A stretch of DNA of 64,000 bases, taken from contig NZ_KB898676.1 of assembly GCF_000377765.1 (NCBI RefSeq), positions 1 through 64,000 on the forward strand, read 5' to 3'. Origin of the DNA: Gracilibacillus lacisalsi DSM 19029. Its GTDB lineage: Bacteria > Bacillota > Bacilli > Bacillales > Amphibacillaceae. The translations under genes were made by a program, and so were the position numbers. How positions within the stretch are numbered: position 1 is the stretch's first letter; each line of letters starts with the position of its first letter. Below are positions 1 to 64,000 of this stretch, piece after piece. Under the pieces are notes generated by a model that saw only the letters and a program-made list of their open reading frames with translations, did no database searches and was not told where the DNA came from.

Positions 1-19
1 CAATCCCTAAGTAGTACAT
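1..19 (-). CDS. IS110-family recombinase, first six codons only (partial)
   Basis: An ATG at 19-17 on the minus strand opens MYYLGI and runs out of the window. IS110 recombinases (RuvC-like DEDD catalytic domain plus a serine-containing Tnp domain) typically begin with a short strand of the form YxGID, where the D is the first catalytic acid; that residue would be the next codon, of which only the G is present. GGTGG lies 7-8 bases upstream of the ATG. Six residues are not enough to prove the family; the call leans on the upstream bridge-RNA-like structure. The enzyme would cut and rejoin the target and donor dinucleotides under RNA guidance. Confidence 0.6.
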
Positions 20-50
20 GTAAACACCACCCGTGTGATAGATTAATCAG

Positions 51-211
51 AAAAGAGGAATCCTCCGCATCTTTATAGCTATCCATCCTCGTTCGATATT
101 CGACAACGTCTGTGTCATCCAGCTGATACGAATCATTCTATAAAGAAGGAGGCATCAGACTTTCCGACGAAGACTAAGCTTCAAGGGAAGTAACGATACC
201 TCCATCTGATT
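51..211 (-). ncRNA. Predicted IS110 bridge (seek) RNA with readable target guides
   Basis: On the minus strand two stem-loops follow a -10 box. Loop 1 (target-binding): stem 203-195 pairs with 156-148 (nine pairs, one G-U that pairs only in the minus-strand RNA); 5' internal-loop strand 191-184 reads ACTTCCCT; upper stem GAAG/CTTC (182-179 with 172-169) closes a six-base loop; 3' loop strand 166-160 reads CGGAAAG; three unpaired bases separate each guide from the stem. Loop 2 (donor-binding): stem 146-138 with 78-70, enclosing candidate guides 129-121 (GTATCAGCT) and 92-88 (ACGAG). A short GAGG/CCTC hairpin with TTTT follows (65-51). This is the two-loop plan known for the IS621 bridge RNA. 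Ends are estimates. Confidence 0.75.
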
Positions 212-217
212 ACCCCC

Positions 218-246
218 ATTATACAATTTCATGGGGATACCTTAAA
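218..246 (-). promoter_or_regulatory. Promoter at the IS left end for bridge RNA/recombinase
   Basis: On the minus strand TATAAT occupies 223-218, preceded directly by TG. Seventeen bases upstream, 246-241 reads TTTAAG, a poor -35. In IS110 elements a strong promoter is often completed only when the ends join in the circular form, so a weak integrated -35 would fit. The start would fall near 211, just before the first stem. Confidence 0.5.
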
Positions 247-269
247 ATTAAGGTTGCCTATATCATACG

Positions 270-395
270 AGGGAAGTGGGCAGCCGAAGTGGCGGTTATG
301 ATCACGATATATGTCAAAATTACTTCATAGGTGACTGTGCGTTTAGTTTCGAACAATCAGTTTTCGCTACTTCGCAGTATGTATCTAATGTGTAT
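270..395. repeat. Dispersed repeat R1, copy 1, truncated by the IS
   Basis: From 271 rightwards the sequence follows copy 2 (15183-15305) and the reverse of copy 3 (34625-34733): GGGAAGTGGGCAGCC, then CAAAATTA, TAGGTGAC and ACTTCGCAGT in the same order with base changes between. The part that precedes GGGAAGTGGG in the other copies is missing, replaced by the IS left end. Between 396 and the ypiA start I see no gene and no convincing promoter. Confidence 0.75.
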
Positions 396-528
396 CTGAT
401 CGATATCGTCCAGGGAAGGACTATGTATATAATTTTTTGATCTTACAAATTGTCTTAGTTGCTCGATTGGATGTTATCCGATAAGATGAATAGTTAGAAG
501 TATACGTTATAAAGAAAGGTTGAAATCA

Positions 529-1800
529 TTGAATACGATTGAACAAGCAATTGAAATGATCCATGCAGGGGAAATAGAAGAAGCTTTATCATTACTTAAT
601 GAAACGGCAATTTCAGCTGATATAGATACGAAGCTTGAGATTTCTCAGATCTTTGTAGAATTAGGAAATCATGATTTAGCACAAGAAGTTTTAGAAGATA
701 TCTTAAACACGGAGCCAGGTAATAGTGAGGCAAAATTATTATTAGCAGATATTATGACTGATGATAATAAAGATGAACAAGCGATTGAACTTCTGAATGA
801 AATACAAGATGGTGATGATAATTTCCTGCAGGCACTAGTGCAGCTTGCAGATTTATATCAGGCACAAGGGCTATTTGAAGTAGCTGAACAAAAGCTGTTG
901 ATAGCTAAAAATATTGCACCAGACGAACCAATCATTGACTTTGCATTAGGTGAATTATTATTTTCTTCAGGAGAATATCATAAATCAATTGTTTATTATG
1001 AAAAACTAAAAAGTAAAACCGAAGAATTTGCTGGTGTTAACATTTCCAGTCGCTTAGCAGAAGCATATGCGTTAAATGGTGAATTTGAATCTTCTCTTCA
1101 TTACTATCAATCATTAGATACTGAAGATCCTGAAACTCTTTTTCGTTATGGTTTTTTAGCTTATAAATCTGAGCGATATGAAATAGCAATTCAGGCTTGG
1201 GAAAAATTATTGGAAGAAGAATTAGAATATCCTTCTGTCTATTTGTATTTAGCGAAGGCATATGAAGAAGAAGGTATGCTTGATGAGGCATATCAAGCGG
1301 GTAATCAAGGGGTAGAAATGGACCCGTTTAATAAAGAAATGTGGTTTACAGCAGGCAGAATCACTTTAAAAACTGGCAACACCGATCAGGCATTTGATTT
1401 AGTGAAAAAAGCGATATCGTTAGATAATGAATACCAGGAAGCACTGTTGTTCCTCGTTGAAGCCTATAAAAAACGGGAAGAATATGGTGAAATTATTCAC
1501 TTATTAACTGAACAGGTTGAGGTTGAACCGTTAGATGGTATTTTTTATTGGGAGCTTGCGAAAGCTTATAATGAGGAAGAAGAGTTTAAACAGGCATTAA
1601 ATGCATACCAAAATGCATACAATAAAATAAAGCAAGATACCGACTTCTTAAAAGATTATGGATATTTTCTAGTAGAAGAAGGGAGGACCAGTTTAGCTCT
1701 AGAAATATTTGAAGAGTATCTGGTTTTAGAGCCATCAGATTTCGATATTCAACAATATGCCGAAAGGCTGAAAGATCAAAATAATGATACTCTCTTTTAA
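529..1800 (+). CDS. ypiA: Tetratricopeptide-repeat protein YpiA
   Basis: A 423-residue soluble protein made almost wholly of TPR-type helix pairs: alternating A/L/Y/G patterns such as LAEAYALNGEFESSLHYY and LAKAYEEEGMLDEAYQAG recur about every 34 residues. Such repeats form a scaffold for protein binding; the partner in B. subtilis is not settled. TTG at 529 is preferred over TTG at 520 because the AGAAAGG ribosome binding site (512-518) would run into the earlier codon and is correctly spaced from the later one. It heads the ypiA-ypiB-ypiF-qcr neighbourhood, as in B. subtilis. aroE, its usual upstream neighbour, is not here; repeat and IS sequence occupies that place. Confidence 0.9.
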   Translation: MNTIEQAIEMIHAGEIEEALSLLNETAISADIDTKLEISQIFVELGNHDLAQEVLEDILNTEPGNSEAKLLLADIMTDDNKDEQAIELLNEIQDGDDNFLQALVQLADLYQAQGLFEVAEQKLLIAKNIAPDEPIIDFALGELLFSSGEYHKSIVYYEKLKSKTEEFAGVNISSRLAEAYALNGEFESSLHYYQSLDTEDPETLFRYGFLAYKSERYEIAIQAWEKLLEEELEYPSVYLYLAKAYEEEGMLDEAYQAGNQGVEMDPFNKEMWFTAGRITLKTGNTDQAFDLVKKAISLDNEYQEALLFLVEAYKKREEYGEIIHLLTEQVEVEPLDGIFYWELAKAYNEEEEFKQALNAYQNAYNKIKQDTDFLKDYGYFLVEEGRTSLALEIFEEYLVLEPSDFDIQQYAERLKDQNNDTLF

Positions 1801-1818
1801 ATGGAGGGGAAGTGAAAA

Positions 1819-2379
1819 TTGGAAACTTCAATTCGTGTGGAGGATAAGAAATCATTTATTCAGTGGTTTTTAGGGAATTATCAACTAAAAAAACGAGAAA
1901 GCGTCTGGATTCTTAATTATTTATTAAACCATGAACAATTATTAGAGCATGTTCATTTTGTGTTAGAAGCACGATTCTGTCCAAGAGCTATGATTATTTC
2001 AACGCATTGTTCAAAAGAAATAGCTTTTCGTTTTTATAAAAAGCATATTGTAACAACTGATGCGGATAAATCGTTTCATGATATTCGATTGCATGCCAAA
2101 GAACCTATATATATCCAGCTTAATTTTAAAGATTCCAAGCAATGCATTCCTTATATGAGAGTATTGGAGGATAATCCGTTTATTCCTGATGACTACTTCT
2201 TGACTAAAAGCGATAAAAAGATGGCAGAAGAATGGTTAGCATATTCGTTATATGAATATAAAAGAGAAATGTTACTCCAAAACATAAATGAGGCATTAGA
2301 TCAGAAAAATCAACAATTGTTTGAACATTACTCTGATCAATTGAAGAAACTGGAAGCATCCTATATTATTAAGAAGTGA
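1819..2379 (+). CDS. ypiB: YpiB/ReoY family protein (UPF0302 with C-terminal IDEAL domain)
   Basis: This 186-residue protein matches the UPF0302 family (B. subtilis YpiB, Listeria ReoY). The N-terminal two thirds form the UPF0302 domain. The last ~40 residues (INEALDQKNQQLFEHYSDQL) are an IDEAL-type helix found on several Bacillus regulators. In Listeria, ReoY works with ReoM to steer degradation of MurA by ClpCP, linking PASTA-kinase signalling to peptidoglycan synthesis; the same role here is inferred from family. The start is TTG at 1819, eight bases after GGAGGGGA, and the gene follows ypiA by 18 bases in the same operon. Confidence 0.9.
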   Translation: METSIRVEDKKSFIQWFLGNYQLKKRESVWILNYLLNHEQLLEHVHFVLEARFCPRAMIISTHCSKEIAFRFYKKHIVTTDADKSFHDIRLHAKEPIYIQLNFKDSKQCIPYMRVLEDNPFIPDDYFLTKSDKKMAEEWLAYSLYEYKREMLLQNINEALDQKNQQLFEHYSDQLKKLEASYIIKK

Positions 2380-2445
2380 ACAGATTGCTTGAACGGGAGC
2401 CCCATTCCGAACGGGATATTCCGTTTCTTTTTGTGAATTTTTGTC

Positions 2446-2469
2446 AACTTGGCATTGCGCCAAGTTTTT
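2446..2469 (+). terminator. Weak terminator-like hairpin after ypiB
   Basis: AACTTGG and CCAAGTT form a seven-pair stem around CATTGCG, followed by only a short T run and C. It could attenuate transcription between ypiB and ypiF. Confidence 0.45.
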
Positions 2470-2503
2470 CATGTTCTAGTAACGCTACTGAGGAGGATAA
2501 TAG

Positions 2504-2962
2504 ATGCGGTGGAAAAAGAAAGATCTGAACATGTTTTTTCAATCAAAAGAATATATTGATACGCTCTGTGTACCATTGATACCTCTAGATTTACAAACAG
2601 AGTCAGAGGCAACCAAATTAGCTGATCAATATACGTCATTACAGATTATATCAGATGAATTAGAAAGAAATTATACGGGTAGAATAATGCTAAGTCCAGC
2701 TTATACATATATACGAAGCACAAACTATGAGAGCGAGAGTACTATTCTTAATCAGTGGACAAGCATGCTTTCCAATGATCATTTTAACCATATATTTCTC
2801 CTTACTTATGATGTGAACTGGAAAAAGCATGAACGAATGCTAGATAGTAATTTGATATGGCTAACGGCTAGTACTATGGATGATTATCAATCGGACCAGA
2901 CGAAAAAATGGATAAACGAACAAGTAACCCAGATCAGTGAGTTGATCAGAAGCTATTGGTAA
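2504..2962 (+). CDS. ypiF: YpiF, DUF2487 family protein
   Basis: A 152-residue protein in the position of B. subtilis ypiF, between ypiB and qcrA. It starts MRWKKKDLNMFFQSKEYIDT and has the WKKHERMLDSN and WINEQVTQISELIRSYW segments expected of DUF2487. No enzyme motif, signal peptide or membrane span is visible; function unknown. The ATG follows GAGGAGGATAATAG, a strong ribosome binding site. Its constant placement next to qcrABC in Bacillaceae suggests, but does not show, a link to cytochrome or respiratory assembly. Confidence 0.85.
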   Translation: MRWKKKDLNMFFQSKEYIDTLCVPLIPLDLQTESEATKLADQYTSLQIISDELERNYTGRIMLSPAYTYIRSTNYESESTILNQWTSMLSNDHFNHIFLLTYDVNWKKHERMLDSNLIWLTASTMDDYQSDQTKKWINEQVTQISELIRSYW

Positions 2963-3007
2963 CAGTTGTTTGTTAATAGAAAATAAATAAATATAAATTA
3001 GATTTTA

Positions 3008-3036
3008 TTGACCAGTTCAAAAGTTTACGCTATCAT
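3008..3036 (+). promoter_or_regulatory. SigA-type promoter of qcrABC
   Basis: TTGACC (3008-3013), 17-base spacer, TATCAT (3031-3036), about 70 bases upstream of qcrA. No operator could be recognised. Confidence 0.6.
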
Positions 3037-3106
3037 AGTAATGTCCTAGTAATATATAAGAGTTTATAATCCATGAAGTCGGAATATGTGTAGAGGGGGG
3101 TAAATG

Positions 3107-3628
3107 ATGTCAGAGAAAAAACAACAAGTGTCCCGTCGTCAATTTCTAAATTATTCATTAACAGGTGTCGGCGGTTTTATGGCTGCTAGTATGTTAGCAC
3201 CAATGGTTCGCTTTGCAATTGATCCAGTTTTACAAGCTACTGGTGGAGAAGATATGCATGCTGTAGTTGACGTATCAGAAATTACGGAAGAGCCTCAACG
3301 TTTTGATTGGACCGTTGAGCAAGTCGACGCTTGGTATACATCAGACGTAACTCACAGTGCGTGGGTTTACAAAGATGAACATGATGAAATCGTAGCGCTA
3401 TCGCCAACATGTAAACACTTAGGTTGTGCAGTGAATTGGGCTGGTAATCCAGATTATCCTGATCAATTTTTCTGCCCATGTCATGATGGTCGCTATTACA
3501 AAAATGGTTTGAATGTCCCGGATACACCGCCAAATGCGGCATTAGATTTATTTGAATACGAAGTAAAAGACGGAACATTATATCTAGGAAATGTTAAAGA
3601 GAATCCGGTTCAGGAAGGAGGGGCTTAA
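3107..3628 (+). CDS. qcrA: Menaquinol:cytochrome c reductase iron-sulfur (Rieske) subunit
   Basis: Rieske subunit of the b6c-type complex that passes electrons from menaquinol to cytochrome c. A twin-arginine N-terminus (VSRRQFLNYSLTGVGG) precedes one membrane anchor, so the folded cluster protein is exported by Tat; tatA/tatC genes lie at 50.5-51.9 kb. The [2Fe-2S] ligands sit in CKHLGC (C102, H104) and CPCH (C123, H126), with C107 and C125 as the usual disulfide. Two adjacent ATGs occur; 3107 is better spaced from AGAGGGGGG than 3104. qcrB follows three bases after the stop. Confidence 0.95.
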   Translation: MSEKKQQVSRRQFLNYSLTGVGGFMAASMLAPMVRFAIDPVLQATGGEDMHAVVDVSEITEEPQRFDWTVEQVDAWYTSDVTHSAWVYKDEHDEIVALSPTCKHLGCAVNWAGNPDYPDQFFCPCHDGRYYKNGLNVPDTPPNAALDLFEYEVKDGTLYLGNVKENPVQEGGA

Positions 3629-3631
3629 TAA

Positions 3632-4306
3632 ATGCTACAGAAGATTTATGACTGGATTGATGATCGTGTGGACATAACGCCGCTGTGGCGAGATATTGCA
3701 GATCACGAAGTACCAGAGCATGTTAACCCTGCACATCATTTTTCAGCGTTTGTATATTGCTTTGGGGGCTTAACTTTCTTTGTAACAGTCATCCAAATTT
3801 TATCAGGTATGTTTTTAACGATGTATTACGTACCAGATATTGAAAATGCATGGCGCTCTGTTTATTATCTACAAACAGAAGTAGCACATGGACAAATTGT
3901 AAGAGGTATGCACCACTGGGGTGCGAGTGTAGTTATTGTAATGCTATTTTTACATACGTTGCGTGTTTTCTTTCAAGGTGCTTACAAGAAACCACGTGAG
4001 CTTAACTGGATGGTAGGTGTCCTTCTTTTCTTTGTTATGCTTGCACTAGGATTAACAGGGTATCTATTACCATGGGACAATAAAGCATATTTTGCAACCG
4101 TAGTAACACTTGAAATTGCGGAAGGTGTTCCGTTCATAGGAGAAATGGCTAAAACATTACTTAATGGAGATCCATCTATTGTTGGGGCCCAAACTTTAGC
4201 TAGATTCTTTGCGATTCACGTGTTCTTCTTACCAGCAGCACTATTCGTGTTGATGGCTATTCACTTTATCATGATCCGTAAACAAGGGATTTCTGGTCCG
4301 CTATAA
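3632..4306 (+). CDS. qcrB: Menaquinol:cytochrome c reductase cytochrome b subunit
   Basis: A 224-residue cytochrome b6-type membrane protein with four transmembrane helices; helices two and four carry the b-heme histidines (HHWGASVVIVMLFLH and FFAIHVFFLPAALFVLMAIH). Cys43 in FVYCFGG is the residue that in b6 proteins binds the extra c-type heme. It is the split N-terminal half of a bc1 cytochrome b; the C-terminal part is fused into qcrC. Tight spacing to qcrA and qcrC marks one operon. Confidence 0.96.
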   Translation: MLQKIYDWIDDRVDITPLWRDIADHEVPEHVNPAHHFSAFVYCFGGLTFFVTVIQILSGMFLTMYYVPDIENAWRSVYYLQTEVAHGQIVRGMHHWGASVVIVMLFLHTLRVFFQGAYKKPRELNWMVGVLLFFVMLALGLTGYLLPWDNKAYFATVVTLEIAEGVPFIGEMAKTLLNGDPSIVGAQTLARFFAIHVFFLPAALFVLMAIHFIMIRKQGISGPL

Positions 4307-4333
4307 ACTAGAGCTAAAGAAGGAGGGATAGCA

Positions 4334-5131
4334 GTGAAACGAGGAAAAGGGATGAAGTTTGTTGGCGATTCACGTGTTACAGCTGACAAACAGAAGTTTA
4401 TTCCGAAAGATTATTCGGAATATCCTGGTAGAACAGAAGCGTTTTGGCCAAATTACTTATTAAAAGAGTGGTTAGTAGGAGCGGTATTTTTAGTAGGTTT
4501 CTTATGTCTAACCATTGCACACCCTGCACCATTAGAGAAAATGGCTGATCCTACTGATACTAGTTATTTACCATTACCAGACTGGTATTTCTTATTTTTA
4601 TATCAATTATTGAAATATAAATTTGCAAGTGCTCAATTCTTTGTATTGGGTGCAATAGTTATTCCTGGACTTGCATTTGGTGCGCTGTTCTTAGCACCAT
4701 TCCTAGACAAAGGAAAAGAGCGTCGTCCACATAAACGACCAATTGCAACAGGATTAATGCTTCTTAGTTTTGCTGCAGTCTTCTGGTTAACGTATGAAGC
4801 AGCAGCACACGTTGACTGGGAAGAAAAAGCAGAAAACAATAAACCAGAGTTGCCTGAAGATCAACCATCGGTCGAAATAGATGAGTCTGCTCCAGGTTAT
4901 GCACTGTATGAAGAGAACAGCTGTATTAATTGCCATGGTGGAGATCTTACCGGTGGAGGAGCAGCACCAGGATTGATTGGTATTGACTTAGATGTTGAAG
5001 AAATTAAGGATATTGCAGTTAATGGTGTTGGTTCAATGCCTGCTGATCAATTTCAAGGGACAGATGAAGAATTACAAGAGTTGGCAGAGTTTATCGTATC
5101 TGTGAACGAAGAAGCTTCAGAAGAAGAATAA
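4334..5131 (+). CDS. qcrC: Menaquinol:cytochrome c reductase subunit IV/cytochrome c fusion
   Basis: A 265-residue fusion: residues 1-160 resemble subunit IV of the b6f complex (three helices, with PLPDWYFLFLYQLLKYK in the quinol-site loop), and residues 185-265 form a cytochrome c domain with heme motif C197-I-N-C200-H201 and a downstream GSMPADQF methionine loop for the axial ligand. This fusion is typical of Bacillus and delivers electrons straight to a bound cytochrome c. GTG start with AAGGAGGG at 4319-4326. The domain lies outside the membrane and is acidic. Confidence 0.96.
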   Translation: MKRGKGMKFVGDSRVTADKQKFIPKDYSEYPGRTEAFWPNYLLKEWLVGAVFLVGFLCLTIAHPAPLEKMADPTDTSYLPLPDWYFLFLYQLLKYKFASAQFFVLGAIVIPGLAFGALFLAPFLDKGKERRPHKRPIATGLMLLSFAAVFWLTYEAAAHVDWEEKAENNKPELPEDQPSVEIDESAPGYALYEENSCINCHGGDLTGGGAAPGLIGIDLDVEEIKDIAVNGVGSMPADQFQGTDEELQELAEFIVSVNEEASEEE

Positions 5132-5136
5132 ATCAT

Positions 5137-5172
5137 AACCCTCGCTCGTAGCACACATGAGCGAGGGTTTTT
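5137..5172 (+). terminator. Terminator of the qcr operon
   Basis: AACCCTCGCTC pairs with GAGCGAGGGTT (11 pairs) and is followed by a run of T. Confidence 0.92.
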
Positions 5173-5256
5173 AATAAGATTCAATTATATCTGTTAAGTT
5201 GATAAGTCCAACTTTGATCATGATTGAAATTTATTCAAAAAACAGAGGAGAAATAT

Positions 5257-5838
5257 ATGATACTGCAAAAAATATTGTTCCACCCATATTTTATTGCTCT
5301 TTTATTTATTGTGAATCTACTAGGTACTATTTATGGATACTTCTGGTATGGAAACCAACTAAGTGATACACCTGCTCAATTTCTTGCCTTTGTACCTGAC
5401 AGTCCAACAGCTAGTTTGTTTTTTACTTTATTTTTACTTTTTTTATTAATAGGCAAGCATGTACCAATTATTGAAGCATTAGCATTTACTTCACTTGTGA
5501 AATATGGGACCTGGGCTGTTGTGATGAACTTATTAACACTTTACGTTAGTGGAGATTTAAGTTGGCAAGGATATATGTTAATCGCTTCTCATGGAGCGAT
5601 GGCTATACAAGCATTTTTGTACGCACCACTTTATAAGATTAAATTAGGCCATTTAGCGATTGCTGCCATCTGGTTATTACATAATGAGTTAATTGATTAT
5701 GTATATGGTATGATGCCTGTTTACGGTAGCTTAACTGATTACCAACAACATATCGGTTACTTTACTTTTTGGTTATCGATTATCACTATTTTCACCGTTT
5801 ATCAAGTATCAGTAAAGAAAAATATTAGGCAATTATAA
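5257..5838 (+). CDS. ypjA: YpjA, DUF1405 membrane protein
   Basis: A 193-residue integral membrane protein with about six helices (LLFIVNLLGTIYGYFWYGNQL, LFFTLFLLFLLIGKHV and others), matching DUF1405/YpjA by sequence character and by place after qcrC. No catalytic motif is visible; function is unknown. ATG at 5257 is chosen because AGAGGAG lies just before it; an upstream in-frame TTG has no ribosome binding site. The qcr terminator separates it from qcrC. Confidence 0.85.
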   Translation: MILQKILFHPYFIALLFIVNLLGTIYGYFWYGNQLSDTPAQFLAFVPDSPTASLFFTLFLLFLLIGKHVPIIEALAFTSLVKYGTWAVVMNLLTLYVSGDLSWQGYMLIASHGAMAIQAFLYAPLYKIKLGHLAIAAIWLLHNELIDYVYGMMPVYGSLTDYQQHIGYFTFWLSIITIFTVYQVSVKKNIRQL

Positions 5839-5914
5839 CACGATTAAAAGCCACTCGTCATCATCCGCTTTGATTTATTGTGGATCACTACTGCGAATTA
5901 ATGGAATTTATTTA

Positions 5915-6095
5915 GCGGACATTGAGTACGTTATTTGATTGAAAAACACCCATTTTTCGATGTTAACGGACATCGAATCCCTTATTTGGTTGATTTTGGC
6001 TTCAACTATCACTATTTTCGATGAATAGCGGAATAGATGTCCGCGACCACTTTCAAAACGGTACTTTTGTCAGAAATAACGGAACAAATGTCCGC
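5915..6095. repeat. Cluster of four 22-23-base repeats (two direct, two inverted) in the ypjA-ypjB gap
   Basis: Units at 5915-5937 and 5966-5988 have the form GCGGACAT-n-CGTTATTTG; units at 6023-6044 and 6074-6095 are the reverse form, AATAGCGGAA-n-ATGTCCGC. The two halves face each other, so the transcript could fold into a large double hairpin. The 388-base gap 5839-6226 contains nothing else I can name. Confidence 0.75.
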
Positions 6096-6226
6096 ACACA
6101 GCCTGAACTTGAAGGGCATCTATGTCTAGCTTATTTGCAAGGTTTTTGATTCGATATGATTCGAAGGCATAACTGCTACAGATCTTTCATACATTTTTAA
6201 AAAGAAAGATGGAAGAAGGGGTAGTT

Positions 6227-6943
6227 GTGCGAATTATTTATGTGTTTTCATTTTTTTTCATTTCAATAGTAATACAAGCTTTTCATCCATTCGATCTTTC
6301 TGCTCAAGATAATGATCATTATATGTACACTTTTGAACGGCTTGTACAAGAGCAACGTTATGATGTTGCGGTTCGAATTATCGAAAATAATCAAAAGACC
6401 ATTTTACAAAGAGTTGCAGAAGAAAAGAGAACATATGAACCAGTAATGAAAGAATATCTTGATAAATGTCTACATGTACTTCAAGATGAGCAAACAACGG
6501 ATTCGGAGAAGTTGTTAGCAGCGCAACAAACCATTATTTTATGGGACGCTATGATTTCAGATAGTGCTCCATTATGGACATCTTGGAAGTATGAGTTAGA
6601 TAACAAAATGAATAAATTATTAGATCAGGAGCAAGTAAGTCAAGCTGAAATGGAGGAGGTTGTCTATTATGTGGAGGCAATATCCCCAGTGGTGAAATTG
6701 CATTTAAATGATGAACAATATCAAGATTATCAAGAGTCATTAAGTGTCATAACGAATAGCCATCAATCATATGACGAAATGGAATTAGAAGAATCATTTT
6801 CACAAATCTCTAAGCTTAATATTGACACGCTTCATAATGCAAATGCTCATTATACAAAGTGGCTAATATTTATCGTGTTCGGTTTTATTTTCCTGAGTTT
6901 ATCTTATGTTGCCTGGGCAAAATACAGAGGCGAATCAGTATAA
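6227..6943 (+). CDS. ypjB: Sporulation-associated protein YpjB
   Basis: A 238-residue protein with a signal peptide (MRIIYVFSFFFISIVIQAFH), a mostly helical outside domain and a single C-terminal membrane anchor (LIFIVFGFIFLSLSYVAW), the layout of the YpjB sporulation family. The role is not known beyond expression linked to sporulation in B. subtilis. GTG at 6227 is preferred to ATG at 6209 because GAAGAAGGGG lies 5-6 bases before the GTG and inside the longer reading. Neighbours keep the B. subtilis order. Confidence 0.85.
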   Translation: MRIIYVFSFFFISIVIQAFHPFDLSAQDNDHYMYTFERLVQEQRYDVAVRIIENNQKTILQRVAEEKRTYEPVMKEYLDKCLHVLQDEQTTDSEKLLAAQQTIILWDAMISDSAPLWTSWKYELDNKMNKLLDQEQVSQAEMEEVVYYVEAISPVVKLHLNDEQYQDYQESLSVITNSHQSYDEMELEESFSQISKLNIDTLHNANAHYTKWLIFIVFGFIFLSLSYVAWAKYRGESV

Positions 6944-7018
6944 ACATTTTAATTGACATAATGTCACTGTTTGACTAAAATTGACCTTAAAAAGATGTTT
7001 TATGATGGAGGAATGAAA

Positions 7019-7696
7019 ATGCTAGGATACTTTGTCTATCTTGCTATATTAATTCTTGTGCCACTGTGGGCACAATCGAAAGTGAAAAACACCTATAAAA
7101 AGTATTCACAAGTCATGAATTCTAAAATGGTAACAGGTGCACAAGTCGCTAGAAAGATCTTAGATGATAATGGTTTATACGATGTAAATATAGAAGAAAC
7201 AAAAGGTATGTTGTCTGATCATTATGATCCTCGCAAAAAGGTAGTTCGTTTATCCAGTGATAACTATCATGGCTATTCTGCAGCTGCGGCAGCCATTGCT
7301 GCTCATGAAGTAGGGCATGCCATACAAGATGCAGAATCGTATGCATTCTTACGTTTTCGCCATACATTGGTACCTATAGCGGGGCTGGGTGATAAAATGT
7401 CAATCATTTTCATTATTGCCGGTATTATGTTTAGCGCAATGAACCTGGTGCTTATTGGGGTTATCTTTATGGCATTTGCTGTATTATTCCAGCTGGTGAC
7501 ATTACCTGTAGAATTTGATGCCTCTAACCGTGCGATGGGGCAACTCGTTTCTTCCGGGATCATCCGTAATAACGAAGAACGACAAACGAAAAAAGTATTG
7601 AATGCAGCAGCATTAACTTATGTTGCAGCAGCACTCGTAGCGGTAGCAGAGTTAATTCGTTTTGCTTCAATGTTTTTACTTGCAAATGAAGATTAA
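7019..7696 (+). CDS. Zinc metallopeptidase, YugP family
   Basis: A 225-residue membrane-embedded zinc protease: N-terminal helix, the H-E-x-x-H motif in AAHEVGHAIQDAE, then two central helices (IIFIIAGIMFSAMNLVLIGVIFMAF) and a C-terminal helix. Length and motif fit the YugP/Zn_peptidase_2 family. In B. subtilis this place in the cluster holds ypjC while yugP is elsewhere, so the gene is either moved or an extra paralogue. The start at 7019 follows GGAGG by seven bases; the TTG at 6971 lacks a site. Substrate unknown. Confidence 0.88.
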   Translation: MLGYFVYLAILILVPLWAQSKVKNTYKKYSQVMNSKMVTGAQVARKILDDNGLYDVNIEETKGMLSDHYDPRKKVVRLSSDNYHGYSAAAAAIAAHEVGHAIQDAESYAFLRFRHTLVPIAGLGDKMSIIFIIAGIMFSAMNLVLIGVIFMAFAVLFQLVTLPVEFDASNRAMGQLVSSGIIRNNEERQTKKVLNAAALTYVAAALVAVAELIRFASMFLLANED

Positions 7697-7710
7697 TATT
7701 AAATATGATG

Positions 7711-7741
7711 AAAGACAGATGTGTATACATCTGTCTTTTTA
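7711..7741 (+). terminator. Terminator after the YugP-type gene
   Basis: AAAGACAGATG and CATCTGTCTTT pair around TGTATA, followed by T residues. It separates the ypj genes from the mazG-dapB operon. Confidence 0.88.
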
Positions 7742-7763
7742 CTTTATCTCTGGAGGGTGTTAA

Positions 7764-8114
7764 ATGTATAATAAAGAAAGTATGCAAGATATGCAAAAGA
7801 GAGTAGATCAGTATATTTCGCAATTTGAAGAAGGTTATTTTTCGCCATTAAGTATGCTTGCACGTTTCACAGAGGAAATTGGTGAGCTAGCACGAGAAGT
7901 AAATCATCATTATGGTGAAAAGCCAAAGAAAAATTCTGAAGACAATAATACAATTGAAGCAGAATTGGGAGATCTTCTCTTTGTGATGATTTGTTTTGCT
8001 AATTCGCAACATATTAGCTTAAGTGACGCATTTGCAGAAACAATGAATAAAATCGAAACAAGAGACAAAGATCGTTGGACAAGAATAGCGAATCAGGAGG
8101 ATAACAATGAATAA
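7764..8114 (+). CDS. ypjD: Nucleotide pyrophosphohydrolase YpjD (MazG-like)
   Basis: A 116-residue single-domain MazG-type NTP pyrophosphohydrolase that probably cleans non-standard or excess (d)NTPs. The metal-binding pattern is visible: E-E-I-G-E-L in [20 protein letters not shown], then E-x-E-L-G-D in [17 protein letters not shown]. It is near-identical in layout to B. subtilis YpjD, ending DKDRWTR. The last codons overlap the start of dapB by eight bases, so the two are translationally coupled. The ribosome binding site is TGGAGGGTG. Confidence 0.93.
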
Positions 8115-8907
8115 AGTAAAAGTAATTGTTGCAGGACCTAGAGGAAAGATGGGTAGCGAAGCTTTAAGAATGATTGAAAAACAAGAAGACTTGGAATTAG
8201 TCGCTTGTTTAGATCATAAATTTGAAGGTAAACAAATAAAAGAGTTTGAAGAGTTACCAAAATTAGATGCTGCAATCTATACCGATATTGAAACGTGTTT
8301 TCAATCCGTGGAGGCAGATGTATTAGTCGATCTAACTACACCTGAATTTGGATATATACATACAAAGACCGCTATAAACTATGGCATTAGACCAGTAGTC
8401 GGTACTACTGGCTTTACAGATGATCAATTACAAGAGCTGACTGATTTGGCGGAAGAGAGAGAAGTTGGGGTTATCATTGCACCGAACTTTGCTTTAGGTG
8501 CGGTACTGATGATGCAATTTGCGAAATGGGCAGCTAAATATTTTCCAGATGTTGAAATCATTGAAAAACATCATGATAATAAACTGGATGCCCCATCCGG
8601 AACTGCTGTTAAAACAGCTTCATTAATTAAAGAAGTACGAGAAACGAAAAATCAAGGTCATCCTGATGAAAAAGAAACGATCGCAGGTGCAAGAGGTGCT
8701 GATGTCGATGGTATGAGGATTCATAGTATGCGTTTACCAGGTTTAGTTGCACATCAAGAAGTGGTATTCGGTTCTACAGGAGAAAACCTAACAATCAAAC
8801 ATGATTCGTTTCACCGCAGCTCCTTTATGACAGGAGTCAAGCTGGCGATTGATAATGTTATGAAACTCGATATTTTAGTTTATGGATTAGAGAATATACT
8901 TGAATAG
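8107..8907 (+). CDS. dapB: 4-hydroxy-tetrahydrodipicolinate reductase
   Basis: Reduces 4-hydroxy-tetrahydrodipicolinate with NAD(P)H in lysine/meso-diaminopimelate synthesis; in spore formers it also feeds dipicolinate. The Rossmann N-terminus reads [14 protein letters not shown] (usually GAxGRMG). The catalytic/substrate segment is the classic [19 protein letters not shown], with the catalytic His pair and the Lys/Ser-Gly-Thr substrate contacts. At 266 residues it has the family's usual length. It overlaps ypjD and precedes mgsA, as in B. subtilis. Confidence 0.97.
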
Positions 8908-8919
8908 GGAGAGAGCCAA

Positions 8920-9315
8920 ATGAATATAGCTTTAATTGCACATGATAAGAAGAAAACGGATATGGTTAATTTTACGGTAGCTTATTCAGCCATTTTGAAA
9001 AATCATACATTATATGCAACAGGTACAACGGGTAAAAGAATTAACGAGGCAACAGGTCTAGCCATTCAACGCTTTGAGTCTGGACCATTAGGTGGCGATC
9101 AACAAATTGGAGCAAAAATTGCCACGAACGAAATGGATCTTGTTATATTTTTCCGTGATCCATTAACAGCTCAACCTCATGAGCCAGATATAAGTGCATT
9201 GATGCGTTTATGCGATGTTTATCAAATTCCTCTTGTAACTAATTTAGGAGGAGCAGAAGTCATGATAAGAGCGCTTGATGCAGGCTTTTTTGAATGGCGT
9301 AATATAAAGTCCTAA
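8920..9315 (+). CDS. mgsA: Methylglyoxal synthase
   Basis: Converts dihydroxyacetone phosphate to methylglyoxal and phosphate, a phosphate-releasing bypass of lower glycolysis. At 131 residues it is full length, with the expected ALIAHDKKK start, phosphate-binding [20 protein letters not shown] (a conserved substrate-binding stretch) and the catalytic Asp in [16 protein letters not shown]. In B. subtilis bshB1 follows mgsA; here bshA follows directly after 26 bases. Confidence 0.97.
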
Positions 9316-9341
9316 ATACAAAATAATAGGTGGGTTGCCAC

Positions 9342-10478
9342 ATGCTAAAAATAGGAATTATCTGTTATCCATCTGTAGGTGGATCTGGAATTATTGCGAC
9401 CGAGTTAGGTAAGATGCTAGCAAAACAAGGTCATGAAATTCATTTTATTACATCTAGTGTTCCATTTCGTTTGAATTCATTTAATCCTAATATATATTTT
9501 CACGAAGTAGAGTTAAATCATTATCCTGTTTTTCAATATCCACCTTACGATTTAGCTTTGGCAACGAAAGTAGCAGAAGTCATAGATACGGAAAAATTAG
9601 ATATTATTCATGCTCACTATGCAGTGCCACATGCAATTTGTGCTATTTTAGCAAAGCAAATGGCGAAGCACCCAGTAAAAATTGTTACGACATTGCATGG
9701 TACAGATATTACCGTACTGGGAATTGATCTAAGTTTGAAAAAGATGATTCAATTTGGTATCGAACAGTCAGATGCGGTTACCGCTGTATCTCATAGCCTA
9801 GTGAACCAAACGAAAGAGATGTTAGGGATTAAGCGTCCCATTCATGTCATCTATAACTTTGTGAATGAACAGGAATATCAAGCACAGAGCAAGGAAGAAT
9901 TGAAACAAGAATTTGGGATTCAAAAAAATGAGAAAGTATTGATTCATATTTCTAATTTTCGAAAAGTAAAAAGGTTAGAAGATGTTATTCACACCTTTGA
10001 AACCGTGTATAAAGAGACTCCTTCTCGGCTTCTGTTAATTGGCGATGGTCCTGAATACGGTAGAATATATGATCTAGTTCGAGAATTACAATTGGATCAT
10101 GTAGTCCATTTCCTTGGTAAACAGAAAAATATTCCTTGTTTGCTTTCCATTGCAGATATTAAGTTACTATTATCTGAGAAAGAGAGCTTTGGACTTGTCT
10201 TATTAGAAGCAATGGCTTGCGGTGTTCCCTGTATTGGTTCAAATATTGGAGGAATTCCTGAAGTTATTGAAGACGGGGTGACAGGTTATATAGAAGAACT
10301 GGGAGATATTGATGCTTTTGCTGCAAGAACGCTAGAGTTAGTTAGTGATATGGATAAATGGCATTCATTTTCAGCCAAGGCAAAAGAAAGAGTTGTACAA
10401 CATTTTTCATCGGATAAGATTAAACAGCAATATGAAGCGTTGTATGCTGAGGTGTTAGGTGAAAACAATGAAAGCTGA
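9342..10478 (+). CDS. bshA: N-acetyl-alpha-D-glucosaminyl L-malate synthase (bacillithiol)
   Basis: First enzyme of bacillithiol synthesis: joins GlcNAc from UDP-GlcNAc to L-malate. A 378-residue GT4 glycosyltransferase with GGSGIIATELGK near the N-terminus, LHGTDITVLG, and the C-terminal E-x7-E motif in SEKESFGLVLLEAMACGVP followed by GGIPEVI. ATG at 9342, preceded by AGGTGG at the right distance, is preferred to GTG 9330. The deacetylase gene bshB1, normally just upstream, is absent, so that step must be supplied elsewhere. Its 3' end overlaps cca. Confidence 0.95.
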   Translation: MLKIGIICYPSVGGSGIIATELGKMLAKQGHEIHFITSSVPFRLNSFNPNIYFHEVELNHYPVFQYPPYDLALATKVAEVIDTEKLDIIHAHYAVPHAICAILAKQMAKHPVKIVTTLHGTDITVLGIDLSLKKMIQFGIEQSDAVTAVSHSLVNQTKEMLGIKRPIHVIYNFVNEQEYQAQSKEELKQEFGIQKNEKVLIHISNFRKVKRLEDVIHTFETVYKETPSRLLLIGDGPEYGRIYDLVRELQLDHVVHFLGKQKNIPCLLSIADIKLLLSEKESFGLVLLEAMACGVPCIGSNIGGIPEVIEDGVTGYIEELGDIDAFAARTLELVSDMDKWHSFSAKAKERVVQHFSSDKIKQQYEALYAEVLGENNES

Positions 10479-11655
10479 ACTATTTAAATTAGCCCAACAA
10501 GTAGTACAAGAAATTCGAAACTACGGTTTTCAAGCATATATAGTTGGTGGTGCTGTTAGAGATTTGCTACTTGATAGAACTGTTGATGATATTGATATCG
10601 CAACATCAGCTTATCCCGATCAAATACAGAAAATATTCCCAAAGGTAATACCTACTGGGATTGAGCACGGTACTGTACTAGTACGTTATCAAAGCACATC
10701 GTTTGAAGTGACGACATTTCGAACCGAAACAAGTTATAGTGATTTTCGAAGACCAGATGCAGTAAGTTTTGTTACGGATTTAAAGGAAGACCTTGCAAGA
10801 AGAGATTTTACTATGAACGCCATAGCGATGGATCAATCATTACAGCTGATTGATCCATATCATGGCCAAAACGACATCAACAAGAAATTGATTCGTACTG
10901 TCGGAAGAGCGCAGGAGCGTTTTCTAGAAGATCCTTTAAGAATGATGCGAGCAATCCGTTTTCAGAGTCAATTAGGATTTGAATTGGCCACTGAAGTTTT
11001 ACAAGCTATTGATGATAATAGAAAATGGCTAGAAAAAATTGCGTTGGAAAGAATTGCAGTCGAATGGGAAAAAACGTTAAAAGGCACCTATTTCCATGAT
11101 GCAATACAATCACTATTACGGACAGGTTTAGTCAACCACATACCCATTCTATCTGAAAATAGTGACATACAAGAGTCATTTCAAACGTTGCATGGTCCAC
11201 TGCCAAGCTTTGCGTCATTTATCGCTTATATGAATTTAAACGTATCAGACATAGCTATTTCTGATTGGACAAATAAGTGGAAACTATCCAATCAAATCAA
11301 AAAATCTAGTCGTTTATTAGTTCAACTTGTTCAAGATTACCCAAAAGAGCCATTCAATTGGGTGCTGTATCGATTACCCGAAGATTTAATTGAAGAATTC
11401 ACCATATTGTGTGAGTTGTTTTACAAGGATACATTTACGCAAGAAGAAATTAAAATGTTACAAAAGAACTTAGTAATCAAAGATAGAAGTGAGTTAGCGA
11501 TTAATGGACAAGATATTATTTCCTTTTTCCCTAATCGAGCTAAAGGCTCTTGGATTCAGAACATGCTTCTTGAAACGGAGAAGGCAGTTGTTTCAGAATT
11601 AATAAAAAATGATAAAAATGGTATAAGAGAGTGGTTACAATATGACAAACAATAA
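10468..11655 (+). CDS. cca: CCA tRNA nucleotidyltransferase
   Basis: Adds or repairs the 3' CCA of tRNAs without a nucleic-acid template. A class II enzyme of 395 residues: nucleotidyltransferase head with GGAVRDLLL and the metal-binding DIDIATSA pair, then RRDFTMNAIAMD, the ERFLEDPLRMMRAIRFQ segment that recognises C and A, and a C-terminal helical tail. ATG 10468 lies inside the end of bshA (11-base overlap) after TAGGTGA. B. subtilis calls it papS/cca. birA starts before it ends. Confidence 0.95.
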   Translation: MKAELFKLAQQVVQEIRNYGFQAYIVGGAVRDLLLDRTVDDIDIATSAYPDQIQKIFPKVIPTGIEHGTVLVRYQSTSFEVTTFRTETSYSDFRRPDAVSFVTDLKEDLARRDFTMNAIAMDQSLQLIDPYHGQNDINKKLIRTVGRAQERFLEDPLRMMRAIRFQSQLGFELATEVLQAIDDNRKWLEKIALERIAVEWEKTLKGTYFHDAIQSLLRTGLVNHIPILSENSDIQESFQTLHGPLPSFASFIAYMNLNVSDIAISDWTNKWKLSNQIKKSSRLLVQLVQDYPKEPFNWVLYRLPEDLIEEFTILCELFYKDTFTQEEIKMLQKNLVIKDRSELAINGQDIISFFPNRAKGSWIQNMLLETEKAVVSELIKNDKNGIREWLQYDKQ

Positions 11656-12619
11656 ACGCCACGAATTAATTTCCATATTGGCGGAACAAGAAGATCGATA
11701 TATATCTGGGCAGGCTTTGTCTGAGAAATTAGACGTATCCCGTACTGCTATTTGGAAACATATAAATGAATTGAAAAAAGATGGCTATCAATTTGATTCA
11801 GTGCCTAAAAAAGGCTATCGTCTTGTATCTAAGCCAGAACAACTCAATGAAAGTACAATTAAATGGGGGTTAGAAACAGACTGGTTGGGTAAACGTATTG
11901 ATTTCAGACAAGAATTAGCGTCTACACAGGATTTAGCGCATGCTTTAGCAAGAAAAGGTGCAGAACATGGTACGGTTGTTACGACAAGCAAACAATTATC
12001 TGGCCGTGGACGAATGGATCGGCGCTGGGTTTCAGATCATGATGGCGGAATATGGATGAGTATCATTCTAAGACCTAGCATTCCTCCACATCAGGCATCC
12101 CAAATGACGTTATTTGTAGCTGTTACCCTAGTAGAAACACTTGAACGAATCACAGGACAAAAGATCCAAATAAAATGGCCGAATGACCTTTTTATCGATG
12201 GAAGAAAAATCTCTGGAATCTTAACCGAAATGCAGGCAGAATTGGAAGCCATTCAGTATTTAATCATCGGTTTCGGAATTAATGTCAATCAGTTGTCTAC
12301 AGATTTTCCCGAAGAACTAAAAGAAAAATCTACTTCTCTTCGGATTGCTTCTGGACAGGAATGGAATCTGCGAGAAATGATTCAGGATATTTTACAGGAT
12401 TTCGAATTAGCTTATCAGTCCTATTTGCAAACCGGTTTTGAACCAATCAAAGCAAAATGGTTAAAGCACGCTTATAAATTAAAGGAAAAAATCCATGTAA
12501 AAACAAACCAAGAAGAGTATAATGCTACTGTCAATGGGATAACGGATGATGGGGCATTAGTTGTATTAAAGGACAATCAGGATGAAAGGGTTATTTATAG
12601 TGCAGAAATTACATGGTAA
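11642..12619 (+). CDS. birA: Bifunctional biotin-protein ligase / biotin operon repressor
   Basis: Activates biotin to biotinyl-AMP and attaches it to carboxylases; the N-terminal winged helix (residues 1-65, LSEKLDVSRTAIWKHINELKKDGYQ) represses biotin genes when holo-enzyme accumulates. The ligase core shows GRGRMDRRW (biotinyl-AMP loop) and KWPNDLFIDGRKISGILTEM (catalytic Lys). A C-terminal SH3-like domain completes 325 residues. The ATG overlaps the last 14 bases of cca. No BirA operator is seen in this window. Confidence 0.96.
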   Translation: MTNNKRHELISILAEQEDRYISGQALSEKLDVSRTAIWKHINELKKDGYQFDSVPKKGYRLVSKPEQLNESTIKWGLETDWLGKRIDFRQELASTQDLAHALARKGAEHGTVVTTSKQLSGRGRMDRRWVSDHDGGIWMSIILRPSIPPHQASQMTLFVAVTLVETLERITGQKIQIKWPNDLFIDGRKISGILTEMQAELEAIQYLIIGFGINVNQLSTDFPEELKEKSTSLRIASGQEWNLREMIQDILQDFELAYQSYLQTGFEPIKAKWLKHAYKLKEKIHVKTNQEEYNATVNGITDDGALVVLKDNQDERVIYSAEITW

Positions 12620-12631
12620 GGGGTGATGAAG

Positions 12632-13468
12632 GTGAAAAATACAATCCAATTTCAAAAGATGAAAAAGAACGGTGAAAAAATCACTATGATTACAGCATAT
12701 GATTATCCATCTGCAAAATTAGCAGAAGAAGCGGAAGTTGATATGCTATTAGTTGGTGATTCTCTCGGAATGGTCGTATTGGGCTATCAATCAACCATCG
12801 AGGTTACGGTAGAAGATATGATCCATCATGGAAAAGCTGTTACACGAGGTGCCCCGAATACCTTTACTGTTATTGATATGCCTTTTATGTCTTATCACTT
12901 ATCAATAGAAAAAGCAATGGAGAATGCACAGCAAATGATGCAGCAGACAAATGCACATGCGTTAAAAGTCGAAGGAGCCTCTACAGATACTTTAAAGCTG
13001 ATCGAGAAACTAACAGAAGCAGGTGTACCAGTAGTTGGCCATTTAGGTTTAACGCCACAATCAGTACATGTGTTAGGTGGTTATCGAATCCAAGGAAAAG
13101 ATAAAGAAACAGCTAAACAGTTAATAGCAGATGCGAAAAAGTTAGAGAATAGTGGAGCATTCAGTGTAGTATTAGAATGTGTACCAGATCGATTAGCCAA
13201 ACATATAAGTCAACAATTATCGATTCCAACTATCGGTATTGGAGCAGGCAAGGATTGTGATGGTCAAGTGCTTGTTTATCATGATATTTTACATTACGGA
13301 GTAGATTTTCAGCCTTCATTCGTAAAAGTATATCATGAAGTTGGTTTAGATATTAAATTAGCGATTCAACAGTATCATAAGCAAGTGAAATCCGGTGAAT
13401 TCCCAGATGAGGAACATACATTCGTTATGAGTGAACAGCTAGCTACTGATTTGAATTTGGAGGAATAG
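12632..13468 (+). CDS. panB: 3-methyl-2-oxobutanoate hydroxymethyltransferase
   Basis: First committed step of pantothenate synthesis: transfers a hydroxymethyl group from methylene-THF to alpha-ketoisovalerate. The TIM-barrel signature is clear: [29 protein letters not shown] (metal-binding Asp), [17 protein letters not shown] and [20 protein letters not shown] 12632 gives the family N-terminus and correct spacing from AAGGGG; the upstream GTG/ATG would be too close to that site. panC begins three bases after the stop. Confidence 0.94.
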
Positions 13469-13470
13469 AA

Positions 13471-14343
13471 GTGGAAATTGTACGTACTGTTAACGAATTG
13501 ATAGCTATTACAGCCAGATTGAAACAGGATAATAAAACGATCGGTTTCGTCCCTACCATGGGTTATTTACATGAAGGACATACAACACTGATGGATGAGA
13601 GCAAAAAATATGCAGATGTGTTAATTGCAAGTATATTTGTAAATCCCCTGCAGTTCGGACCAAATGAAGATTTTGCACGTTATCCAAGAGATGAAGAACG
13701 GGATCAAAAGATTGCTGAACAACATAACGTCGATATTTTATTTTTGCCTACGGTGGACGAAATGTATCCTCAAGAAGCAACGATAAAACTTCATGTACAG
13801 AAACGAACGGATGTTTTATGTGGTAAAAGTCGATCAGGCCATTTCGATGGTGTTGCCACCGTATTGACTAAGCTTTTTCATTTAACAAAAGCAGATTTTA
13901 CTTTTTTTGGCCTCAAAGATGCTCAACAAGTTGCTGTTGTAAAAGGACTTATAGATGATTTCAATTTCCCTACCAAACTAATTGCAGTACCAACAGTAAG
14001 AGAGTCAGATGGTTTGGCAAAGAGCAGTCGGAATGTTTACCTGTCTGAAGAGGAAAGGAAAGAAGCCGCTCACTTATATAAAGCATTACGTACAGGACAG
14101 CAATTAATTATTGACGGTGAAAAAAATCCTGTTATGATTATAGAGGAAGTAAAAAAATATTTAGATAGAGAAACAAACGGTGAAATTGAGTATGTAGATT
14201 TGTTAACATTTCCATCCTTAAAGCCAATAAGTAGTATTGATCAACAAGTCATCATTGCTGTAGCTGTTCAATTTACGAAAGCACGATTAATTGATAATCT
14301 TATCATAAGTGAGAATGGAACTGTACCTAAAGCAATTGTTTAG
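13471..14343 (+). CDS. panC: Pantothenate synthetase
   Basis: Condenses pantoate with beta-alanine using ATP. HIGH-like motif [15 protein letters not shown], pantoate-binding [16 protein letters not shown], the FGLKDAQQ stretch and the KSSRNVYLS loop (KMSKS equivalent) are all present in 290 residues. The usual GALHEGH reads GYLHEGH, a mild change. GTG start after TTGGAGGAATAGAA. It sits in the compact panB-panC-panD operon downstream of birA. Confidence 0.96.
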
Positions 14344-14354
14344 GGGGAACGATT

Positions 14355-14741
14355 ATGTTACGTACTATGATGAAATCGAAAATTCATCGCGCACGTGTAA
14401 CAGAGGCAAACTTAAATTATGTAGGTAGTATTACGATTGATGAAGAAATTTTAGATAATGTGGGTATTTTACCGCATGAAAAAGTACAAATTGTAAACAA
14501 CAATAATGGAGCACGCTTGGAAACATATGTGATTGCTGGAGAAAGAGGCAGTAAGGTATTTTGTTTAAATGGTGCAGCTGCTCGTCTTGTTCAGCCTGAT
14601 GATATTATAATAGTCGTTTCATACGGCATCATATCAGACGAAGAGCTAAAAGAATTCAAACCAAAAGTGGCTGTAATGGATGAGCACAACAATATAAAAG
14701 AAATCTTAGAGCAAGAACCACCATTATCAAGCCTTTCATGA
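14355..14741 (+). CDS. panD: Aspartate 1-decarboxylase (pyruvoyl-dependent)
   Basis: Makes beta-alanine for panC. The zymogen self-cleaves between Gly24 and Ser25 (YVGSITID) to create the pyruvoyl group, as in the family; Tyr22 and Lys9 are also in place. It is 128 residues long, normal for the family. A strong terminator follows, closing the mazG-to-panD operon. Confidence 0.97.
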
Positions 14742-14742
14742 C

Positions 14743-14780
14743 AACAAACTCTTATCCACCAAGATAAGAGTTTGTTTTTT
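14743..14780 (+). terminator. Terminator of the panBCD operon
   Basis: AACAAACTCTTATC pairs with GATAAGAGTTTGTT (14 pairs) and is followed by a T run. Confidence 0.93.
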
Positions 14781-14805
14781 GAAAATAGCAACTAACGATG
14801 AACAG

Positions 14806-15305
14806 TATCCATATACTGCGCAGTAACGAGGAAAAGGAATTGCTCTCTGGTATTCTTCAATTAGAGAGTGCATGCAAACCGCTCCGGCAGAATACTCCGC
14901 TATTGTTGTGCTCTGATTATAGAAAGGATAGAACACATGGAACTAAATCCTTTGAATTTCTTGTCACTTGATCAGAATTGTATACTAAGATGTGGAAAAT
15001 GCGACACTTCCGGAACTACATATGGTGGAGAAATCGATTGGTTGATTTCGGATTAGTGTTGTGGAGAATAGCTTAACGAAGGCCGCCCACTTCCACTCCT
15101 GTGGGACCTGTTTGGCCTGAAGATCCACTTTTTCGAGCGGTTTTTGCTTGAAAATTTAGCTGAAGGGCAAACCCCACGGAAAGGGAAGTGGGCAGCCGAA
15201 GTGGTAGTTATCATCACAATATATTTCAAAATTATCGCTTAGGTGACCGCACATCTAATTACCACATTACTTCGCAGTTTTTATCTAGTGTGAACTATGG
15301 TCAAG
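14806..15305 (+). repeat. Dispersed repeat R1, copy 2 (about 500 bases)
   Basis: Matches the reverse complement of 34625-35215 along its whole length. Landmarks in order are ACTGCGCAGTAACGAGGA, GCATGCAAACCGCTCCGGC, AGAATTGTATACTAAG, a palindromic element (15081-15197), CAAAATTATCGCTTAGGTGA and ACATTACTTCGCAGT. It fills most of the gap between panD and dinG (14742-15382). It contains the intact IS target site on the minus strand at 15189-15177. The short open frames inside it have no ribosome binding sites and are not genes. Confidence 0.85.
15081..15197. repeat. REP-like palindromic element P4 within R1 copy 2
   Basis: Terminal inverted repeats GGCCGCCCACTTCC and GGAAGTGGGCAGCC bound a 117-base element. 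The interior has CTCCTGTGGGAC answered by ACCCCACGGAAA, and CTGAAGATCCACTT, a motif shared with the palindromes at 22.6 and 34.8 kb. Confidence 0.8.
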
Positions 15306-15382
15306 CGAATGTTTATATATTTATTTGTCAGAAGTTGCTAATAATAAATGGAAATGTAATATCAAGTATCGGGGATGATCCT

Positions 15383-18028
15383 TTGCAAAAATTTGTTGTA
15401 ATAGATGTCGAAACTACTGGACAATCCGCATCAAAAGGTGACCGAATAATTGAAATAGCTTTAGTAGTAATCGAAAACAACCAAATTACACAACAGTATA
15501 ATCAACTAGTTAATCCAGAACAACCTATTCCAACCTTTATTTCACAATTAACTTCTATAACGGATGAAGATGTGGAAACACAACCTGTATTCGCTGAAAT
15601 TGTTCCCGAGTTTAAAGGTTTACTGGATAATGCTATTTTAGTGGCACACAATGTACCGTTTGACTTAACTTTTTTAAATGAAGAGCTTGAACGAGTAGGT
15701 GAATTCAAAATTCACCCTTATGTTGTCGATACGGTCGAATTAGCGAGAATTTTATTACCAAAAGCACCTAGCTATAAACTAAATGAATTAGCTGAATATT
15801 TAATGATCAGTCATGCTAATCCACATCGGGCGATATCAGATGCACTGGTAACAGCTGATTTGCTAATTTTACTAATAAACAAATTGCAAAGCTTACCGGA
15901 GAATGTCATCCAGCAAATGTTATCAATATCTCATCCTTTGCGTACAGATTTTGCTAAATTGTGTGAGTCATTAGATCAACAAGCGATTCGCACAGATTTA
16001 GAAGAAATTAGAGGTTTTTCTTTAAAGAAACAAGAAGAAATAAAGGAAGAAGAAGCGTATATTTCGCAAGACTTTTCTACATATTTAGATGAAATATATG
16101 GTGATCATGGCAAACTTGCACAAGTCTATGCCCGATATGAGAAACGAAACGCACAAGTCTTCATTAGTGAGAAGATATATGATCATTTTCGGATGAATGA
16201 ACATGCACTTATTGAAGCGGAAACAGGTGTTGGCAAAACTATTGGATATTTAATTCCGGCTGTTTATGAAGCACTAAATCACCATAATAAAGTAGTGATT
16301 AGTACAACTAATACAAACTTACAGTCTCAATTAATCGATCAAGATTTAGCAAAATTAGATTTACCCATTCGAACAGCTATTATGAAAGGAAAAAGCCATT
16401 ATTTAAGCTTACAAAATTTCGAACAATTCTTTCATGATTCTAATTATCGATCTTATCAGGATATATTGCTAAAAGCGATGATTATCGTCTGGCTTACGGA
16501 AACAACGACAGGTGATTTAGATGAAATACAATTTCCGGTTGAAAAACACCCTGTTTTTAATCAAATTGTTGTCAATAACGAAAAAGCGAATGAGATGTGG
16601 AAGGATTATTGTTTCTATCAAAGAATGATAAAAACAGCAACAGAAGCTTCGATCATAGTCACCAACCATTCTCTGTTAGCAATTGACATGTTAGCAGATA
16701 AGCCGATTCTGCCTGCGTATCAAAGATTAATTATTGATGAAGCACATCAACTGGAACAAATGGCAACCAATTATCTTGGAGATTCTTTAAGCTATTTTGA
16801 ATTAACTCACTTTTATCAACAGTTGGAAAAAAGTGATGTTAAAAGTACAAGTCTTCAACAATCTATAGATACGGTTAAATATGAAACAGATATATTATTC
16901 CGTCAGTTATATCAATATGTCAAAGAACAGAATAAAAAACAGAAAAATGTTACAGATGTAGGGCGTTTAAAAACTGTTTGGAACCATGATAAACCAATAG
17001 AACTTGTTGACAGCGTTTATCGAACAATCATGGTAATCAAAGATTTAGCACAATTGTTCCCAGAAGATATAACGGATGAGAAGGAACAAATCTTACATGT
17101 AGAAGAACTGCTTCGTCAGCTATTGATTGAAGAAAAACAGGAAGCTGTTACATGGCTGGAAATTGATCAACAAGGTGCAGAGAATGCTGTATTTATTCAG
17201 CACGAACCATTTTCAGTTAAGAATACATTACAGTCTTATTTATTTCGGGAAAAGCAATCGATTATATTAATTAGTGCTACTCTAACCATGAACCAATCAT
17301 TCCGATATATAAAAGAAAGACTAGGGCTTAATACGGAGCATACGAAAGAGTATATGGTTGAACATCATTTTGACTATCAGAACCATGTTGAGCTTATGAT
17401 ACCTAACGATCTTCCGGCTATACAATATCCTAATAATGACGACTTTATCTTTGCGATTAATGAAGCGATTATTTCGATTGCCGAGAAGACGAAGGGGAGA
17501 ATGTTAGTACTGTTTACTTCGTATGACATGTTGCGAAAAAGCTACTTTATTTTAAAAGAAACAGATCTGTTAATGGACTATATGATTATTGGACAAGGTG
17601 TTTCGACAGGCAGCAGGAATCGATTAATTAAACAATTTCAAGCATTTGAAAAATCGATTCTTTTAGGTACAAATGCTTATTGGCAGGGCATTGACATTCC
17701 AGGTAATGATTTGTCGTGCTTAATCATTGTGAAGCTACCTTTTCAGTCACCACAAGATCCTGTATATATAAAAAAAGCTGATTATTTTAAATCAAAAGGA
17801 ATGAATCCGTTTATGGAATTAGCTTTACCACAAGCGGTATTGCAATTCAAACAAGGATTTGGCAGATTAATACGGAAAGATACAGATCAGGGTATGATTT
17901 TTGTCTTTGATGAAAGAATCATGACCAAACGGTATGGTAAGACATTTATTCAATCAATACCTGACATTCCTATTCATTATGAAACCATGCAAGACTTACT
18001 AAATCGTGTAAGTAAAAAATGGCTATGA
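15383..18028 (+). CDS. dinG: DinG-family helicase with N-terminal 3'-5' exonuclease domain
   Basis: An 881-residue fusion of a DnaQ-like exonuclease (residues 1-170: DVETTG with D8/E10, AHNVPFDLTFL, HRAISDALVTADLL) and an XPD/DinG superfamily 2 helicase (Walker A with Lys285 in ETGVGKT, DEAH box from Asp452, and C-terminal QGFGRLIRKDTDQG). In Gram-positive bacteria this protein is often reported as an exonuclease rather than an active helicase. TTG 15383 gives the family N-terminus MQKFVVIDVETTG after GGGGATGAT; the longer in-frame reading from 15188 runs into repeat R1. No LexA box was found upstream. Confidence 0.92.
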   Translation: MQKFVVIDVETTGQSASKGDRIIEIALVVIENNQITQQYNQLVNPEQPIPTFISQLTSITDEDVETQPVFAEIVPEFKGLLDNAILVAHNVPFDLTFLNEELERVGEFKIHPYVVDTVELARILLPKAPSYKLNELAEYLMISHANPHRAISDALVTADLLILLINKLQSLPENVIQQMLSISHPLRTDFAKLCESLDQQAIRTDLEEIRGFSLKKQEEIKEEEAYISQDFSTYLDEIYGDHGKLAQVYARYEKRNAQVFISEKIYDHFRMNEHALIEAETGVGKTIGYLIPAVYEALNHHNKVVISTTNTNLQSQLIDQDLAKLDLPIRTAIMKGKSHYLSLQNFEQFFHDSNYRSYQDILLKAMIIVWLTETTTGDLDEIQFPVEKHPVFNQIVVNNEKANEMWKDYCFYQRMIKTATEASIIVTNHSLLAIDMLADKPILPAYQRLIIDEAHQLEQMATNYLGDSLSYFELTHFYQQLEKSDVKSTSLQQSIDTVKYETDILFRQLYQYVKEQNKKQKNVTDVGRLKTVWNHDKPIELVDSVYRTIMVIKDLAQLFPEDITDEKEQILHVEELLRQLLIEEKQEAVTWLEIDQQGAENAVFIQHEPFSVKNTLQSYLFREKQSIILISATLTMNQSFRYIKERLGLNTEHTKEYMVEHHFDYQNHVELMIPNDLPAIQYPNNDDFIFAINEAIISIAEKTKGRMLVLFTSYDMLRKSYFILKETDLLMDYMIIGQGVSTGSRNRLIKQFQAFEKSILLGTNAYWQGIDIPGNDLSCLIIVKLPFQSPQDPVYIKKADYFKSKGMNPFMELALPQAVLQFKQGFGRLIRKDTDQGMIFVFDERIMTKRYGKTFIQSIPDIPIHYETMQDLLNRVSKKWL

Positions 18029-18090
18029 TAAACTTCCGTATTTGTGAAAACCTACATATATAATCAAAAATCAAAGAGGTAGGTTTCCTA

Positions 18091-18900
18091 ATGATAAAAC
18101 GTTTGTTCTGCTGTCTATTATTATCGTTGCTGATTAGTCCGCCGTTGCTAGCGATACCTGATATACCAAAATTAAATACCGATGAATTAGACATTATATT
18201 TTTTAATGTACCACACGGAGAAGCAAGTTTATTAACGAATCATAAGGGTGAGCACATTTTAGTGAATACTGCTTCAAAACGCAGTCAAAAAACATTATAT
18301 CAGCAATTAAGTAAACTACATGTCGACAAAATTGACACGATTGTTGTAACGAATCAATCAGAAGAATATACAGGAAACTTATTATATTTTTTGGAACATT
18401 ATCAAGTCGAAAAACTAATCATTCCTTCGAACATGAATGTGGAATTTTTAGAAGCAGTCGAGGTGGAAACTTGGAAGCTGAATGAAGAGTTTTCTCTCTG
18501 GGAAGATGTAAATATCCGACCGTTGGATGAAACCAAGGATGGAGATATTTCTTTTTTAATGCGATATGGTAAAGAGTCCATTTTGTTTTTGAATGACAAA
18601 GAAACGACCATTGAACAAAAATTAATTGAGCAGACTGTTGATGTAGATATATTAAAGGTAGCTGCTTTCGGTAGTGGACATTCACCATCGCAAAATTTTC
18701 TGGAACATATTGATCCATATATGAGTATCATTTTTCCAAGTCAAACACATAAGATTAATGAATCATTAATTGAGCGGTTAAACGCAACTTGGATTGATGT
18801 TTACTTTTTAAAACAGTCTGGTACCGTATTTGTCCGTTTAAATAAGGATGACTACGAAATTCTTACGGAAAATAGTTCAGTCAGTCTGTTACCTTCTTAA
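18091..18900 (+). CDS. Exported ComEC-like metallo-beta-lactamase-fold protein, metal site degenerate
   Basis: A 269-residue protein with a signal peptide (IKRLFCCLLLSLLISPPLLA). What follows resembles the C-terminal beta-lactamase-fold domain of ComEC: DIIFFNVPHGEASLL where active relatives have DVGQGDAILI, HILVNTASKRS for ILIDTG, and IVVTNQSEEYTGNL for the HxHxDH metal motif. The His/Asp ligands are therefore lost and the protein is probably not a hydrolase. It replaces nothing in B. subtilis, where ypmA follows dinG directly. The ATG lies after AAAGAGGTAGG. Role unknown. Confidence 0.7.
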   Translation: MIKRLFCCLLLSLLISPPLLAIPDIPKLNTDELDIIFFNVPHGEASLLTNHKGEHILVNTASKRSQKTLYQQLSKLHVDKIDTIVVTNQSEEYTGNLLYFLEHYQVEKLIIPSNMNVEFLEAVEVETWKLNEEFSLWEDVNIRPLDETKDGDISFLMRYGKESILFLNDKETTIEQKLIEQTVDVDILKVAAFGSGHSPSQNFLEHIDPYMSIIFPSQTHKINESLIERLNATWIDVYFLKQSGTVFVRLNKDDYEILTENSSVSLLPS

Positions 18901-19045
18901 ATAACCATAGATATTTAAAAATCTACCATGTTTTCAGTTGAAAAATTGATCAAAGTCTATCAAAATAAATAGAGGAATATCTTTTTACACAATAGGGAAA
19001 GAGGTCATCGCTTTCCCTATCTTATATCTGTTGGAGGTGTCTTAA

Positions 19046-19222
19046 ATAAGCCATTCAAAAATTACAACACTGTCTACTGTTCAGCTGACATATGCAGACG
19101 ATTTGTATAAAATTGTCGATAGTTTAAATCGAACGTTGAAAGAAGAAAATCTTATGTTTGGATTAACACTAAGTGAGGATAATGATGAAAAAGCAATCTT
19201 TACCATTTATCGAACGCAGTAA
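19046..19222 (+). CDS. ypmA: YpmA, DUF4264 protein, with an AUA start codon
   Basis: Fifty-eight residues in the YpmA position. The end, DDLYKIVDSLNRTLKEENL followed by MFGLTLSEDNDEKAIFTIYR, is that of the DUF4264 family. The frame is closed by TAA immediately before codon 19046, and no ATG, GTG or TTG occurs near the expected N-terminus; ATA at 19046 stands six bases after GGAGGTG (19033-19039) and gives the family length. Its 3' end overlaps ypmB by 38 bases. Function unknown. Confidence 0.75.
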   Translation: MSHSKITTLSTVQLTYADDLYKIVDSLNRTLKEENLMFGLTLSEDNDEKAIFTIYRTQ

Positions 19223-19712
19223 ATTATGGATTATCGTATCATTAATTTTTATCTTTTTATTGATCGTCTCGTACTATTTTATTTCGCTGTACCAAGACGT
19301 AATAAATAGTAAAACAGAACATTTTGATGAGGTGAGAACTTTAGCCTTGGATAATACTTCACTAGATGTGATACATAGCATTGAACGATTTCATGGCGAT
19401 CAATTATACTATGTGGTAGATGGTGAAACAAATGATAATCAAGCCTCGTTAGTATATATGTATCTGTCGGAAGAGGAATGGGAATATGATACTTATAATA
19501 AAGAATCCCTTTATGGTGAAGATATCCTCTTATCCGAATGGCGTGATCGATGTACATCTTGTGAGTTGTTAGGTTCAACAATTGGATTAGATAGTGGCTA
19601 CCCCGTTCTCGAGATTAAATACCTTGATACATCAGATAGACTGGTGTATGAACATGTATTACTAGAGGACAAAACGCACTATCGATTAACTTTAAAGCCA
19701 TCATTTCAATAA
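19185..19712 (+). CDS. ypmB: YpmB, DUF5590 membrane-anchored protein
   Basis: A 175-residue protein with one N-terminal membrane helix (LWIIVSLIFIFLLIVSYYF) and an outside domain of the DUF5590/PepSY-like type (YYVVDGETNDNQASLVYMYL). The domain usually acts as a small inhibitor or wall-associated module; the function of YpmB is not established. ATG 19185 is six bases after GTGAGGA; GTG 19173 and ATG 19182 are less well placed. It overlaps ypmA in another frame, implying coupling, and aspB follows after 20 bases. Confidence 0.85.
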   Translation: MKKQSLPFIERSKLWIIVSLIFIFLLIVSYYFISLYQDVINSKTEHFDEVRTLALDNTSLDVIHSIERFHGDQLYYVVDGETNDNQASLVYMYLSEEEWEYDTYNKESLYGEDILLSEWRDRCTSCELLGSTIGLDSGYPVLEIKYLDTSDRLVYEHVLLEDKTHYRLTLKPSFQ

Positions 19713-19732
19713 TAGAAAGGTGATTAAAGAGT

Positions 19733-20914
19733 ATGGAATTAGCAAACAGAGTACAAACATTAACCCCATCATCAACGCTTGCTATTACAGCAAAAGCTAA
19801 AGAGTTAAGACAAGCAGGACATGATGTGATTGGTTTAGGTGCTGGAGAACCAGATTTTAATACTCCAGAACATATTTTAGAGGCAGCATCTAAAGCCATG
19901 TATGAAGGTTTTACTAAATATACTCCAGCTGGAGGAACGATTGAATTAAAGCAAGCTATTCAGAAAAAAATGCAGCAAGATCAAGGCTTAGACTATGATC
20001 TTGACCAAATTATTGTAACAATTGGTGCAAAACATGCACTTTACACTTTATTTCAAGTGTTGCTCAATAAAGAAGATGAAGTGATTGTTCCCGCACCATA
20101 CTGGGTAAGTTATCCTGAACAAATTAAATTAGCAGAAGGAAAGCCGGTATTTGTAGATGCACAAGAAGAAAATGAATTTAAATTAACACCGGAACAATTA
20201 GAAAATGCTATAACAGAAAAAACAAAAGCAGTTATCATCAATTCTCCTAGTAACCCAACAGGTGTTATGTATGAGAAAGAAGAATTAGAAGCATTAGGTG
20301 AAGTATGCCTCAAGCATAATATTTTAATCGTTTCAGATGAAATTTATGAAAAATTAACCTATACAGCAACAAAACATGTATCTGTGGCAGAGCTTTCACC
20401 AAAATTAAAAGAACAGACTGTTATCATTAACGGCGTTTCCAAATCACATTCAATGACAGGATGGAGAATTGGTTATGCTGTAGGGAACAAACAACTTATT
20501 AAAGCAATGTCCAATTTAGCATCACATTCTACATCAAATCCGACGTCGATTGCACAAGTAGCAGCAGAAGCAGCTTACAGTGGCTCACAAACACCGGTAA
20601 CCGATATGCGTGAAGCATTTAGTGAACGACTAGAAAAATTATATGAATGGTTAGTGGCTATACCAGGAATCGAATGTGTCAAACCTAAAGGCGCTTTCTA
20701 TCTGTTCCCAAATGTGAAGAAAGCAGTGGAAATGAACGGCTTCGATACGGTGGACGAATGGGTTACAGCTTTATTAGAAGAAGAAAAAGTAGCATTAGTT
20801 CCAGGCTCTGGATTCGGTGCACCAAATAATGTTCGTCTTTCCTATGCTATTTCATTAGAACAACTAGAAGAAGCAGCAAATCGGATTAAACGATTTGTTG
20901 AAAATCACCAATAA
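19733..20914 (+). CDS. aspB: Aspartate aminotransferase
   Basis: A 393-residue class I PLP aminotransferase interconverting aspartate and oxaloacetate with glutamate/2-oxoglutarate. The Schiff-base lysine is K237 in VSKSHSMTGWRIGYA; also visible are NSPSNPTG, IVSDEIYEKL (PLP-contacting Asp/Tyr) and the C-terminal NVRLSYAIS, where Arg binds the substrate carboxylate. Strong RBS (GAAAGGTGATT). It sits directly before asnS, giving a local aspartate-to-asparaginyl-tRNA theme conserved in Bacillus. Confidence 0.96.
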   Translation: MELANRVQTLTPSSTLAITAKAKELRQAGHDVIGLGAGEPDFNTPEHILEAASKAMYEGFTKYTPAGGTIELKQAIQKKMQQDQGLDYDLDQIIVTIGAKHALYTLFQVLLNKEDEVIVPAPYWVSYPEQIKLAEGKPVFVDAQEENEFKLTPEQLENAITEKTKAVIINSPSNPTGVMYEKEELEALGEVCLKHNILIVSDEIYEKLTYTATKHVSVAELSPKLKEQTVIINGVSKSHSMTGWRIGYAVGNKQLIKAMSNLASHSTSNPTSIAQVAAEAAYSGSQTPVTDMREAFSERLEKLYEWLVAIPGIECVKPKGAFYLFPNVKKAVEMNGFDTVDEWVTALLEEEKVALVPGSGFGAPNNVRLSYAISLEQLEEAANRIKRFVENHQ

Positions 20915-20939
20915 GTACGAACGATAGTGGAGGAATTTT

Positions 20940-22232
20940 ATGAAAACAACAATTAATCAGGTAGCAAATTATCTTAATCAAGAGGTGACGATCGGTGTTT
21001 GGCTTGCCAATAAACGTTCCAGTGGTAAAATCGCTTTTCTACAATTGCGTGATGGTACTGGCTTCATTCAAGGAGTTGTCGTAAAAGCAGAAGTATCAGA
21101 AGAAACTTTTCAATTGGCAAAGTCGATCACCCAGGAATCATCATTGTATGTAACGGGAACGATTGTAGAGGATACTCGATCACCATTTGGTTATGAAATG
21201 CAAGTAAAAGAAATAGAGATTATCCAAGAAGCAACAGATTATCCAATTACACCGAAAGAACACGGTACAGAATTCTTAATGGATCACCGTCATTTATGGT
21301 TGCGTTCTAAAAAGCAGCATGCCATTATGAAAATTAGGGACCAAATTATCCAGGCAACTTATCAATTTTTCCAAAAGGAAGGATTTGTTAAAGTTGATCC
21401 ACCAATTTTAACTGGTTCAGCTGCTGAAGGAACGACTGAGTTATTCCATACTCAATATTTTGATGAAGAGGCTTATTTGTCTCAAAGTGGTCAATTATAT
21501 ATGGAAGCAGCAGCTATGGCACTAGGACGAGTATTCTCATTTGGTCCAACATTCAGAGCAGAGAAATCAAAAACAAGAAGACACTTAATTGAATTTTGGA
21601 TGATTGAACCAGAAATGGCTTTTGTAACACATGAAGAAAGCTTAGAAATACAGGAAAATTATGTTCAATTCATTATTGAATCCGTGTTGAAAAATTGTAC
21701 ATTGGAGCTTAAAACATTGGAGAGAAATCTGGACGCTCTACAAAAAGTCAAAGCACCATTTCCACGAATCACCTATGATAAAGCAATCGAAATGTTAAAG
21801 GAAAAAGGATTTACTGATATCGAATGGGGAGAAGACTTTGGTGCTCCACATGAAACTGCTATTGCTGAAAGCTTTGATCAACCAGTGTTTATTACCCACT
21901 ATCCGAAAGATATTAAAGCTTTTTATATGAAACCTGATCCTGACCGTGAAGATGTTGTGTTATGTGCTGACTTAATTGCACCAGAGGGTTATGGTGAAAT
22001 CATTGGTGGATCTGCGAGAATTGATGACCTGTCGTTAATGAAACAACGCTATGAAGAGCATAGCCTTTCAGGAGATGCTTATCAATGGTACCTAGATTTA
22101 CGAAAATACGGTAGTGTACCACATGCTGGCTTCGGATTAGGATTAGAACGAACTGTTGCATGGATCAGTGGTGTTGAACACGTTAGAGAAACAATACCGT
22201 TCCCAAGACTATTAAACCGTTTATACCCATAA
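20940..22232 (+). CDS. asnS: Asparagine-tRNA ligase
   Basis: Class II aminoacyl-tRNA synthetase of 430 residues. An N-terminal OB-fold anticodon-binding domain ([21 protein letters not shown]) leads to the catalytic core with motif 2 ([20 protein letters not shown]) and motif 3 ([13 protein letters not shown]). No T-box leader is visible upstream; the gene lies 25 bases after aspB and is probably cotranscribed with it. A good terminator follows. Confidence 0.96.
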
Positions 22233-22237
22233 GTATA

Positions 22238-22273
22238 GATAATCCTTTGCTAAACGTGCAAAGGATTATCTAT
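22238..22273 (+). terminator. Terminator of the aspB-asnS unit
   Basis: GATAATCCTTTGC pairs with GCAAAGGATTATC (13 pairs) and is followed by TATTTT. Confidence 0.88.
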
Positions 22274-22309
22274 TTTATAAAGAAAACTAAAAAAACTCCA
22301 CAAAATAGA

Positions 22310-22830
22310 TAAACTACGAAGTAACTCTCAAGAGAATTTGTTTTCTTCTATTCTGTATTTTGAAAGTGAATTCCCGGCGTTGCGGAAAAATACTCCCTTT
22401 CAGGGGGAGATCTTGAGCTAACTTCGCAAAGAAAAACACTTTGCAAAGTGGATCTTCGGCTCGTGCTGTTCTCCTCAGGAGTGTCGCATTTTTCCGCAGC
22501 TTCGTGTGAATTTCTTATCAAGCAAGAAGAAATTTAAGGAAAATATACACCAAAAGTTCTCTTATTTCGATAATCAGAACACCATGCTTAGCGTAGGCAG
22601 AATACGGAGACTCCTGTGGGACAGCGAGAGCTGAAGATCCACTTGGTGAAGTGCCTTTCTTCACCAAGTTAGCTGAAGACGTGCCCGCGGAAAGCGCAGT
22701 ATTCTGCTGGAGCGTATGTGAGCACTTAATAATCAGAATGGGAGAGAGCCCCAATTTGGGAATTTTCATTACTTCGAAGTGTATCTACTATAAAGTAATT
22801 GGTCGATGCAGGAACGGGTATTTTTTTAAA
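22310..22830 (+). repeat. Diverged R1-like repeat region with two REP-like palindromes
   Basis: This gap between asnS and dnaD carries two palindromic elements. One is at 22382-22497 (ends GCGGAAAAAT / ATTTTTCCGC). The other is at 22596-22708 (ends GGCAGAATAC / GTATTCTGCT, interior ACTCCTGTGGGA and GCTGAAGATCCACTT). Flanks GAAGTAACTCTC and TACTTCGAAGTGTATCTACT resemble the outer ends of R1. Short open frames here (for example 22651-22872) are repeat artefacts. Confidence 0.8.
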
Positions 22831-22868
22831 GATAGTGTTATCATATTGGTTGAAGGTGGTTATAAACG

Positions 22869-23543
22869 ATGAAACAAAACATGCAATACATTTTACATGA
22901 TCAAATAAATGTTCCGGCTTTATTAATTGAAAAATTCGCTTCTTTGGGTTTGGATGAGACGCAATTAGCTATTATTTTGCAAATTTATACGGCACAAAGG
23001 AAGGGCAATAATTTTCCAACGCCAGAAGAAATCGCCGAACATCTAACAATTTCAAATGAAGTCTGCACTAATTTACTACGACAATTAATACAAAAAGATT
23101 TACTGGCCATTGAAGAGGATCAAGCTGATTACAACATCATCAAAGAATCTTACTCATTAGACCCATTATGGCAAAAGCTATATACGGTTGATCAAAAAGT
23201 AGAAAAAGTAGATAATAAGGTTGGAGAAGTATTTCAAAAATTCGAACGTGAATTTGGCAGACCATTATCACCTTTTGAAATCGAAATGATCAACAATTGG
23301 TTAGATGAAGATAATCATGATATTTCACTTATATACACTGCCTTAAGAGAAGCGGTATTGATGGGAAAAATTAATTTTAAATATATTGACCGTATTTTAA
23401 TTGAGTGGCAAAAGAAAGGAATTAAATCTTCCCAACAAGCGCAGCAATCAAGTAAATCGTTTCACAGTCATCAGCAAAACACTTCCGTCAAGAAAGAACA
23501 TCCTTATGATAAATCTTTATATTACAATTGGTTAGAAGAATAG
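22869..23543 (+). CDS. dnaD: DNA replication initiation protein DnaD
   Basis: Primosomal protein that remodels DnaA/oriC and recruits helicase loading through DnaB in Firmicutes. The 224-residue protein has the N-terminal winged-helix oligomerisation domain (DETQLAIILQIYTA, PEEIAEHLTISNEV) and the C-terminal DnaD/DnaB_2 helical domain with the conserved FEREFGRPLSPFEIEMINNW and YIDRILIEWQKKGIKS. ATG after GAAGGTGG. The dnaD-nth pairing is the B. subtilis one. Confidence 0.95.
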   Translation: MKQNMQYILHDQINVPALLIEKFASLGLDETQLAIILQIYTAQRKGNNFPTPEEIAEHLTISNEVCTNLLRQLIQKDLLAIEEDQADYNIIKESYSLDPLWQKLYTVDQKVEKVDNKVGEVFQKFEREFGRPLSPFEIEMINNWLDEDNHDISLIYTALREAVLMGKINFKYIDRILIEWQKKGIKSSQQAQQSSKSFHSHQQNTSVKKEHPYDKSLYYNWLEE

Positions 23544-23552
23544 GGGAGAGTA

Positions 23553-24209
23553 ATGTTAACGAAAAAAGACATAAATATCGTTCTGGAAAAAATCGAGGAC
23601 ATGTTTCCCGATGCAGAATGTGAATTAGTTCATGATAATCCTTTTGAGTTATTAATAGCTGTTGTTTTATCTGCACAATGTACAGATGCTTTAGTTAATA
23701 AGGTGACAGAAGACCTTTTCAAAAAATATAAGACACCTGAAGATTATGTAAATGTTCCTTTAGAAGAACTGCAACGCGATATTCGCTCTATAGGACTATA
23801 TCGTAATAAGTCAAAAAATATCCGAAAACTGTGTACAACTTTAATCGAAGAATATGGTGGAGTTGTTCCAAATACGAAGCAAGAATTAGAAAAACTTGCT
23901 GGTGTCGGTCGTAAAACGGCAAATGTGGTCGCTTCTGTTGCATTTGGAGAGCCAGCCATTGCTGTTGATACACATGTTGAAAGAGTTGCAAAACGACTGG
24001 GTATTTGCCGGTGGAAAGATAGTGTTTTAGAAGTAGAGAAAACACTAATGAGGAAAATTCCTAAAGAAGAGTGGAGTAACACACATCACCGATTAATCTT
24101 CTTTGGTCGTTACCATTGTAAGGCGAAAAGTCCTCAGTGTGAAATTTGCCCGCTTCTTGACCTTTGTCGAGAAGGGCAAAAGAGAATGAGAAAAAGCAGC
24201 AAGGTTTAA
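23553..24209 (+). CDS. nth: Endonuclease III
   Basis: Base-excision DNA glycosylase/AP lyase for oxidised pyrimidines. The helix-hairpin-helix LAGVGRKTANVV carries the catalytic Lys121, and Asp139 lies in AVDTHVERVAKRLG. The C-terminal [4Fe-4S] site is C189, C196, C199, C205. At 218 residues it is the usual size. Starts ten bases after dnaD; the B. subtilis ypoC gene that follows nth is missing, and a bidirectional terminator comes next. Confidence 0.97.
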   Translation: MLTKKDINIVLEKIEDMFPDAECELVHDNPFELLIAVVLSAQCTDALVNKVTEDLFKKYKTPEDYVNVPLEELQRDIRSIGLYRNKSKNIRKLCTTLIEEYGGVVPNTKQELEKLAGVGRKTANVVASVAFGEPAIAVDTHVERVAKRLGICRWKDSVLEVEKTLMRKIPKEEWSNTHHRLIFFGRYHCKAKSPQCEICPLLDLCREGQKRMRKSSKV

Positions 24210-24233
24210 GAAAACCTTGCTGCTTGCTTTTTT
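24193..24233. terminator. Bidirectional terminator between nth and ponA
   Basis: AGCAGCAAGGTTT pairs with AAACCTTGCTGCT; T runs lie on both sides, so it serves nth (plus) and ponA (minus). Confidence 0.92.
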
Positions 24234-26977
24234 TAATCTTCTTCGGGCTCATCTTGTTGTTGCTCATTTTGATCTGACTGCTCATCTTGATTTTGCTCAT
24301 CATCATCAGATTGTTCATCACCTTCATTTGGTTGTTCCTCTTGCCCTTCGTTTTCTTGGCCATTCTCGGGTTCTTCCTCATTACCCATTCCCTGTGTAGA
24401 AACTTGAACACTTGCAGAAGGTCCTCGTACACCGTTATTCTTTAGGAATGGAGTAACATGAATGGTATAGTTCTTATTAGGTTCAAGCTGAGTTATATTG
24501 ACAGATTTTTTATTCGTGTTAAATTCATCAATCGTCTGACCACCATCTTGTACGACAATTTCAAATTCAATCGGACCATTCTGATCGTATTCCCAGCTTA
24601 TTAATGCTGATCGGTTTGCAGGATCAAAAGTTTGATTTAGCTGGCTGACTTGTGGAAGCTCATCCGCTTCATCTTCAGGAACCTCAACGGTAACTGTTTT
24701 AGGATCACTTTCCATATCATCATTTACTGCAATAACTTCAATGGTGTATGTTTTTCCTTTATCCACATTAGAAATTTCTACTTCTTTGTTGCCAGTTGTT
24801 GTTAAATCATTTAAGGATCCATCTGTTCCAGCTGAAACTTTGAATTCTACATCGTCTTCTTCATGATCCCATTTTGCTGTAATGCTTTCACTTTCCTCAT
24901 CATAGGAAGCACTTAGATTAGTTACTGGTTCTAGTTCATCAAATTTTTCAGAGACGGCATCAGGTTCTGTTCCTTTTACGAATAACTCTGTCACAATTTC
25001 AGAATCTGGTGTATATTCACTTGGTCGTTTAGCTGGGTTTGATCCTTTTTCAACTTGTACTTCCACTACAGAATCTGGTTTCACAAAGTCTTCTGTCTCC
25101 ACATCCTGAGAAATAAAACTCATCGTCTCTCTAAACAAGTCATGTGCAATCTTCGTATTATTAAGTGCTTTCCGCTCATCATAGCCGGTCCATACAGCAA
25201 CTGTGTAATTGGTTGTATATCCTGCAAACCATGAATCAGGGCTTCCGCCACCTTCCTCATCAGGAAGGTTAGTAGTCCCAGTTTTACCAGCCATAGGTAA
25301 GCCTGAAACATTAGCTCTTGTACCAGTACCTTCTCTGACAACAGATTTTAACATATCGGTTATCATATAAGCAGTATAATCGGACATCGCGACAGTTGAT
25401 TTGGATTCTAATTCATCTGATCTTCTGTCTGAATAATCTACTTTGATAACGGAGAAAGGTTCATGATACACACCTTCATTTCCGAAAGCTGTATATGCAC
25501 CAGCCATTTCTATTGGTGTAACACTTGAACCAGACCCTCCGATTGCATCAGTCAGTGTAAAATCTGATTCAAAGTCCATGCCAATACCTTCTGCAAATTT
25601 CTTAGCATTGTCATAACCGACTTCGTCTAATGTCTTAACAGCAGGAACATTTAAGGACTGTTCTAGAGCATAGCGTATGGACATCCACCCTTGATAATTA
25701 CGAGTCCAATTTCGAACAGAAGAATCTGTACCTGCAATTGGATATGGTTTATCATCATTTATTTGGTGATAAGTAGACCATTTTAATTCCTCGATAGCTG
25801 GGCCATAGGCAACAATTGGTTTCATGGTTGATCCGCCTTGTCGTCCATCACCATCTATAGCGTAGTTCCAACCATCATTTTCACGGTTTCTACCTGGGCC
25901 AATTGCTCTGATAGCCCCTGTTTTTGTATCAAGAACTGTTAAACCAACTTGCATATCTTCATCATCACTATAGTCTATCGGGTTATCGTCTGCATCACTT
26001 AATAAAAATTCGACATGTTCTTGTGCATCTGGGTCTAGTGTGGTGTAGACATCTAAACTATCTTTATAAATATCCGCACCTGTCTTTTCGTTGACTTCTT
26101 TGCGTACTTGTTGAATAAATCCTTCATATTTGACAAAATCAGGCTTCTTCGATGTTAGCAATTCTTCAATATTGACTTCCCTTGCTTCATCTGCTTCTTC
26201 TTCACTAATTTTATTATGCTGCACCATATAGTTAAGTACAGTATTCATTCTTTCTTTCGTTAAATCAGGGTTAACAAATGGATCATAGGCTGTTGGTCGT
26301 TGTGGTAAACCAGCTAAGATTGCCGCTTCTGCAAGCGTTAAATCATTAAGGTCTGTTTTACCAAAGTATATTTCTGCTGCCATAGCTACACCATAAGCAC
26401 CAGAACCATAATAGATCTTGTTCACATACATTTCCATAATCTCTTCTTTGGAATACACTCGATCTAATTGTAATGCAAGCCACTGTTCTTGTACTTTCCG
26501 TTTCAATTTTTTATCATTTGTTAGGAATGAGCCCTTCACAACCTGCTGGGTAATGGTACTTGCACCTTGAGCCCCAAATCCCTCTCGGAAGTTTGCAATA
26601 ACAGCTCCGCCGATTCTCCTGAAGTCAATCCCGATATGATCATGGAATCGAACATCTTCTGTAGCTAAAATCGCGTTCAATAGTACAGGAGGCATGTCAT
26701 CATATTCTATTTTTGTTCTTTTCTCTGCTCCTAGTTTTGCAAACACCTCACCATTAATGTCATAAAGGTTAGTAGATGCAGGATCCGCCAATAAATCAGC
26801 GTCTAAGTCTGGCGCCGTAGCAATATAATACGTAAATAATGCGCCAATACCTAAACCGATAACTAGAACGGCGATTAGTGCATATTTCATTATTTTTTTC
26901 CACATTGGTTTGCTTTTTGTATTTTTTTGTTTTAATTGTTTTCTTCTTTCAACTCTTGATTGGCTTTTATCTGCCAT
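24233..26977 (-). CDS. ponA: Class A penicillin-binding protein 1
   Basis: A 914-residue bifunctional peptidoglycan synthase. Short cytoplasmic tail, one membrane helix (YALIAVLVIGLGIGALFTYYI), GT51 glycosyltransferase (ILATEDVRFHDHIGIDFR, QGASTITQQVVK), then a transpeptidase with SxxK (GSTMKP), SxN (EQSLNVP) and KTG (AGKTGTTN). Two fibronectin III-like domains follow and then a ~50-residue tail almost purely of E, D, Q, N, G. The tail is longer and more acidic than I would expect for B. subtilis PBP1. ATG 26977 follows GGAGGAACTACAA and overlaps the end of recU. Confidence 0.95.
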   Translation of the reverse strand: MADKSQSRVERRKQLKQKNTKSKPMWKKIMKYALIAVLVIGLGIGALFTYYIATAPDLDADLLADPASTNLYDINGEVFAKLGAEKRTKIEYDDMPPVLLNAILATEDVRFHDHIGIDFRRIGGAVIANFREGFGAQGASTITQQVVKGSFLTNDKKLKRKVQEQWLALQLDRVYSKEEIMEMYVNKIYYGSGAYGVAMAAEIYFGKTDLNDLTLAEAAILAGLPQRPTAYDPFVNPDLTKERMNTVLNYMVQHNKISEEEADEAREVNIEELLTSKKPDFVKYEGFIQQVRKEVNEKTGADIYKDSLDVYTTLDPDAQEHVEFLLSDADDNPIDYSDDEDMQVGLTVLDTKTGAIRAIGPGRNRENDGWNYAIDGDGRQGGSTMKPIVAYGPAIEELKWSTYHQINDDKPYPIAGTDSSVRNWTRNYQGWMSIRYALEQSLNVPAVKTLDEVGYDNAKKFAEGIGMDFESDFTLTDAIGGSGSSVTPIEMAGAYTAFGNEGVYHEPFSVIKVDYSDRRSDELESKSTVAMSDYTAYMITDMLKSVVREGTGTRANVSGLPMAGKTGTTNLPDEEGGGSPDSWFAGYTTNYTVAVWTGYDERKALNNTKIAHDLFRETMSFISQDVETEDFVKPDSVVEVQVEKGSNPAKRPSEYTPDSEIVTELFVKGTEPDAVSEKFDELEPVTNLSASYDEESESITAKWDHEEDDVEFKVSAGTDGSLNDLTTTGNKEVEISNVDKGKTYTIEVIAVNDDMESDPKTVTVEVPEDEADELPQVSQLNQTFDPANRSALISWEYDQNGPIEFEIVVQDGGQTIDEFNTNKKSVNITQLEPNKNYTIHVTPFLKNNGVRGPSASVQVSTQGMGNEEEPENGQENEGQEEQPNEGDEQSDDDEQNQDEQSDQNEQQQDEPEED

Positions 26978-27578
26978 TTGTAGTTCCTCCGTTCTCCATA
27001 TAATACTTGTCAATCACAGCCAAGTAATCTACTTTTGCTTGAAATCGAATTGGTATTATATAACCTAGCTTTTTCACAGTTTCATAACGAATAGATTTCC
27101 TACCACCTTTGAACTGCTGATCCCAATAGGGAAATAACTGCTCAGCAGGGAATAGGAATGTTTCTTGACTTAAACTAAAACGAATTAATAGAAAGCAGAT
27201 TCCTCCATGATCCACTATTTGTTTCATATGATCTATCTGATGCTGATGAATGTTATGAAGTGGTAAGGAATGTTTATTCTTTGTTTCCTTTGCTTCAAAG
27301 TCTATATGCTTTCCTTTATATATACCATTATAATCCGTTGTCGACGCCTGTTTAAAGTAAGCTTCTTTAATAACTGCTGCACTTCTCTTTGGATAATCCA
27401 CATGTACAATTTGAACTGGTGTTGGTTTCTTATGAATAATCGCAATATCGTGAGCTAAATAATATTGATTCGTATCATTTATATCATCTTCCAATGACAT
27501 GCCACGGTTACTGTATACAGTTTGATTAGATTTAAGTTTAGTATAAGCTGATGACTTTTTTCCATTTGGATACTGCAT
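26967..27578 (-). CDS. recU: Holliday junction resolvase RecU
   Basis: A 203-residue PD-(D/E)xK-fold endonuclease that resolves recombination intermediates and helps segregation. Visible features are the N-terminal YSNRGMSLEDDINDTNQYY, HVDYPKRSAAVIKEAYFKQ, the active-site STTDYNGIYKGKHIDFEAKE (Asp, Glu-x-Lys) and HQIDHMKQIVDHGGICFLLIRF. Its ATG follows AGGAGGGAGTCT. It is the upstream gene of the recU-ponA operon, the same as in B. subtilis. Confidence 0.96.
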   Translation of the reverse strand: MQYPNGKKSSAYTKLKSNQTVYSNRGMSLEDDINDTNQYYLAHDIAIIHKKPTPVQIVHVDYPKRSAAVIKEAYFKQASTTDYNGIYKGKHIDFEAKETKNKHSLPLHNIHQHQIDHMKQIVDHGGICFLLIRFSLSQETFLFPAEQLFPYWDQQFKGGRKSIRYETVKKLGYIIPIRFQAKVDYLAVIDKYYMENGGTTNGR

Positions 27579-27768
27579 AGACTCCCTCCTATATCATCAG
27601 GCACATCCATCATATCATGGATAGATACATCATACGCTAAGCAACTAAAATCTTCAATCAAAATGTACATGAAAAGCTTGCTGGAACAGCAAATCCCTAA
27701 CTTAAAGTTTCGAAAATCGTAACATTTATGTGGGGGCTAAATGTATAAATTATATGATTAGCTCGTAA

Positions 27769-27803
27769 AAAGTCGACATTACGAGAAGCAATGTCGACTT
27801 TTG
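27769..27803. terminator. Hairpin between the recU upstream region and the small basic gene
   Basis: AAAGTCGACATT pairs with AATGTCGACTTT around a nine-base loop with A/T runs both sides. It directly follows the 37-residue minus-strand gene, whose terminator it probably is. Confidence 0.82.
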
Positions 27804-27805
27804 TT

Positions 27806-27919
27806 CTAAGTTGATGGACGATTTGGTCCATTTAATTTTTTGTCATTTTGCGTCGGTATATCTTTGTTTTGCTGCTTTTCCCGCACATTATTCATCTTTC
27901 GTTTTTTGTTCACACGCAT
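27806..27919 (-). CDS. Small basic protein, 37 residues, unknown
   Basis: Minus-strand frame with an excellent ribosome binding site (AAGGAGGG six bases before ATG) and its own terminator immediately after the stop. The product is hydrophilic and lysine/asparagine/glutamine-rich, ending DKKLNGPNRPST. Size, composition and place near spore genes suggest a small spore-core-type protein, but I do not recognise the family. The gap between recU and the next plus-strand gene holds nothing else clear. Confidence 0.65.
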   Translation of the reverse strand: MRVNKKRKMNNVREKQQNKDIPTQNDKKLNGPNRPST

Positions 27920-28073
27920 CACAATCCCTCCTTTGGTTATAGTTTGACTCTTTTTGTATAAATCATACGTATATTGGAAAGTTAATGTCAGCTTATTTCT
28001 AGTTTTGTCAAGGAAAAGGAATTTCAGACCTTCTAATCGAATACAGTTAATAATATAATGAGGAGGGATATGT

Positions 28074-28241
28074 ATGCATAATAATCAAACTATTTTTTCA
28101 AAAGAAGCGTGCGAAAAGAAGTTAACTGAATTAATGGCACTTGTTGAACAAATCGAGCAACAATGGGAATTTAAAACGAATAAGGAGACACAAAGTCAGT
28201 ATTGGCCAGTTAATGAAATCTACAAGAAAGAGGGGGCATAA
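28074..28241 (+). CDS. Small protein, 55 residues, unknown
   Basis: ATG six bases after GAGGAGGG opens a 55-residue acidic, probably helical product (KKLTELMALVEQIEQQWEF), ending WPVNEIYKKEGA. It lies directly before yppE, where B. subtilis has small yppC/yppD genes, but I cannot match it to either with confidence. No membrane segment or motif. The strong ribosome binding site and closeness to yppE support a real gene. Confidence 0.65.
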   Translation: MHNNQTIFSKEACEKKLTELMALVEQIEQQWEFKTNKETQSQYWPVNEIYKKEGA

Positions 28242-28310
28242 TAGAATTATTTTACGAATCATGTTACAGTAATGGTGGCTATTAAAGGTACAGAAAGGCG
28301 GTTCAATAGT

Positions 28311-28667
28311 TTGTTACTGTTAACATATATAGAAGAATTAGAAAAAGAGTTAGTCAGGTTAAAAGAATATTATCTTACACATGAACGCCCAGAAAATAAA
28401 AGGGATCCGGATTTTTTTGCTTTTGTAAAGGAAAATACAGAACCAGTTTTTGAAACAGTAGATCAATGGTACGGTGAAGCTTTAAACTTTGTGAAAGATA
28501 GGGATGTTCATGTCCATCCTCAACAGATTGAGTCGACAGAAGAAAATATAAAATTATTGTTACTTCACAGTTATTATGTAGATGTAAAAAGAAAAAGATA
28601 TATGGAATTACATCAGTCTGTCATATATGTTTTCGATTTATTAAAAAACGATATCGATAATCATTAA
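28311..28667 (+). CDS. yppE: YppE, DUF1798 helical protein
   Basis: A 118-residue four-helix protein of the DUF1798 family: YYLTHERPENKRDPDFFAFV, the QIESTEENIKLLLLHSYYVD helix, and RKRYMELHQSVIYVFDLLKND align in order with B. subtilis YppE. Function unknown. TTG 28311 is preferred because AGAAAGGCGG lies nine bases before it and it gives family length; the ATG at 28272 has no ribosome binding site. Neighbour order (recU ... yppE ... cotD) matches B. subtilis. Confidence 0.8.
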   Translation: MLLLTYIEELEKELVRLKEYYLTHERPENKRDPDFFAFVKENTEPVFETVDQWYGEALNFVKDRDVHVHPQQIESTEENIKLLLLHSYYVDVKRKRYMELHQSVIYVFDLLKNDIDNH

Positions 28668-28699
28668 AAAAAGATCAATAGTATAGGTTGGTGTCTTAG

Positions 28700-28727
28700 A
28701 CAATCCTCCCAATCGTGACATACGCTA
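28700..28727 (+). promoter_or_regulatory. SigK-like promoter of the CotD-type gene
   Basis: AC at 28700-28701, 17 bases, then CATACGCTA (28719-28727), fitting the SigK -10 form CATA-n3-TA. It is about 32 bases upstream of the coat gene start. Confidence 0.6.
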
Positions 28728-28759
28728 GTATAGAATAATAAATAGTGAGGTGACTAGAA

Positions 28760-29068
28760 ATGAGACATCGAAGACCTTTTGGATGTGGAATGCCACCAGC
28801 ACCGACGGTTGTATATCCGACTAAGACTAACGAAGTGCACACTTGTAGTGAAAGTGAAGTAAAGCATATCCATCCGTCCCATACTACTTGTGTTAATCAT
28901 CATTTAGTGAAAAACACGCATTACTATCCACACACAACCTCTTATCAAAACACAGTTGATCAAGTCAATGTATATGGCGGACCTGGACCTATGCAAGGAC
29001 CATGGAATACACCAGGAAACCAACTTGGACCTGGCCAAGGTAATCAACCAAATATGATGCCTAGATAA
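28760..29068 (+). CDS. cotD: CotD-family inner spore coat protein
   Basis: A 102-residue protein rich in His, Pro, Thr and Gln. The core VKHIHPSHTTCVNHHLVKN and HYYPHTTSYQN matches CotD (HIHPQHTTNVNH... HYFPHT). The start, MRHRRPFGCGMPPAPTVVYP, and a Gly/Pro/Asn-rich tail are also typical. The product is a structural coat component deposited late in sporulation; the SigK-like promoter upstream agrees. It lies in the yppE-to-rnpB stretch as in B. subtilis. Confidence 0.88.
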   Translation: MRHRRPFGCGMPPAPTVVYPTKTNEVHTCSESEVKHIHPSHTTCVNHHLVKNTHYYPHTTSYQNTVDQVNVYGGPGPMQGPWNTPGNQLGPGQGNQPNMMPR

Positions 29069-29403
29069 GTTTTACGATCGATTCGTACCGCGATAATGGA
29101 ACGAACTATTATTTAATCCAACGTTTTTTCCGAATGAACTGTCATGATTTAATTCATGGCAGTTTTTTTGTTGAAAACCCCCATGGAAAGGGAAATAGGC
29201 AAGCTACATAACAAATGAATGCATATTCCTTATTTGATTGTTCCATACTATCAAAAAGAATGGCGAAATGCATATAGCAATAGAACTACACTTCATCTTC
29301 GAAAAGAATAATCATAAATGCACGTAGATTTTACTCCTGACAAATAGGATTAAATTATTCGGTAAGATTACTATATGTACCCAATTAATAGGGGAGAGAT
29401 ACG
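29069..29403. other. Non-coding gap between cotD and the SdhB-like gene
   Basis: Besides the cotD terminator, 29178-29205 (CATGGAAAGGGAAATAGGC) is a decayed fragment of repeat R1: compare CACGGAAAGGGAAGTGGGC at 15176. I see no gene or clear promoter in the rest. Confidence 0.6.
29138..29169 (+). terminator. Terminator of the CotD-type gene
   Basis: AACTGTCATGA pairs with TCATGGCAGTT (one G-U) and a run of seven T follows. Confidence 0.85.
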
Positions 29404-30144
29404 ATGGAAAATATTCAAGTAATTGTTCAAAGACAAGACGAACCGGACTCCAAGCCATATGAAGAAGAATTTCTAATTCCCTATCGTGCCAATATGAATA
29501 TCATCTCTGTTTTAATGTCGATTAGAAGTAATCCGGTTAATAAACAAGGCAAGCATACCTCACCTGTACAATGGGATATGAACTGTTTAGAAGAAGTTTG
29601 CGGAGCTTGCTCTATGATAATCAATGGTACACCACGACAGGCTTGTTCAACCTTGGTAGATCGGCTAGAACAACCAATTAGATTAAAGCCGATGGAGACC
29701 TTTCCAGTTGTACGGGATTTGGTCATTGAGAGGGAAAGAATGTTTCAAGCATTAAAAAGGGTACAAGCATGGATTCCAATAGATGGTACCTATGATATCG
29801 GCTCAGGGCCACGGATGGATGAATCAACACGTCAATGGGGATATGAGTTGTCGAAGTGTTTTACTTGTGGGGTTTGCTTGGAAGCTTGTCCTAATGTAAA
29901 CAGTAGTGCCGATTTTTTAGGGCCTTTTGTTTTTGCTCAAATTGATTTAAAAAATATACACCCAACAGGATCTATGCATAAACAAGATAGGCTTGAAGCA
30001 TTCATGGGGGATGGTGGACTGGAATCTTGTGGTAATTCTCAAAATTGTGTACAAGTCTGTCCGAAAGGGGTCCCATTAACTACGTCCATTGCAAAAATTA
30101 ATCGAGAAGCAACTTTTCAATCATTTCGTGAATTTTTTGGTTGA
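29404..30144 (+). CDS. sdhB: Succinate dehydrogenase iron-sulfur subunit, standing alone
   Basis: A 246-residue SdhB-type protein that carries electrons between the flavoprotein and quinone. All ligands are present: [2Fe-2S] C61, C66, C69, C81; [4Fe-4S] C152, C155, C158 with C162; [3Fe-4S] region C209, C215, C219. It is very similar to B. subtilis SdhB (NCLEEVCGACSM, KAFTCG-type region, GNSQNCVQ). However, no sdhA or sdhC is next to it; neighbours are cotD and a DUF1360 gene. It may be a second copy or a relocated single copy. RBS GGGGAGAG. Confidence 0.9.
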   Translation: MENIQVIVQRQDEPDSKPYEEEFLIPYRANMNIISVLMSIRSNPVNKQGKHTSPVQWDMNCLEEVCGACSMIINGTPRQACSTLVDRLEQPIRLKPMETFPVVRDLVIERERMFQALKRVQAWIPIDGTYDIGSGPRMDESTRQWGYELSKCFTCGVCLEACPNVNSSADFLGPFVFAQIDLKNIHPTGSMHKQDRLEAFMGDGGLESCGNSQNCVQVCPKGVPLTTSIAKINREATFQSFREFFG

Positions 30145-30215
30145 AAAATGTTTAAGTTACAATAATAATATTATGTTGACTAAATAAACATATTATGATC
30201 AACAGGGAGGAAAGC

Positions 30216-30581
30216 GTGAATAATTTAAATTGGCTAACGTATTTCATTATTATTTTGGCAAGCTACCGCTTAACTCATTTAATTGTATTTGATAAAATTA
30301 CAGAGTTTATTAGAAAACCATTTTTAAAAAAGGAAAAAGTAGTTGATGACAAAGGAAACGAGCATATTAAAAACGTTCCTACTTCGAAATTTGGTTATCT
30401 CCTGAACTGTTATTGGTGTGCAGGAGTGTGGAGTGCGATTATTATTGCAATCTCTTATATGTTTATTCCCTCTATTGCATGGCCCATTATTTTTATTTTA
30501 TCGATAGCTGGTGCACAAGCGATCATTGAAACCTTTGTAGGAGTAGGGACAAAGATTACGAAATGGTTTAGTGATCAATAA
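30216..30581 (+). CDS. DUF1360 family membrane protein
   Basis: A 121-residue protein with three or so membrane helices (YFIIILASYRLTHLIVFD, IIIAISYMFIPSIAWPIIFI) and the family motif NCYWCAGVW. B. subtilis YjcA of this family is made in sporulation; the biochemical role is unknown. GTG 30216 is chosen: AGGGAGG lies five bases before it, while the ATG at 30195 has no ribosome binding site. The charged segment FLKKEKVVDDKGNEHIKN is a loop between helices. Confidence 0.8.
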   Translation: MNNLNWLTYFIIILASYRLTHLIVFDKITEFIRKPFLKKEKVVDDKGNEHIKNVPTSKFGYLLNCYWCAGVWSAIIIAISYMFIPSIAWPIIFILSIAGAQAIIETFVGVGTKITKWFSDQ

Positions 30582-30803
30582 AGGGAGACTCATCAGTGAG
30601 AATTTTCCTTTGCTAAATTCAACGATACCTATCAGGAAATTAGCTAAGCTGATCCACTATGCGTTCTTTGACATGATCAATTGTAGTACGGTGGTTAGTG
30701 CCGTAATCAATGCTGTTTTTACTTGTTTCATGCGTTTTCAGTTCAGGTATTAGTAAATTCTGATGGTTGTAGTTCTAGATAGCAAGCTTTAAGGAGTTCG
30801 CGC

Positions 30804-31418
30804 ATGAAGAAAGGGATAATTGTAGTCATTTCATATGGAATTATTTTGTCGATAGCATACTTATTTCATGAACCGCTGTTAAATTGGTTAAACCAAAGTG
30901 ACCGGTCTCAGCTGCCATTGATGTGTTTTCTTGCCGTTCTATTCGGAATTATTCCAGTGGTTCCTTTTTCGGTTTTCGGTGCGTTAATGGGAGCTAAATA
31001 TGGAATTATAATGGGTGCAATGATTAATTGGATAGGTTCAGTCGGAGCATCTGCTCTCTTGTTCCTTTTTGCTCGTTTTGTTTTTGTAAAAGAGTTCCAA
31101 AAGCTGATTGCAAAGTTTAATAAGATTAAAAAGTTTGATGATTTGATAAGGCGTAATGCGTTTATCGCCGTATTAGTTAGTCGCATGGTTCCAATTATCC
31201 CACCACCTGTCATTAATATTTATTCCGGTTTAAGCGCTATGTCATTTCATACATACATTCTAGCAACCGCTATTGGCCAAATTCCTGGCATGATTGTTTA
31301 TGCCTTCATAGGGAATCAATTATTCGAATCGATTCAACATTTGCTAATAGGAGTCGGTATCTATTTAGTCTTCTTAATTCTGATAATACCTTTTTATCGT
31401 TGGTGGAGGACTAGTTAA
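30804..31418 (+). CDS. TVP38/TMEM64 (VTT domain, DedA-like) membrane protein
   Basis: A 204-residue polytopic protein with the VTT domain: VLFGIIPVVPFSVFGALMGA (re-entrant half-helix), GSVGASALLFLFARF, and SRMVPIIPPPVINIYSGLS with the conserved Arg and Pro-rich turn. Family members act in lipid transport or membrane homeostasis; the substrate here is unknown. ATG after AAGGAG at 30791-30796. It is followed by a phosphodiesterase-like gene, possibly cotranscribed. Confidence 0.85.
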   Translation: MKKGIIVVISYGIILSIAYLFHEPLLNWLNQSDRSQLPLMCFLAVLFGIIPVVPFSVFGALMGAKYGIIMGAMINWIGSVGASALLFLFARFVFVKEFQKLIAKFNKIKKFDDLIRRNAFIAVLVSRMVPIIPPPVINIYSGLSAMSFHTYILATAIGQIPGMIVYAFIGNQLFESIQHLLIGVGIYLVFLILIIPFYRWWRTS

Positions 31419-31466
31419 TGCTAATTTTTGAAGATGATTTATTACTGATGGAAGAGGGATTCTTTT

Positions 31467-33059
31467 ATGAAGGAAAGGAGATTAAACGTGTTAAAACTAT
31501 CTTTAGTTATTCTCATTATTTTGATGACACTTGTTCTTATTTATTTATATTTAATCCAACCAATCGTGAAAATAAATAAAGCAGATCAAGTTTCCGATTA
31601 TGCATCTAAACGTGTTGTCATGATTATTATAGATTCCATTATGGATGAACCTTTACAAGATGCTATTAGGAAAGGAAAAGCGCCTGCATTAGAATTTTTA
31701 ATTCATAATGGCAACTATTATCCAGATATGGTGAGTAGTTATCCAACTATGTCGGTAACCATTGACAGCACCTTGTTAACGGGTACCTATCCAAATGAAC
31801 ATAAGGTTCCTGCACTAGTCTGGTATGATGCACAAAATAAAAAGTTTATTAGTTACGGTAGTGCTAGAAAAGAAATAATGAAAGTTGGGGTAAAACAGGT
31901 TTTCCATAACAGTTTATTTGAACTAAATCACCATCACTTGAGTAGTGAAGTACAAACTATTCACGAAGAATTAAATGGACAGTCTGCATCGATAAATACG
32001 CTTATGTATCGGGCAAATCATAAACAACTGTTAAATGTACCGAGAATTTTAAAGCTGTCCGGTTTTTTAGAAAAAGGGGATTCGATCAATGGTCCTCAGT
32101 ATTTTTCTTACGGAATTTTATCAAAGCTAAACCCCAATAATCATCAGACACATTTTTGGCAGGGATTTGGCTTTAATGATGAGTTTTCAACTAAAGAACT
32201 TAAATATTTGATTGAGAAAAATTATTTGCCTTCTTATTCTCTTGTCTATTTCTCTGATAATGATAAGAAAGTACATAAAAATGGAGTAAAAGAAACGAAG
32301 GGGATAGAAGATGCTGATAAGCAATTGCAAGAAATCCTTAATAGTTATCCATCATGGGAAGAGGCAATACAGGATAATATATGGGTTGTAATGGGGGATA
32401 GCGGTCAAAGTGACATTGGAAAAGATAAAGAACAAGTATTAATTGATTTAAGGGAAATTCTAAAAGATTATCACATACATCAAATAAGTGGTCCGATTCA
32501 AGAACAAGATCAAATCGTTCTTGGGTTAAATGAACGCATGTCGTTTGTTTACCTGTTAGATAGTAATCTAGAGCAAGAGGATATAGCCACTCAATTAAAA
32601 ACCGATGAAAGGATTAATTTCATAGCATGGAAACAAGAAGATATGGTAAACGTTATTTCTGGTGACAAACAAGGGTTGCTTTCATTTAAACCAGATGGTA
32701 AATTCACTGATTCATATGGACAAAAATGGGAGATAGAAGGCAATGAAAAAATTCTAGATCTCTCTCTATCAAAGGATCAAAGGGTAACATATCAAGATTT
32801 CCCTGATGGACTCGCACGGTTATATAGTTCTTTTTATTCGCATTCAGGCAGGTATTTGATTGTAGACGCAAAACCTGGTTTTGAGTTTGTTGGCGAAGGC
32901 TCACCAACACATGTAAATGGTGCTAGTCATGGATCACTTTATAAGCATGATAGCTATTTCCCGATGATTGTAACGGGAACAGACCTCAAACCAGAACATA
33001 AGCGAATGGTTGATCTAAAAGAATGGATTTTAAAAATACTAAATGAAACTCGTCAATAA
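31467..33059 (+). CDS. Membrane-anchored alkaline-phosphatase-superfamily phosphodiesterase
   Basis: A 530-residue protein with an N-terminal anchor (LKLSLVILIILMTLVLIYLYLI) and an extracytoplasmic type I phosphodiesterase/nucleotide pyrophosphatase domain. Visible are the first metal Asp in RVVMIIIDSIMD, the nucleophile Thr in SYPTMSVTIDSTLLTG, the VVMGDSGQSD metal residues and the late His in THVNGASHGSL. Substrate unknown; nucleotide or phospholipid headgroup esters are likely by family. Two starts are possible: ATG 31467 (after GAAGAGGGA) or GTG 31488 (after AAAGGAGA); I keep the longer. Confidence 0.82.
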   Translation: MKERRLNVLKLSLVILIILMTLVLIYLYLIQPIVKINKADQVSDYASKRVVMIIIDSIMDEPLQDAIRKGKAPALEFLIHNGNYYPDMVSSYPTMSVTIDSTLLTGTYPNEHKVPALVWYDAQNKKFISYGSARKEIMKVGVKQVFHNSLFELNHHHLSSEVQTIHEELNGQSASINTLMYRANHKQLLNVPRILKLSGFLEKGDSINGPQYFSYGILSKLNPNNHQTHFWQGFGFNDEFSTKELKYLIEKNYLPSYSLVYFSDNDKKVHKNGVKETKGIEDADKQLQEILNSYPSWEEAIQDNIWVVMGDSGQSDIGKDKEQVLIDLREILKDYHIHQISGPIQEQDQIVLGLNERMSFVYLLDSNLEQEDIATQLKTDERINFIAWKQEDMVNVISGDKQGLLSFKPDGKFTDSYGQKWEIEGNEKILDLSLSKDQRVTYQDFPDGLARLYSSFYSHSGRYLIVDAKPGFEFVGEGSPTHVNGASHGSLYKHDSYFPMIVTGTDLKPEHKRMVDLKEWILKILNETRQ

Positions 33060-33131
33060 AAGGGAAAACACTTGTCAGAGTTTTTGCCCCAGCTGACCAT
33101 TAATGAAAGGAAGTAGACGGAGGAATATTGC

Positions 33132-33848
33132 ATGCACATTAAAGTCATGACTTATAATATCCATCACGGTAAAGGCTTAGATAAGAAAGTAAATCTTGAT
33201 CGTATTTGTAAAGTTATAGCTGACAGTAAAGCAGATATTATCGGTTTAAATGAAGTAGACAGATATTTTTCAGAACGCAGTCATTTTCAAGACCAAATGG
33301 AGTATCTAACAAAGGAATTAAAATACTATGGTGCTTTCAGTCCTGCGCTATCCTTACAACCAAGAAATAAATATTTAACTCGACAATATGGTAATGGAAT
33401 TCTGTCTCGTTTCCCCATTTATGCACCTAAGAGTTATCTGTTTAACAATCGCCTTTGTATGACGGAAGACAGGTCTATTCTTGAAGCAACCATTTCATTA
33501 GATAATAAATGGGTGCATTTTTATGTTACGCATTTAAGCTTAAATCCTTCTCTACATAGGCAACAAAGTGATTTCCTCATAACCAAAGCGAAGAGACCAG
33601 CAGTTATTATTGGAGATTGGAATATGAAAGTACATTCCAAGAGATGGAAAAGGGTAGTAAAGGTGTATAAAGATGTGTGGGATTCCATAGCTAATCAAGA
33701 TGGACTGACTTTTCCATCGAAAAATCCGCGGAAAAGACTGGATTATATTTTTGTTAGTAAGGACTTTACTATTTTGGATGTACAAGTTAACGACTCGATC
33801 CCCATCGCTTCCGATCATTTGCCTTTTGTATCTACTTTATCCATTTAA
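33132..33848 (+). CDS. Endonuclease/exonuclease/phosphatase-fold hydrolase
   Basis: A 238-residue soluble EEP-fold protein with the whole active-site set: TYNIHHGKG (Asn), GLNEVDR (metal Glu), GNGILSRFP, VTHLSLNP, IGDWNMK (Asp/Asn) and IASDHLPFV (Asp-His). The family includes nucleases, inositol-phosphate and sphingomyelin phosphodiesterases; this short form without a signal peptide cannot be assigned further. RBS GGAGGAA. It follows another phosphodiesterase by 72 bases. Confidence 0.87.
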   Translation: MHIKVMTYNIHHGKGLDKKVNLDRICKVIADSKADIIGLNEVDRYFSERSHFQDQMEYLTKELKYYGAFSPALSLQPRNKYLTRQYGNGILSRFPIYAPKSYLFNNRLCMTEDRSILEATISLDNKWVHFYVTHLSLNPSLHRQQSDFLITKAKRPAVIIGDWNMKVHSKRWKRVVKVYKDVWDSIANQDGLTFPSKNPRKRLDYIFVSKDFTILDVQVNDSIPIASDHLPFVSTLSI

Positions 33849-33956
33849 CACACTTTCCTCTCTACAAATCCTAATAAAGGTAACATCTAACAGAATAATC
33901 GTAGGCACATATGCCAAAATAGTATTGGTATTACTTTACGAGAGGAAAAAGAGATC

Positions 33957-34529
33957 ATGAATATCAAGTTATATGTACTAACATTATGGCAAATCATTGA
34001 CCCTATTTACTTTATGTTTACTCGGCTTACTTATATTGATGACTTAAAGGGAAGCAATCGAAATATTTTTAGAGTTCGTTTAACTCGTTATAAAGGAAAA
34101 GAATCCATTTTATCTGATGGTACTGTCATCCAAAAAAATGATCTATTAATAAAAATTCATCTGCATAATGTACATTTGATGAAAAGCGTCAGAAATATAA
34201 AAAGCGATGTCAGAAAAGCAATGGTCATACACCAGAATGTACAGAAATCGTTACCACAGCTGGCAGAGTATGTGAATAATCATTCTAACGCCTCTGATAT
34301 AAAAGGAATAATAGGTATAACAATGCTTAATCGTGGCAGTTCTAAATTAGGGTTTGAAACGGTAGAGATTAGTAATTCTTTTTATAAATACTTCAAATGT
34401 ATTGCTTTACTCCCGATTTACTGGCTATCGGTTAATTCACTTTCCTCTAACAGTTTAAAAAAACATCATCCATGTTATTTATTCATGTCGAAAGAAAAAT
34501 TGCTCAACAAATACTTCCAGCAAATGTAA
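33957..34529 (+). CDS. YkoP-like protein
   Basis: A 190-residue protein whose N-terminus, LWQIIDPIYFMFTRLTYIDD, and the block NIFRVRLTRYKGKESILSDG, then KNDLLIKIHLHNVHL, recall B. subtilis YkoP. No catalytic motif is known; the domain looks like a membrane-associated alpha/beta fold. In B. subtilis ykoP sits beside ykoN (glycosyltransferase) and ykoQ (phosphoesterase); here homologues of those two follow at 35.4-37.5 kb but are split off by an R1 repeat and ykoQ is inverted. Start ATG after GAGAGGAAAAAGAGATC. Confidence 0.75.
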   Translation: MNIKLYVLTLWQIIDPIYFMFTRLTYIDDLKGSNRNIFRVRLTRYKGKESILSDGTVIQKNDLLIKIHLHNVHLMKSVRNIKSDVRKAMVIHQNVQKSLPQLAEYVNNHSNASDIKGIIGITMLNRGSSKLGFETVEISNSFYKYFKCIALLPIYWLSVNSLSSNSLKKHHPCYLFMSKEKLLNKYFQQM

Positions 34530-34717
34530 CACTTTATAAAAATAAAGAGAAGCTAGAACATAACTAAACCATTCCTAGCTAAAGACGAACGTTGACAAGA
34601 GATCTAACTTATTCAAATGTTGCTTATTTGTTCATAGTAGATACAAACTGCGAAGTAATGTGGTAATGAGATGTGCGGTCACCTAAGCGATAATTTTGAC
34701 ATATATCGTGATGATAA

Positions 34718-34835
34718 GGCTGCCCACTTCCCTTTCCGTGGGGTTTGCCCTTCAGCTAACTTTTTCGAGCCAAAACCGCTCGAAAAAGTGGATCTTCAGG
34801 TCAAACAGTTCCCTCAGGAGTGAAAGTGGGCGGCC
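34718..34835. repeat. REP-like palindromic element P5 within R1 copy 3
   Basis: Ends GGCTGCCCACTTCC and GGAGTGAAAGTGGGCGGCC are inverted repeats; inside, CTTTTTCGAG and CTCGAAAAAG form a hairpin next to GTGGATCTTCAG. It is the counterpart of the element at 15081-15197. Confidence 0.8.
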
Positions 34836-35017
34836 TTCGTTAAATATGCTCCACAACACTAATCCGAAATCAGCCAGTCGATTTCTTCACCATATGTAGT
34901 TTCGGAAGTCGCATTTTCTACAGCTTAGTATACAATTCTGATCAAGTGACAAGAAATTCAAAGAGTTTAGTTCCATGAGTTCTATCCTTCCTATAACTAG
35001 AGAACAAAAATAGCGGA

Positions 35018-35130
35018 GGCAGAATACGGAGACTCCTGTGGGACTAACGAGAGCTTCAGCTAACTTTGCAAAGTGGGTTTCTTTGCAAAGTTAGCTGAAG
35101 CCGAGCCCACGGAAAGCGCAGTATTCTGCC
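35018..35130. repeat. REP-like palindromic element P3, absent from R1 copy 2
   Basis: Terminal inverted repeats GGCAGAATAC / GTATTCTGCC bound 113 bases. The centre is a perfect 20-base inverted repeat starting CTTCAGCTAACTTTG around a seven-base loop. In copy 2 the same place (14886-14895) holds a single GGCAGAATAC with no palindrome. Confidence 0.82.
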
Positions 35131-35232
35131 GGAGCGGTTTGCATGCACTCTCTAAGTCAAGAGCAATTCCTTATCCTCGTTACTGCGCAGTTTATGGATA
35201 AGCCGTTATAAAAATCATAACCTTGGATTTAA

Positions 35233-35277
35233 AAAGACCCGAACTATTCGATGTGTTATCAAATAGTTCGGGTCTTT
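35233..35277. terminator. Strong hairpin terminator downstream of the YkoQ-like gene
   Basis: AAAGACCCGAACTAT pairs with ATAGTTCGGGTCTTT (15 pairs); A/T runs on both sides make it usable in both directions, chiefly for the minus-strand gene ending at 35385. Confidence 0.88.
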
Positions 35278-35384
35278 ATTTGACTTAAATATCCTCGATT
35301 CTATCTTTTAAAGTTTATAAATCCAAATATAGGAATGCATAGCTTGTGTCTATCTAATAAATAATAATAACACACCAACACCAA

Positions 35385-36233
35385 TTAAATTGCTGGATTT
35401 AAATCAGTATTTTCCTTACCAATCGATAATTGGTGAAGTGTTATTTCAGGTAGACTACCAATTCTGATGTTTACACCAGTTTGGCCCAGTCCTTCACTAA
35501 TATAAAAAGGACGACCATCATGTGAATGAAGTCCTTTGATTACGTTCATTTTGGCAAGTTTCCCCATTTTAGCAAGATGGTACGCTTTAGGGTAACAGAT
35601 TTGCCCACCATGGAAATGACCTGCTAACAAATAATCAAAATGGTACTTTTTCATATCAAGTACAATATTAGGATCATGTGTCAGTACTAAATTCGTCCCT
35701 TTTTGGATCGATTGATAAGAGCTGAGCAAATCACTGCGATTCGTGCTGTAATCATCAATCCCTATAATATTTACTGGTTGATCTTCAATATATATGGTTT
35801 CACTACTATTTTGCATGACCTGACAATTGTATTCATTTAATGTGTCGATTAATGATTGTAAATGAACGCCTTTTAAAACATAATCGTGATTACCTAAAAC
35901 CGTGTAAATGCCATGCTTAGGATTCAATTTATTAAATACCTTTAAATAAGGAATAAGCTTTGGGATTGTTCGTTTACGATCAAGAAAATCACCAGTGAGA
36001 GCAATTAAATCAATGTCTTCATGCTTTAGTTTTTCATAAAGCAACTCAGCGGAAATTGAGATGTTTTCCAAATGTAAATCTGAAAGATGCAAAATATTCA
36101 AGCTCGTAACGGATTCTGTTTCATTGTGATCTATCTTAACGTTTCTTACGATAATATTTTGGGTGTTTTTATATGCTTTAAACATAACTAGACTAACTAG
36201 GATTATAAAACTAATTAATAAGAACAAGAACAT
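35385..36233 (-). CDS. YkoQ-like membrane-anchored metallophosphoesterase
   Basis: A 282-residue protein with an N-terminal membrane helix (FLFLLISFIILVSLVMFKAY) and a calcineurin-like phosphoesterase domain with LHLSDLHLE, ALTGDFLDRK, GNHDYV, VLTHDP and LAGHFHGGQI, i.e. all metal ligands. Relatives include YkoQ, YkuE and LpxH-like lipid phosphoesterases. ATG 36233 is eight bases after AGAGGAG; GTG 36242 and ATG 36239 overlap that site. It is transcribed away from the glycosyltransferase gene next door. Confidence 0.85.
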   Translation of the reverse strand: MFLFLLISFIILVSLVMFKAYKNTQNIIVRNVKIDHNETESVTSLNILHLSDLHLENISISAELLYEKLKHEDIDLIALTGDFLDRKRTIPKLIPYLKVFNKLNPKHGIYTVLGNHDYVLKGVHLQSLIDTLNEYNCQVMQNSSETIYIEDQPVNIIGIDDYSTNRSDLLSSYQSIQKGTNLVLTHDPNIVLDMKKYHFDYLLAGHFHGGQICYPKAYHLAKMGKLAKMNVIKGLHSHDGRPFYISEGLGQTGVNIRIGSLPEITLHQLSIGKENTDLNPAI

Positions 36234-36338
36234 ATTCATCACTCCTCTAGTCCTAATTATACAGGGTTTTATCTTTAATTGTTACGGTAATTCATGGATA
36301 GATTTCCAATCCAATCAGACATGTATGAGGTGCACATC

Positions 36339-37451
36339 ATGACACTAGATTCCAAAAAGATCTTATTTCTCCCTTTTTTAAATATACCTTCAGGTCATCA
36401 TCAAGTTGCAGATTCCCTTATTCATGAATTGGAATTAAATGAACCAAGTATAAAGTGTGAAAAAGCAGAAATACTTTCCTATAGCTACGGAAAAATAGAA
36501 ACTTTAGTCTCAGGTATTTATCTAAAATGGATTCATATATTTCCCCATGTATATAATTGGATTTATCAGCAAAGTGTTTATAAAAATATCGAACAGCCGA
36601 AAAACTTCAAGTTATATGAACTGCTTTTTTTAACTCAAATGAAACGACTCATTAAAGAAAAACAACCAGATTGTGTGGTTTGCACACATGCACTGCCATC
36701 TTATATGTTAAACGTGATGAAAGAAAAGGGGATACTGAACATACCCGTAATTAATGTGTACACTGATTTTTTTATACATCGCTTTTGGGGAACAGATCAG
36801 ATTGATTTTCATTTTGTCTCCTCTCCTAATATGCAAGAACTTTTAATAAAAAAAGGAATTCCAGAACAGCGTATATGGTTTACAGGTATTCCTACCCACC
36901 ATGAGATTAAGCCTAACAGCTTTCAAGTTAGGAAAGATCACACTCCCACATTGTCAATCATGGTAACGGGAGGAAACCTAGGAGTGGGTGCGATGGAAGA
37001 TCTGTTACACTATATACAAACGAGTGGTAAAATTAAGTTTTATGTCTTGTGTGGAAAAAACAATGTACTGTATCAAAAACTGAAAAGATTAAATAATAAA
37101 AACATTATCCCTTTAGCATATATTACATCCAGAAAGGAAATGAATGAATTATACGATTCAATAGACGGTATTTTAACCAAGCCAGGTGGTGTGACGATCA
37201 GTGAGTGTTTAACTAAAAGAATACCCATGTTTATCTATCACGCATTACCAGGGCAAGAGGTGATTAACCTTGATCAATTACAGCAACTAGGTGTAGTTTA
37301 TTACCTTAACAATTGGGACGATATCGAAAGTCAATTATTCACTTTTTTTGAAAGTAAAGAACACCTTGAAAAAATAAACAGAAACTTGGAAGATTATCAC
37401 AAACAACTTGCAGAGAAAAGAATACCCGAACTTATTAAACAAATTCTGTAA
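36339..37451 (+). CDS. YkoN-like / MGDG-synthase-family glycosyltransferase
   Basis: A 370-residue GT28-type glycosyltransferase of the monogalactosyldiacylglycerol-synthase family: N-terminal FLPFLNIPSGHHQVADSLIHEL (acceptor side), VCTHALPSYML, YTDFFIHRFWG, MVTGGNLGVGAM and the sugar-nucleotide site LTKPGGVTISECLTKRIP. It probably glycosylates a membrane lipid. ATG 36339 follows GAGGTG by seven bases; the frame is open upstream but lacks a site. With the YkoP- and YkoQ-like genes it makes a dispersed YkoN/P/Q set. Confidence 0.83.
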   Translation: MTLDSKKILFLPFLNIPSGHHQVADSLIHELELNEPSIKCEKAEILSYSYGKIETLVSGIYLKWIHIFPHVYNWIYQQSVYKNIEQPKNFKLYELLFLTQMKRLIKEKQPDCVVCTHALPSYMLNVMKEKGILNIPVINVYTDFFIHRFWGTDQIDFHFVSSPNMQELLIKKGIPEQRIWFTGIPTHHEIKPNSFQVRKDHTPTLSIMVTGGNLGVGAMEDLLHYIQTSGKIKFYVLCGKNNVLYQKLKRLNNKNIIPLAYITSRKEMNELYDSIDGILTKPGGVTISECLTKRIPMFIYHALPGQEVINLDQLQQLGVVYYLNNWDDIESQLFTFFESKEHLEKINRNLEDYHKQLAEKRIPELIKQIL

Positions 37452-37555
37452 TTTTGTTACCAGTATCTCTCCATCATTTGCTATAATTTGTAGTGAACAA
37501 CAAGAATTGCCCATTTCTGTTCATTATAGATTAAATAAGAAAGCTGGTAATAAAT

Positions 37556-38431
37556 ATGGACTATGGCAATTTATATGATACGTATAAACCATTGCTTTTT
37601 ACAGTAGCTTATCAAATGATAGGTACAATTAAAGAAGCAGAAGATATAGTGCATGATGTTTTCGTGCTGTTAGAGAATGTTGATCTAGATAATATTGATA
37701 ATTTGAAAGCATATTTAACAAAAATGACCACCAATAAAAGCTTGAATTATTTGAAATCGTCTATCAAGAAACGTGAGATATATCCAGGTCCATGGCTACC
37801 AGAACCTATTGTTAACCTAGATGAAAATACACCTTTAGACAATCTTCTAAAAGAAGAATCTATTTCATATGCATTTGTAGTACTTCTTCATCAACTAACT
37901 GATCTTGAAAGGTGCATTTATATACTGAGAGAAGTACTTATATTCGATTACAAATTTATTTCAGCGATATTAAATAGGTCAGAACAAAACTGTAGAAAAG
38001 TATATAGTAGAGCAAAGCAAAAATTACAAAAAATAAAACCATTAAAAAAAGCAGTTAGAGAGGAAGCAGACGAACTAGCTAAACTATTTTTACGTGCTGT
38101 GGAAAGTGGTGAATTTGATCCTTTTATTAACCACCTTGCCAGAGATGTCATACTCATATCAGATGGAGGAGGCAAAGTGCTGTCTGCTTTGTATCCAATT
38201 TATAATAAAGATCGTGTTGTTGCCTTTTTACAAGGAATTCATAAAAGAGGGAGTTTTCAAGGGCAATATAGAGTGGTGAATGTCAATGACGGTATTGGGA
38301 TTCTGCAGCAAAATCAAGGTGAGCCAGTCAAATTGATTACCTTCGATTATACAGAAACCGATCTTCAACATATTTATATTGTAATGAATCCGGACAAATT
38401 ACAAAAAATAGGTCACAATTTCTCCTCTTAA
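37556..38431 (+). CDS. ECF41-group RNA polymerase sigma factor with C-terminal NTF2-like domain
   Basis: A 291-residue extracytoplasmic-function sigma factor. Region 2 reads YDTYKPLLFTVAYQMIGTIKEAEDIVHDVF, and region 4 spans LTDLERCIYILREVL to NRSEQNCRKVYSRA. Two group signatures are visible: WLPEP (W80-P84) in the linker and DGGGK (D203-K207) in the SnoaL/NTF2-like C-terminal extension, which in ECF41 proteins controls activity in place of an anti-sigma factor. The next gene is a carboxymuconolactone decarboxylase-like protein, the usual ECF41 target. Confidence 0.9.
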   Translation: MDYGNLYDTYKPLLFTVAYQMIGTIKEAEDIVHDVFVLLENVDLDNIDNLKAYLTKMTTNKSLNYLKSSIKKREIYPGPWLPEPIVNLDENTPLDNLLKEESISYAFVVLLHQLTDLERCIYILREVLIFDYKFISAILNRSEQNCRKVYSRAKQKLQKIKPLKKAVREEADELAKLFLRAVESGEFDPFINHLARDVILISDGGGKVLSALYPIYNKDRVVAFLQGIHKRGSFQGQYRVVNVNDGIGILQQNQGEPVKLITFDYTETDLQHIYIVMNPDKLQKIGHNFSS

Positions 38432-38437
38432 TTTGTC
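38411..38437 (+). promoter_or_regulatory. Candidate ECF41 promoter inside the 3' end of the sigma gene
   Basis: GGTCACA (38411-38417), 16 bases, TGTC (38434-38437). The reported ECF41 promoter form is TGTCACA-n16-CGTC, so each box differs by one base and the spacing is exact. It would drive the next gene. Confidence 0.6.
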
Positions 38438-38469
38438 TTATAAGTGAAAGCAAAAAGGGAGGAGAAGAC

Positions 38470-38907
38470 ATGGAACAAAGAATTAACTATGTGGAGGTTG
38501 CACCTGATTTAATCAAGCTTATTAGTCAATTGGAGTTGTACAAAAACCGAACAGGATTTGATAAGAAACTGATTGAATTAGTTAAAATTCGTGCATCTCA
38601 GCTTAATCATTGTGCGTATTGCATTAATATGCACACAATGGACGCTAGAGCATTAGGAGAAACAGAACAAAGAATTTATTGCCTCAGTGCATGGAGAGAG
38701 ACAGAATTCTATACAGCAGAAGAAAAAGCAGCTCTGGAATTGACTGAGGCAGTTACTAACATTGCAGAGCAAGGTGTACCTGATCAAATATATCAGGATG
38801 TCCGTAAGTATTTCGATGAAAAGCAATATATCGACTTAGTAGCACTTATTATAACAATTAACTGCTGGAACCGACTATCAATCGCAAATAATAATGTTCC
38901 AGAGTGA
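38470..38907 (+). CDS. Carboxymuconolactone decarboxylase / AhpD-family protein (ECF41 partner)
   Basis: A 145-residue AhpD-like protein with the redox motif C48-A-Y-C51 in HCAYCINMHTMDAR and the proton-relay His of the family three residues on. Members act as alkylhydroperoxidase-type or thiol redox proteins; those encoded beside ECF41 sigma factors are their main target, with unknown substrate. RBS GGGAGGAG eight bases before ATG. A terminator follows, so it may be transcribed alone from the internal promoter. Confidence 0.88.
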   Translation: MEQRINYVEVAPDLIKLISQLELYKNRTGFDKKLIELVKIRASQLNHCAYCINMHTMDARALGETEQRIYCLSAWRETEFYTAEEKAALELTEAVTNIAEQGVPDQIYQDVRKYFDEKQYIDLVALIITINCWNRLSIANNNVPE

Positions 38908-38938
38908 ATTTCACTGAAAATAGTTTCGAAACAGATAT

Positions 38939-38975
38939 ACTCTAGTATGTTTAATCGACATACTGGAGTTTTTTT
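38939..38975 (+). terminator. Terminator of the AhpD-like gene
   Basis: ACTCTAGTATGT pairs with ACATACTGGAGT (one G-U), followed by seven T. Confidence 0.87.
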
Positions 38976-39066
38976 ATACATAATGAAATATTAGCTTCAC
39001 TAGAATATAATGGTCATTTCCTTTATACTATGACTTACAGTATCTATATGAAAAGGTAGTGTTCAA

Positions 39067-39627
39067 TTGAAAGTTATCACAGTTGTTGGAAACAAACCAA
39101 TGGAATTAAACATTCGAAATGAAAATGATCATCGAATCCCTTTTATAAAGATCGCGCTGAAGCAAAGATTGATTTCGTTCATTGACGAAGGATTAGAATG
39201 GGTAATTATGTCCGGCCAAATGGGAATTGAACTATGGGCAGCACAAGTGATAGCAGAATTAAAAGAAGAATATCCGATAAAATTAGGCATATTCCCGCCA
39301 TTTTTAGAATATGAATCAAGATGGCCGGATGTTTATCAGGAAGCATTTCTGCAAATTATCGAGCAAGCTGATTTTTATCAACCATTGTATAATGAACCAT
39401 ATAAAGCACCCTATCAATTTATTAACAAAGATGTATGGTTTATCGAAAAAACAGATGGATGTTTAGCACTGGTCGATGAAGAATACCCAGGTAGTGCAGG
39501 GTATATCTTGGACAAAATGAAAAAGGCTGCAGAAACTTCTAACTATTCGATTTGGTATATTACACCGAATGATTTAGAAGACATTGTCAGGGACCAGCAG
39601 GAGTATGATGCGAGTCATTTAGATTAA
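39067..39627 (+). CDS. ypsA: YpsA, SLOG-superfamily cell-division modulator
   Basis: A 186-residue protein of the DUF1273/YpsA family with the SLOG-type nucleotide-binding loop GxxG in VIMSGQMGIELWAAQV and the tail segment EKTDGCLALVDEEYPGS. In B. subtilis and Staphylococcus aureus, YpsA affects cell division, with FtsZ-linked phenotypes on overproduction. Start TTG 39067. It is next to gpsB and rnpB, the conserved order. Confidence 0.92.
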   Translation: MKVITVVGNKPMELNIRNENDHRIPFIKIALKQRLISFIDEGLEWVIMSGQMGIELWAAQVIAELKEEYPIKLGIFPPFLEYESRWPDVYQEAFLQIIEQADFYQPLYNEPYKAPYQFINKDVWFIEKTDGCLALVDEEYPGSAGYILDKMKKAAETSNYSIWYITPNDLEDIVRDQQEYDASHLD

Positions 39628-39689
39628 AAATTGACAACTTATATCTTTTTTGAAAAAATGATAATTAACGATTAAATGAGGTGGAAATA

Positions 39690-39977
39690 ATGGCAAATCA
39701 ACTAAATGGAAAAGACATTTTAGAGAAGAATTTTAAAACGGCAATGAGAGGCTATAATCAGGAAGAAGTGGACGAGTATTTAGATGTGATTATTCAAGAT
39801 TACGAATATTTCCAGGAGGAAATTAATCGATTACAGCATGAAAATGAACGATTAAGAAAACAATCTGATCACACACGGATTCGTCCGAGTACGTCTAATC
39901 ATCAAGTTAATTATGACATTTTGAAACGACTATCCAATTTGGAGAAAGCAGTCTTTGGAAAGAAATATGAGGAATAA
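39690..39977 (+). CDS. gpsB: Cell division protein GpsB
   Basis: A 95-residue coiled-coil DivIVA-like adaptor that shuttles PBP1 between division site and side wall. The lipid/PBP-binding head ([25 protein letters not shown]) leads into a coiled coil ([16 protein letters not shown]) and the short C-terminal trimerisation helix [18 protein letters not shown] 39690 follows GAGGTGG. Its client ponA is also in this window at 24-27 kb. Confidence 0.95.
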
Positions 39978-40003
39978 ACTACCATTCTATCTTCAGATTT
40001 CCA

Positions 40004-40031
40004 TTGACTATTCCTACATTCGTGTTACAAT
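40004..40031 (+). promoter_or_regulatory. SigA-type promoter of rnpB
   Basis: TTGACT (40004-40009), 16-base spacer, TACAAT (40026-40031), about 15-20 bases before the RNA's first helix. Confidence 0.75.
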
Positions 40032-40047
40032 AATGGAGGCTTAAATA

Positions 40048-40457
40048 AAGAGGAATGAATGTTGAAGTAATCGCTGCACATTTTCATGTGTAGAGGAAAG
40101 TCCATGCTCACACAAGCTGAGATGCTTGTAGTGTTCGTGCTTGACGAAATCATAAGTCAAGGTAACCTTTTAGAGGTTAACGGCAGGGAAAACACCTACG
40201 TCTTTAGATATGGTGTGAATACCTTGAAAGTGCCACAGTGACGTAGCTAAATAGGAAACTATTTAGGTGGAACGAGGTAAACCCCTCGAGTGAGCAACCC
40301 AAATATTGGTAGGGGCATCTTCTATTAGGGAACTCAACCGAACGAAGGACAAGCTTCGAGAGCTTGTAGACAGATGATTACTCCTTTGGTACGAGGCTGA
40401 CCACCGTTTGCAGTACGACAAGGACAGAACATGGCTTACGTACATTCATTCCGGTCT
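40048..40457 (+). ncRNA. rnpB: RNase P RNA, type B
   Basis: Catalytic RNA of RNase P, which trims tRNA 5' leaders. Recognisable conserved blocks are GAGGAAAGTCCATGCTC, AGTGCCACAGTGACG, GGAACGAGGTAAACCCC, AACCCAAATATTGGTAGGGG, TAGACAGATGATTACT and the 3' ACAGAACATGGCTTAC. The ends pair: GGAATGAATGT (40052-40062) with ACATTCATTCC (40442-40452) as helix P1. The loop and block order is that of the Bacillus B-type. Gene order gpsB-rnpB-ypsC matches B. subtilis. Confidence 0.97.
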
Positions 40458-40470
40458 TAAATAGGATTTC

Positions 40471-40500
40471 AAACCCCTTTCTTATTAAAAGGGGTTTTGT
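40471..40500 (+). terminator. Terminator of rnpB
   Basis: AAACCCCTTT and AAAAGGGGTTT form the stem around CTTATT, followed by TTGTTGT. Confidence 0.85.
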
Positions 40501-40510
40501 TGTACATAAT

Positions 40511-40662
40511 AAGAAAAGTGCAGAGCGCCCGCATAGAAACGTAGCGGCTGGAGCTAGTCAACACTGAGATAAAGGAATCACTGAGAAAAGCGAACCGATG
40601 ATCACTTATCGGAGGGCGATTCGTGAAGTCGCCTAGTTTTTGGGCGCTCGGGAGCTAGACAA
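40511..40662. repeat. Dispersed repeat R3, full copy
   Basis: About 150 bases from AAGAAAAGTGCAGAGCGCCC to GGGCGCTCGGGAGCTAG, with inverted ends GAGCGCCCG/GGGCGCTC and the interior GATCACTTATCGGAGGGCGA. A truncated relative lies at 46252-46322 (AAGAAAAGCGCAAAGCG, AGAAACGTAG, TGAGATATAGGATCAC). No coding frame inside. Confidence 0.75.
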
Positions 40663-40739
40663 GTACCTAAATTTTATACTTTCTTGTCCTATTATAAAAG
40701 AACGGTCCACAAGATGATCAAAAGGAAGGGTTTTAATAA

Positions 40740-41879
40740 ATGACAAAAACAGTTACTTTAATTGCCACAGCAGCGATGGGATTAGAGGCGGTCGTGGCAA
40801 ATGAAGTTCGTCAATTAGGGTATGAGGACGTGACGGTTGAGAATGGTAAAGTTATCTTTGATGCAGATCACCAAGCGATCGCTCGTTGTAATCTTTGGTT
40901 AAGAACAGCAGATCGTGTGAAATTACTGATAGGGGAATTTGAAGCAAAAACCTATGATGAATTGTTTGAAGGGATTAAAGCGTTACCCTGGGAACAATAT
41001 ATTCCGGAAGATGGGAAGTTCCCTGTGACAGGAAAATCACATAAATCAACATTGTATAGTGTTCCAGATTGTCAAGCGATTGTTAAAAAAGCAATTGTTG
41101 AAAAATTAAAACAGAAACATGGAGTTGCAAACTGGTTAGAAGAATCTGGTGCAGAATATAAAATTGAAGCGGCTCTCTTAAAAGACAAAGTAACCGTAAC
41201 ATTAGATACTTCAGGTGCTGGTTTACATAAAAGAGGCTACCGCATAGGACAGGGAGACGCACCATTAAAGGAAACGCTTGCTGCAGCATTAGTACAACTA
41301 ACCAACTGGCGTGTAGATGAACCATTTTATGATTTGTTTTGCGGTTCGGGAACTATTCCAATTGAAGCAGCATTAATCGGGCAAAATATTGCACCTGGTT
41401 TTAACCGATCTTTCGCAGCGGAAGAATGGGAGTTTATCCATTCAGTTGTTTGGGACAGAGCTTTAGAAGAAGCGGAAGATTTAGCGAATTATGATCAACC
41501 ACTCGCAATATATGGATCTGATCTTAATCCGAAAATGGTTGAAATTGCACGAGATAATGCAATGGAAGCTGGACTTGCTGATTTAGTGCAATGGAAGCAA
41601 ATGCAGGCGACGGATTTTCACTCCAATGAAATCGGGGGGTATATTGTCAGTAACCCGCCATATGGTGAGCGAATTGGTGATAAAAAAGAAGTAGAGGAAA
41701 TGTATCAGAAGCTTGGTGAAGTATTGAGAAATTATCCGACATGGAGTATTTACATTCTCACAGCAAACGAAAATTTCGAAGCACTATTCGGCCAAAAAGC
41801 TTCTAAGAAACGAAAACTGTTTAATGCGTTTATCAAAACGGATTATTTTCAGTATTTTGGAAAGAAAATAAAGAAATAA
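40740..41879 (+). CDS. ypsC: THUMP-domain class I rRNA methyltransferase (YpsC/RlmL-type)
   Basis: A 379-residue SAM-dependent RNA methyltransferase. The N-terminal ferredoxin-like/THUMP part (VANEVRQLGYEDVTVENGKV) binds RNA; the C-terminal Rossmann domain has the SAM site FYDLFCGSGTIPIEAALIG and the catalytic NPPY motif in VSNPPYGERIGD, typical of N2-guanine methylation. By family it modifies 23S rRNA (RlmL-like), though the exact base in Bacillus is not something the sequence shows. RBS GGAAGGG. Follows rnpB as in B. subtilis. Confidence 0.9.
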   Translation: MTKTVTLIATAAMGLEAVVANEVRQLGYEDVTVENGKVIFDADHQAIARCNLWLRTADRVKLLIGEFEAKTYDELFEGIKALPWEQYIPEDGKFPVTGKSHKSTLYSVPDCQAIVKKAIVEKLKQKHGVANWLEESGAEYKIEAALLKDKVTVTLDTSGAGLHKRGYRIGQGDAPLKETLAAALVQLTNWRVDEPFYDLFCGSGTIPIEAALIGQNIAPGFNRSFAAEEWEFIHSVVWDRALEEAEDLANYDQPLAIYGSDLNPKMVEIARDNAMEAGLADLVQWKQMQATDFHSNEIGGYIVSNPPYGERIGDKKEVEEMYQKLGEVLRNYPTWSIYILTANENFEALFGQKASKKRKLFNAFIKTDYFQYFGKKIKK

Positions 41880-41948
41880 AAAAGTATACTATCAATGTCA
41901 ACATTATTCTCTTAATCGGAAGAGTCTGCTGATATACCTAATAATACT

Positions 41949-41984
41949 AAACCCGTTTCATGGAATAATTGAAACGGGTTTTTG
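41949..41984 (+). terminator. Terminator after ypsC
   Basis: AAACCCGTTTCA pairs with TGAAACGGGTTT (12 pairs), then TTGG. Confidence 0.88.
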
Positions 41985-42076
41985 GTTATTCATTCATTTA
42001 TCACGGTGCTCTTCAAGTTTCAAATAGCACAAGGCAGCTAAGTGAGGGCAAAAGCCCTACTGAAAATAAACTCACA

Positions 42077-43729
42077 TTATCTTATCAAATTCTCAAAACC
42101 TTCTGAACCTGGTGGGGAATGCTGGATGATATCGATAAATGGTATAGTATAAGCGAATAAAATTAAGGCAATAGTGATACCAATCCACAATTTCCAATTT
42201 TCTAAGTATTGTGGTGTAGGCTCAGCATCTTCAGAAACTTCCGCAATTGGAAAACTTGCTTTTCCTTTAGGTGCTCCGAAAACCATATAGAAGAAAATAT
42301 ATACCATTAATACTATTCCGATAAATAGTATTGTTCCACCAATCGCCTGTGCTAGTTGATAGCCGATCCATGTATCTACTTGTTCAGCACCTGTATAGGT
42401 TGAATATGCTGATCTCCTAGGTGCCCCCAATAAACCGGCAATATGCATAGATCCGGACATGATAAACATTCCCGCACTCCAAACAATCGTTTGAATGATC
42501 CCCAGTGTATTGATTTTCTTCGTTAACTTTCGTCCTGTAAGTGATGGAATTAACCAGTAAGAGATTCCGAAGAAGGTGAGAATAACTGTTGTTCCTACAG
42601 TAAGATGAAAATGGCCCGTCACCCAAATCGTATTATGAATTACTTGGTTCATCTGGTGTGAAGCATTAATAATCCCACCTGTACCTGCAGGAATAAAAGC
42701 AAGCATCCCAACAACTGGAGCAAAGAATCGAACATCTTTCCAAGGTAATGCTTTAATCCATCCAAATAAGCTTGTATAACCTTTACTTCTCCCAGCCATT
42801 TCAAATGTAGCGAACATAGAAAATGCTGTTAATAAAGATGGTATAATAACCATAAACGTTAACACGACTTGAATGAATTTCCATAATGGATCAATTCCTG
42901 GTTCTGTTAACTGATGGTGAAAACCAACAGGAATGGAGAACATTAAAAATAATACGAAAGAAAGTCTGGCTAAAGCATCACTAAAAATTTTACCACCAAT
43001 AATTTTTGGGATAATGGCATACCAGGCCATATATGCTGGTAACAACCAGAAATATACTAATGGATGTCCAAAATACCAGAATAGGGTACGGCTGACCAGA
43101 ACATTTATTGTATCTACCATTCCCAGTGACCATGGGATAAACTGAATTAATACTGTTGCGGCAACCCCCAATGTTGCGATGAACCACAACAACATATTGA
43201 TAACAACCATAAAGGCTAAGAGTGGTGATTTCTCACCTTTATGTGATTTTTTCCAGACTGCTAATTGCCGGAAATTTGTAAAACAAGCAATCCAACTCCC
43301 AACTACTACTAAAGCCAAGCCGATATAAAAAGTTGGAAATGCCTTTAGTGGTGCATAAAAGGTATAAAGTACATTTGCTTTACCAGTAAGAATGGTACTA
43401 GCAGTTAGCAGTGTACCAATCAGCATGGTCCAGAATCCAATCCATGCACTTAATCGTTGCTTATCCGATAGGCCGACAGTTTTACTCATTAGAGCAAATT
43501 GAAAGCCAATGATAAAGAATGTTGTTAAAACGAGTGCAAGAATCACACCGTGTGCTGTTAAAATCTGATAATAGCCAATACCAAAAGGTAAATCAAACGA
43601 TCCAGACCTAACAAAAGTCTGTAACAGCCCCATTAATCCTCCTACTAGTAAAGAGATAAAAGCGACATACATATGGGCCATTACTAAACGTGCTTCTTTT
43701 TGCGGAATTGGTAAATGTTTTTCCATCAT
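42077..43729 (-). CDS. ba3-type cytochrome c oxidase subunit I
   Basis: A 550-residue heme-copper oxidase subunit I of the B (ba3) family, the proton-pumping site of oxygen reduction. About 13 membrane helices; ligands are seen in ILTAHGVILALVL (low-spin heme His), FWYFGHPLVYFWLLPAY (CuB His with cross-linked Tyr), VGFHHQLTEPG (CuB His pair) and the heme pair in HNTIWVTGHFHLTVG. ATG 43729 overlaps the stop of subunit II (ATGA), with GGAGGT nine bases upstream. An alternative oxidase to the caa3/aa3 type, suited to low oxygen by family. Confidence 0.93.
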   Translation of the reverse strand: MMEKHLPIPQKEARLVMAHMYVAFISLLVGGLMGLLQTFVRSGSFDLPFGIGYYQILTAHGVILALVLTTFFIIGFQFALMSKTVGLSDKQRLSAWIGFWTMLIGTLLTASTILTGKANVLYTFYAPLKAFPTFYIGLALVVVGSWIACFTNFRQLAVWKKSHKGEKSPLLAFMVVINMLLWFIATLGVAATVLIQFIPWSLGMVDTINVLVSRTLFWYFGHPLVYFWLLPAYMAWYAIIPKIIGGKIFSDALARLSFVLFLMFSIPVGFHHQLTEPGIDPLWKFIQVVLTFMVIIPSLLTAFSMFATFEMAGRSKGYTSLFGWIKALPWKDVRFFAPVVGMLAFIPAGTGGIINASHQMNQVIHNTIWVTGHFHLTVGTTVILTFFGISYWLIPSLTGRKLTKKINTLGIIQTIVWSAGMFIMSGSMHIAGLLGAPRRSAYSTYTGAEQVDTWIGYQLAQAIGGTILFIGIVLMVYIFFYMVFGAPKGKASFPIAEVSEDAEPTPQYLENWKLWIGITIALILFAYTIPFIDIIQHSPPGSEGFENLIR

Positions 43730-44232
43730 GGTTCGTACACCTCCACTGTGGCAGCCATATAATGATGACCACTGCCGCAATATTCATTACATAACAATGT
43801 ATAAGTTCCCGGTTTTTGCATAATAGTTTCCAGCGTACTTATATGTCCCGGTTCTACCATCATGTTGACATTTGTTCCAGCAATATGAAATCCATGAACA
43901 ACATCAGTTGAAGTAGTTTGAAACAATACTTTTGCACCAACTGGAATTCGAATCGTGTTAACAGCTTTACCGTCTTCGTCTTTCCCTAAATCATAGTAAA
44001 AACCAGAAGATAGTACATTTACGATATACTCATTTTCACCAACCTGACGTAATCCAAGATTTTCTTCTTTGAAGCTCTCATTTTCCTGTACATTTTTCGG
44101 ATCAATTGTATCCATATGACTAGGCGGGTGTACCCCTTTATAAAAAGCTCCTATTGCCAGAATGACTAAAAACAAAATCAGGGATCCAACACCAAAAATT
44201 AACCATATTTTCTCATACTTATGAATATGCAT
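43726..44232 (-). CDS. ba3-type cytochrome c oxidase subunit II (CuA)
   Basis: A 168-residue single-helix protein with an outside cupredoxin domain holding the binuclear CuA centre: H113, C148, E150, C152, H156 and M159 (LCNEYCGSGHHYM) are all present. Only one N-terminal helix, as in Thermus-type ba3, with the missing helix supplied by the IIa subunit encoded just upstream. ATG 44232 follows GAGGAGG; the longer in-frame reading has no such site. It receives electrons from cytochrome c, possibly the QcrC heme domain. Confidence 0.93.
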   Translation of the reverse strand: MHIHKYEKIWLIFGVGSLILFLVILAIGAFYKGVHPPSHMDTIDPKNVQENESFKEENLGLRQVGENEYIVNVLSSGFYYDLGKDEDGKAVNTIRIPVGAKVLFQTTSTDVVHGFHIAGTNVNMMVEPGHISTLETIMQKPGTYTLLCNEYCGSGHHYMAATVEVYEP

Positions 44233-44245
44233 CTTCAAAACCTCC

Positions 44246-44398
44246 TCAACGACTAATAAATATTCCAAAAACAATAAACCAGCTAATTAGAATAAAAGCC
44301 CCTAATAATAGAACAGAAATCAATGCTCCTTTTAACGTGTTATCTTGTTTTGGATTCACCATTTTTTCTCTTACTGTGTTATCTTGTTCTGGCTTCAT
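44246..44398 (-). CDS. Cytochrome c oxidase subunit IIa
   Basis: Fifty residues: a hydrophilic N-terminus and one membrane helix (GALISVLLLGAFILISWFIVFGIFI), the profile of CoxIIA of ba3 oxidases. The N-terminal half is a tandem duplication, PEQDNTVREKMVN then PKQDNTLKG, also visible in the DNA (AACACAGTAAGAG / AACACGTTAAAAG). ATG 44398 follows AAGGAGGAACAAAT. First gene of the oxidase operon. Confidence 0.85.
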   Translation of the reverse strand: MKPEQDNTVREKMVNPKQDNTLKGALISVLLLGAFILISWFIVFGIFISR

Positions 44399-44799
44399 AT
44401 ATTTGTTCCTCCTTCCCAAGAGACTTTCTATACTATTTATAATACTAAATAAATTCAGCAAAAACGTTGATGTATCAAGGTTTTCACAAAATAGTCACGG
44501 GTTGTGGCAACTCAAATCAGCTGTGTTTTATGAACATTTATGTTAAAAAAGTATGTGTCGATTATGTGAAGATAATAGAAAATAAAGGAATAGAGAAGAG
44601 GGTGATTATCCAAATAAAGGAAGGGTGAATGCGTGTCTGAACTAGTAAACGAAACTCTTTAACTTATATCAATCTATCTATGCATTACTTATTAGAAGTG
44701 AAAAGAACACTAGACTTCTCATCTAAAAAAATCTATACTAGCGATATAAACAATTTTGTATTCAAGATAAAAAGTTTTTACATGAGTGAGGGATTTCTA
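44399..44799. other. Divergent non-coding region between the oxidase operon and the DUF6123 gene
   Basis: It must hold the promoters of both directions. AT-rich -10-like strings occur (for example TATTAT on the minus strand near 44440), but no pair of boxes is convincing. Open frames reading through from 44680 lack a ribosome binding site. Confidence 0.4.
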
Positions 44800-45075
44800 G
44801 TGAAAGACAGTGAAATATTGGCATATTTCTTAGAAAATTTGTGGTCGAAAGGATTTAAGTTAACTGATGAAGAAGTTAGCTTCATATATTTTGGGCAAAA
44901 ATTCACGAATACTTCTGTAGAGCATGTCAAGCTAGCATTATCATTTACATTACAGCTACAAATGTCATTTGACAGAAGTTTTTATATCAGTTTACTTGAG
45001 TTATTTAGCCGACATAACATTCAAAATAAAAAAGAAGCCATCTTGCTTTTAACACAAAACGGCTTAATGAAATAG
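44800..45075 (+). CDS. DUF6123-type small protein
   Basis: A 91-residue helical protein. The segment NLWSKGFKLTDEEVSFIYFG followed by QKFTNTSVEHVKLALSFTL and FYISLLELFSRHNIQNKKEA resembles a small conserved Bacillaceae family (annotated DUF6123, from memory). GTG 44800 is seven bases after GTGAGGG and gives that family's length of about 90 residues; the longer reading from 44680 has no ribosome binding site. No function is known and no motif is visible. Confidence 0.65.
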   Translation: MKDSEILAYFLENLWSKGFKLTDEEVSFIYFGQKFTNTSVEHVKLALSFTLQLQMSFDRSFYISLLELFSRHNIQNKKEAILLLTQNGLMK

Positions 45076-45468
45076 TTAGTTATTCAATTTTAGAGCTTTT
45101 CGGGCTAATTCATCTGCGTGCTTATTCTGTTTCTCAGGAATCCATTTCATAAAGAAATAGGGAAAAGAACTTGATAAGTGATTAATCTGATTTAAGTATG
45201 ACTGAAAAACATCTTTTTTTACATAATTTCTTTCGATGGCATCAACTACTACTTTTGCATCTGATCTACAGGAAATGATCTCATCCGGAAAGCGCTCCTT
45301 ACATAACTCCAACGCTTTGATAACTGCTATAAATTCTGCTTCATGGTTGGAGAATTCTCCAATAAATAGACATTCCTCCAATTGCAATTGTCCAGTTTTG
45401 ATATAAATGCCAATACCACTTGGACCTGGATTTCCTTGGCTGGCAGCATCTGTATAGACTTCGATCAT
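45076..45468 (-). CDS. ypdQ: Ribonuclease HI-like protein (YpdQ-type)
   Basis: A 130-residue RNase H fold protein that should cut RNA in RNA-DNA hybrids. The four acidic residues are in place: Asp in VYTDAASQGNPG, Glu in SNHEAEFIAVIKALEL, Asp in SCRSDAKVVVDAI, Asp in KHADELARKAL. The basic handle loop of E. coli RNase HI is missing, as in other short Gram-positive forms. ATG 45468 follows AGGGGT by six bases. The 3' end touches the end of the convergent DUF6123 gene. Confidence 0.87.
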   Translation of the reverse strand: MIEVYTDAASQGNPGPSGIGIYIKTGQLQLEECLFIGEFSNHEAEFIAVIKALELCKERFPDEIISCRSDAKVVVDAIERNYVKKDVFQSYLNQINHLSSSFPYFFMKWIPEKQNKHADELARKALKLNN

Positions 45469-45490
45469 TATCATACCCCTAACATTTATT

Positions 45491-46177
45491 TCATTTATGT
45501 TCAATCTTAGGCTTTATTTTTTTGGCTAGATATAAGAACGGTGTATCTAGTGCAGATACCACAAATTTAATGATATAAGTTGTAAATAAAATACTAAGCC
45601 AAGTATTCCATTCATGGACATCATAAAATGCGATCGAACAGAAAATAAGTGTGTCAATAAACTGACTGATCATCGTGCTGCCGTTATTGCGGATCCATAG
45701 ATACTTGTTGGACGGTAATAATTGCTTAATCTTACCATAAATCCAAACATCAATATATTGACTAACAACATAGGCCAGCATACTTCCAATAGCAATGTTC
45801 GGAATCAGTTCAAAGATGGTTTCCAGCGCACCTTGTGCAAAATCATCCGCATGTGGGGTAAACCGCAAGACAAATTGCATTACAATTGTCATAATCAGCA
45901 GGGAAGAGAACCCCATCCATACAGCTTTTTTCGCCTCTTTCTTACCATGATTTTCATTTAATATATCTGTAGCTAAAAATACCGTTCCATACGTGATATT
46001 ACCAAGTGTAGCTACTAAACCGAGCATCTCTACTGTTTTTAATACTTGAATATTAGCGATTACAGTAGACATTCCGATCCACACAAATAAACCGGCTTTT
46101 CCAAACATTCGATACATCAATAATAATAACGCAAAATTAAGAATAGCAAATAAAATCCATAATAATTCGTTTGCCAA
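45491..46177 (-). CDS. ypdP: Queuosine-precursor transporter (VUT/YhhQ family)
   Basis: A 228-residue membrane protein with six helices and the family motifs TYGTVFLATDILNENHGKKEAKKAVWMGF and NNGSTMISQFIDTLIFCSIAF. E. coli YhhQ of this family imports preQ0/preQ1 for queuosine in tRNA. It lies next to the RNase HI-like gene, as ypdP does beside ypdQ in B. subtilis. No preQ1 riboswitch is visible upstream. Confidence 0.88.
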   Translation of the reverse strand: MANELLWILFAILNFALLLLMYRMFGKAGLFVWIGMSTVIANIQVLKTVEMLGLVATLGNITYGTVFLATDILNENHGKKEAKKAVWMGFSSLLIMTIVMQFVLRFTPHADDFAQGALETIFELIPNIAIGSMLAYVVSQYIDVWIYGKIKQLLPSNKYLWIRNNGSTMISQFIDTLIFCSIAFYDVHEWNTWLSILFTTYIIKFVVSALDTPFLYLAKKIKPKIEHK

Positions 46178-46251
46178 TATTTATTCCTGCCTTTCTTCAT
46201 TAAATTCTTTTCAGTCAATAAATAAAATTACCATAGTTTCAGGATTTATGT

Positions 46252-46322
46252 AAGAAAAGCGCAAAGCGACCGTTTAGAAACGTAGGACTTAAGGATTAAC
46301 TGAGATATAGGATCACGGTGAG
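46252..46322. repeat. Dispersed repeat R3, truncated copy
   Basis: AAGAAAAGCGCAAAGCGACC, AGAAACGTAG and TGAGATATAGGATCAC align with the first half of the repeat at 40511; the second half and closing inverted end are missing. Confidence 0.65.
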
Positions 46323-46348
46323 TTTACTTTATTTACGAATAAATATAA

Positions 46349-46373
46349 AAGGCGATGATTCAATCATCGCCTT
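46349..46373 (-). terminator. Terminator of the cold-shock gene
   Basis: AAGGCGATGA and TCATCGCCTT pair around TTCAA; the minus strand continues into TTTATATTTATT. Confidence 0.8.
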
Positions 46374-46385
46374 GTTCATTTTCAT

Positions 46386-46586
46386 TTATTTTTTTTCAAC
46401 ATTAGCAGCTTGTGGGCCTCTTTCACCTTCAACAATTTCAAAAGATACTTCTTGACCTTCTTCTAGTGTTTTGAAACCTTCTTGTTGAATAGCGGAGTAA
46501 TGTACAAATACATCATTTCCTTCTTCCAACTGAATAAATCCATAGCCTTTCTCTGCGTTAAACCATTTTACTACACCGTTTTCCAT
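46386..46586 (-). CDS. Cold-shock protein (CspA family)
   Basis: A 66-residue single cold-shock domain acting as RNA/ssDNA chaperone. RNP1 (KGYGFIQ) and RNP2 (DVFVHY) are intact, with [10 protein letters not shown] and the basic/acidic balance of a CspB/CspD-type protein. ATG 46586 follows AGGAGGAAAGATAAC. The open frame extends 48 codons upstream through the leader but that part lacks homology and lies within the transcribed 5' leader. Confidence 0.95.
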
Positions 46587-46745
46587 GTTATCTTTCCTCC
46601 TAAAACCTTTCACGCAAAAACGTGTTAATACAAACAAGATGGCGGATAATGAAAAAGGTAGCAACCATAGAAGTATAGGATCACCATTCCATTTACTTCT
46701 ATAGAAGCTACCTGATAATAATGAACCCAAACATCTTCTTTGCTT
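46587..46745 (-). promoter_or_regulatory. Structured 5' leader of the cold-shock gene
   Basis: About 159 transcribed, untranslated bases lie between the promoter and ATG. A nested hairpin at 46713-46656 (AGGTAGC/GCTACCT outside, AGAAGTA/TACTTCT inside) and a second small one near the ribosome binding site (CACG/CGTG) suggest the temperature-sensitive leader typical of csp mRNAs. Confidence 0.6.
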
Positions 46746-46751
46746 GTTACT

Positions 46752-46780
46752 ACTATAGCTTATTTTACCAAATACGTCAA
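46752..46780 (-). promoter_or_regulatory. SigA-type promoter of the cold-shock gene
   Basis: On the minus strand TTGACG (46780-46775), 17-base spacer, TATAGT (46757-46752). Confidence 0.75.
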
Positions 46781-46885
46781 GATATTCATATGAGATAAAT
46801 CCTTTGTTTACAAGGAGTAAAACCTTTTCATTTTGAAATGAACATGATATTGTAATAACAGAATTTTAGTGTAGAGGTGTTACGA

Positions 46886-47737
46886 TTGACAATACTAATT
46901 GGCTTAACAGGATGGGGAGATCATCCCACACTTTACGATCATGCAAAGGATAGGCAATATAAATTAACTGCTTACAGTTCACATTTTCCTGTTGTTGAAG
47001 TTGACAGCTCTTTTTATGCGATCCAATCTACCGAAAATTATCACAAATGGGTGAGTGAAACACCTGAAACGTTTTCTTTTGTTATTAAAGCGTATCAAGG
47101 TTTAACAGGTCATGATCGCAAACATTTAACCAATCGTGAAGCAAAGGAATTGGTGGATGCTTTTATCAGTTCTATTCAACCAGTAATAGCTGCTAACAAA
47201 TTAAATACGGTATTATTTCAATTTCCACCATGGTTTGACCTAAAACAACGGAACATAAAGAAAATTAGAAAGATTAAACAATGGATGGGCGATATTCCAA
47301 TAGCGATTGAATTCAGAAATCGAACTTGGTTTGATGATCATCAACCAGAAACATTGGCATTTTTAAAAGACATAGGGGTAACACACGTCATATGTGATGA
47401 ACCTCAAGCAGGAGAAGGATCTGTCCCGACCGTTTTAGAGACAACAAATGACCGCGTATTAATCCGATTCCATGGAAGAAATATTCATGGATGGAATAAT
47501 CACGGTCAAGAAAATTGGAGGGAGGTTCGCTTTTTATATCGTTATAATCAAACAGAATTACAGGAGTGGGTGAAACGCATACATGAATTAAATAAACAAG
47601 CAAAAGAAATAACGATATTATTTAATAATAATTCAGGTGGAGATGCCGCTGATAATGCTAAACAATTATTGGATTTACTCGATATAACGTATCAAGGATT
47701 ACATCCTAAACAGATCGACTTTTTTGATTTAATCTAG
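46886..47737 (+). CDS. DUF72 (YecE/YunF-type) TIM-barrel protein
   Basis: A 283-residue DUF72 protein: ILIGLTGWGDHPTLY, FPVVEVDSSFYAIQ, FSFVIKAYQGLTGHDR, VLFQFPPWF, IEFRNRTWF and IRFHGRNIHGWN are the conserved blocks. The fold is a TIM barrel; reaction unknown, with hints of nucleic-acid or DNA-repair links in other bacteria. TTG 46886 is preferred: AGAGGTG lies seven bases before it, while GTG 46877 overlaps that site. The last bases overlap the end of the convergent NlpC gene by nine. Confidence 0.88.
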   Translation: MTILIGLTGWGDHPTLYDHAKDRQYKLTAYSSHFPVVEVDSSFYAIQSTENYHKWVSETPETFSFVIKAYQGLTGHDRKHLTNREAKELVDAFISSIQPVIAANKLNTVLFQFPPWFDLKQRNIKKIRKIKQWMGDIPIAIEFRNRTWFDDHQPETLAFLKDIGVTHVICDEPQAGEGSVPTVLETTNDRVLIRFHGRNIHGWNNHGQENWREVRFLYRYNQTELQEWVKRIHELNKQAKEITILFNNNSGGDAADNAKQLLDLLDITYQGLHPKQIDFFDLI

Positions 47738-48799
47738 TATGACTCGTTTCGCTCCTAAGTATCTTTCTGACCAATAACTCATACTTAACTCACTAATATC
47801 TACACCGTTAGATTCACTGGCATGAATAAATTTATCATCGCCCAAATAAATACCAGCATGGGATGGACCTGGTTTATATGTTTCAAAAAATACAATATCT
47901 CCCACGGACGGTTGTTCAACTTGCTTGGTTGCATTCCATATTTCACTCACAGTCCGTGGGAGGCTTGCTCCTAGTTGATTAAATACGTACTGTAAATAAC
48001 CACTGCAGTCAAACCCTGAAGTAGATGTGCCGCCCCACCGGTATGGTGTGCCAAGATGATCTTTCGCACTGGAAATGATTTGACTGACGCTTACGGATGA
48101 TGCAGAAGATGACGTATTTTCTTCCGGTACAGAACCTTCTTGATCAGCTGCTTCCGAACCTTGATTAGTCGTGTTGGCTGATTCCGCGGAATCCTGTTCG
48201 GTTTGTTCTACTTCCACTGATGCTATTTGTGGCGTTTCAGCTTTCTCTTCGTGTATCTCTGCTTCAACATGGTGGATTTCCATTCCTGTATCCTGTTTAT
48301 AAGCTTTTACTGCCTCGTTTGATTTTTCACCATATATACCATCTATATCCTCGCGATAGTAACCAAAATAAAATAGAGCTTCCTGCACCTCTTTAACATC
48401 ATCTCCACGATCACCAATAGAAAATATAAGTTCATGTTCTTCTAATATGTCTTCATAATAAGCTTCTTCCTTGTTTATGATGGTTTTTATAGTATCTTGA
48501 TCCGCTTTACCACTCTGGTCCATTAAATGATCTTCTTGGAATTTCTTTAATGCATATTCTGTCAAAACACCAAACTCTCCATCAATAGAAGAATCATAGT
48601 ACGATAATCTTTGTAATTTATGTTGCAATACCCGAACCGATTCATGCTGCATCCCGTATTTCAGCACGTTCGATTGCTCTAATATCTCGTTCTGCATCAT
48701 AGGATAGGCATCGACATAAAAAGAAAAAGGCTGGCTAAATGCAAAGCTGTAAGCGACGGAGTGTTTTACTACTCGTGATATTTGATCTTGTAACAACAT
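47729..48799 (-). CDS. NlpC/P60 peptidoglycan hydrolase with two peptidoglycan-binding domains
   Basis: A 356-residue protein: two PG_binding_1 repeats (QHESVRVLQHKLQRLSYYD ... FGVLTEYALKKFQEDH and DDVKEVQEALFYFGYY ... YGEKSNEAVKAYKQD), a Ser/Thr/Glu-rich linker, and a C-terminal NlpC/P60 gamma-D-Glu-meso-DAP endopeptidase with Cys in GFDCSGYLQYVF and His in PSHAGIYLG. The N-terminus is odd: only a weak, aromatic-rich hydrophobic stretch rather than a clear signal peptide. ATG 48799 follows TAAGGGGTGG. Divergent from thyA. Confidence 0.87.
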   Translation of the reverse strand: MLLQDQISRVVKHSVAYSFAFSQPFSFYVDAYPMMQNEILEQSNVLKYGMQHESVRVLQHKLQRLSYYDSSIDGEFGVLTEYALKKFQEDHLMDQSGKADQDTIKTIINKEEAYYEDILEEHELIFSIGDRGDDVKEVQEALFYFGYYREDIDGIYGEKSNEAVKAYKQDTGMEIHHVEAEIHEEKAETPQIASVEVEQTEQDSAESANTTNQGSEAADQEGSVPEENTSSSASSVSVSQIISSAKDHLGTPYRWGGTSTSGFDCSGYLQYVFNQLGASLPRTVSEIWNATKQVEQPSVGDIVFFETYKPGPSHAGIYLGDDKFIHASESNGVDISELSMSYWSERYLGAKRVILD

Positions 48800-48976
48800 A
48801 AAACCACCCCTTACGAAATAATTACTTACAGAAAAATTTATGTTAAAATGGGGAAAATATGATCTTAAGTTAACTTTGTTACGTATTTGTAATAAAGTGA
48901 GACTTCCATCAGTAGGATTGACCCTAATATGATGGGTAACGCTGTAGTAAATGATGGCGAGGAAGGAAGATGAAAG

Positions 48977-49930
48977 ATGTCTATAAGTGAGCAAAACTAT
49001 TTAGATTTATGCAGAAAAGTACTTGCGGAAGGGACAAAGAAAGATGATCGCACCAACACTGGTACGCTATCGATATTTGGGCATCAAATGCGCTTTGACT
49101 TACAAGAAGGATTTCCGTTACTAACAACTAAAAAAGTGCCTTTTCGTTTAATTGTTAGTGAGTTATTGTGGTTTATTAAAGGGGATACGAATATTCGTTA
49201 CCTTTTAAAGCATAATAACAATATTTGGAACGAATGGGCTTTTAAAAATTGGGTGGAAAGCGATGAGTACGATGGACCTGATATGACAGATTTTGGTCAT
49301 CGTTCACTACAGGATTCCGAGTTCAAAAAAACATATGATCAGCAAATGGACATATTTAAAGCTAACATTTTAGAAGATGATACTTTTGCAAGCAAATTTG
49401 GGGATTTAGGCTCGGTATATGGAAAGCAATGGCGAGCTTGGAAAACGTCACAAACAGAAACAATTGATCAACTAAAAGATGTGATCGAAGCCATTAAACA
49501 TAATCCATACTCGAGGAGACATATTGTTTCGGCATGGAATCCAGAAGATGTTCCAAGTATGGCACTACCGCCATGTCACACCCTTTTTCAATTTTATGTA
49601 GCAGATGGTAAATTAAGCTGTCAGTTGTATCAACGAAGTGGTGATATCTTTTTAGGTGTACCGTTTAATATTGCTAGTTATGCGTTGCTCACCGTATTAG
49701 TTGCTAATGAATGTGGCTTAGAGCCAGGGGAATTTATTCATACATTCGGTGATGCACATATTTATGCCAATCATCTTGAACAGGTAAAAACACAATTAGA
49801 ACGCGAGCCAAGAGCATTACCAACGATTTCTATCAATGAAGGTGTTTCCCTCTTTGATATCGAACTCGAAGACATTAAGCTAGAAAATTATCAACCACAT
49901 CCTGCTATAAAAGCACCAGTCGCAGTATAA
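48977..49930 (+). CDS. thyA: Thymidylate synthase
   Basis: Methylates dUMP to dTMP with methylene-THF. Catalytic Cys200 is in [10 protein letters not shown]; also [12 protein letters not shown] (phosphate Arg), [19 protein letters not shown] and [10 protein letters not shown]. At 317 residues it has the ~50-residue insertion ([19 protein letters not shown]) of the long Gram-positive forms, not the short 264-residue ThyB form. dfrA follows after 14 bases, giving the classic thyA-dfrA operon that regenerates THF. Confidence 0.96.
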
Positions 49931-49944
49931 AAGGAGGAGCAAAA

Positions 49945-50436
49945 ATGATCTCACTATTATTTGCAATGGGCAAAAATCGCGTGATCGGAAAAGATAACAC
50001 ATTACCATGGCATTTACCTAACGATCTTAAGTTTTTTAAAGAATTAACAACGTCAAATGCGATTATTATGGGAAGAAAAACCTTTGAGTCGATGAATGGA
50101 CCTTTGCCAAATCGTGATAATATTGTATTAACGACTAATAAAGAGTTTGAACATGAACAATGCCAAGTCATTCATTCCGTCGATACAATTAAAGAAATGG
50201 ACAAGGCAAATCCAGAAAAAGAATGGTTTGTGATCGGTGGCGAAGAGATTTTTAAGCAAGTGCTTGATTTTGCAGATCGAATTTATATGACCTATATTGA
50301 GGAAGAGTTTGAAGGCGACACGTTTTTCCCTGACTTTGATGAACAAGAGTGGCATCTAACAAAGAAAGAAAAAGGTAAAAAAGACGAGAAAAATCGCTAC
50401 GATTATTACTTTATTCAATATGATCGGAAAAAGTAA
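49945..50436 (+). CDS. dfrA: Dihydrofolate reductase
   Basis: Reduces dihydrofolate with NADPH. The 163-residue enzyme has MGKNRVIGKDNTLPWHLPNDLKFFK (folate site with Asp), MGRKTFESM (cofactor), and VIGGEEIFKQVLDFADRIYMTYI. RBS AAGGAGGAG. It recycles the dihydrofolate produced by the neighbouring thyA. Confidence 0.96.
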   Translation: MISLLFAMGKNRVIGKDNTLPWHLPNDLKFFKELTTSNAIIMGRKTFESMNGPLPNRDNIVLTTNKEFEHEQCQVIHSVDTIKEMDKANPEKEWFVIGGEEIFKQVLDFADRIYMTYIEEEFEGDTFFPDFDEQEWHLTKKEKGKKDEKNRYDYYFIQYDRKK

Positions 50437-50529
50437 CCCTATTTTTATCGTTAACCAAGACAAGCACGATAAATCATGATAAGATAAAAGATGATAATAA
50501 TTTGATATACATAAAGGGGCGCATAAAAA

Positions 50530-50709
50530 ATGTTATCTTCTATTGGTATTCCTGGGCTGATTTTAATATTAGTTATAGCATTAGTGGTTTTTGGGCCGAA
50601 GAAATTGCCTGAAATCGGTAAGGCTACAGGGGAAACATTGCGTGAATTCAAAAAATCCGCACGTGATTTGACAGATGAAGAAGTAGAGAAAAAAGAAAAC
50701 AATTCGTAA
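50530..50709 (+). CDS. tatA: Sec-independent translocase subunit TatA (copy 1)
   Basis: Fifty-nine residues: one N-terminal helix ([22 protein letters not shown]), [10 protein letters not shown] hinge and a charged amphipathic tail. TatA multimers form the pore for folded Tat substrates. It is 29 bases from a second tatA and upstream of tatC. Confidence 0.92.
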
Positions 50710-50738
50710 TTTTTTGACCAATAAATGAGGTGGATGTC

Positions 50739-50912
50739 ATGTTATCTAATATTGGCTTTCCGGGGTTATTTTTAATATTAGTTATTGCATTGATTATTTT
50801 TGGCCCTTCGAAATTACCAGAGATCGGTAAAGCTGTTGGCCATTCTTTACGTGAGTTTAAAAAAGCTACTAATGACATTATGAATGATGATAAAGATAAT
50901 TCAGGCAAATAA
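50739..50912 (+). CDS. tatA: Sec-independent translocase subunit TatA (copy 2)
   Basis: Fifty-seven residues, about two-thirds identical to copy 1 ([40 protein letters not shown]). ATG 50739 after GAGGTGGATGTC. The two copies look like a tandem duplication that has diverged in the tail; they may combine with TatC into one or two translocases. Rieske protein QcrA, with a twin-arginine signal, is a likely substrate. Confidence 0.92.
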
Positions 50913-50917
50913 GGTAT

Positions 50918-50953
50918 AAAAAGATGTAAAAGACATTCTTTTACATCTTTTTC
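50918..50953 (+). terminator. Terminator after the second tatA
   Basis: AAAAGATGTAAAAGA pairs with TCTTTTACATCTTTT around CAT, followed by T and C residues. It may limit tatC relative to tatA. Confidence 0.82.
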
Positions 50954-51115
50954 TTGCACGTTAGTAAAGCTTAAAATGTAGCAAAAACAGTAATACAACG
51001 CAGCAAAAATCTGAATGCATAAATTACGAGTAAAACGATGGCTTTATCAGTACTTGGTGAAAAGCCACGACTTTCGTTACATATATCACTTGCTTATGAT
51101 GAAGGGACGTTTAAA

Positions 51116-51868
51116 ATGAAGCAAGACAAATCATTACCAAATGAGAAGGAAATGGGTTATTTAGATCATTTCGCTGAATTACGCAATCGGCTGTTATGGA
51201 CCGCACTAGTATTTGTATTGTTTTTTATTGGTGGACTTTATTTTGTCGAAGATATTAGAAATTTCTTTTTAAATGATATAGACATCACATTAAATCTCAT
51301 TTCACCTGAAGAAATTATATGGATCATTTTCATGATAGCTTTTATTGTTGCCTTCGCTGCAACATTACCATTTCTATGTATGCAATTATGGTTATTCGTT
51401 AAACCCGGTTTAACAAAAAAAGAGCGACGAATTTCCTTGGTTTATATTCCAGTTATTTTTATTTTATTCGTATCTGGACTTACCTTTGGTTATTTCATCT
51501 TTATACAGCTCATTCTTCCATTTGTTTTATCTTTAAATGATGGCATGTTTGATACGATGTTTACTGTAGAAAACTATTTCCGCTTTATATTTAAAGTGAC
51601 ATTGCCATTTGCTGTATTCTTTGAAGTTCCGGTTATTACGATGTTTTTAACGAGTTTAGGGATTGTTACACCACAATTTTTAAGCAAAACAAGAAAGTAC
51701 GGTTATTTTATCCTTGTCATTATCGGAACCATGATTTCACCACCAGATTTTATTTTGCAAATTGTCGTTGCGATTCCGTTAATCATACTGTATGAAATCA
51801 GTATCATGTTATCACGAATAGTATACCGCAAAAAGCAAGAACAGCATCGTGAATTTATGGAAAATTAA
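51116..51868 (+). CDS. tatC: Sec-independent translocase subunit TatC
   Basis: A 250-residue six-helix membrane protein that reads the twin-arginine signal. Conserved: N-terminal GYLDHFAELRNRLLW with the signal-binding Glu, VKPGLTKKERR, FGYFIFIQLILPFV and FEVPVITMFLTSLGI. ATG 51116 is eight bases after GAAGGGA; the frame is open upstream but not homologous. Downstream of the tatA pair. Confidence 0.95.
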   Translation: MKQDKSLPNEKEMGYLDHFAELRNRLLWTALVFVLFFIGGLYFVEDIRNFFLNDIDITLNLISPEEIIWIIFMIAFIVAFAATLPFLCMQLWLFVKPGLTKKERRISLVYIPVIFILFVSGLTFGYFIFIQLILPFVLSLNDGMFDTMFTVENYFRFIFKVTLPFAVFFEVPVITMFLTSLGIVTPQFLSKTRKYGYFILVIIGTMISPPDFILQIVVAIPLIILYEISIMLSRIVYRKKQEQHREFMEN

Positions 51869-51889
51869 CACGAGGGATTGAGGAAACGT

Positions 51890-52111
51890 ATGAAGTCTTT
51901 TTATCACTTTATGATGCGTTATCGTGGAAATAAACAACTTGATGATGCTCGAAGGTTAGCTGATTGGATGTTTTATGATCATGACTTTCCCAAGCATTCT
52001 CACGATTATTATGAAATTAGCAGTTATCTGGAATGGCACACTCCTTTTCCAGAAGCGATTGCAACATATGATCATTTATGGGAGGCGTATATAGATGAAG
52101 AAAAGCCATGA
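51890..52111 (+). CDS. YozE family protein (UPF0346)
   Basis: A 73-residue protein with MKSFYHFMMRYRGNKQLDDA, then YDHDFPKHSHDYYEISSYLE and ATYDHLWEAY, the UPF0346/YozE pattern: a compact helical (sterile-alpha-motif-like) fold. Function unknown. ATG 51890 follows TTGAGGA; the last codons form part of the terminator stem. Confidence 0.9.
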   Translation: MKSFYHFMMRYRGNKQLDDARRLADWMFYDHDFPKHSHDYYEISSYLEWHTPFPEAIATYDHLWEAYIDEEKP

Positions 52112-52137
52112 GTGTCGCTAATCACTCATGGCTTTTC
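52101..52137. terminator. Bidirectional terminator between yozE and the YolD-like gene
   Basis: AAAAGCCATGAGTG pairs with CACTCATGGCTTTT (14 pairs); it overlaps the yozE stop codon and ends one base before the YolD-like gene. Confidence 0.9.
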
Positions 52138-52470
52138 CTACTCATGCAATAATTCTATTGCTACAATATTTTCAATTGGGACTTTTCGTTGTAAAGCTGC
52201 TTCTTGAATAGTTAGCTTTCTTGCGATTGGGTCTATTTTAATAATATGGCCAATAGCGGACTTAAAAGAGCTATTTTGGTAGTAGTTTAGTGTTATCTTT
52301 TGTTGAGCATGTATAGCTTGCTGTACCGTTAACTCCATTTCGTTGACGTAATCTTCGTCTAAAATAGGCTTTTCCTTAAGGGGTTCGTCAGCAAAGAAGT
52401 CTTGAAGCATTTCAACATGCTCAGGCAACATTAAAGAAGCCCATTTTATTTTACCTCGATCATGTACCAA
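52138..52470 (-). CDS. YolD-like protein, SOS-associated
   Basis: A 110-residue YolD-family protein: MVHDRGKIKWASLMLPEHVEML matches the family N-terminus, and ITLNYYQNSSFKSAIGHIIKIDP forms the conserved beta core. Relatives accompany Y-family polymerases (UvrX) in SOS operons. TTG 52470 is chosen: GAGGTG lies six bases before it, and the promoter at 52517-52489 would start transcripts near 52482, downstream of the alternative ATG at 52503. A LexA box lies in the promoter spacer. No polymerase gene adjoins it. Confidence 0.82.
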   Translation of the reverse strand: MVHDRGKIKWASLMLPEHVEMLQDFFADEPLKEKPILDEDYVNEMELTVQQAIHAQQKITLNYYQNSSFKSAIGHIIKIDPIARKLTIQEAALQRKVPIENIVAIELLHE

Positions 52471-52488
52471 ACAAATCACCTCAGTATG

Positions 52489-52517
52489 ATTATACACGAA
52501 CATTCGTTCTTGATCAA
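52489..52517 (-). promoter_or_regulatory. Promoter of the YolD-like gene
   Basis: On the minus strand TTGATC (52517-52512), exactly 17 bases, TATAAT (52494-52489). LexA box 52497-52510 fills the spacer. Confidence 0.78.
52497..52510. promoter_or_regulatory. LexA (SOS) box 1
   Basis: CGAACATTCGTTCT fits the Gram-positive box CGAAC-n4-GTTCG with one deviation at the last base. Lies in the spacer of the YolD-like promoter. Confidence 0.78.
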
Positions 52518-52546
52518 TAGACTTCGATCACCTGTTCGTGTATAAT
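52518..52546 (+). promoter_or_regulatory. Promoter of sbcDC
   Basis: TAGACT (52518-52523), exactly 17 bases, TATAAT (52541-52546). LexA box 52525-52538 fills the spacer. Confidence 0.72.
52525..52538. promoter_or_regulatory. LexA (SOS) box 2
   Basis: CGATCACCTGTTCG fits CGAAC-n4-GTTCG with one deviation at the fourth base. Lies in the spacer of the sbcD promoter. Confidence 0.7.
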
Positions 52547-52582
52547 AAATAGTGAAAATATGGAAGGGATGTGAAGGCGACT

Positions 52583-53734
52583 ATGAAGATTTTACACACT
52601 GCAGATTGGCATTTAGGAAAGATTGTTCATGGATTACACATGACAGAAGATCAAGGTAAAGTTCTCCAGCATTTGATTGAAATTATCGAAGCAGAAAAAC
52701 CGGATGTAATCATCATTGCAGGTGACCTTTATGATCGAGCAGTGCCACCAAGAGAGGCTGTTGATTTATTAAACTCATTTTTTACTACAGTATCCGTTGA
52801 AATGGAGATCCCGATCGTTGCTATTTCTGGTAATCATGACAGCCCTGATCGACTCGGGTTTGGAGCAAGTTTGTTTCGATCCAAACAATTATATTTAGCA
52901 ACATCCATGGAGGATGTGTTTCAACCCATACACTTTAACGATGGCCAACATGATGTTTATTTTCATTTAGTGCCTTATATCGAACCAGAACAAGTGAAGC
53001 ACTATTTTCAAGACGATTCCATCGCAACACATCAAGAAGCGATGGAGCGGATAGTGAGAGAGATTGAAGTACAAATGACGGATCAAGCTCAACATATTTT
53101 AGTTGGACATGCCTTCGTTGCAGGCGGAATGGAATCGGAGTCTGAAGAAAGACTCACGATGATTGGTGGTACTCCTTATATCGATGCTTCTATATTTAAA
53201 TCTTTTGATTACATTGCCTTAGGCCATCTTCATCAACCTCAAAAAATAAAAAGTGATTTTATCCGGTATAGTGGATCAATCATGAAATATTCCTTTTCAG
53301 AAGCAAACCATAAAAAATCTGTTGCCATCCTAGAATTAAATGGTACTGAGAAAACAGTATACACGATTCCTTTAAACGCGCCCAAAGACTTACGAATTGT
53401 CGAAGGTTACTTTGAAGAATTATTAGCGGAAAAAGTAGCGAAAGCGACCGAAGATTACTTGCAAATAAGGTTGCTAGATGATGGACAAATCATAGATCCT
53501 GTCACAAAACTTCGTAAGCTTTTCCCTAATATTTTACGGTTAGAACGAAAACAACATGTAGTTCATCAATCTCTTAAAGAAATTCAATCAATAAAGGAAA
53601 AACAGAAAATGACCCATGAACAACTATTTGCATCGTTTTACAAAGAGATCAAAGGATCGGAACTTTCCGCAGAGCGGGCGAAATATGTACAAGACGTGAT
53701 ACAAAAAGTTATGGTAGAAGAGAGGGAGAAATAA
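52583..53734 (+). CDS. sbcD: Exonuclease subunit SbcD
   Basis: Nuclease subunit (Mre11 homologue) of the SbcCD complex, which opens hairpins and trims protein-blocked DNA ends. A 383-residue protein with the five phosphoesterase motifs: HTADWHLGK, IIAGDLYDRA, SGNHDSPDR, LVGHAF and GHLHQPQ. ATG 52583 is preferred to GTG 52571, which lies two bases from GGAAGGG. sbcC begins one base after the stop region. Promoter carries a LexA box. Confidence 0.95.
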   Translation: MKILHTADWHLGKIVHGLHMTEDQGKVLQHLIEIIEAEKPDVIIIAGDLYDRAVPPREAVDLLNSFFTTVSVEMEIPIVAISGNHDSPDRLGFGASLFRSKQLYLATSMEDVFQPIHFNDGQHDVYFHLVPYIEPEQVKHYFQDDSIATHQEAMERIVREIEVQMTDQAQHILVGHAFVAGGMESESEERLTMIGGTPYIDASIFKSFDYIALGHLHQPQKIKSDFIRYSGSIMKYSFSEANHKKSVAILELNGTEKTVYTIPLNAPKDLRIVEGYFEELLAEKVAKATEDYLQIRLLDDGQIIDPVTKLRKLFPNILRLERKQHVVHQSLKEIQSIKEKQKMTHEQLFASFYKEIKGSELSAERAKYVQDVIQKVMVEEREK

Positions 53735-53735
53735 C

Positions 53736-56700
53736 ATGCGCGCTTTAAATCTTGAACTAACCGCATTTGGTCCCTATCGAAAACAACAACAGATAGATTT
53801 TACCGATTTAGGGGAAGAGCCGATATTTTTGATTACCGGTCCAACTGGTGCTGGGAAAACAACGATTTTTGATGCAATTTGCTATAGTTTATATGGCAAA
53901 GCTAGTGGAACTGACCGAGATCAGGATGGATTTCGTAGTCACTTCGCCAATGTTTCTGAACTGACATCCGTTTGTTTCACCTTTGAATTACATCATAAAA
54001 CGTATCGTGTTATTCGTAGTCCCAAACAACAAAAACCGAAAGCAAGAGGAGAAGGGTATACAGAAGAAGCGGCTAGTGCAAGTCTTTATCTTTATAATCA
54101 AGAGCAGCAATGGGAACTAATCGTTTCGAAAATAAAAGATGTCAATGAAACGATCGAAGAAATGATCGGTCTTGATTACGAGCAATTTAAGAAGATGATT
54201 ATGATTCCCCAAGGCGAATTCCGTAAATTAATCTCTGAAAATAGTAAAGAACGCGAAGAAGTACTACAAAAAATCTTCCGGACTTATTTCTATAAAAATA
54301 TTACTGATAAATTAAAGGAACAAGCCAAAGCTTTGGAAGAACAATTAGAAAGGCTAAATTGGCAATATCAGCAAGAGTTAAATAAGCTCCATAATGAAAT
54401 AATCGATCCTGACTCCGATAAAAAGATAAACGAACAGTTAGAAAGTCACTATCTCAGGCTAGAAGAACGAAAAGTAACACTAACGAAGGAACTAGAGCAA
54501 GTAAACAACCAATTAACTTATATACATGAACAATATTACCAGCAAAAAAAACTCGTAGATCATTTTCATGAGTATGAACAACTGCTAGAAAAGCAGAAAT
54601 TGTTACAACAAAAGCAAAAAGAAATAGATTTATTACATGAAAAACTTGAACTGGCAAAAACAGCTGAAAAAATAAAGCCTTTAGAAGAATTAATGCAGAC
54701 AAGGCAACAAGAGTGGCAAGCTCAACAACAGAAGCTTGAAGCTCTAACCAAACAACAGCAGGAAATGCACATTCATTTCGAACAAACTAAAGATAAATAT
54801 GAAGGAGAGCAAAAGAAAGAGAAAGAACGTGAAGCTTTACAATTTCAATTTAAAGAGCAACAGCAATTACTAGCGAAAATGGACGAATTGGAAGCTGCCG
54901 GAATAGAATTAAATAAATTGGACGAGACAAGAAAGCGAATAAAAGAAAAACAAAATTTATTAGAGAATAAAGTGAAAGAACTGGAAAAAATGAAAGAAAC
55001 GAGTTACGAGATCAGAGATAAGATCCATGAATTAAAAAGCATCTTGCAACAACTACATCATGACAAAGAACAACTACAACGAAAAGCGATGGATATGCGA
55101 GATTTAAAGAATGAATATCGAGAGTTACTCGTATTAAGAAAAGATTATCAGCAATACCAAAACGTAGTTAATAAATTGCAAACAAAAGCTGATGCACAGG
55201 CAAAGAGATGTGAACAACTTGAACAGGAAAGAAAAAAACATTTTGCAAGTTATTTGGCAGCATCAATAGAAGATGGAGATGCTTGTCCAGTCTGTGGATC
55301 TGTTCATCATCCTGAGCTCGCCAATATAGAAGATTCCACCATCTCGGATGAAATGATTGAACAAGAGACCCAATATCTTACTACGTTACAAGAAGAAACT
55401 AAAAATATGCAAATGACACTTCTACAAATTAAAGAGCAAGGTGAAGGGAAAAGGCAAATTGTTACACGGTTAATGCAAGCATTAGATATCGATACTGAAC
55501 AGGTTACAAAAGAACAATTGCAACAAATGGATACATGTCTACGCGAAAGCATTCAAAACAAGAATAAAGAATCAGAAAAGCATAACAATAACCTTCAAGA
55601 TTTAAAAAAGCAGTTCAACCAAATACAAACGGCCATCAAGGATTATGATCGATTAAAACAAGAATTAGCGCAAATCCAAGATAAGTATCAGGAATTAAGT
55701 AATCAATATCATCAAATACATGCTAAATATACACAGCTTCAAGCACAACTGCCAGCAGATGTGGAATCACCTGCTGCTTTTAAGCAACAAGTTATGAAAT
55801 TGGAAAAGAAACTCAATGATAAAATACAGCAGTGGAAAAACATCCAAGCTCATTATGAAAAAACGATCGAAGATAAGAACAAGGTGGACACTCAATATCA
55901 GGAGGCAAAACAGTTTACAAATCAGTTACAAGAAAAATACGTACAACAAGAAGAAAAATTTCATCAAGCTCTTGCCAATTATCAATTTGCCTCCATTACG
56001 GACTATCAACATGCACTGCTTCCTTTTGATAAGCAACAAAAAATAGAACAGGAGATATCACAGCATAATGAGCAAAAAAATCTAGTAATAAATCGATTAG
56101 GCAATCTAAAAGAATGGATAGACGATACAGAAAAACCTGATTTAACAAAAATAGAAGAAAAGATAGCACAAGTGGAAAAAGATAAAGATGAAAAGAATAA
56201 ACAGATCCAATCTATTGTATTTGAAATCGAACAGTTAGTTGATACGGTTCGCAATATAAAAGAGTTAGAAGAAAAAATGAAGGAAATAAACGATGATTAT
56301 TATCACATCGGAGAGTTAGCTGATCTAGCGAGAGGTGATAATACGGCAAGACTTTCATTTGAACGATTTGTACTATCGACTTTTCTGGATGAGATATTGT
56401 TACAGGCAAATATACGTTTGGATCAAATGACAGACCATCGTTATCAATTAATTCGAAGTGAAGAGTTGGCAAAACGTGGTGCACAGAGTGGTCTTGATCT
56501 TGAGGTGCTTGATCACTATACCGGTAAGAAAAGATCAGTAAAAACCCTTTCTGGTGGAGAAGGCTTCAAAGCGGCTCTTAGCTTGGCATTAGGAATGGCT
56601 GATATTGTCCAAGCACATGCAGGCGGTGTACAATTAGATACGCTATTTATTGACGAAGGGTTTGGTACGCTTGATGAAGTATCACTGGAACAAGCTATTA

Positions 56701-56840
56701 AATGTTTGAAAGACTTGCAGCAAGATCACCGAATCATCGGCGTTATTTCCCATGTTGCACAATTAAAAGAGGAAATTAAAGCAAAACTAGTAGTGGAGTC
56801 ATCTCCTAATGGTTCTACTGCGAAGTTTAGAATAGGCTAA
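53736..56840 (+). CDS. sbcC: Exonuclease subunit SbcC
   Basis: ATPase subunit (Rad50 homologue), 1034 residues. N-terminal Walker A (residues 35-43, GPTGAGKTT), long coiled coils rich in Gln/Lys/Glu, a central zinc hook C517-P-V-C520 at the exact middle, and a C-terminal signature SVKTLSGGEGFKAALSLALG plus Walker B LFIDEGFGTLDE. With SbcD it would also process the many palindromes found in this chromosome. RBS GAGAGGGAGAAA. Confidence 0.96.
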   Translation: MRALNLELTAFGPYRKQQQIDFTDLGEEPIFLITGPTGAGKTTIFDAICYSLYGKASGTDRDQDGFRSHFANVSELTSVCFTFELHHKTYRVIRSPKQQKPKARGEGYTEEAASASLYLYNQEQQWELIVSKIKDVNETIEEMIGLDYEQFKKMIMIPQGEFRKLISENSKEREEVLQKIFRTYFYKNITDKLKEQAKALEEQLERLNWQYQQELNKLHNEIIDPDSDKKINEQLESHYLRLEERKVTLTKELEQVNNQLTYIHEQYYQQKKLVDHFHEYEQLLEKQKLLQQKQKEIDLLHEKLELAKTAEKIKPLEELMQTRQQEWQAQQQKLEALTKQQQEMHIHFEQTKDKYEGEQKKEKEREALQFQFKEQQQLLAKMDELEAAGIELNKLDETRKRIKEKQNLLENKVKELEKMKETSYEIRDKIHELKSILQQLHHDKEQLQRKAMDMRDLKNEYRELLVLRKDYQQYQNVVNKLQTKADAQAKRCEQLEQERKKHFASYLAASIEDGDACPVCGSVHHPELANIEDSTISDEMIEQETQYLTTLQEETKNMQMTLLQIKEQGEGKRQIVTRLMQALDIDTEQVTKEQLQQMDTCLRESIQNKNKESEKHNNNLQDLKKQFNQIQTAIKDYDRLKQELAQIQDKYQELSNQYHQIHAKYTQLQAQLPADVESPAAFKQQVMKLEKKLNDKIQQWKNIQAHYEKTIEDKNKVDTQYQEAKQFTNQLQEKYVQQEEKFHQALANYQFASITDYQHALLPFDKQQKIEQEISQHNEQKNLVINRLGNLKEWIDDTEKPDLTKIEEKIAQVEKDKDEKNKQIQSIVFEIEQLVDTVRNIKELEEKMKEINDDYYHIGELADLARGDNTARLSFERFVLSTFLDEILLQANIRLDQMTDHRYQLIRSEELAKRGAQSGLDLEVLDHYTGKKRSVKTLSGGEGFKAALSLALGMADIVQAHAGGVQLDTLFIDEGFGTLDEVSLEQAIKCLKDLQQDHRIIGVISHVAQLKEEIKAKLVVESSPNGSTAKFRIG

Positions 56841-57009
56841 AAACACGCATAATGATACAAAATTCAACAAAAACAATATAAATGCTGTCAAAACATGCGC
56901 TTACCCAGGAAATATTATTTGTCATCAAATGTTCATTTCCCGTTATAGAAATCATCCTTTTCATCCTATATGATAAAATTATCAATAAAGGCACCGAGGA
57001 GGAATATTG

Positions 57010-57090
57010 ATGTTATCAGCAGTACTTTTTGGTCTAGTAATAAGTGGTTCCCTTGCAATAATTATTACAGCAGATGTTATATCAGAATAA
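57010..57090 (+). CDS. 26-residue hydrophobic peptide
   Basis: An ATG seven bases after GAGGAGG opens a short product, one membrane helix long: MLSAVLFGLVISGSLAIIIT then ADVISE. The gene is followed 17 bases later by a good Rho-independent terminator, so a tiny monocistronic mRNA is likely. Size and shape fit a small membrane regulator or a type I toxin-like peptide, but no family is recognised. Confidence 0.55.
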   Translation: MLSAVLFGLVISGSLAIIITADVISE

Positions 57091-57107
57091 TAGATTTATA
57101 GAACAGT

Positions 57108-57147
57108 GGTATACACGTGCTTCACAAAGCGCTTGTATACCTTTTTT
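57108..57147 (+). terminator. Terminator of the 26-residue peptide gene
   Basis: GGTATACA pairs with TGTATACC, with an inner GCTT/AAGC stem, followed by six T. Confidence 0.82.
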
Positions 57148-57169
57148 ATCAGATAGAAAAGTATATAAT

Positions 57170-57322
57170 CCGCGGAATGATAGTGTTTTTGTATCGTTTT
57201 GTATCGTAGGTGGTCATTTTGAAATGATATGTAGACGGAAAGCGAAGCAGCGGTTGTTACGCCCAATATCCATCTCAAAATAACTACTTTGGACAGGACC
57301 GGGTGGGCTTTCCCGGTTTTTC
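57170..57322 (+). ncRNA. Possible small RNA or untranslated leader ending in a terminator
   Basis: A TATAAT at 57164-57169 precedes about 130 bases without a credible gene. The stretch contains the tandem TGTATCGTT/TGTATCGTA and ends in ACCGGG-loop-CCCGGT with TTTTTCTT (57298-57322). The -35 is poor. It does not match an RNA family I know. Confidence 0.35.
57298..57322 (+). terminator. Hairpin with T run upstream of the YqfQ-like gene
   Basis: ACCGGG and CCCGGT pair around TGGGCTTT, followed by TTTTCTT. Confidence 0.7.
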
Positions 57323-57343
57323 TTAAATATTTTGTTTGCCTAT

Positions 57344-57371
57344 ACCATTCTGGACAAATGAACATATACTA
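57344..57371 (+). promoter_or_regulatory. SigK-like promoter of the YqfQ-type gene
   Basis: AC at 57344-57345, 17 bases, CATATACTA (57363-57371) of the form CATA-n3-TA, 32 bases before the ATG. The geometry is the same as at cotD. Confidence 0.6.
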
Positions 57372-57402
57372 TATCAACATGCTATACGGAAGGAGAATGT
57401 AT

Positions 57403-57897
57403 ATGTTTCGACCACCAAACCAACCACCTATGTTCCCACAACAAAACATACCAACACAGGGACTCTTTCCTCGTGGTCCGGTTCCAAATCAAATGACAAA
57501 TCCAACTGGGCTGCAAGGAATCTTACAACGGTTCTTACCATCACAAGCTTCTAACATGACTCAGGCAACAAATATGGCAGCAGGTAGCGGTTCTAATTTA
57601 ATGGGAACGCTAAATAATGTGCAACAAGTTTTAAAAGTAGCACAACAGGCGACACCACTAATCAAAGAATATGGACCGATGATCAAGAACGCGCCAAAAT
57701 TAATCAATATGATGAAGGCATTAAACGAAATAAATGAAGATGAAGATGACACGGAGATTGTGGATGATGAGGAAGAAGAAATAGAGGAAGCGGAAGAAGT
57801 AACGATAACGGAAAGCAGCTCATCTTCCCAAAAACAAGCGAAAACTAATGCTAGTCCAACTCGCACAAGCGAATCACAACCAAAACTGTTTATTTAG
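57403..57897 (+). CDS. YqfQ/VrrA-type spore coat protein
   Basis: A 164-residue protein: Pro/Gln-rich N-terminus (PPNQPPMFPQQNIP), then the YqfQ-like core NLMGTLNNVQQVLKVAQQAT followed by PLIKEYGPMIKNAPKLINMM, and a very acidic then Ser/Thr/Lys-rich tail. YqfQ proteins are coat-associated in B. subtilis. ATG 57403 follows GGAAGGAGA. The SigK-like promoter upstream supports mother-cell expression. Confidence 0.78.
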   Translation: MFRPPNQPPMFPQQNIPTQGLFPRGPVPNQMTNPTGLQGILQRFLPSQASNMTQATNMAAGSGSNLMGTLNNVQQVLKVAQQATPLIKEYGPMIKNAPKLINMMKALNEINEDEDDTEIVDDEEEEIEEAEEVTITESSSSSQKQAKTNASPTRTSESQPKLFI

Positions 57898-58088
57898 AAA
57901 AACGTGGTATTCGCCTTACCTATTAACGACTATCAAAGTACTACTTATTTTTTCGACCTTCAAAGTTTTCACTACGTTGAGTTAATCAACGCTAAAATTT
58001 TATAATTTCCAGTACAAAACAGACCACTTGCATTTTTTTCCGACTAAGAGCACAATAAAAGTAATCACGTTAAGTAGGAGGCTTTTTC

Positions 58089-59051
58089 ATGACAAAGCAA
58101 GCTCTCGAGAAAGCAATTTTTGCAGGTGGCTGTTTTTGGTGTATGGTGGAACCATTCGATGAGCAACCAGGTATTGAACAAGTGGTATCTGGCTATACAG
58201 GTGGAGGCAAGCCTAATCCAACATATGAGGAAGTGTGTACCAATACAACAGGTCACCGTGAAGCAGTTGAAATTACGTATAATCCAACCATTTTTCCCTA
58301 TCAAAGGCTATTAGAGATTTTCTGGCAGCAAATCGATCCGACTGATCCTGGTGGCCAATTTCATGATCGCGGTGAATCCTATAAAACCGCCATCTATTAT
58401 ACAAATGATGAACAAAAAAGATTAGCAGAACAATCTAAGCAAAACTTGGAAGAAAGTGGTATGTTTAGTGATCCTATTGTGACAGATATATTACCTGCCA
58501 AACCTTTTTATCCAGCAGAAGAAGAGCATCAGGATTACTATAAAAAACAGAACTTTCATTATAAGATGTATAAAAAAGGTTCAGGAAGAGCAGATTTTAT
58601 TAAAAGAAACTGGGGAAAACATTACTCAAAAGAAGAGTTAAAAGAACGCCTAACTCCGATTCAATATCATGTTACACAAGAAAATGGTACAGAAAGGCCA
58701 TTTGACAATGAATATTGGAGTAACGATGAAGAGGGGATATATGTAGATATCGTGAGTGGTGAACCATTGTTTTCAACCACTGATCAATATGATGCAGGCT
58801 GTGGATGGCCTAGTTTCACCAAACCGTTAAACCGTAACAGGATTGCAGAAAAACTAGATACATCACATGGTATGCGAAGAATTGAAGTCAGAAGTGATGA
58901 GGCTGATTCTCACCTCGGGCATGTATTTGATGATGGACCGATTGACAAAGGCGGAATGAGATATTGTATTAACTCCGCAGCTTTACGTTTTATTCCCAAG
59001 CATAAGCTGAAAGAAGAAGGTCTTGAAGAGTACCTGGCATTATTCGAATAA
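58089..59051 (+). CDS. msrAB: Bifunctional methionine sulfoxide reductase MsrAB
   Basis: A 320-residue fusion repairing both sulfoxide epimers of methionine. The MsrA domain (residues 1-~175) has Cys15 in [11 protein letters not shown]; the MsrB domain (~180-315) has [21 protein letters not shown] and catalytic Cys293 in [11 protein letters not shown]. The paired CxxC zinc site of many MsrB proteins is missing, as in other non-zinc forms. RBS TAGGAGG. Fusion order is A then B. Confidence 0.95.
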
Positions 59052-59077
59052 CTTCCCGTTGTTTTCGGGAAGTTTTT
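59049..59077 (+). terminator. Terminator of msrAB
   Basis: AACTTCCCG pairs with CGGGAAGTT around TTGTTTT, then TTT; it overlaps the stop codon. Confidence 0.87.
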
Positions 59078-59098
59078 ACATAAAAGAGGACGTGTACT

Positions 59099-60142
59099 AT
59101 GGTTAGAAATATTAGTTATCTTTTGTTCATGTATGCTGCTTCATTAGTCATAACCGGGTTGTTCCTTCTTTTTCATTTCCCATTACCATGGATATTAGGA
59201 CCACTGATTGCTGTATTTATCTTAAATTGGTTAATAAAGGAACCACTTACACAGAACAAAACGATCTTGAACATCAGTTTTTTACTTACTGGTGCACAAA
59301 TTGGATCTACTTTTACTTCGAATACTTTAAGTAAAGTGATTCCTTATTTTATTCCATTTTTAATCATTACGTTATTACTCATTTATCTATGTATGAAAAG
59401 CGGAGAATTATTAGCTAAATATGCAAACATGGAATCATCAACTGGTGTGTTAGGAAGTATTCCCGGCGGATTATCCGTTATGGTAGCTATGAGTGAATCG
59501 ATGAATGCTAATACTGGTTTAGTAGCCATCTTTCACACGATTAGACTAATGGCCGTCCTATTTCTTGTACCGCTGATGGCATCATTTATGTTTGCACAGA
59601 CAGATGCACAACAAATGCTGACTGACACTGCAATTGCATTAAATGGTTGGACAGTATTGTTGTATCTACTACTATTTGGAATCGCATACCTGTTGCGCTA
59701 TAAAATTCCGGCACCATATGTCCTGATTCCTATGTTGGTTATAGCAAGTCTCAAACTGCTATCTGTACCAGTCAGTGATGTACCGGTGAGTTTATATCAT
59801 GTCGCTCAATTGTCAATCGGTATTCACTTAGGCTTATCCATAACAATATCAGACATAAAAAAAGCGGGAAATTTCTCCTGGATTTTCTTCCTATTCACTT
59901 GCATTATTATCATGATATCGACTGTTCTTGGATATATGTTTGCTATCATGTCTGACCTCAGTTTCGCTACAGCAATGCTGAGCCTAGCACCAGGTGGATT
60001 GGTAGAGATGGCCATTACCGCTGGTGAAGTAGGGGCAGATCCATCGATAGTAGGGTCACTGCAATTGGTACGACTGTTATTTATTATTTTGGTACTTCCT
60101 TTTATCTTTAAAAAAATGACCTCCTCATTCCGTAAACCATAA
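59099..60142 (+). CDS. AbrB-duplication-family membrane protein (PF05145 type)
   Basis: A 347-residue polytopic protein with two similar halves, each containing a glycine-rich G-x-L-x-x-I-P-G-G-L or L-A-P-G-G-L-x-E motif (GVLGSIPGGLSVMVAMSES; AMLSLAPGGLVEMAITAGEVGAD). This is the family annotated as AbrB duplication or ammonia-monooxygenase-like, most likely a transporter; it is unrelated to the DNA-binding AbrB. ATG 59099 after AAAAGAGGACG. Substrate unknown. Confidence 0.85.
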   Translation: MVRNISYLLFMYAASLVITGLFLLFHFPLPWILGPLIAVFILNWLIKEPLTQNKTILNISFLLTGAQIGSTFTSNTLSKVIPYFIPFLIITLLLIYLCMKSGELLAKYANMESSTGVLGSIPGGLSVMVAMSESMNANTGLVAIFHTIRLMAVLFLVPLMASFMFAQTDAQQMLTDTAIALNGWTVLLYLLLFGIAYLLRYKIPAPYVLIPMLVIASLKLLSVPVSDVPVSLYHVAQLSIGIHLGLSITISDIKKAGNFSWIFFLFTCIIIMISTVLGYMFAIMSDLSFATAMLSLAPGGLVEMAITAGEVGADPSIVGSLQLVRLLFIILVLPFIFKKMTSSFRKP

Positions 60143-60170
60143 TAATATTATGTTAACTTGGTGAAATTCC

Positions 60171-60199
60171 TTGTGTAACAGCCAATAAATGTTTATGAT
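60171..60199 (+). promoter_or_regulatory. SigA-type promoter of the DUF6501 gene
   Basis: TTGTGT (60171-60176), 17 bases, TATGAT (60194-60199), 22 bases upstream of the start codon. Confidence 0.55.
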
Positions 60200-60220
60200 A
60201 GAAGGGAAGGAGGGACATAA

Positions 60221-60427
60221 ATGATTCACCAAAATTGGGAAAACAACCGTACAATTAAAAAAATTAAATGTGTCCATACTAATGCTAAAAAATATAAAGT
60301 AAATTCTGTTTTATCCGAAGGAGCAATATATGAAGTAAAAAACGAAACAGAGGAATTTTATTTTGTTATTGATAATACCAATCGAATAGCTGGATTTAAA
60401 AAGGATTATTTCGAAATTGTCTCATAA
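60221..60427 (+). CDS. DUF6501-type small protein
   Basis: A 68-residue protein beginning MIHQNWENNRTIKKIKCVHT with ILSEGAIYEVKNE-like and FYFVIDNTNRIAGFKKDYFE segments: a small all-beta, probably SH3-like fold widely kept in Bacillaceae (annotated DUF6501, from memory). RBS GGAAGGAGGGA is strong. No function known. Confidence 0.8.
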   Translation: MIHQNWENNRTIKKIKCVHTNAKKYKVNSVLSEGAIYEVKNETEEFYFVIDNTNRIAGFKKDYFEIVS

Positions 60428-60595
60428 TGTTTATTAATTGAATATATTGGGAAAATATATATAATAGGGATTTTATACTATATAATCGTATAAGTTTTTA
60501 CTATAAGCAAAACGAAGCTTTTTCCGTAAAGCTACCCTCGTATTGTTTATGTAAACTGATAGACTTTTCAAAGATTCTCCATAGGAGCTGATAAA

Positions 60596-61165
60596 ATGAA
60601 AAGAATTCTTTTGATCCGTCATTGTCAGGCTTTAGGCCAACACAGTGATTCGCCTCTATCAAAAAAAGGCATTCAGAAAGCATATGAATTGGCAAGACAA
60701 TTAGAAAGACTTAGCTTTCCAATAAACCGTATTATTACGAGCCCTTATTTGCGTGCTCAAGAAAGTATCAAACCTTTTGCTGCCCGCCAAGGCATTCCAG
60801 TAGAAACTGACGAGCGACTAAAGGAACGGTTGCTAAGTGAGCAGCCTGTAGATGACTGGATCGATATTTTAGAAGAATCTTTTCAAAACTTCCATTTTAA
60901 GCTTCCGGGTGGGGAATCATCAAGCGAAGCATATCAACGAGCAGAACAGGTTTTAAATGAGTGCATGAAAGATGAGGTAAATGAGAATATTATTATTGTG
61001 ACACATGGCAACTTGCTTGCACTTATGTTGCAGAAATTTCATGTTGATTTTGGGTTTCATGAATGGAAAACTCTTACCAACCCAGACGCATTTTTAATTC
61101 AGCGTATTGGTGGCGAATATATTACCGAAAGAATTTGGGAAGAAAAGCAATCTCACTTTTATTAA
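60596..61165 (+). CDS. Histidine phosphatase family protein
   Basis: A 189-residue member of the phosphoglycerate-mutase-like phosphatases. The catalytic motif reads LIRHCQALGQHSDSPLSKKG (RHC where RHG is usual; the His is kept), and the second His lies in IIIVTHGNLLALM. TSPYLRAQESIKPFA carries the second Arg. Substrate unknown. ATG follows TAGGAGCTGATAAA. Confidence 0.88.
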   Translation: MKRILLIRHCQALGQHSDSPLSKKGIQKAYELARQLERLSFPINRIITSPYLRAQESIKPFAARQGIPVETDERLKERLLSEQPVDDWIDILEESFQNFHFKLPGGESSSEAYQRAEQVLNECMKDEVNENIIIVTHGNLLALMLQKFHVDFGFHEWKTLTNPDAFLIQRIGGEYITERIWEEKQSHFY

Positions 61166-61171
61166 TATGAT

Positions 61172-61199
61172 TTGCAAACTCAATGAAATAAGCTATAAT
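61172..61199 (+). promoter_or_regulatory. SigA-type promoter of the ferredoxin gene
   Basis: TTGCAA (61172-61177), 16 bases, TATAAT (61194-61199), leaving a ~75-base leader. Confidence 0.68.
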
Positions 61200-61280
61200 G
61201 GTATTCGAACTTTAAAAGTTGTGATAGAATGTGTATGTATAGAGATACATAACGATTAATCGTTAAAGGAGGGGACCGTC

Positions 61281-61520
61281 TTGGCATTTGTAATTACTTC
61301 ACCTTGTAAAGAAGAAAAAGCAGGCGAATGCGTAGAAGTTTGCCCTGTAGATTGTATAGAAGAAGGAAAAGATATGTTTTATATCGATCCTGATATTTGT
61401 ATCGATTGTGGTGCATGTGAAGCTGTATGCCCAGTAGAAGCGATTTATATGGAAGATGAAGTACCAGATAATGAGCATGAATATATCTCATTAAACCGCA
61501 AGTTCTTTGAGGATAATTAA
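61281..61520 (+). CDS. Seven-iron-type ferredoxin
   Basis: A 79-residue ferredoxin. The second motif, CIDCGACEAVCP, is a full [4Fe-4S] set. The first, C-x7-C-x3-CP followed by DC, matches the Azotobacter FdI/Thermus pattern that holds a [3Fe-4S] cluster: the middle ligand of a CxxC pair is not there. So a [3Fe-4S][4Fe-4S] protein is likely, giving electrons at low potential. TTG start after AAAGGAGGGG. Acidic tail. Confidence 0.88.
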   Translation: MAFVITSPCKEEKAGECVEVCPVDCIEEGKDMFYIDPDICIDCGACEAVCPVEAIYMEDEVPDNEHEYISLNRKFFEDN

Positions 61521-61534
61521 ACCATACAAATTGC

Positions 61535-61566
61535 AAAACCGCTATAACAGAATAGCGGTTTTTTAA
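61535..61566. terminator. Bidirectional terminator between ferredoxin and acylphosphatase genes
   Basis: AAAACCGCTAT pairs with ATAGCGGTTTT; the stop codon of the minus-strand gene overlaps its T run. Confidence 0.87.
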
Positions 61567-61838
61567 TACTTAATTTCAAACTTCTGAAATGCAGTTTCTA
61601 CATCCTCTTCTGTAATTTCAATATTTTTCACTTTTGCAAAGAAGGAGGGACCTTTTCTTACTTGCATCAAAAATGCGTCAACTTTATTATCTTCACCTTG
61701 TGCTTTGATTTCTACGGAGCCATCATCACGATTCTCCACCCATCCCATAACATCGGTCTCGACCGCTACTTGTTGCGTGAAAGCGCGAAAGCCTACACCT
61801 TGTACTCGACCCGAAACTATTACATGTACTTGTCTCAA
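61563..61838 (-). CDS. acyP: Acylphosphatase
   Basis: Hydrolyses acyl phosphates such as carbamoyl or acetyl phosphate. The 91-residue ferredoxin-like fold has the phosphate-binding loop GRVQGVGFRAF (catalytic Arg) and catalytic Asn in GWVENRDDGSVEI. TTG 61838 is six bases after GAGGTG and gives the family length; the upstream GTG 61847 overlaps that site. Confidence 0.93.
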   Translation of the reverse strand: MRQVHVIVSGRVQGVGFRAFTQQVAVETDVMGWVENRDDGSVEIKAQGEDNKVDAFLMQVRKGPSFFAKVKNIEITEEDVETAFQKFEIKY

Positions 61839-61909
61839 TATAATCACCTCTTTCCTATGATAGTATCATTGTAAATTTCACAATTCAAAGTTAACGAAAG
61901 GAGTTATAA

Positions 61910-62878
61910 ATGAAAACGCTCAACAAAAAGCAAATAGATGACTTTAAAATCGGTCACAATCAAAACCAAACTGCCTTAACTGGATGTACTGTAATTATTT
62001 GTGAAGAAGGAGCCGTAACTGGTGTTGATGTAAGAGGAGGAGCACCTGGCACTAGGGAAACGGATTTATTAGCTTCAGAGAACATAGTGGAGAAAGCTCA
62101 TGCTACATTTCTGGCTGGGGGAAGCGCTTATGGATTGGATGCTGGCGGTGGTATAATGAAATTTCTTGAGGAAAAAGAAATCGGCTTCGATGTACAGACG
62201 ACAAAAGTGCCAATTGTACCTGGTGCTATTCTTTTTGATCTCGGTATTGGCAATGCCAAAGTACGACCCGATCAGGATATGGGATTTAAGGCTTGTGAGA
62301 ATGCTTATCAAGATGAGAAATTGTTTGGAAATATTGGTGCAGGGACAGGTGCAACGATTGGAAAAGCTTTAGGACCTGAATACAGCATGAAAGCTGGGAT
62401 TGGCTATGCTTATGAATTAGGTCCCTTACAAATTGCAGCTACAGTTGCCGTTAATGCAGTGGGTGATGTCATCGATCCATCAACAGGCAGACAAATAGCA
62501 GGAATATTCGACAGAAAAAAGAATCAATTATTATCTACCTCTGACATATTATTATCAAAAGCAGAACAATCATTTAATCAAAATGGTTATTTTGGTAATA
62601 CAACGATAGGTACAATTATGACGAATGCCAAATTAACGAAAGCACAGGCGAATAAAATCGCTTCGATTGCGCAAGATGGCATTGCCAAAACAATCGATCC
62701 ATCGCATACAATAATGGATGGTGATACCTTATTTACTATGGCCTCTAACAAAATAGAAGTAGATCCAACTATCATTTGTATGTTAGCCACAAAAGTTGTA
62801 GCTGAAGCCATTATAGATAGTGTTAAAAAAGCAAAAACTACTTTAGGTTATCCTGCTGTCCAAGATTTATCGCTATAA
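61910..62878 (+). CDS. P1 (DmpA/L-aminopeptidase-esterase) family peptidase
   Basis: A 322-residue self-cleaving N-terminal-nucleophile hydrolase: RGGAPGTRETDLL, FLAGGSAYGLDAGGGIMKFLEE, and the processing site in GYFGNTTIGTIMTNAKLTK, where the Thr after GN becomes the nucleophile. Relatives are aminopeptidases acting on small or D-amino-acid peptides; substrate here is unknown. RBS GAAAGGAG. Confidence 0.9.
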   Translation: MKTLNKKQIDDFKIGHNQNQTALTGCTVIICEEGAVTGVDVRGGAPGTRETDLLASENIVEKAHATFLAGGSAYGLDAGGGIMKFLEEKEIGFDVQTTKVPIVPGAILFDLGIGNAKVRPDQDMGFKACENAYQDEKLFGNIGAGTGATIGKALGPEYSMKAGIGYAYELGPLQIAATVAVNAVGDVIDPSTGRQIAGIFDRKKNQLLSTSDILLSKAEQSFNQNGYFGNTTIGTIMTNAKLTKAQANKIASIAQDGIAKTIDPSHTIMDGDTLFTMASNKIEVDPTIICMLATKVVAEAIIDSVKKAKTTLGYPAVQDLSL

Positions 62879-62896
62879 CTGATTGGAGTGTAGAAA

Positions 62897-63058
62897 ATGG
62901 ATAAGAAAAAATGCCTTATATTTCTAATACCTTTTATTGTTTTGGGACTAGTACTTATTTATTTTCTTCCTAGGAGTCATAATCATTATGCATTACTCAC
63001 CATTTTTGTTTTCTGGATCATGTATTACGGATGGGTGTACTATAAAGTGAGACTATGA
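62897..63058 (+). CDS. Small two-helix membrane protein, 53 residues
   Basis: A short gene directly after the P1 peptidase (18 bases). Product: MDKKKCLIFLIPFIVLGLVL then YFLP, a short basic/His loop (RSHNHY), a second helix ALLTIFVFWIMYYGWVYYKV and RL. RBS TTGGAGTG. No family recognised. A terminator follows at 63119, so it probably ends the peptidase operon. Confidence 0.7.
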   Translation: MDKKKCLIFLIPFIVLGLVLIYFLPRSHNHYALLTIFVFWIMYYGWVYYKVRL

Positions 63059-63118
63059 TCAGGAGAGTTTTACAGACGTTTAGCGCCGTGATAATAAAAA
63101 TAGACGTAAATAGTTCAT

Positions 63119-63156
63119 AACAGCATTTCTCAGTTGAGAAATGCTGTTTAATTTTG
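63119..63156 (+). terminator. Terminator after the small membrane protein gene
   Basis: AACAGCATTTCTCA pairs with TGAGAAATGCTGTT (14 pairs), followed by TAATTTT. Confidence 0.83.
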
Positions 63157-63247
63157 ATATAACAACTTACTATGTGATCAAAATCACTGTTTTCTCCATT
63201 ATTTTTTCATATGATAAGAAACGGACAAAAAAGGTAGGTGGTAGAGA

Positions 63248-64000
63248 ATGACAGAGATAGTTTCATATGCTAGAAATTTAGAGGAAGCAACACAATTAGT
63301 GCAAGTAGCAAATGTTGATGCAATTATTTGCGGTGAAGAGCGATTTGGATTAAGAAGTATTGGTAATGTTCGTTTCGAAGAGATTCTAAAAATAAACCAT
63401 TTTCTTAAGCTCCGAAGTAAGAAATTATATGTATTAGTAAATGCTATTTTTCATGACGAACGTTTAAAAGAGTTAAAAGATTATGTAGATAAGCTTAACG
63501 ACCTACCAGTTGATGGAATTATTTGCGGTGATCCATCTATCTTTACAATTCTACAAGAAAAAAACATACAAATTCCGATCCATTGGAATCCAGAAACATT
63601 AGCAACCAATCATGAAACATTTAAGTTCTGGCAGGATATCGGTGTAACACGTGCTGTTTTATCTAACGAATTATCTTTAGAAGAAATAATAGATATTAAT
63701 CAGTCATTAGCAATTCCGATCGAAGTGCAAGTGCACGGAATGACATGTATTTTTCAGTCCAAAAGAAAGTTAGTTCGTAATTATTATCAAAAAATAGATA
63801 ATGATTGGAATCCAGAAATCGTACGCTATGTAAAACAAGCGAAAACAGATCACACTCACTATCCGATTTTCGAAGATAGTAATGGTACACATATAATGAG
63901 TACAGAGGATGTATGTATGCTAAGGTATCTGCCGCAGCTCTTAGATAATCGAATCAACTGTTTACGGATATATAATATTTTCAAAACCATTGACTATAAT
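63248..64000 (+). CDS. yrrN: U32 family protein, YrrN/TrhP1-type, 3' truncated by the window
   Basis: The first 251 residues of a U32-family protein: VANVDAIICGEERFGLRSIG, GIICGDPSIFTILQEK, IHWNPETLATNHETFKFW and EVQVHGMTCIFQSKRKLV (the U32 HG-x-x-C region). In B. subtilis the YrrN/YrrO pair (TrhP1/TrhP2) makes 5-hydroxyuridine at tRNA position 34. The short N-terminal form fits YrrN better than YrrO. RBS AGGTAGGTGG. Frame still open at base 64000. Confidence 0.8.
   Translation, partial: MTEIVSYARNLEEATQLVQVANVDAIICGEERFGLRSIGNVRFEEILKINHFLKLRSKKLYVLVNAIFHDERLKELKDYVDKLNDLPVDGIICGDPSIFTILQEKNIQIPIHWNPETLATNHETFKFWQDIGVTRAVLSNELSLEEIIDINQSLAIPIEVQVHGMTCIFQSKRKLVRNYYQKIDNDWNPEIVRYVKQAKTDHTHYPIFEDSNGTHIMSTEDVCMLRYLPQLLDNRINCLRIYNIFKTIDYN

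Follow-up and report, generated by a model that had tools for sequence, protein, structure and literature searches.

On its minus strand, the stretch from 269 to 1 of the window (the whole 64,000 nt of DNA analysed here, which are contig C15 of a 44-contig Gracilibacillus genome of 4.41 Mb) is well supported as the left end (LE) of an IS110-group insertion sequence. Almost certainly, this is an autonomous element with a junction-promoted bridge RNA that guides insertion at ACTTCC-CT-TTCCG in a hairpin repeat. A preliminary description of the same DNA had already read the region as an IS110 bridge RNA, and this overall interpretation is supported by guides, flanks, empty sites, RNA covariation and relatives.

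The following chain of events can be proposed. In the excised circle, right and left ends would meet and create a promoter (TTGACT-17 bp-TATGAT). From this promoter, a bridge RNA of ~165 nt and then a 396 aa DEDD/serine recombinase would be expressed. The first internal loop of the RNA would pair with both strands of ACTTCC-CT-TTCCG and the second loop with the element's own ends, and the recombinase would join target and donor at the common CT core. Because the target is located in a single arm of the dispersed hairpins, the element would spread through intergenic repeats. Transcription, circle formation, cleavage and strand exchange are proposed by analogy with IS621; the guides, flanks, empty sites, covariation in RNA and donor guide, the junction promoter as a sequence and the recombinase family of the relatives have support at the sequence level.

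The left end and its copies

All letters and coordinates that had been given for positions 1–277 are correct to the base. The features of the region are as follows:

270–277, minus strand: left flank, ACTTCC (277–272) plus CT core (271–270); ACTTCCCT is found likewise at 6/6 own left ends
1–269, minus strand: LE of the IS110-group element, beginning with CGTATGATATAGG after the core; six genome copies, relatives with 77–94% identity
148–203, minus strand: predicted target-binding loop of the RNA; folds, two-sided compensatory changes at 5/10 pairs
184–191, minus strand: left target guide ACTTCC-CT, equal to the top strand of left flank and core
160–166, minus strand: right target guide CGGAAAG, reverse complement CT-TTCCG; fits 4/4 own right flanks
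71–145, minus strand: predicted RNA stem region; two-sided compensatory changes at 8/9 pairs
118–124, minus strand: probable left donor guide AGCTGGA; its AGCTGG part matches the right-end terminus TAGCTGGT-CT and is invariant on both sides
88–98, minus strand: predicted right donor guide TATCGAACGAG; its reverse complement CTCGTTCGATA matches the LE terminus CTCGTATGATA at 9/11 bases and co-varies with it between subgroups
2–19, minus strand: recombinase gene, first six codons (MYYLGI), followed by the contig end; homologous to the 396 aa recombinases of relatives

The outer flank ACTTCCCT at 277–270 and the two guides, ACTTCCCT at 191–184 and CGGAAAG at 166–160, were found where they had been reported. 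The same holds for the nine-pair stem composed of GGAGGTATC (203–195) and GATGCCTCC (156–148), which is three bases away from each guide, and for the GAAG/CTTC upper stem between the guides.

The left end is present six times in the own genome, and every copy is located at a contig edge. All six are identical over at least 246 bases from the LE start and are preceded by ACTTCC-CT. The right end was found at the edges of contigs C2, C12 and C15, where the recombinase C-terminus is followed by a spacer, TAGCTGGT and then CT-TTCCG, and a fourth right end is located in contig C3. Left ends (six) and right ends (four) were counted separately and are unpaired copy by copy. The far flank that had been predicted from the right guide, CT-TTCCG, follows 4/4 own right ends, and the proposed comparison of other copies with the guides yielded a match at 6/6 own left ends. 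Contig breaks at identical copies would be a typical effect of recent multi-copy elements in short-read assemblies.

The recombinase

An IS110-type recombinase had been expected beyond position 1. Its start, ATG-MYYLGI, is located at 19–2 on the minus strand, and three own contig edges carry its C-terminus with an open, intact reading frame. This means, the own gene can be read at its two ends, and its middle is inferred from these ends and from relatives, in which the expected DEDD recombinase starting with MYYLGI comprises 396 aa if intact. A family search of the readable contigs of the own genome found no IS110 transposase, as these contigs lack the repeated middle part of the element; several short contigs read as N. 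Full-length relatives of 396 aa are encoded by Gracilibacillus massiliensis (two), Saliterribacillus persicus, Aquibacillus koreensis and Sediminibacillus massiliensis. In two relatives that were scanned, PF01548, PF02371 and NF033542 ('IS110 family RNA-guided transposase') were all above cut-off, the latter with a score of 257 bits against a cut-off of 140. Domain scan and IS621 alignment revealed a DEDD RuvC-like domain and a C-terminal Tnp domain with the catalytic serine in the relatives. D7, E60, D102, D105 and S316-G317 are invariant in five relatives and align with the DEDD and serine motifs of IS621, the nearest solved structure, for which excerpts of PMC11208158 describe the residue roles. 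At one related locus (L169 in genome G019), recombinase and bridge RNA are retained, but unrelated sequence stands in place of the LE terminus; the donor end of this copy has probably been lost.

The target: a dispersed hairpin repeat

Two uninterrupted repeats had been reported in the window, and ACTTCCCTTTCCG was found exactly at both places, 15177–15189 (minus strand) and 34726–34738 (plus strand). The guides, read as encoding ACTTCC-CT-TTCCG, agree with filled and empty sites at 13/13 bases. The repeats of the window are:

15081–15197, minus strand: uninterrupted imperfect palindrome with the target ACTTCCCTTTCCG at 15189–15177
34716–34837, plus strand: uninterrupted imperfect palindrome with the target at 34726–34738, in a gap between ORFs; DNA fold z −5.4, equalled by 0/200 shuffles
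35018–35130, minus strand: partner palindrome of 34716–34837 in the same composite repeat, with the arm CTGCGCTTTCCG, unmatched by the guide

In the 4.41 Mb genome, the 13-base target was counted 45 times, mostly within dispersed hairpin repeats, and the backwards pattern not at all. With up to three mismatches, the window contains 20 matches versus 12.2 expected, a number reached by 6/100 shuffles; therefore, the weight rests on exact matches only. For CTNCNCTTTCCG, 152 genome sites compare with six for the reversed pattern. Most of the 32 target copies listed have a longer repeat in common around them; L085 and L088, at least, have diverged or are truncated. The hairpin at 34716–34837 comprises ~120 bases. 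With many dispersed palindromic copies, the repeat is REP-like, its intergenic position being derived from the two copies in the window. An ORF (15188–18028, presumably a long helicase-like gene) starts from a GTG at 15188 inside the palindrome 15081–15197, with a few bases' overlap. Its true start lies probably downstream of the annotated one.

The composite repeat, seen in the window at 34716–35130, consists of two opposed hairpins at a distance of ~380 bp; one has a CTTCC arm, the other CTGCG or CTTCG. Among the 100 of 152 own sites listed, all 20 inverted pairs within 600 bp are unequal, with one CTTCC arm and one other. The CTTCC arm was used by 6/6 own insertions and accounts for 41 of the 100 listed arms; if the arms were equal, the chance of this outcome would be ~0.005. 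That unequal arms shield one arm from insertion was considered and dropped as a general rule: In Gracilibacillus massiliensis Awa-1 (G012), which belongs to the same genus as the window and has the same guide core, 10 double-CTTCC pairs were found among 49 typed rows.

Bridge RNA, donor guides and circle junction

The long non-coding region upstream of the recombinase gene contains a structured RNA with two loops. Folding of 215–40 (minus strand) as a single sequence yielded −54 kcal/mol with a z of −2.2, and 4/200 shuffles equalled it. This is only moderately better than shuffles, and the evidence from the alignment is much stronger. Seventeen aligned RNAs have a common fold with target loop and donor loop. 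Two-sided compensatory changes were found at 19/34 pairs and 97.1% of cells are paired, which was reached by 0/500 shuffles, although the count is somewhat favoured by a structure drawn from the same alignment. Sliding of pair partners lowers pairing to 37–52%. A search of window positions 1–600 against Rfam at a lax threshold yielded no match.

The first five bases of the LE terminus, core included, recur as their reverse complement within the predicted right donor guide. Both change in concert: CTCGT is found with ACGAG in 18/18 cases, CTAGT with ACTAG in 6/7 and CTCCT with AGGAG in 1/1. In the window, the 9/11 match between this guide and the LE terminus is interrupted by a two-base gap, similar to the discontinuous pairing that excerpts of PMC11208160 report for IS621. 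The probable left donor guide is beyond such a covariation test, because AGCTGG is identical in the compared elements and invariant on both sides. It is followed by AT instead of the CT core, and the mismatch of the core-proximal bases makes its fit poorer than in IS621.

When right and left termini are joined, TTGACN, 17 bases and TAnnnT, a pattern of our own choice, appear in 21/22 junctions; the own junction reads TTGACT-17 bp-TATGAT. From its sequence, the circle junction is predicted to form a promoter. Junction promoters are known for the IS110 family (PMC11187229, in excerpt).

Guides and flanks of related elements

The guide test comprised the window's own element and 24 of the 56 loci (L154–L209) obtained by recombinase match. 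Repeat fetches of the same places (L165–L168, L184, L189), partial or rearranged loci (L164, L169, L173, L179, L180, L191, L193, L202) and more distant ones with loops unmatched by the patterns (L160–L163, L175–L177, L181–L183, L187, L188, L190, L192, L201, L205, L207, L209) were omitted. Subgroup labels A, B and C were assigned after the sequences had been seen. In target loops, one guide corresponds to left target plus core and the other to the complement of core plus right target. The left guide agrees with its own flank at 132/175 positions (25 elements, seven non-core positions each), compared with a mean of 68.5 when partners are shuffled across all elements and 94.7 when shuffling stays within subgroups (p 5e-5). 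For the right guide, 82/105 positions agree (21 elements), compared with 48.3 and 63.9, respectively (p at most 1e-4). From the core outwards, the seven left positions match in 25, 24, 19, 25, 16, 12 and 11 of 25 elements. At two loci of G157, one base of the right guide differs, and so does the flank base opposite (CTTTTGC/CTTTAAC and CTATTGC/CTATTCT).

Mismatches to guides were also observed. Counted strictly, the left guide fits at 4/7 positions in L154, L157, L159, L172, L174, L208 and L200, and right matches are poor in L194, L159 and L206 (2/5 each) and in L204 (3/5). Copies at sites off their guides had been named beforehand as evidence against the interpretation. The own genome, with 6/6 matching, and most of the 25 elements speak for it; the poor right matches of L159, L194 and L206 speak against it. 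L195 and L203 share one guide, which fits L203 at 7/7 left and 5/5 right positions and L195 at 6/7 and 3/5. Four copies in G511 (L197, L204, L206 and L208) likewise have one guide, with left matches of 7, 6, 6 and 4 of 7 and right matches of 4, 3, 2 and 5 of 5. They are a natural record of mismatch tolerance. In L159, from Rossellomorea aquimaris, the sequence after the right end, CTCGTATATC, is closer to the beginning of the element's own left end than to the target of the right guide. This is possibly an insertion at a donor-like site.

Alternative explanations

A protein might recognise the hairpin of the repeat, as is thought for some REP-targeting elements, so that the likeness between RNA loop and flanks would be incidental. 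The target is indeed part of a strong DNA hairpin (z −5.4), and recognition of palindromes by protein has been suggested in other IS families that target REP sequences (PMC1525189, in excerpt). However, relatives with targets other than this repeat still fit their guides (L196 and L203 with 7/7 and 5/5 each, L199 with 6/7 and 5/5), and the confinement of all six own insertions to the CTTCC arm argues in the same direction. We regard this explanation as very improbable. Equally improbable is the assumption that the matching sequences are an immobile fossil, i.e. a degenerate element end amplified within the repeat. It would account for the failure to find a transposase in the readable contigs of the own genome, but it is at odds with left ends identical over at least 246 bases at six distinct places, with an open and intact recombinase C-terminus at three contig edges and with intact full-length relatives in other genera. 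The breaks at identical copies, too, would fit a recent multi-copy element in a short-read assembly.

Least probable of all is a match of the guides due to chance or shared ancestry alone. Relatives do share repeat-like targets, and mispairing within subgroups already attains 94.7/175 on the left side. Nevertheless, within-subgroup shuffles reached the observed left score in 0/20,000 cases and the right score in 1/20,000, and guide, filled sites and empty sites agree exactly over 13 bases. An RNA-guided IS110-group element is clearly preferred over all three.

Relation to known elements

The bridge-RNA mechanism was described in 2024. That the IS110/IS621 mechanism is known, as the preliminary description stated, agrees with excerpts of PMC11208160, PMC11208158 and PMC11187229, which report bridge RNAs, dual guides containing a CT core, junction promoters and the targeting of REP sequences by IS621. 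Several IS110 elements that target REP sequences were on record as early as 2006 (PMC1525189, in excerpt). Neither bridge RNAs nor the targeting of REP sequences by IS110 elements is new, and no further mechanism is added here.

According to the excerpts of PMC11208160 and PMC11208158, IS621 from Escherichia coli shares with the window element a bridge RNA in the LE, a target loop followed by a donor loop, a CT core in the guides, a DEDD and serine recombinase and insertion into REP sequences. Its chain has 328 residues versus 396 aa in the relatives of the window element. Its target is different, the repeats of the window being those of Gracilibacillus and not enterobacterial REP sequences, and its left donor guide is followed by CT, in contrast to that of the window element. 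ISPa11, ISPpu9, ISPpu10 and ISRm19, from the IS1111 group or other IS110 elements, are likewise IS110-family elements at REP sequences in the excerpt of PMC1525189. ISPa11 is treated in PMC11187229 (in excerpt) as a member of the IS1111 group with the non-coding region downstream of the gene, whereas that of the window element is upstream. For the same reason, membership of the window element in the IS1111 group was rejected; a repeat search in window positions 1–700 found no inverted repeats. ISEc21 with its seekRNA, as presented in the excerpt of PMC11187229, is similar in the upstream non-coding region, in the guide order with the bottom-strand match first and in the circle-junction promoter. 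It differs in its target and belongs to a transposase cluster of 345–385 aa, while the window element fits the 395–455 aa subgroup distinguished in the same paper.

Literature searches, with ISfinder outside their scope, found no report of IS110 in Gracilibacillus. Searches for bridge RNA together with repetitive extragenic palindromic sequences in Bacillus, for REP-like repeats in Bacillaceae and for repeats or insertion sequences in Gracilibacillus found nothing related.

Guides and host repeat variants

The guides differ between hosts: CTTCC-CT-TTCCG is found in two Gracilibacillus genomes, ACTCG-CT-TTCCG in Sediminibacillus and CTGCG-CT-TTCCG in G170. The repeat form CTTCCCTTTCCG, which fits the guides of the own genome and G012, occurs 59 times in the former, 107 times in the latter, 12 times in G016 and at most twice in seven others. 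ACTCGCTTTCCG fits the G049 guide and the G031 flank, and is present in 75 copies in G049, 10 in G031 and at most four in eight others. CTGCGCTTTCCG, which fits the guide of G170, was counted 44 times there, 41 times in the own genome, seven times in G016 and at most once in seven others. By these counts, three guide variants match repeat variants enriched in their own hosts, with exceptions, and this is new here. A stricter claim, that each guide corresponds to the host's commonest repeat variant, was not borne out: CTYCGCTTTCC outnumbers CTGCGCTTTCCG in G170 (73 versus 44) and ACTCGCTTTCCG in G049 (97 versus 75), and the own genome holds 41 copies of CTGCGCTTTCCG, the CTGCG form, which is unfit for its own guide.

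It is conceivable, though we put it somewhat below an even chance, that the guides of this lineage keep being retargeted as the hairpin repeats of the hosts drift, so that each element is aimed at a variant enriched in its host. Saliterribacillus (G051), where the tested repeat forms are scarce (7, 2, 0 and 0), and G062, where they are near control (16 versus 8), are exceptions to this reading. Natural reprogramming is mentioned in the excerpt of PMC11187229.

The element of the window is a clean natural case from a Gram-positive group: a single genome combines a guide with filled sites and dozens of empty sites that all agree. Because the different guides of related elements across several genera match different repeat variants of their hosts, these elements provide a comparative set for the evolution of guide retargeting. 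The host-tracking pattern of the guides deserves a proper test. If true, the retargeting reading would mean that guides evolve naturally along with a genomic repeat and that this can be followed at the sequence level.
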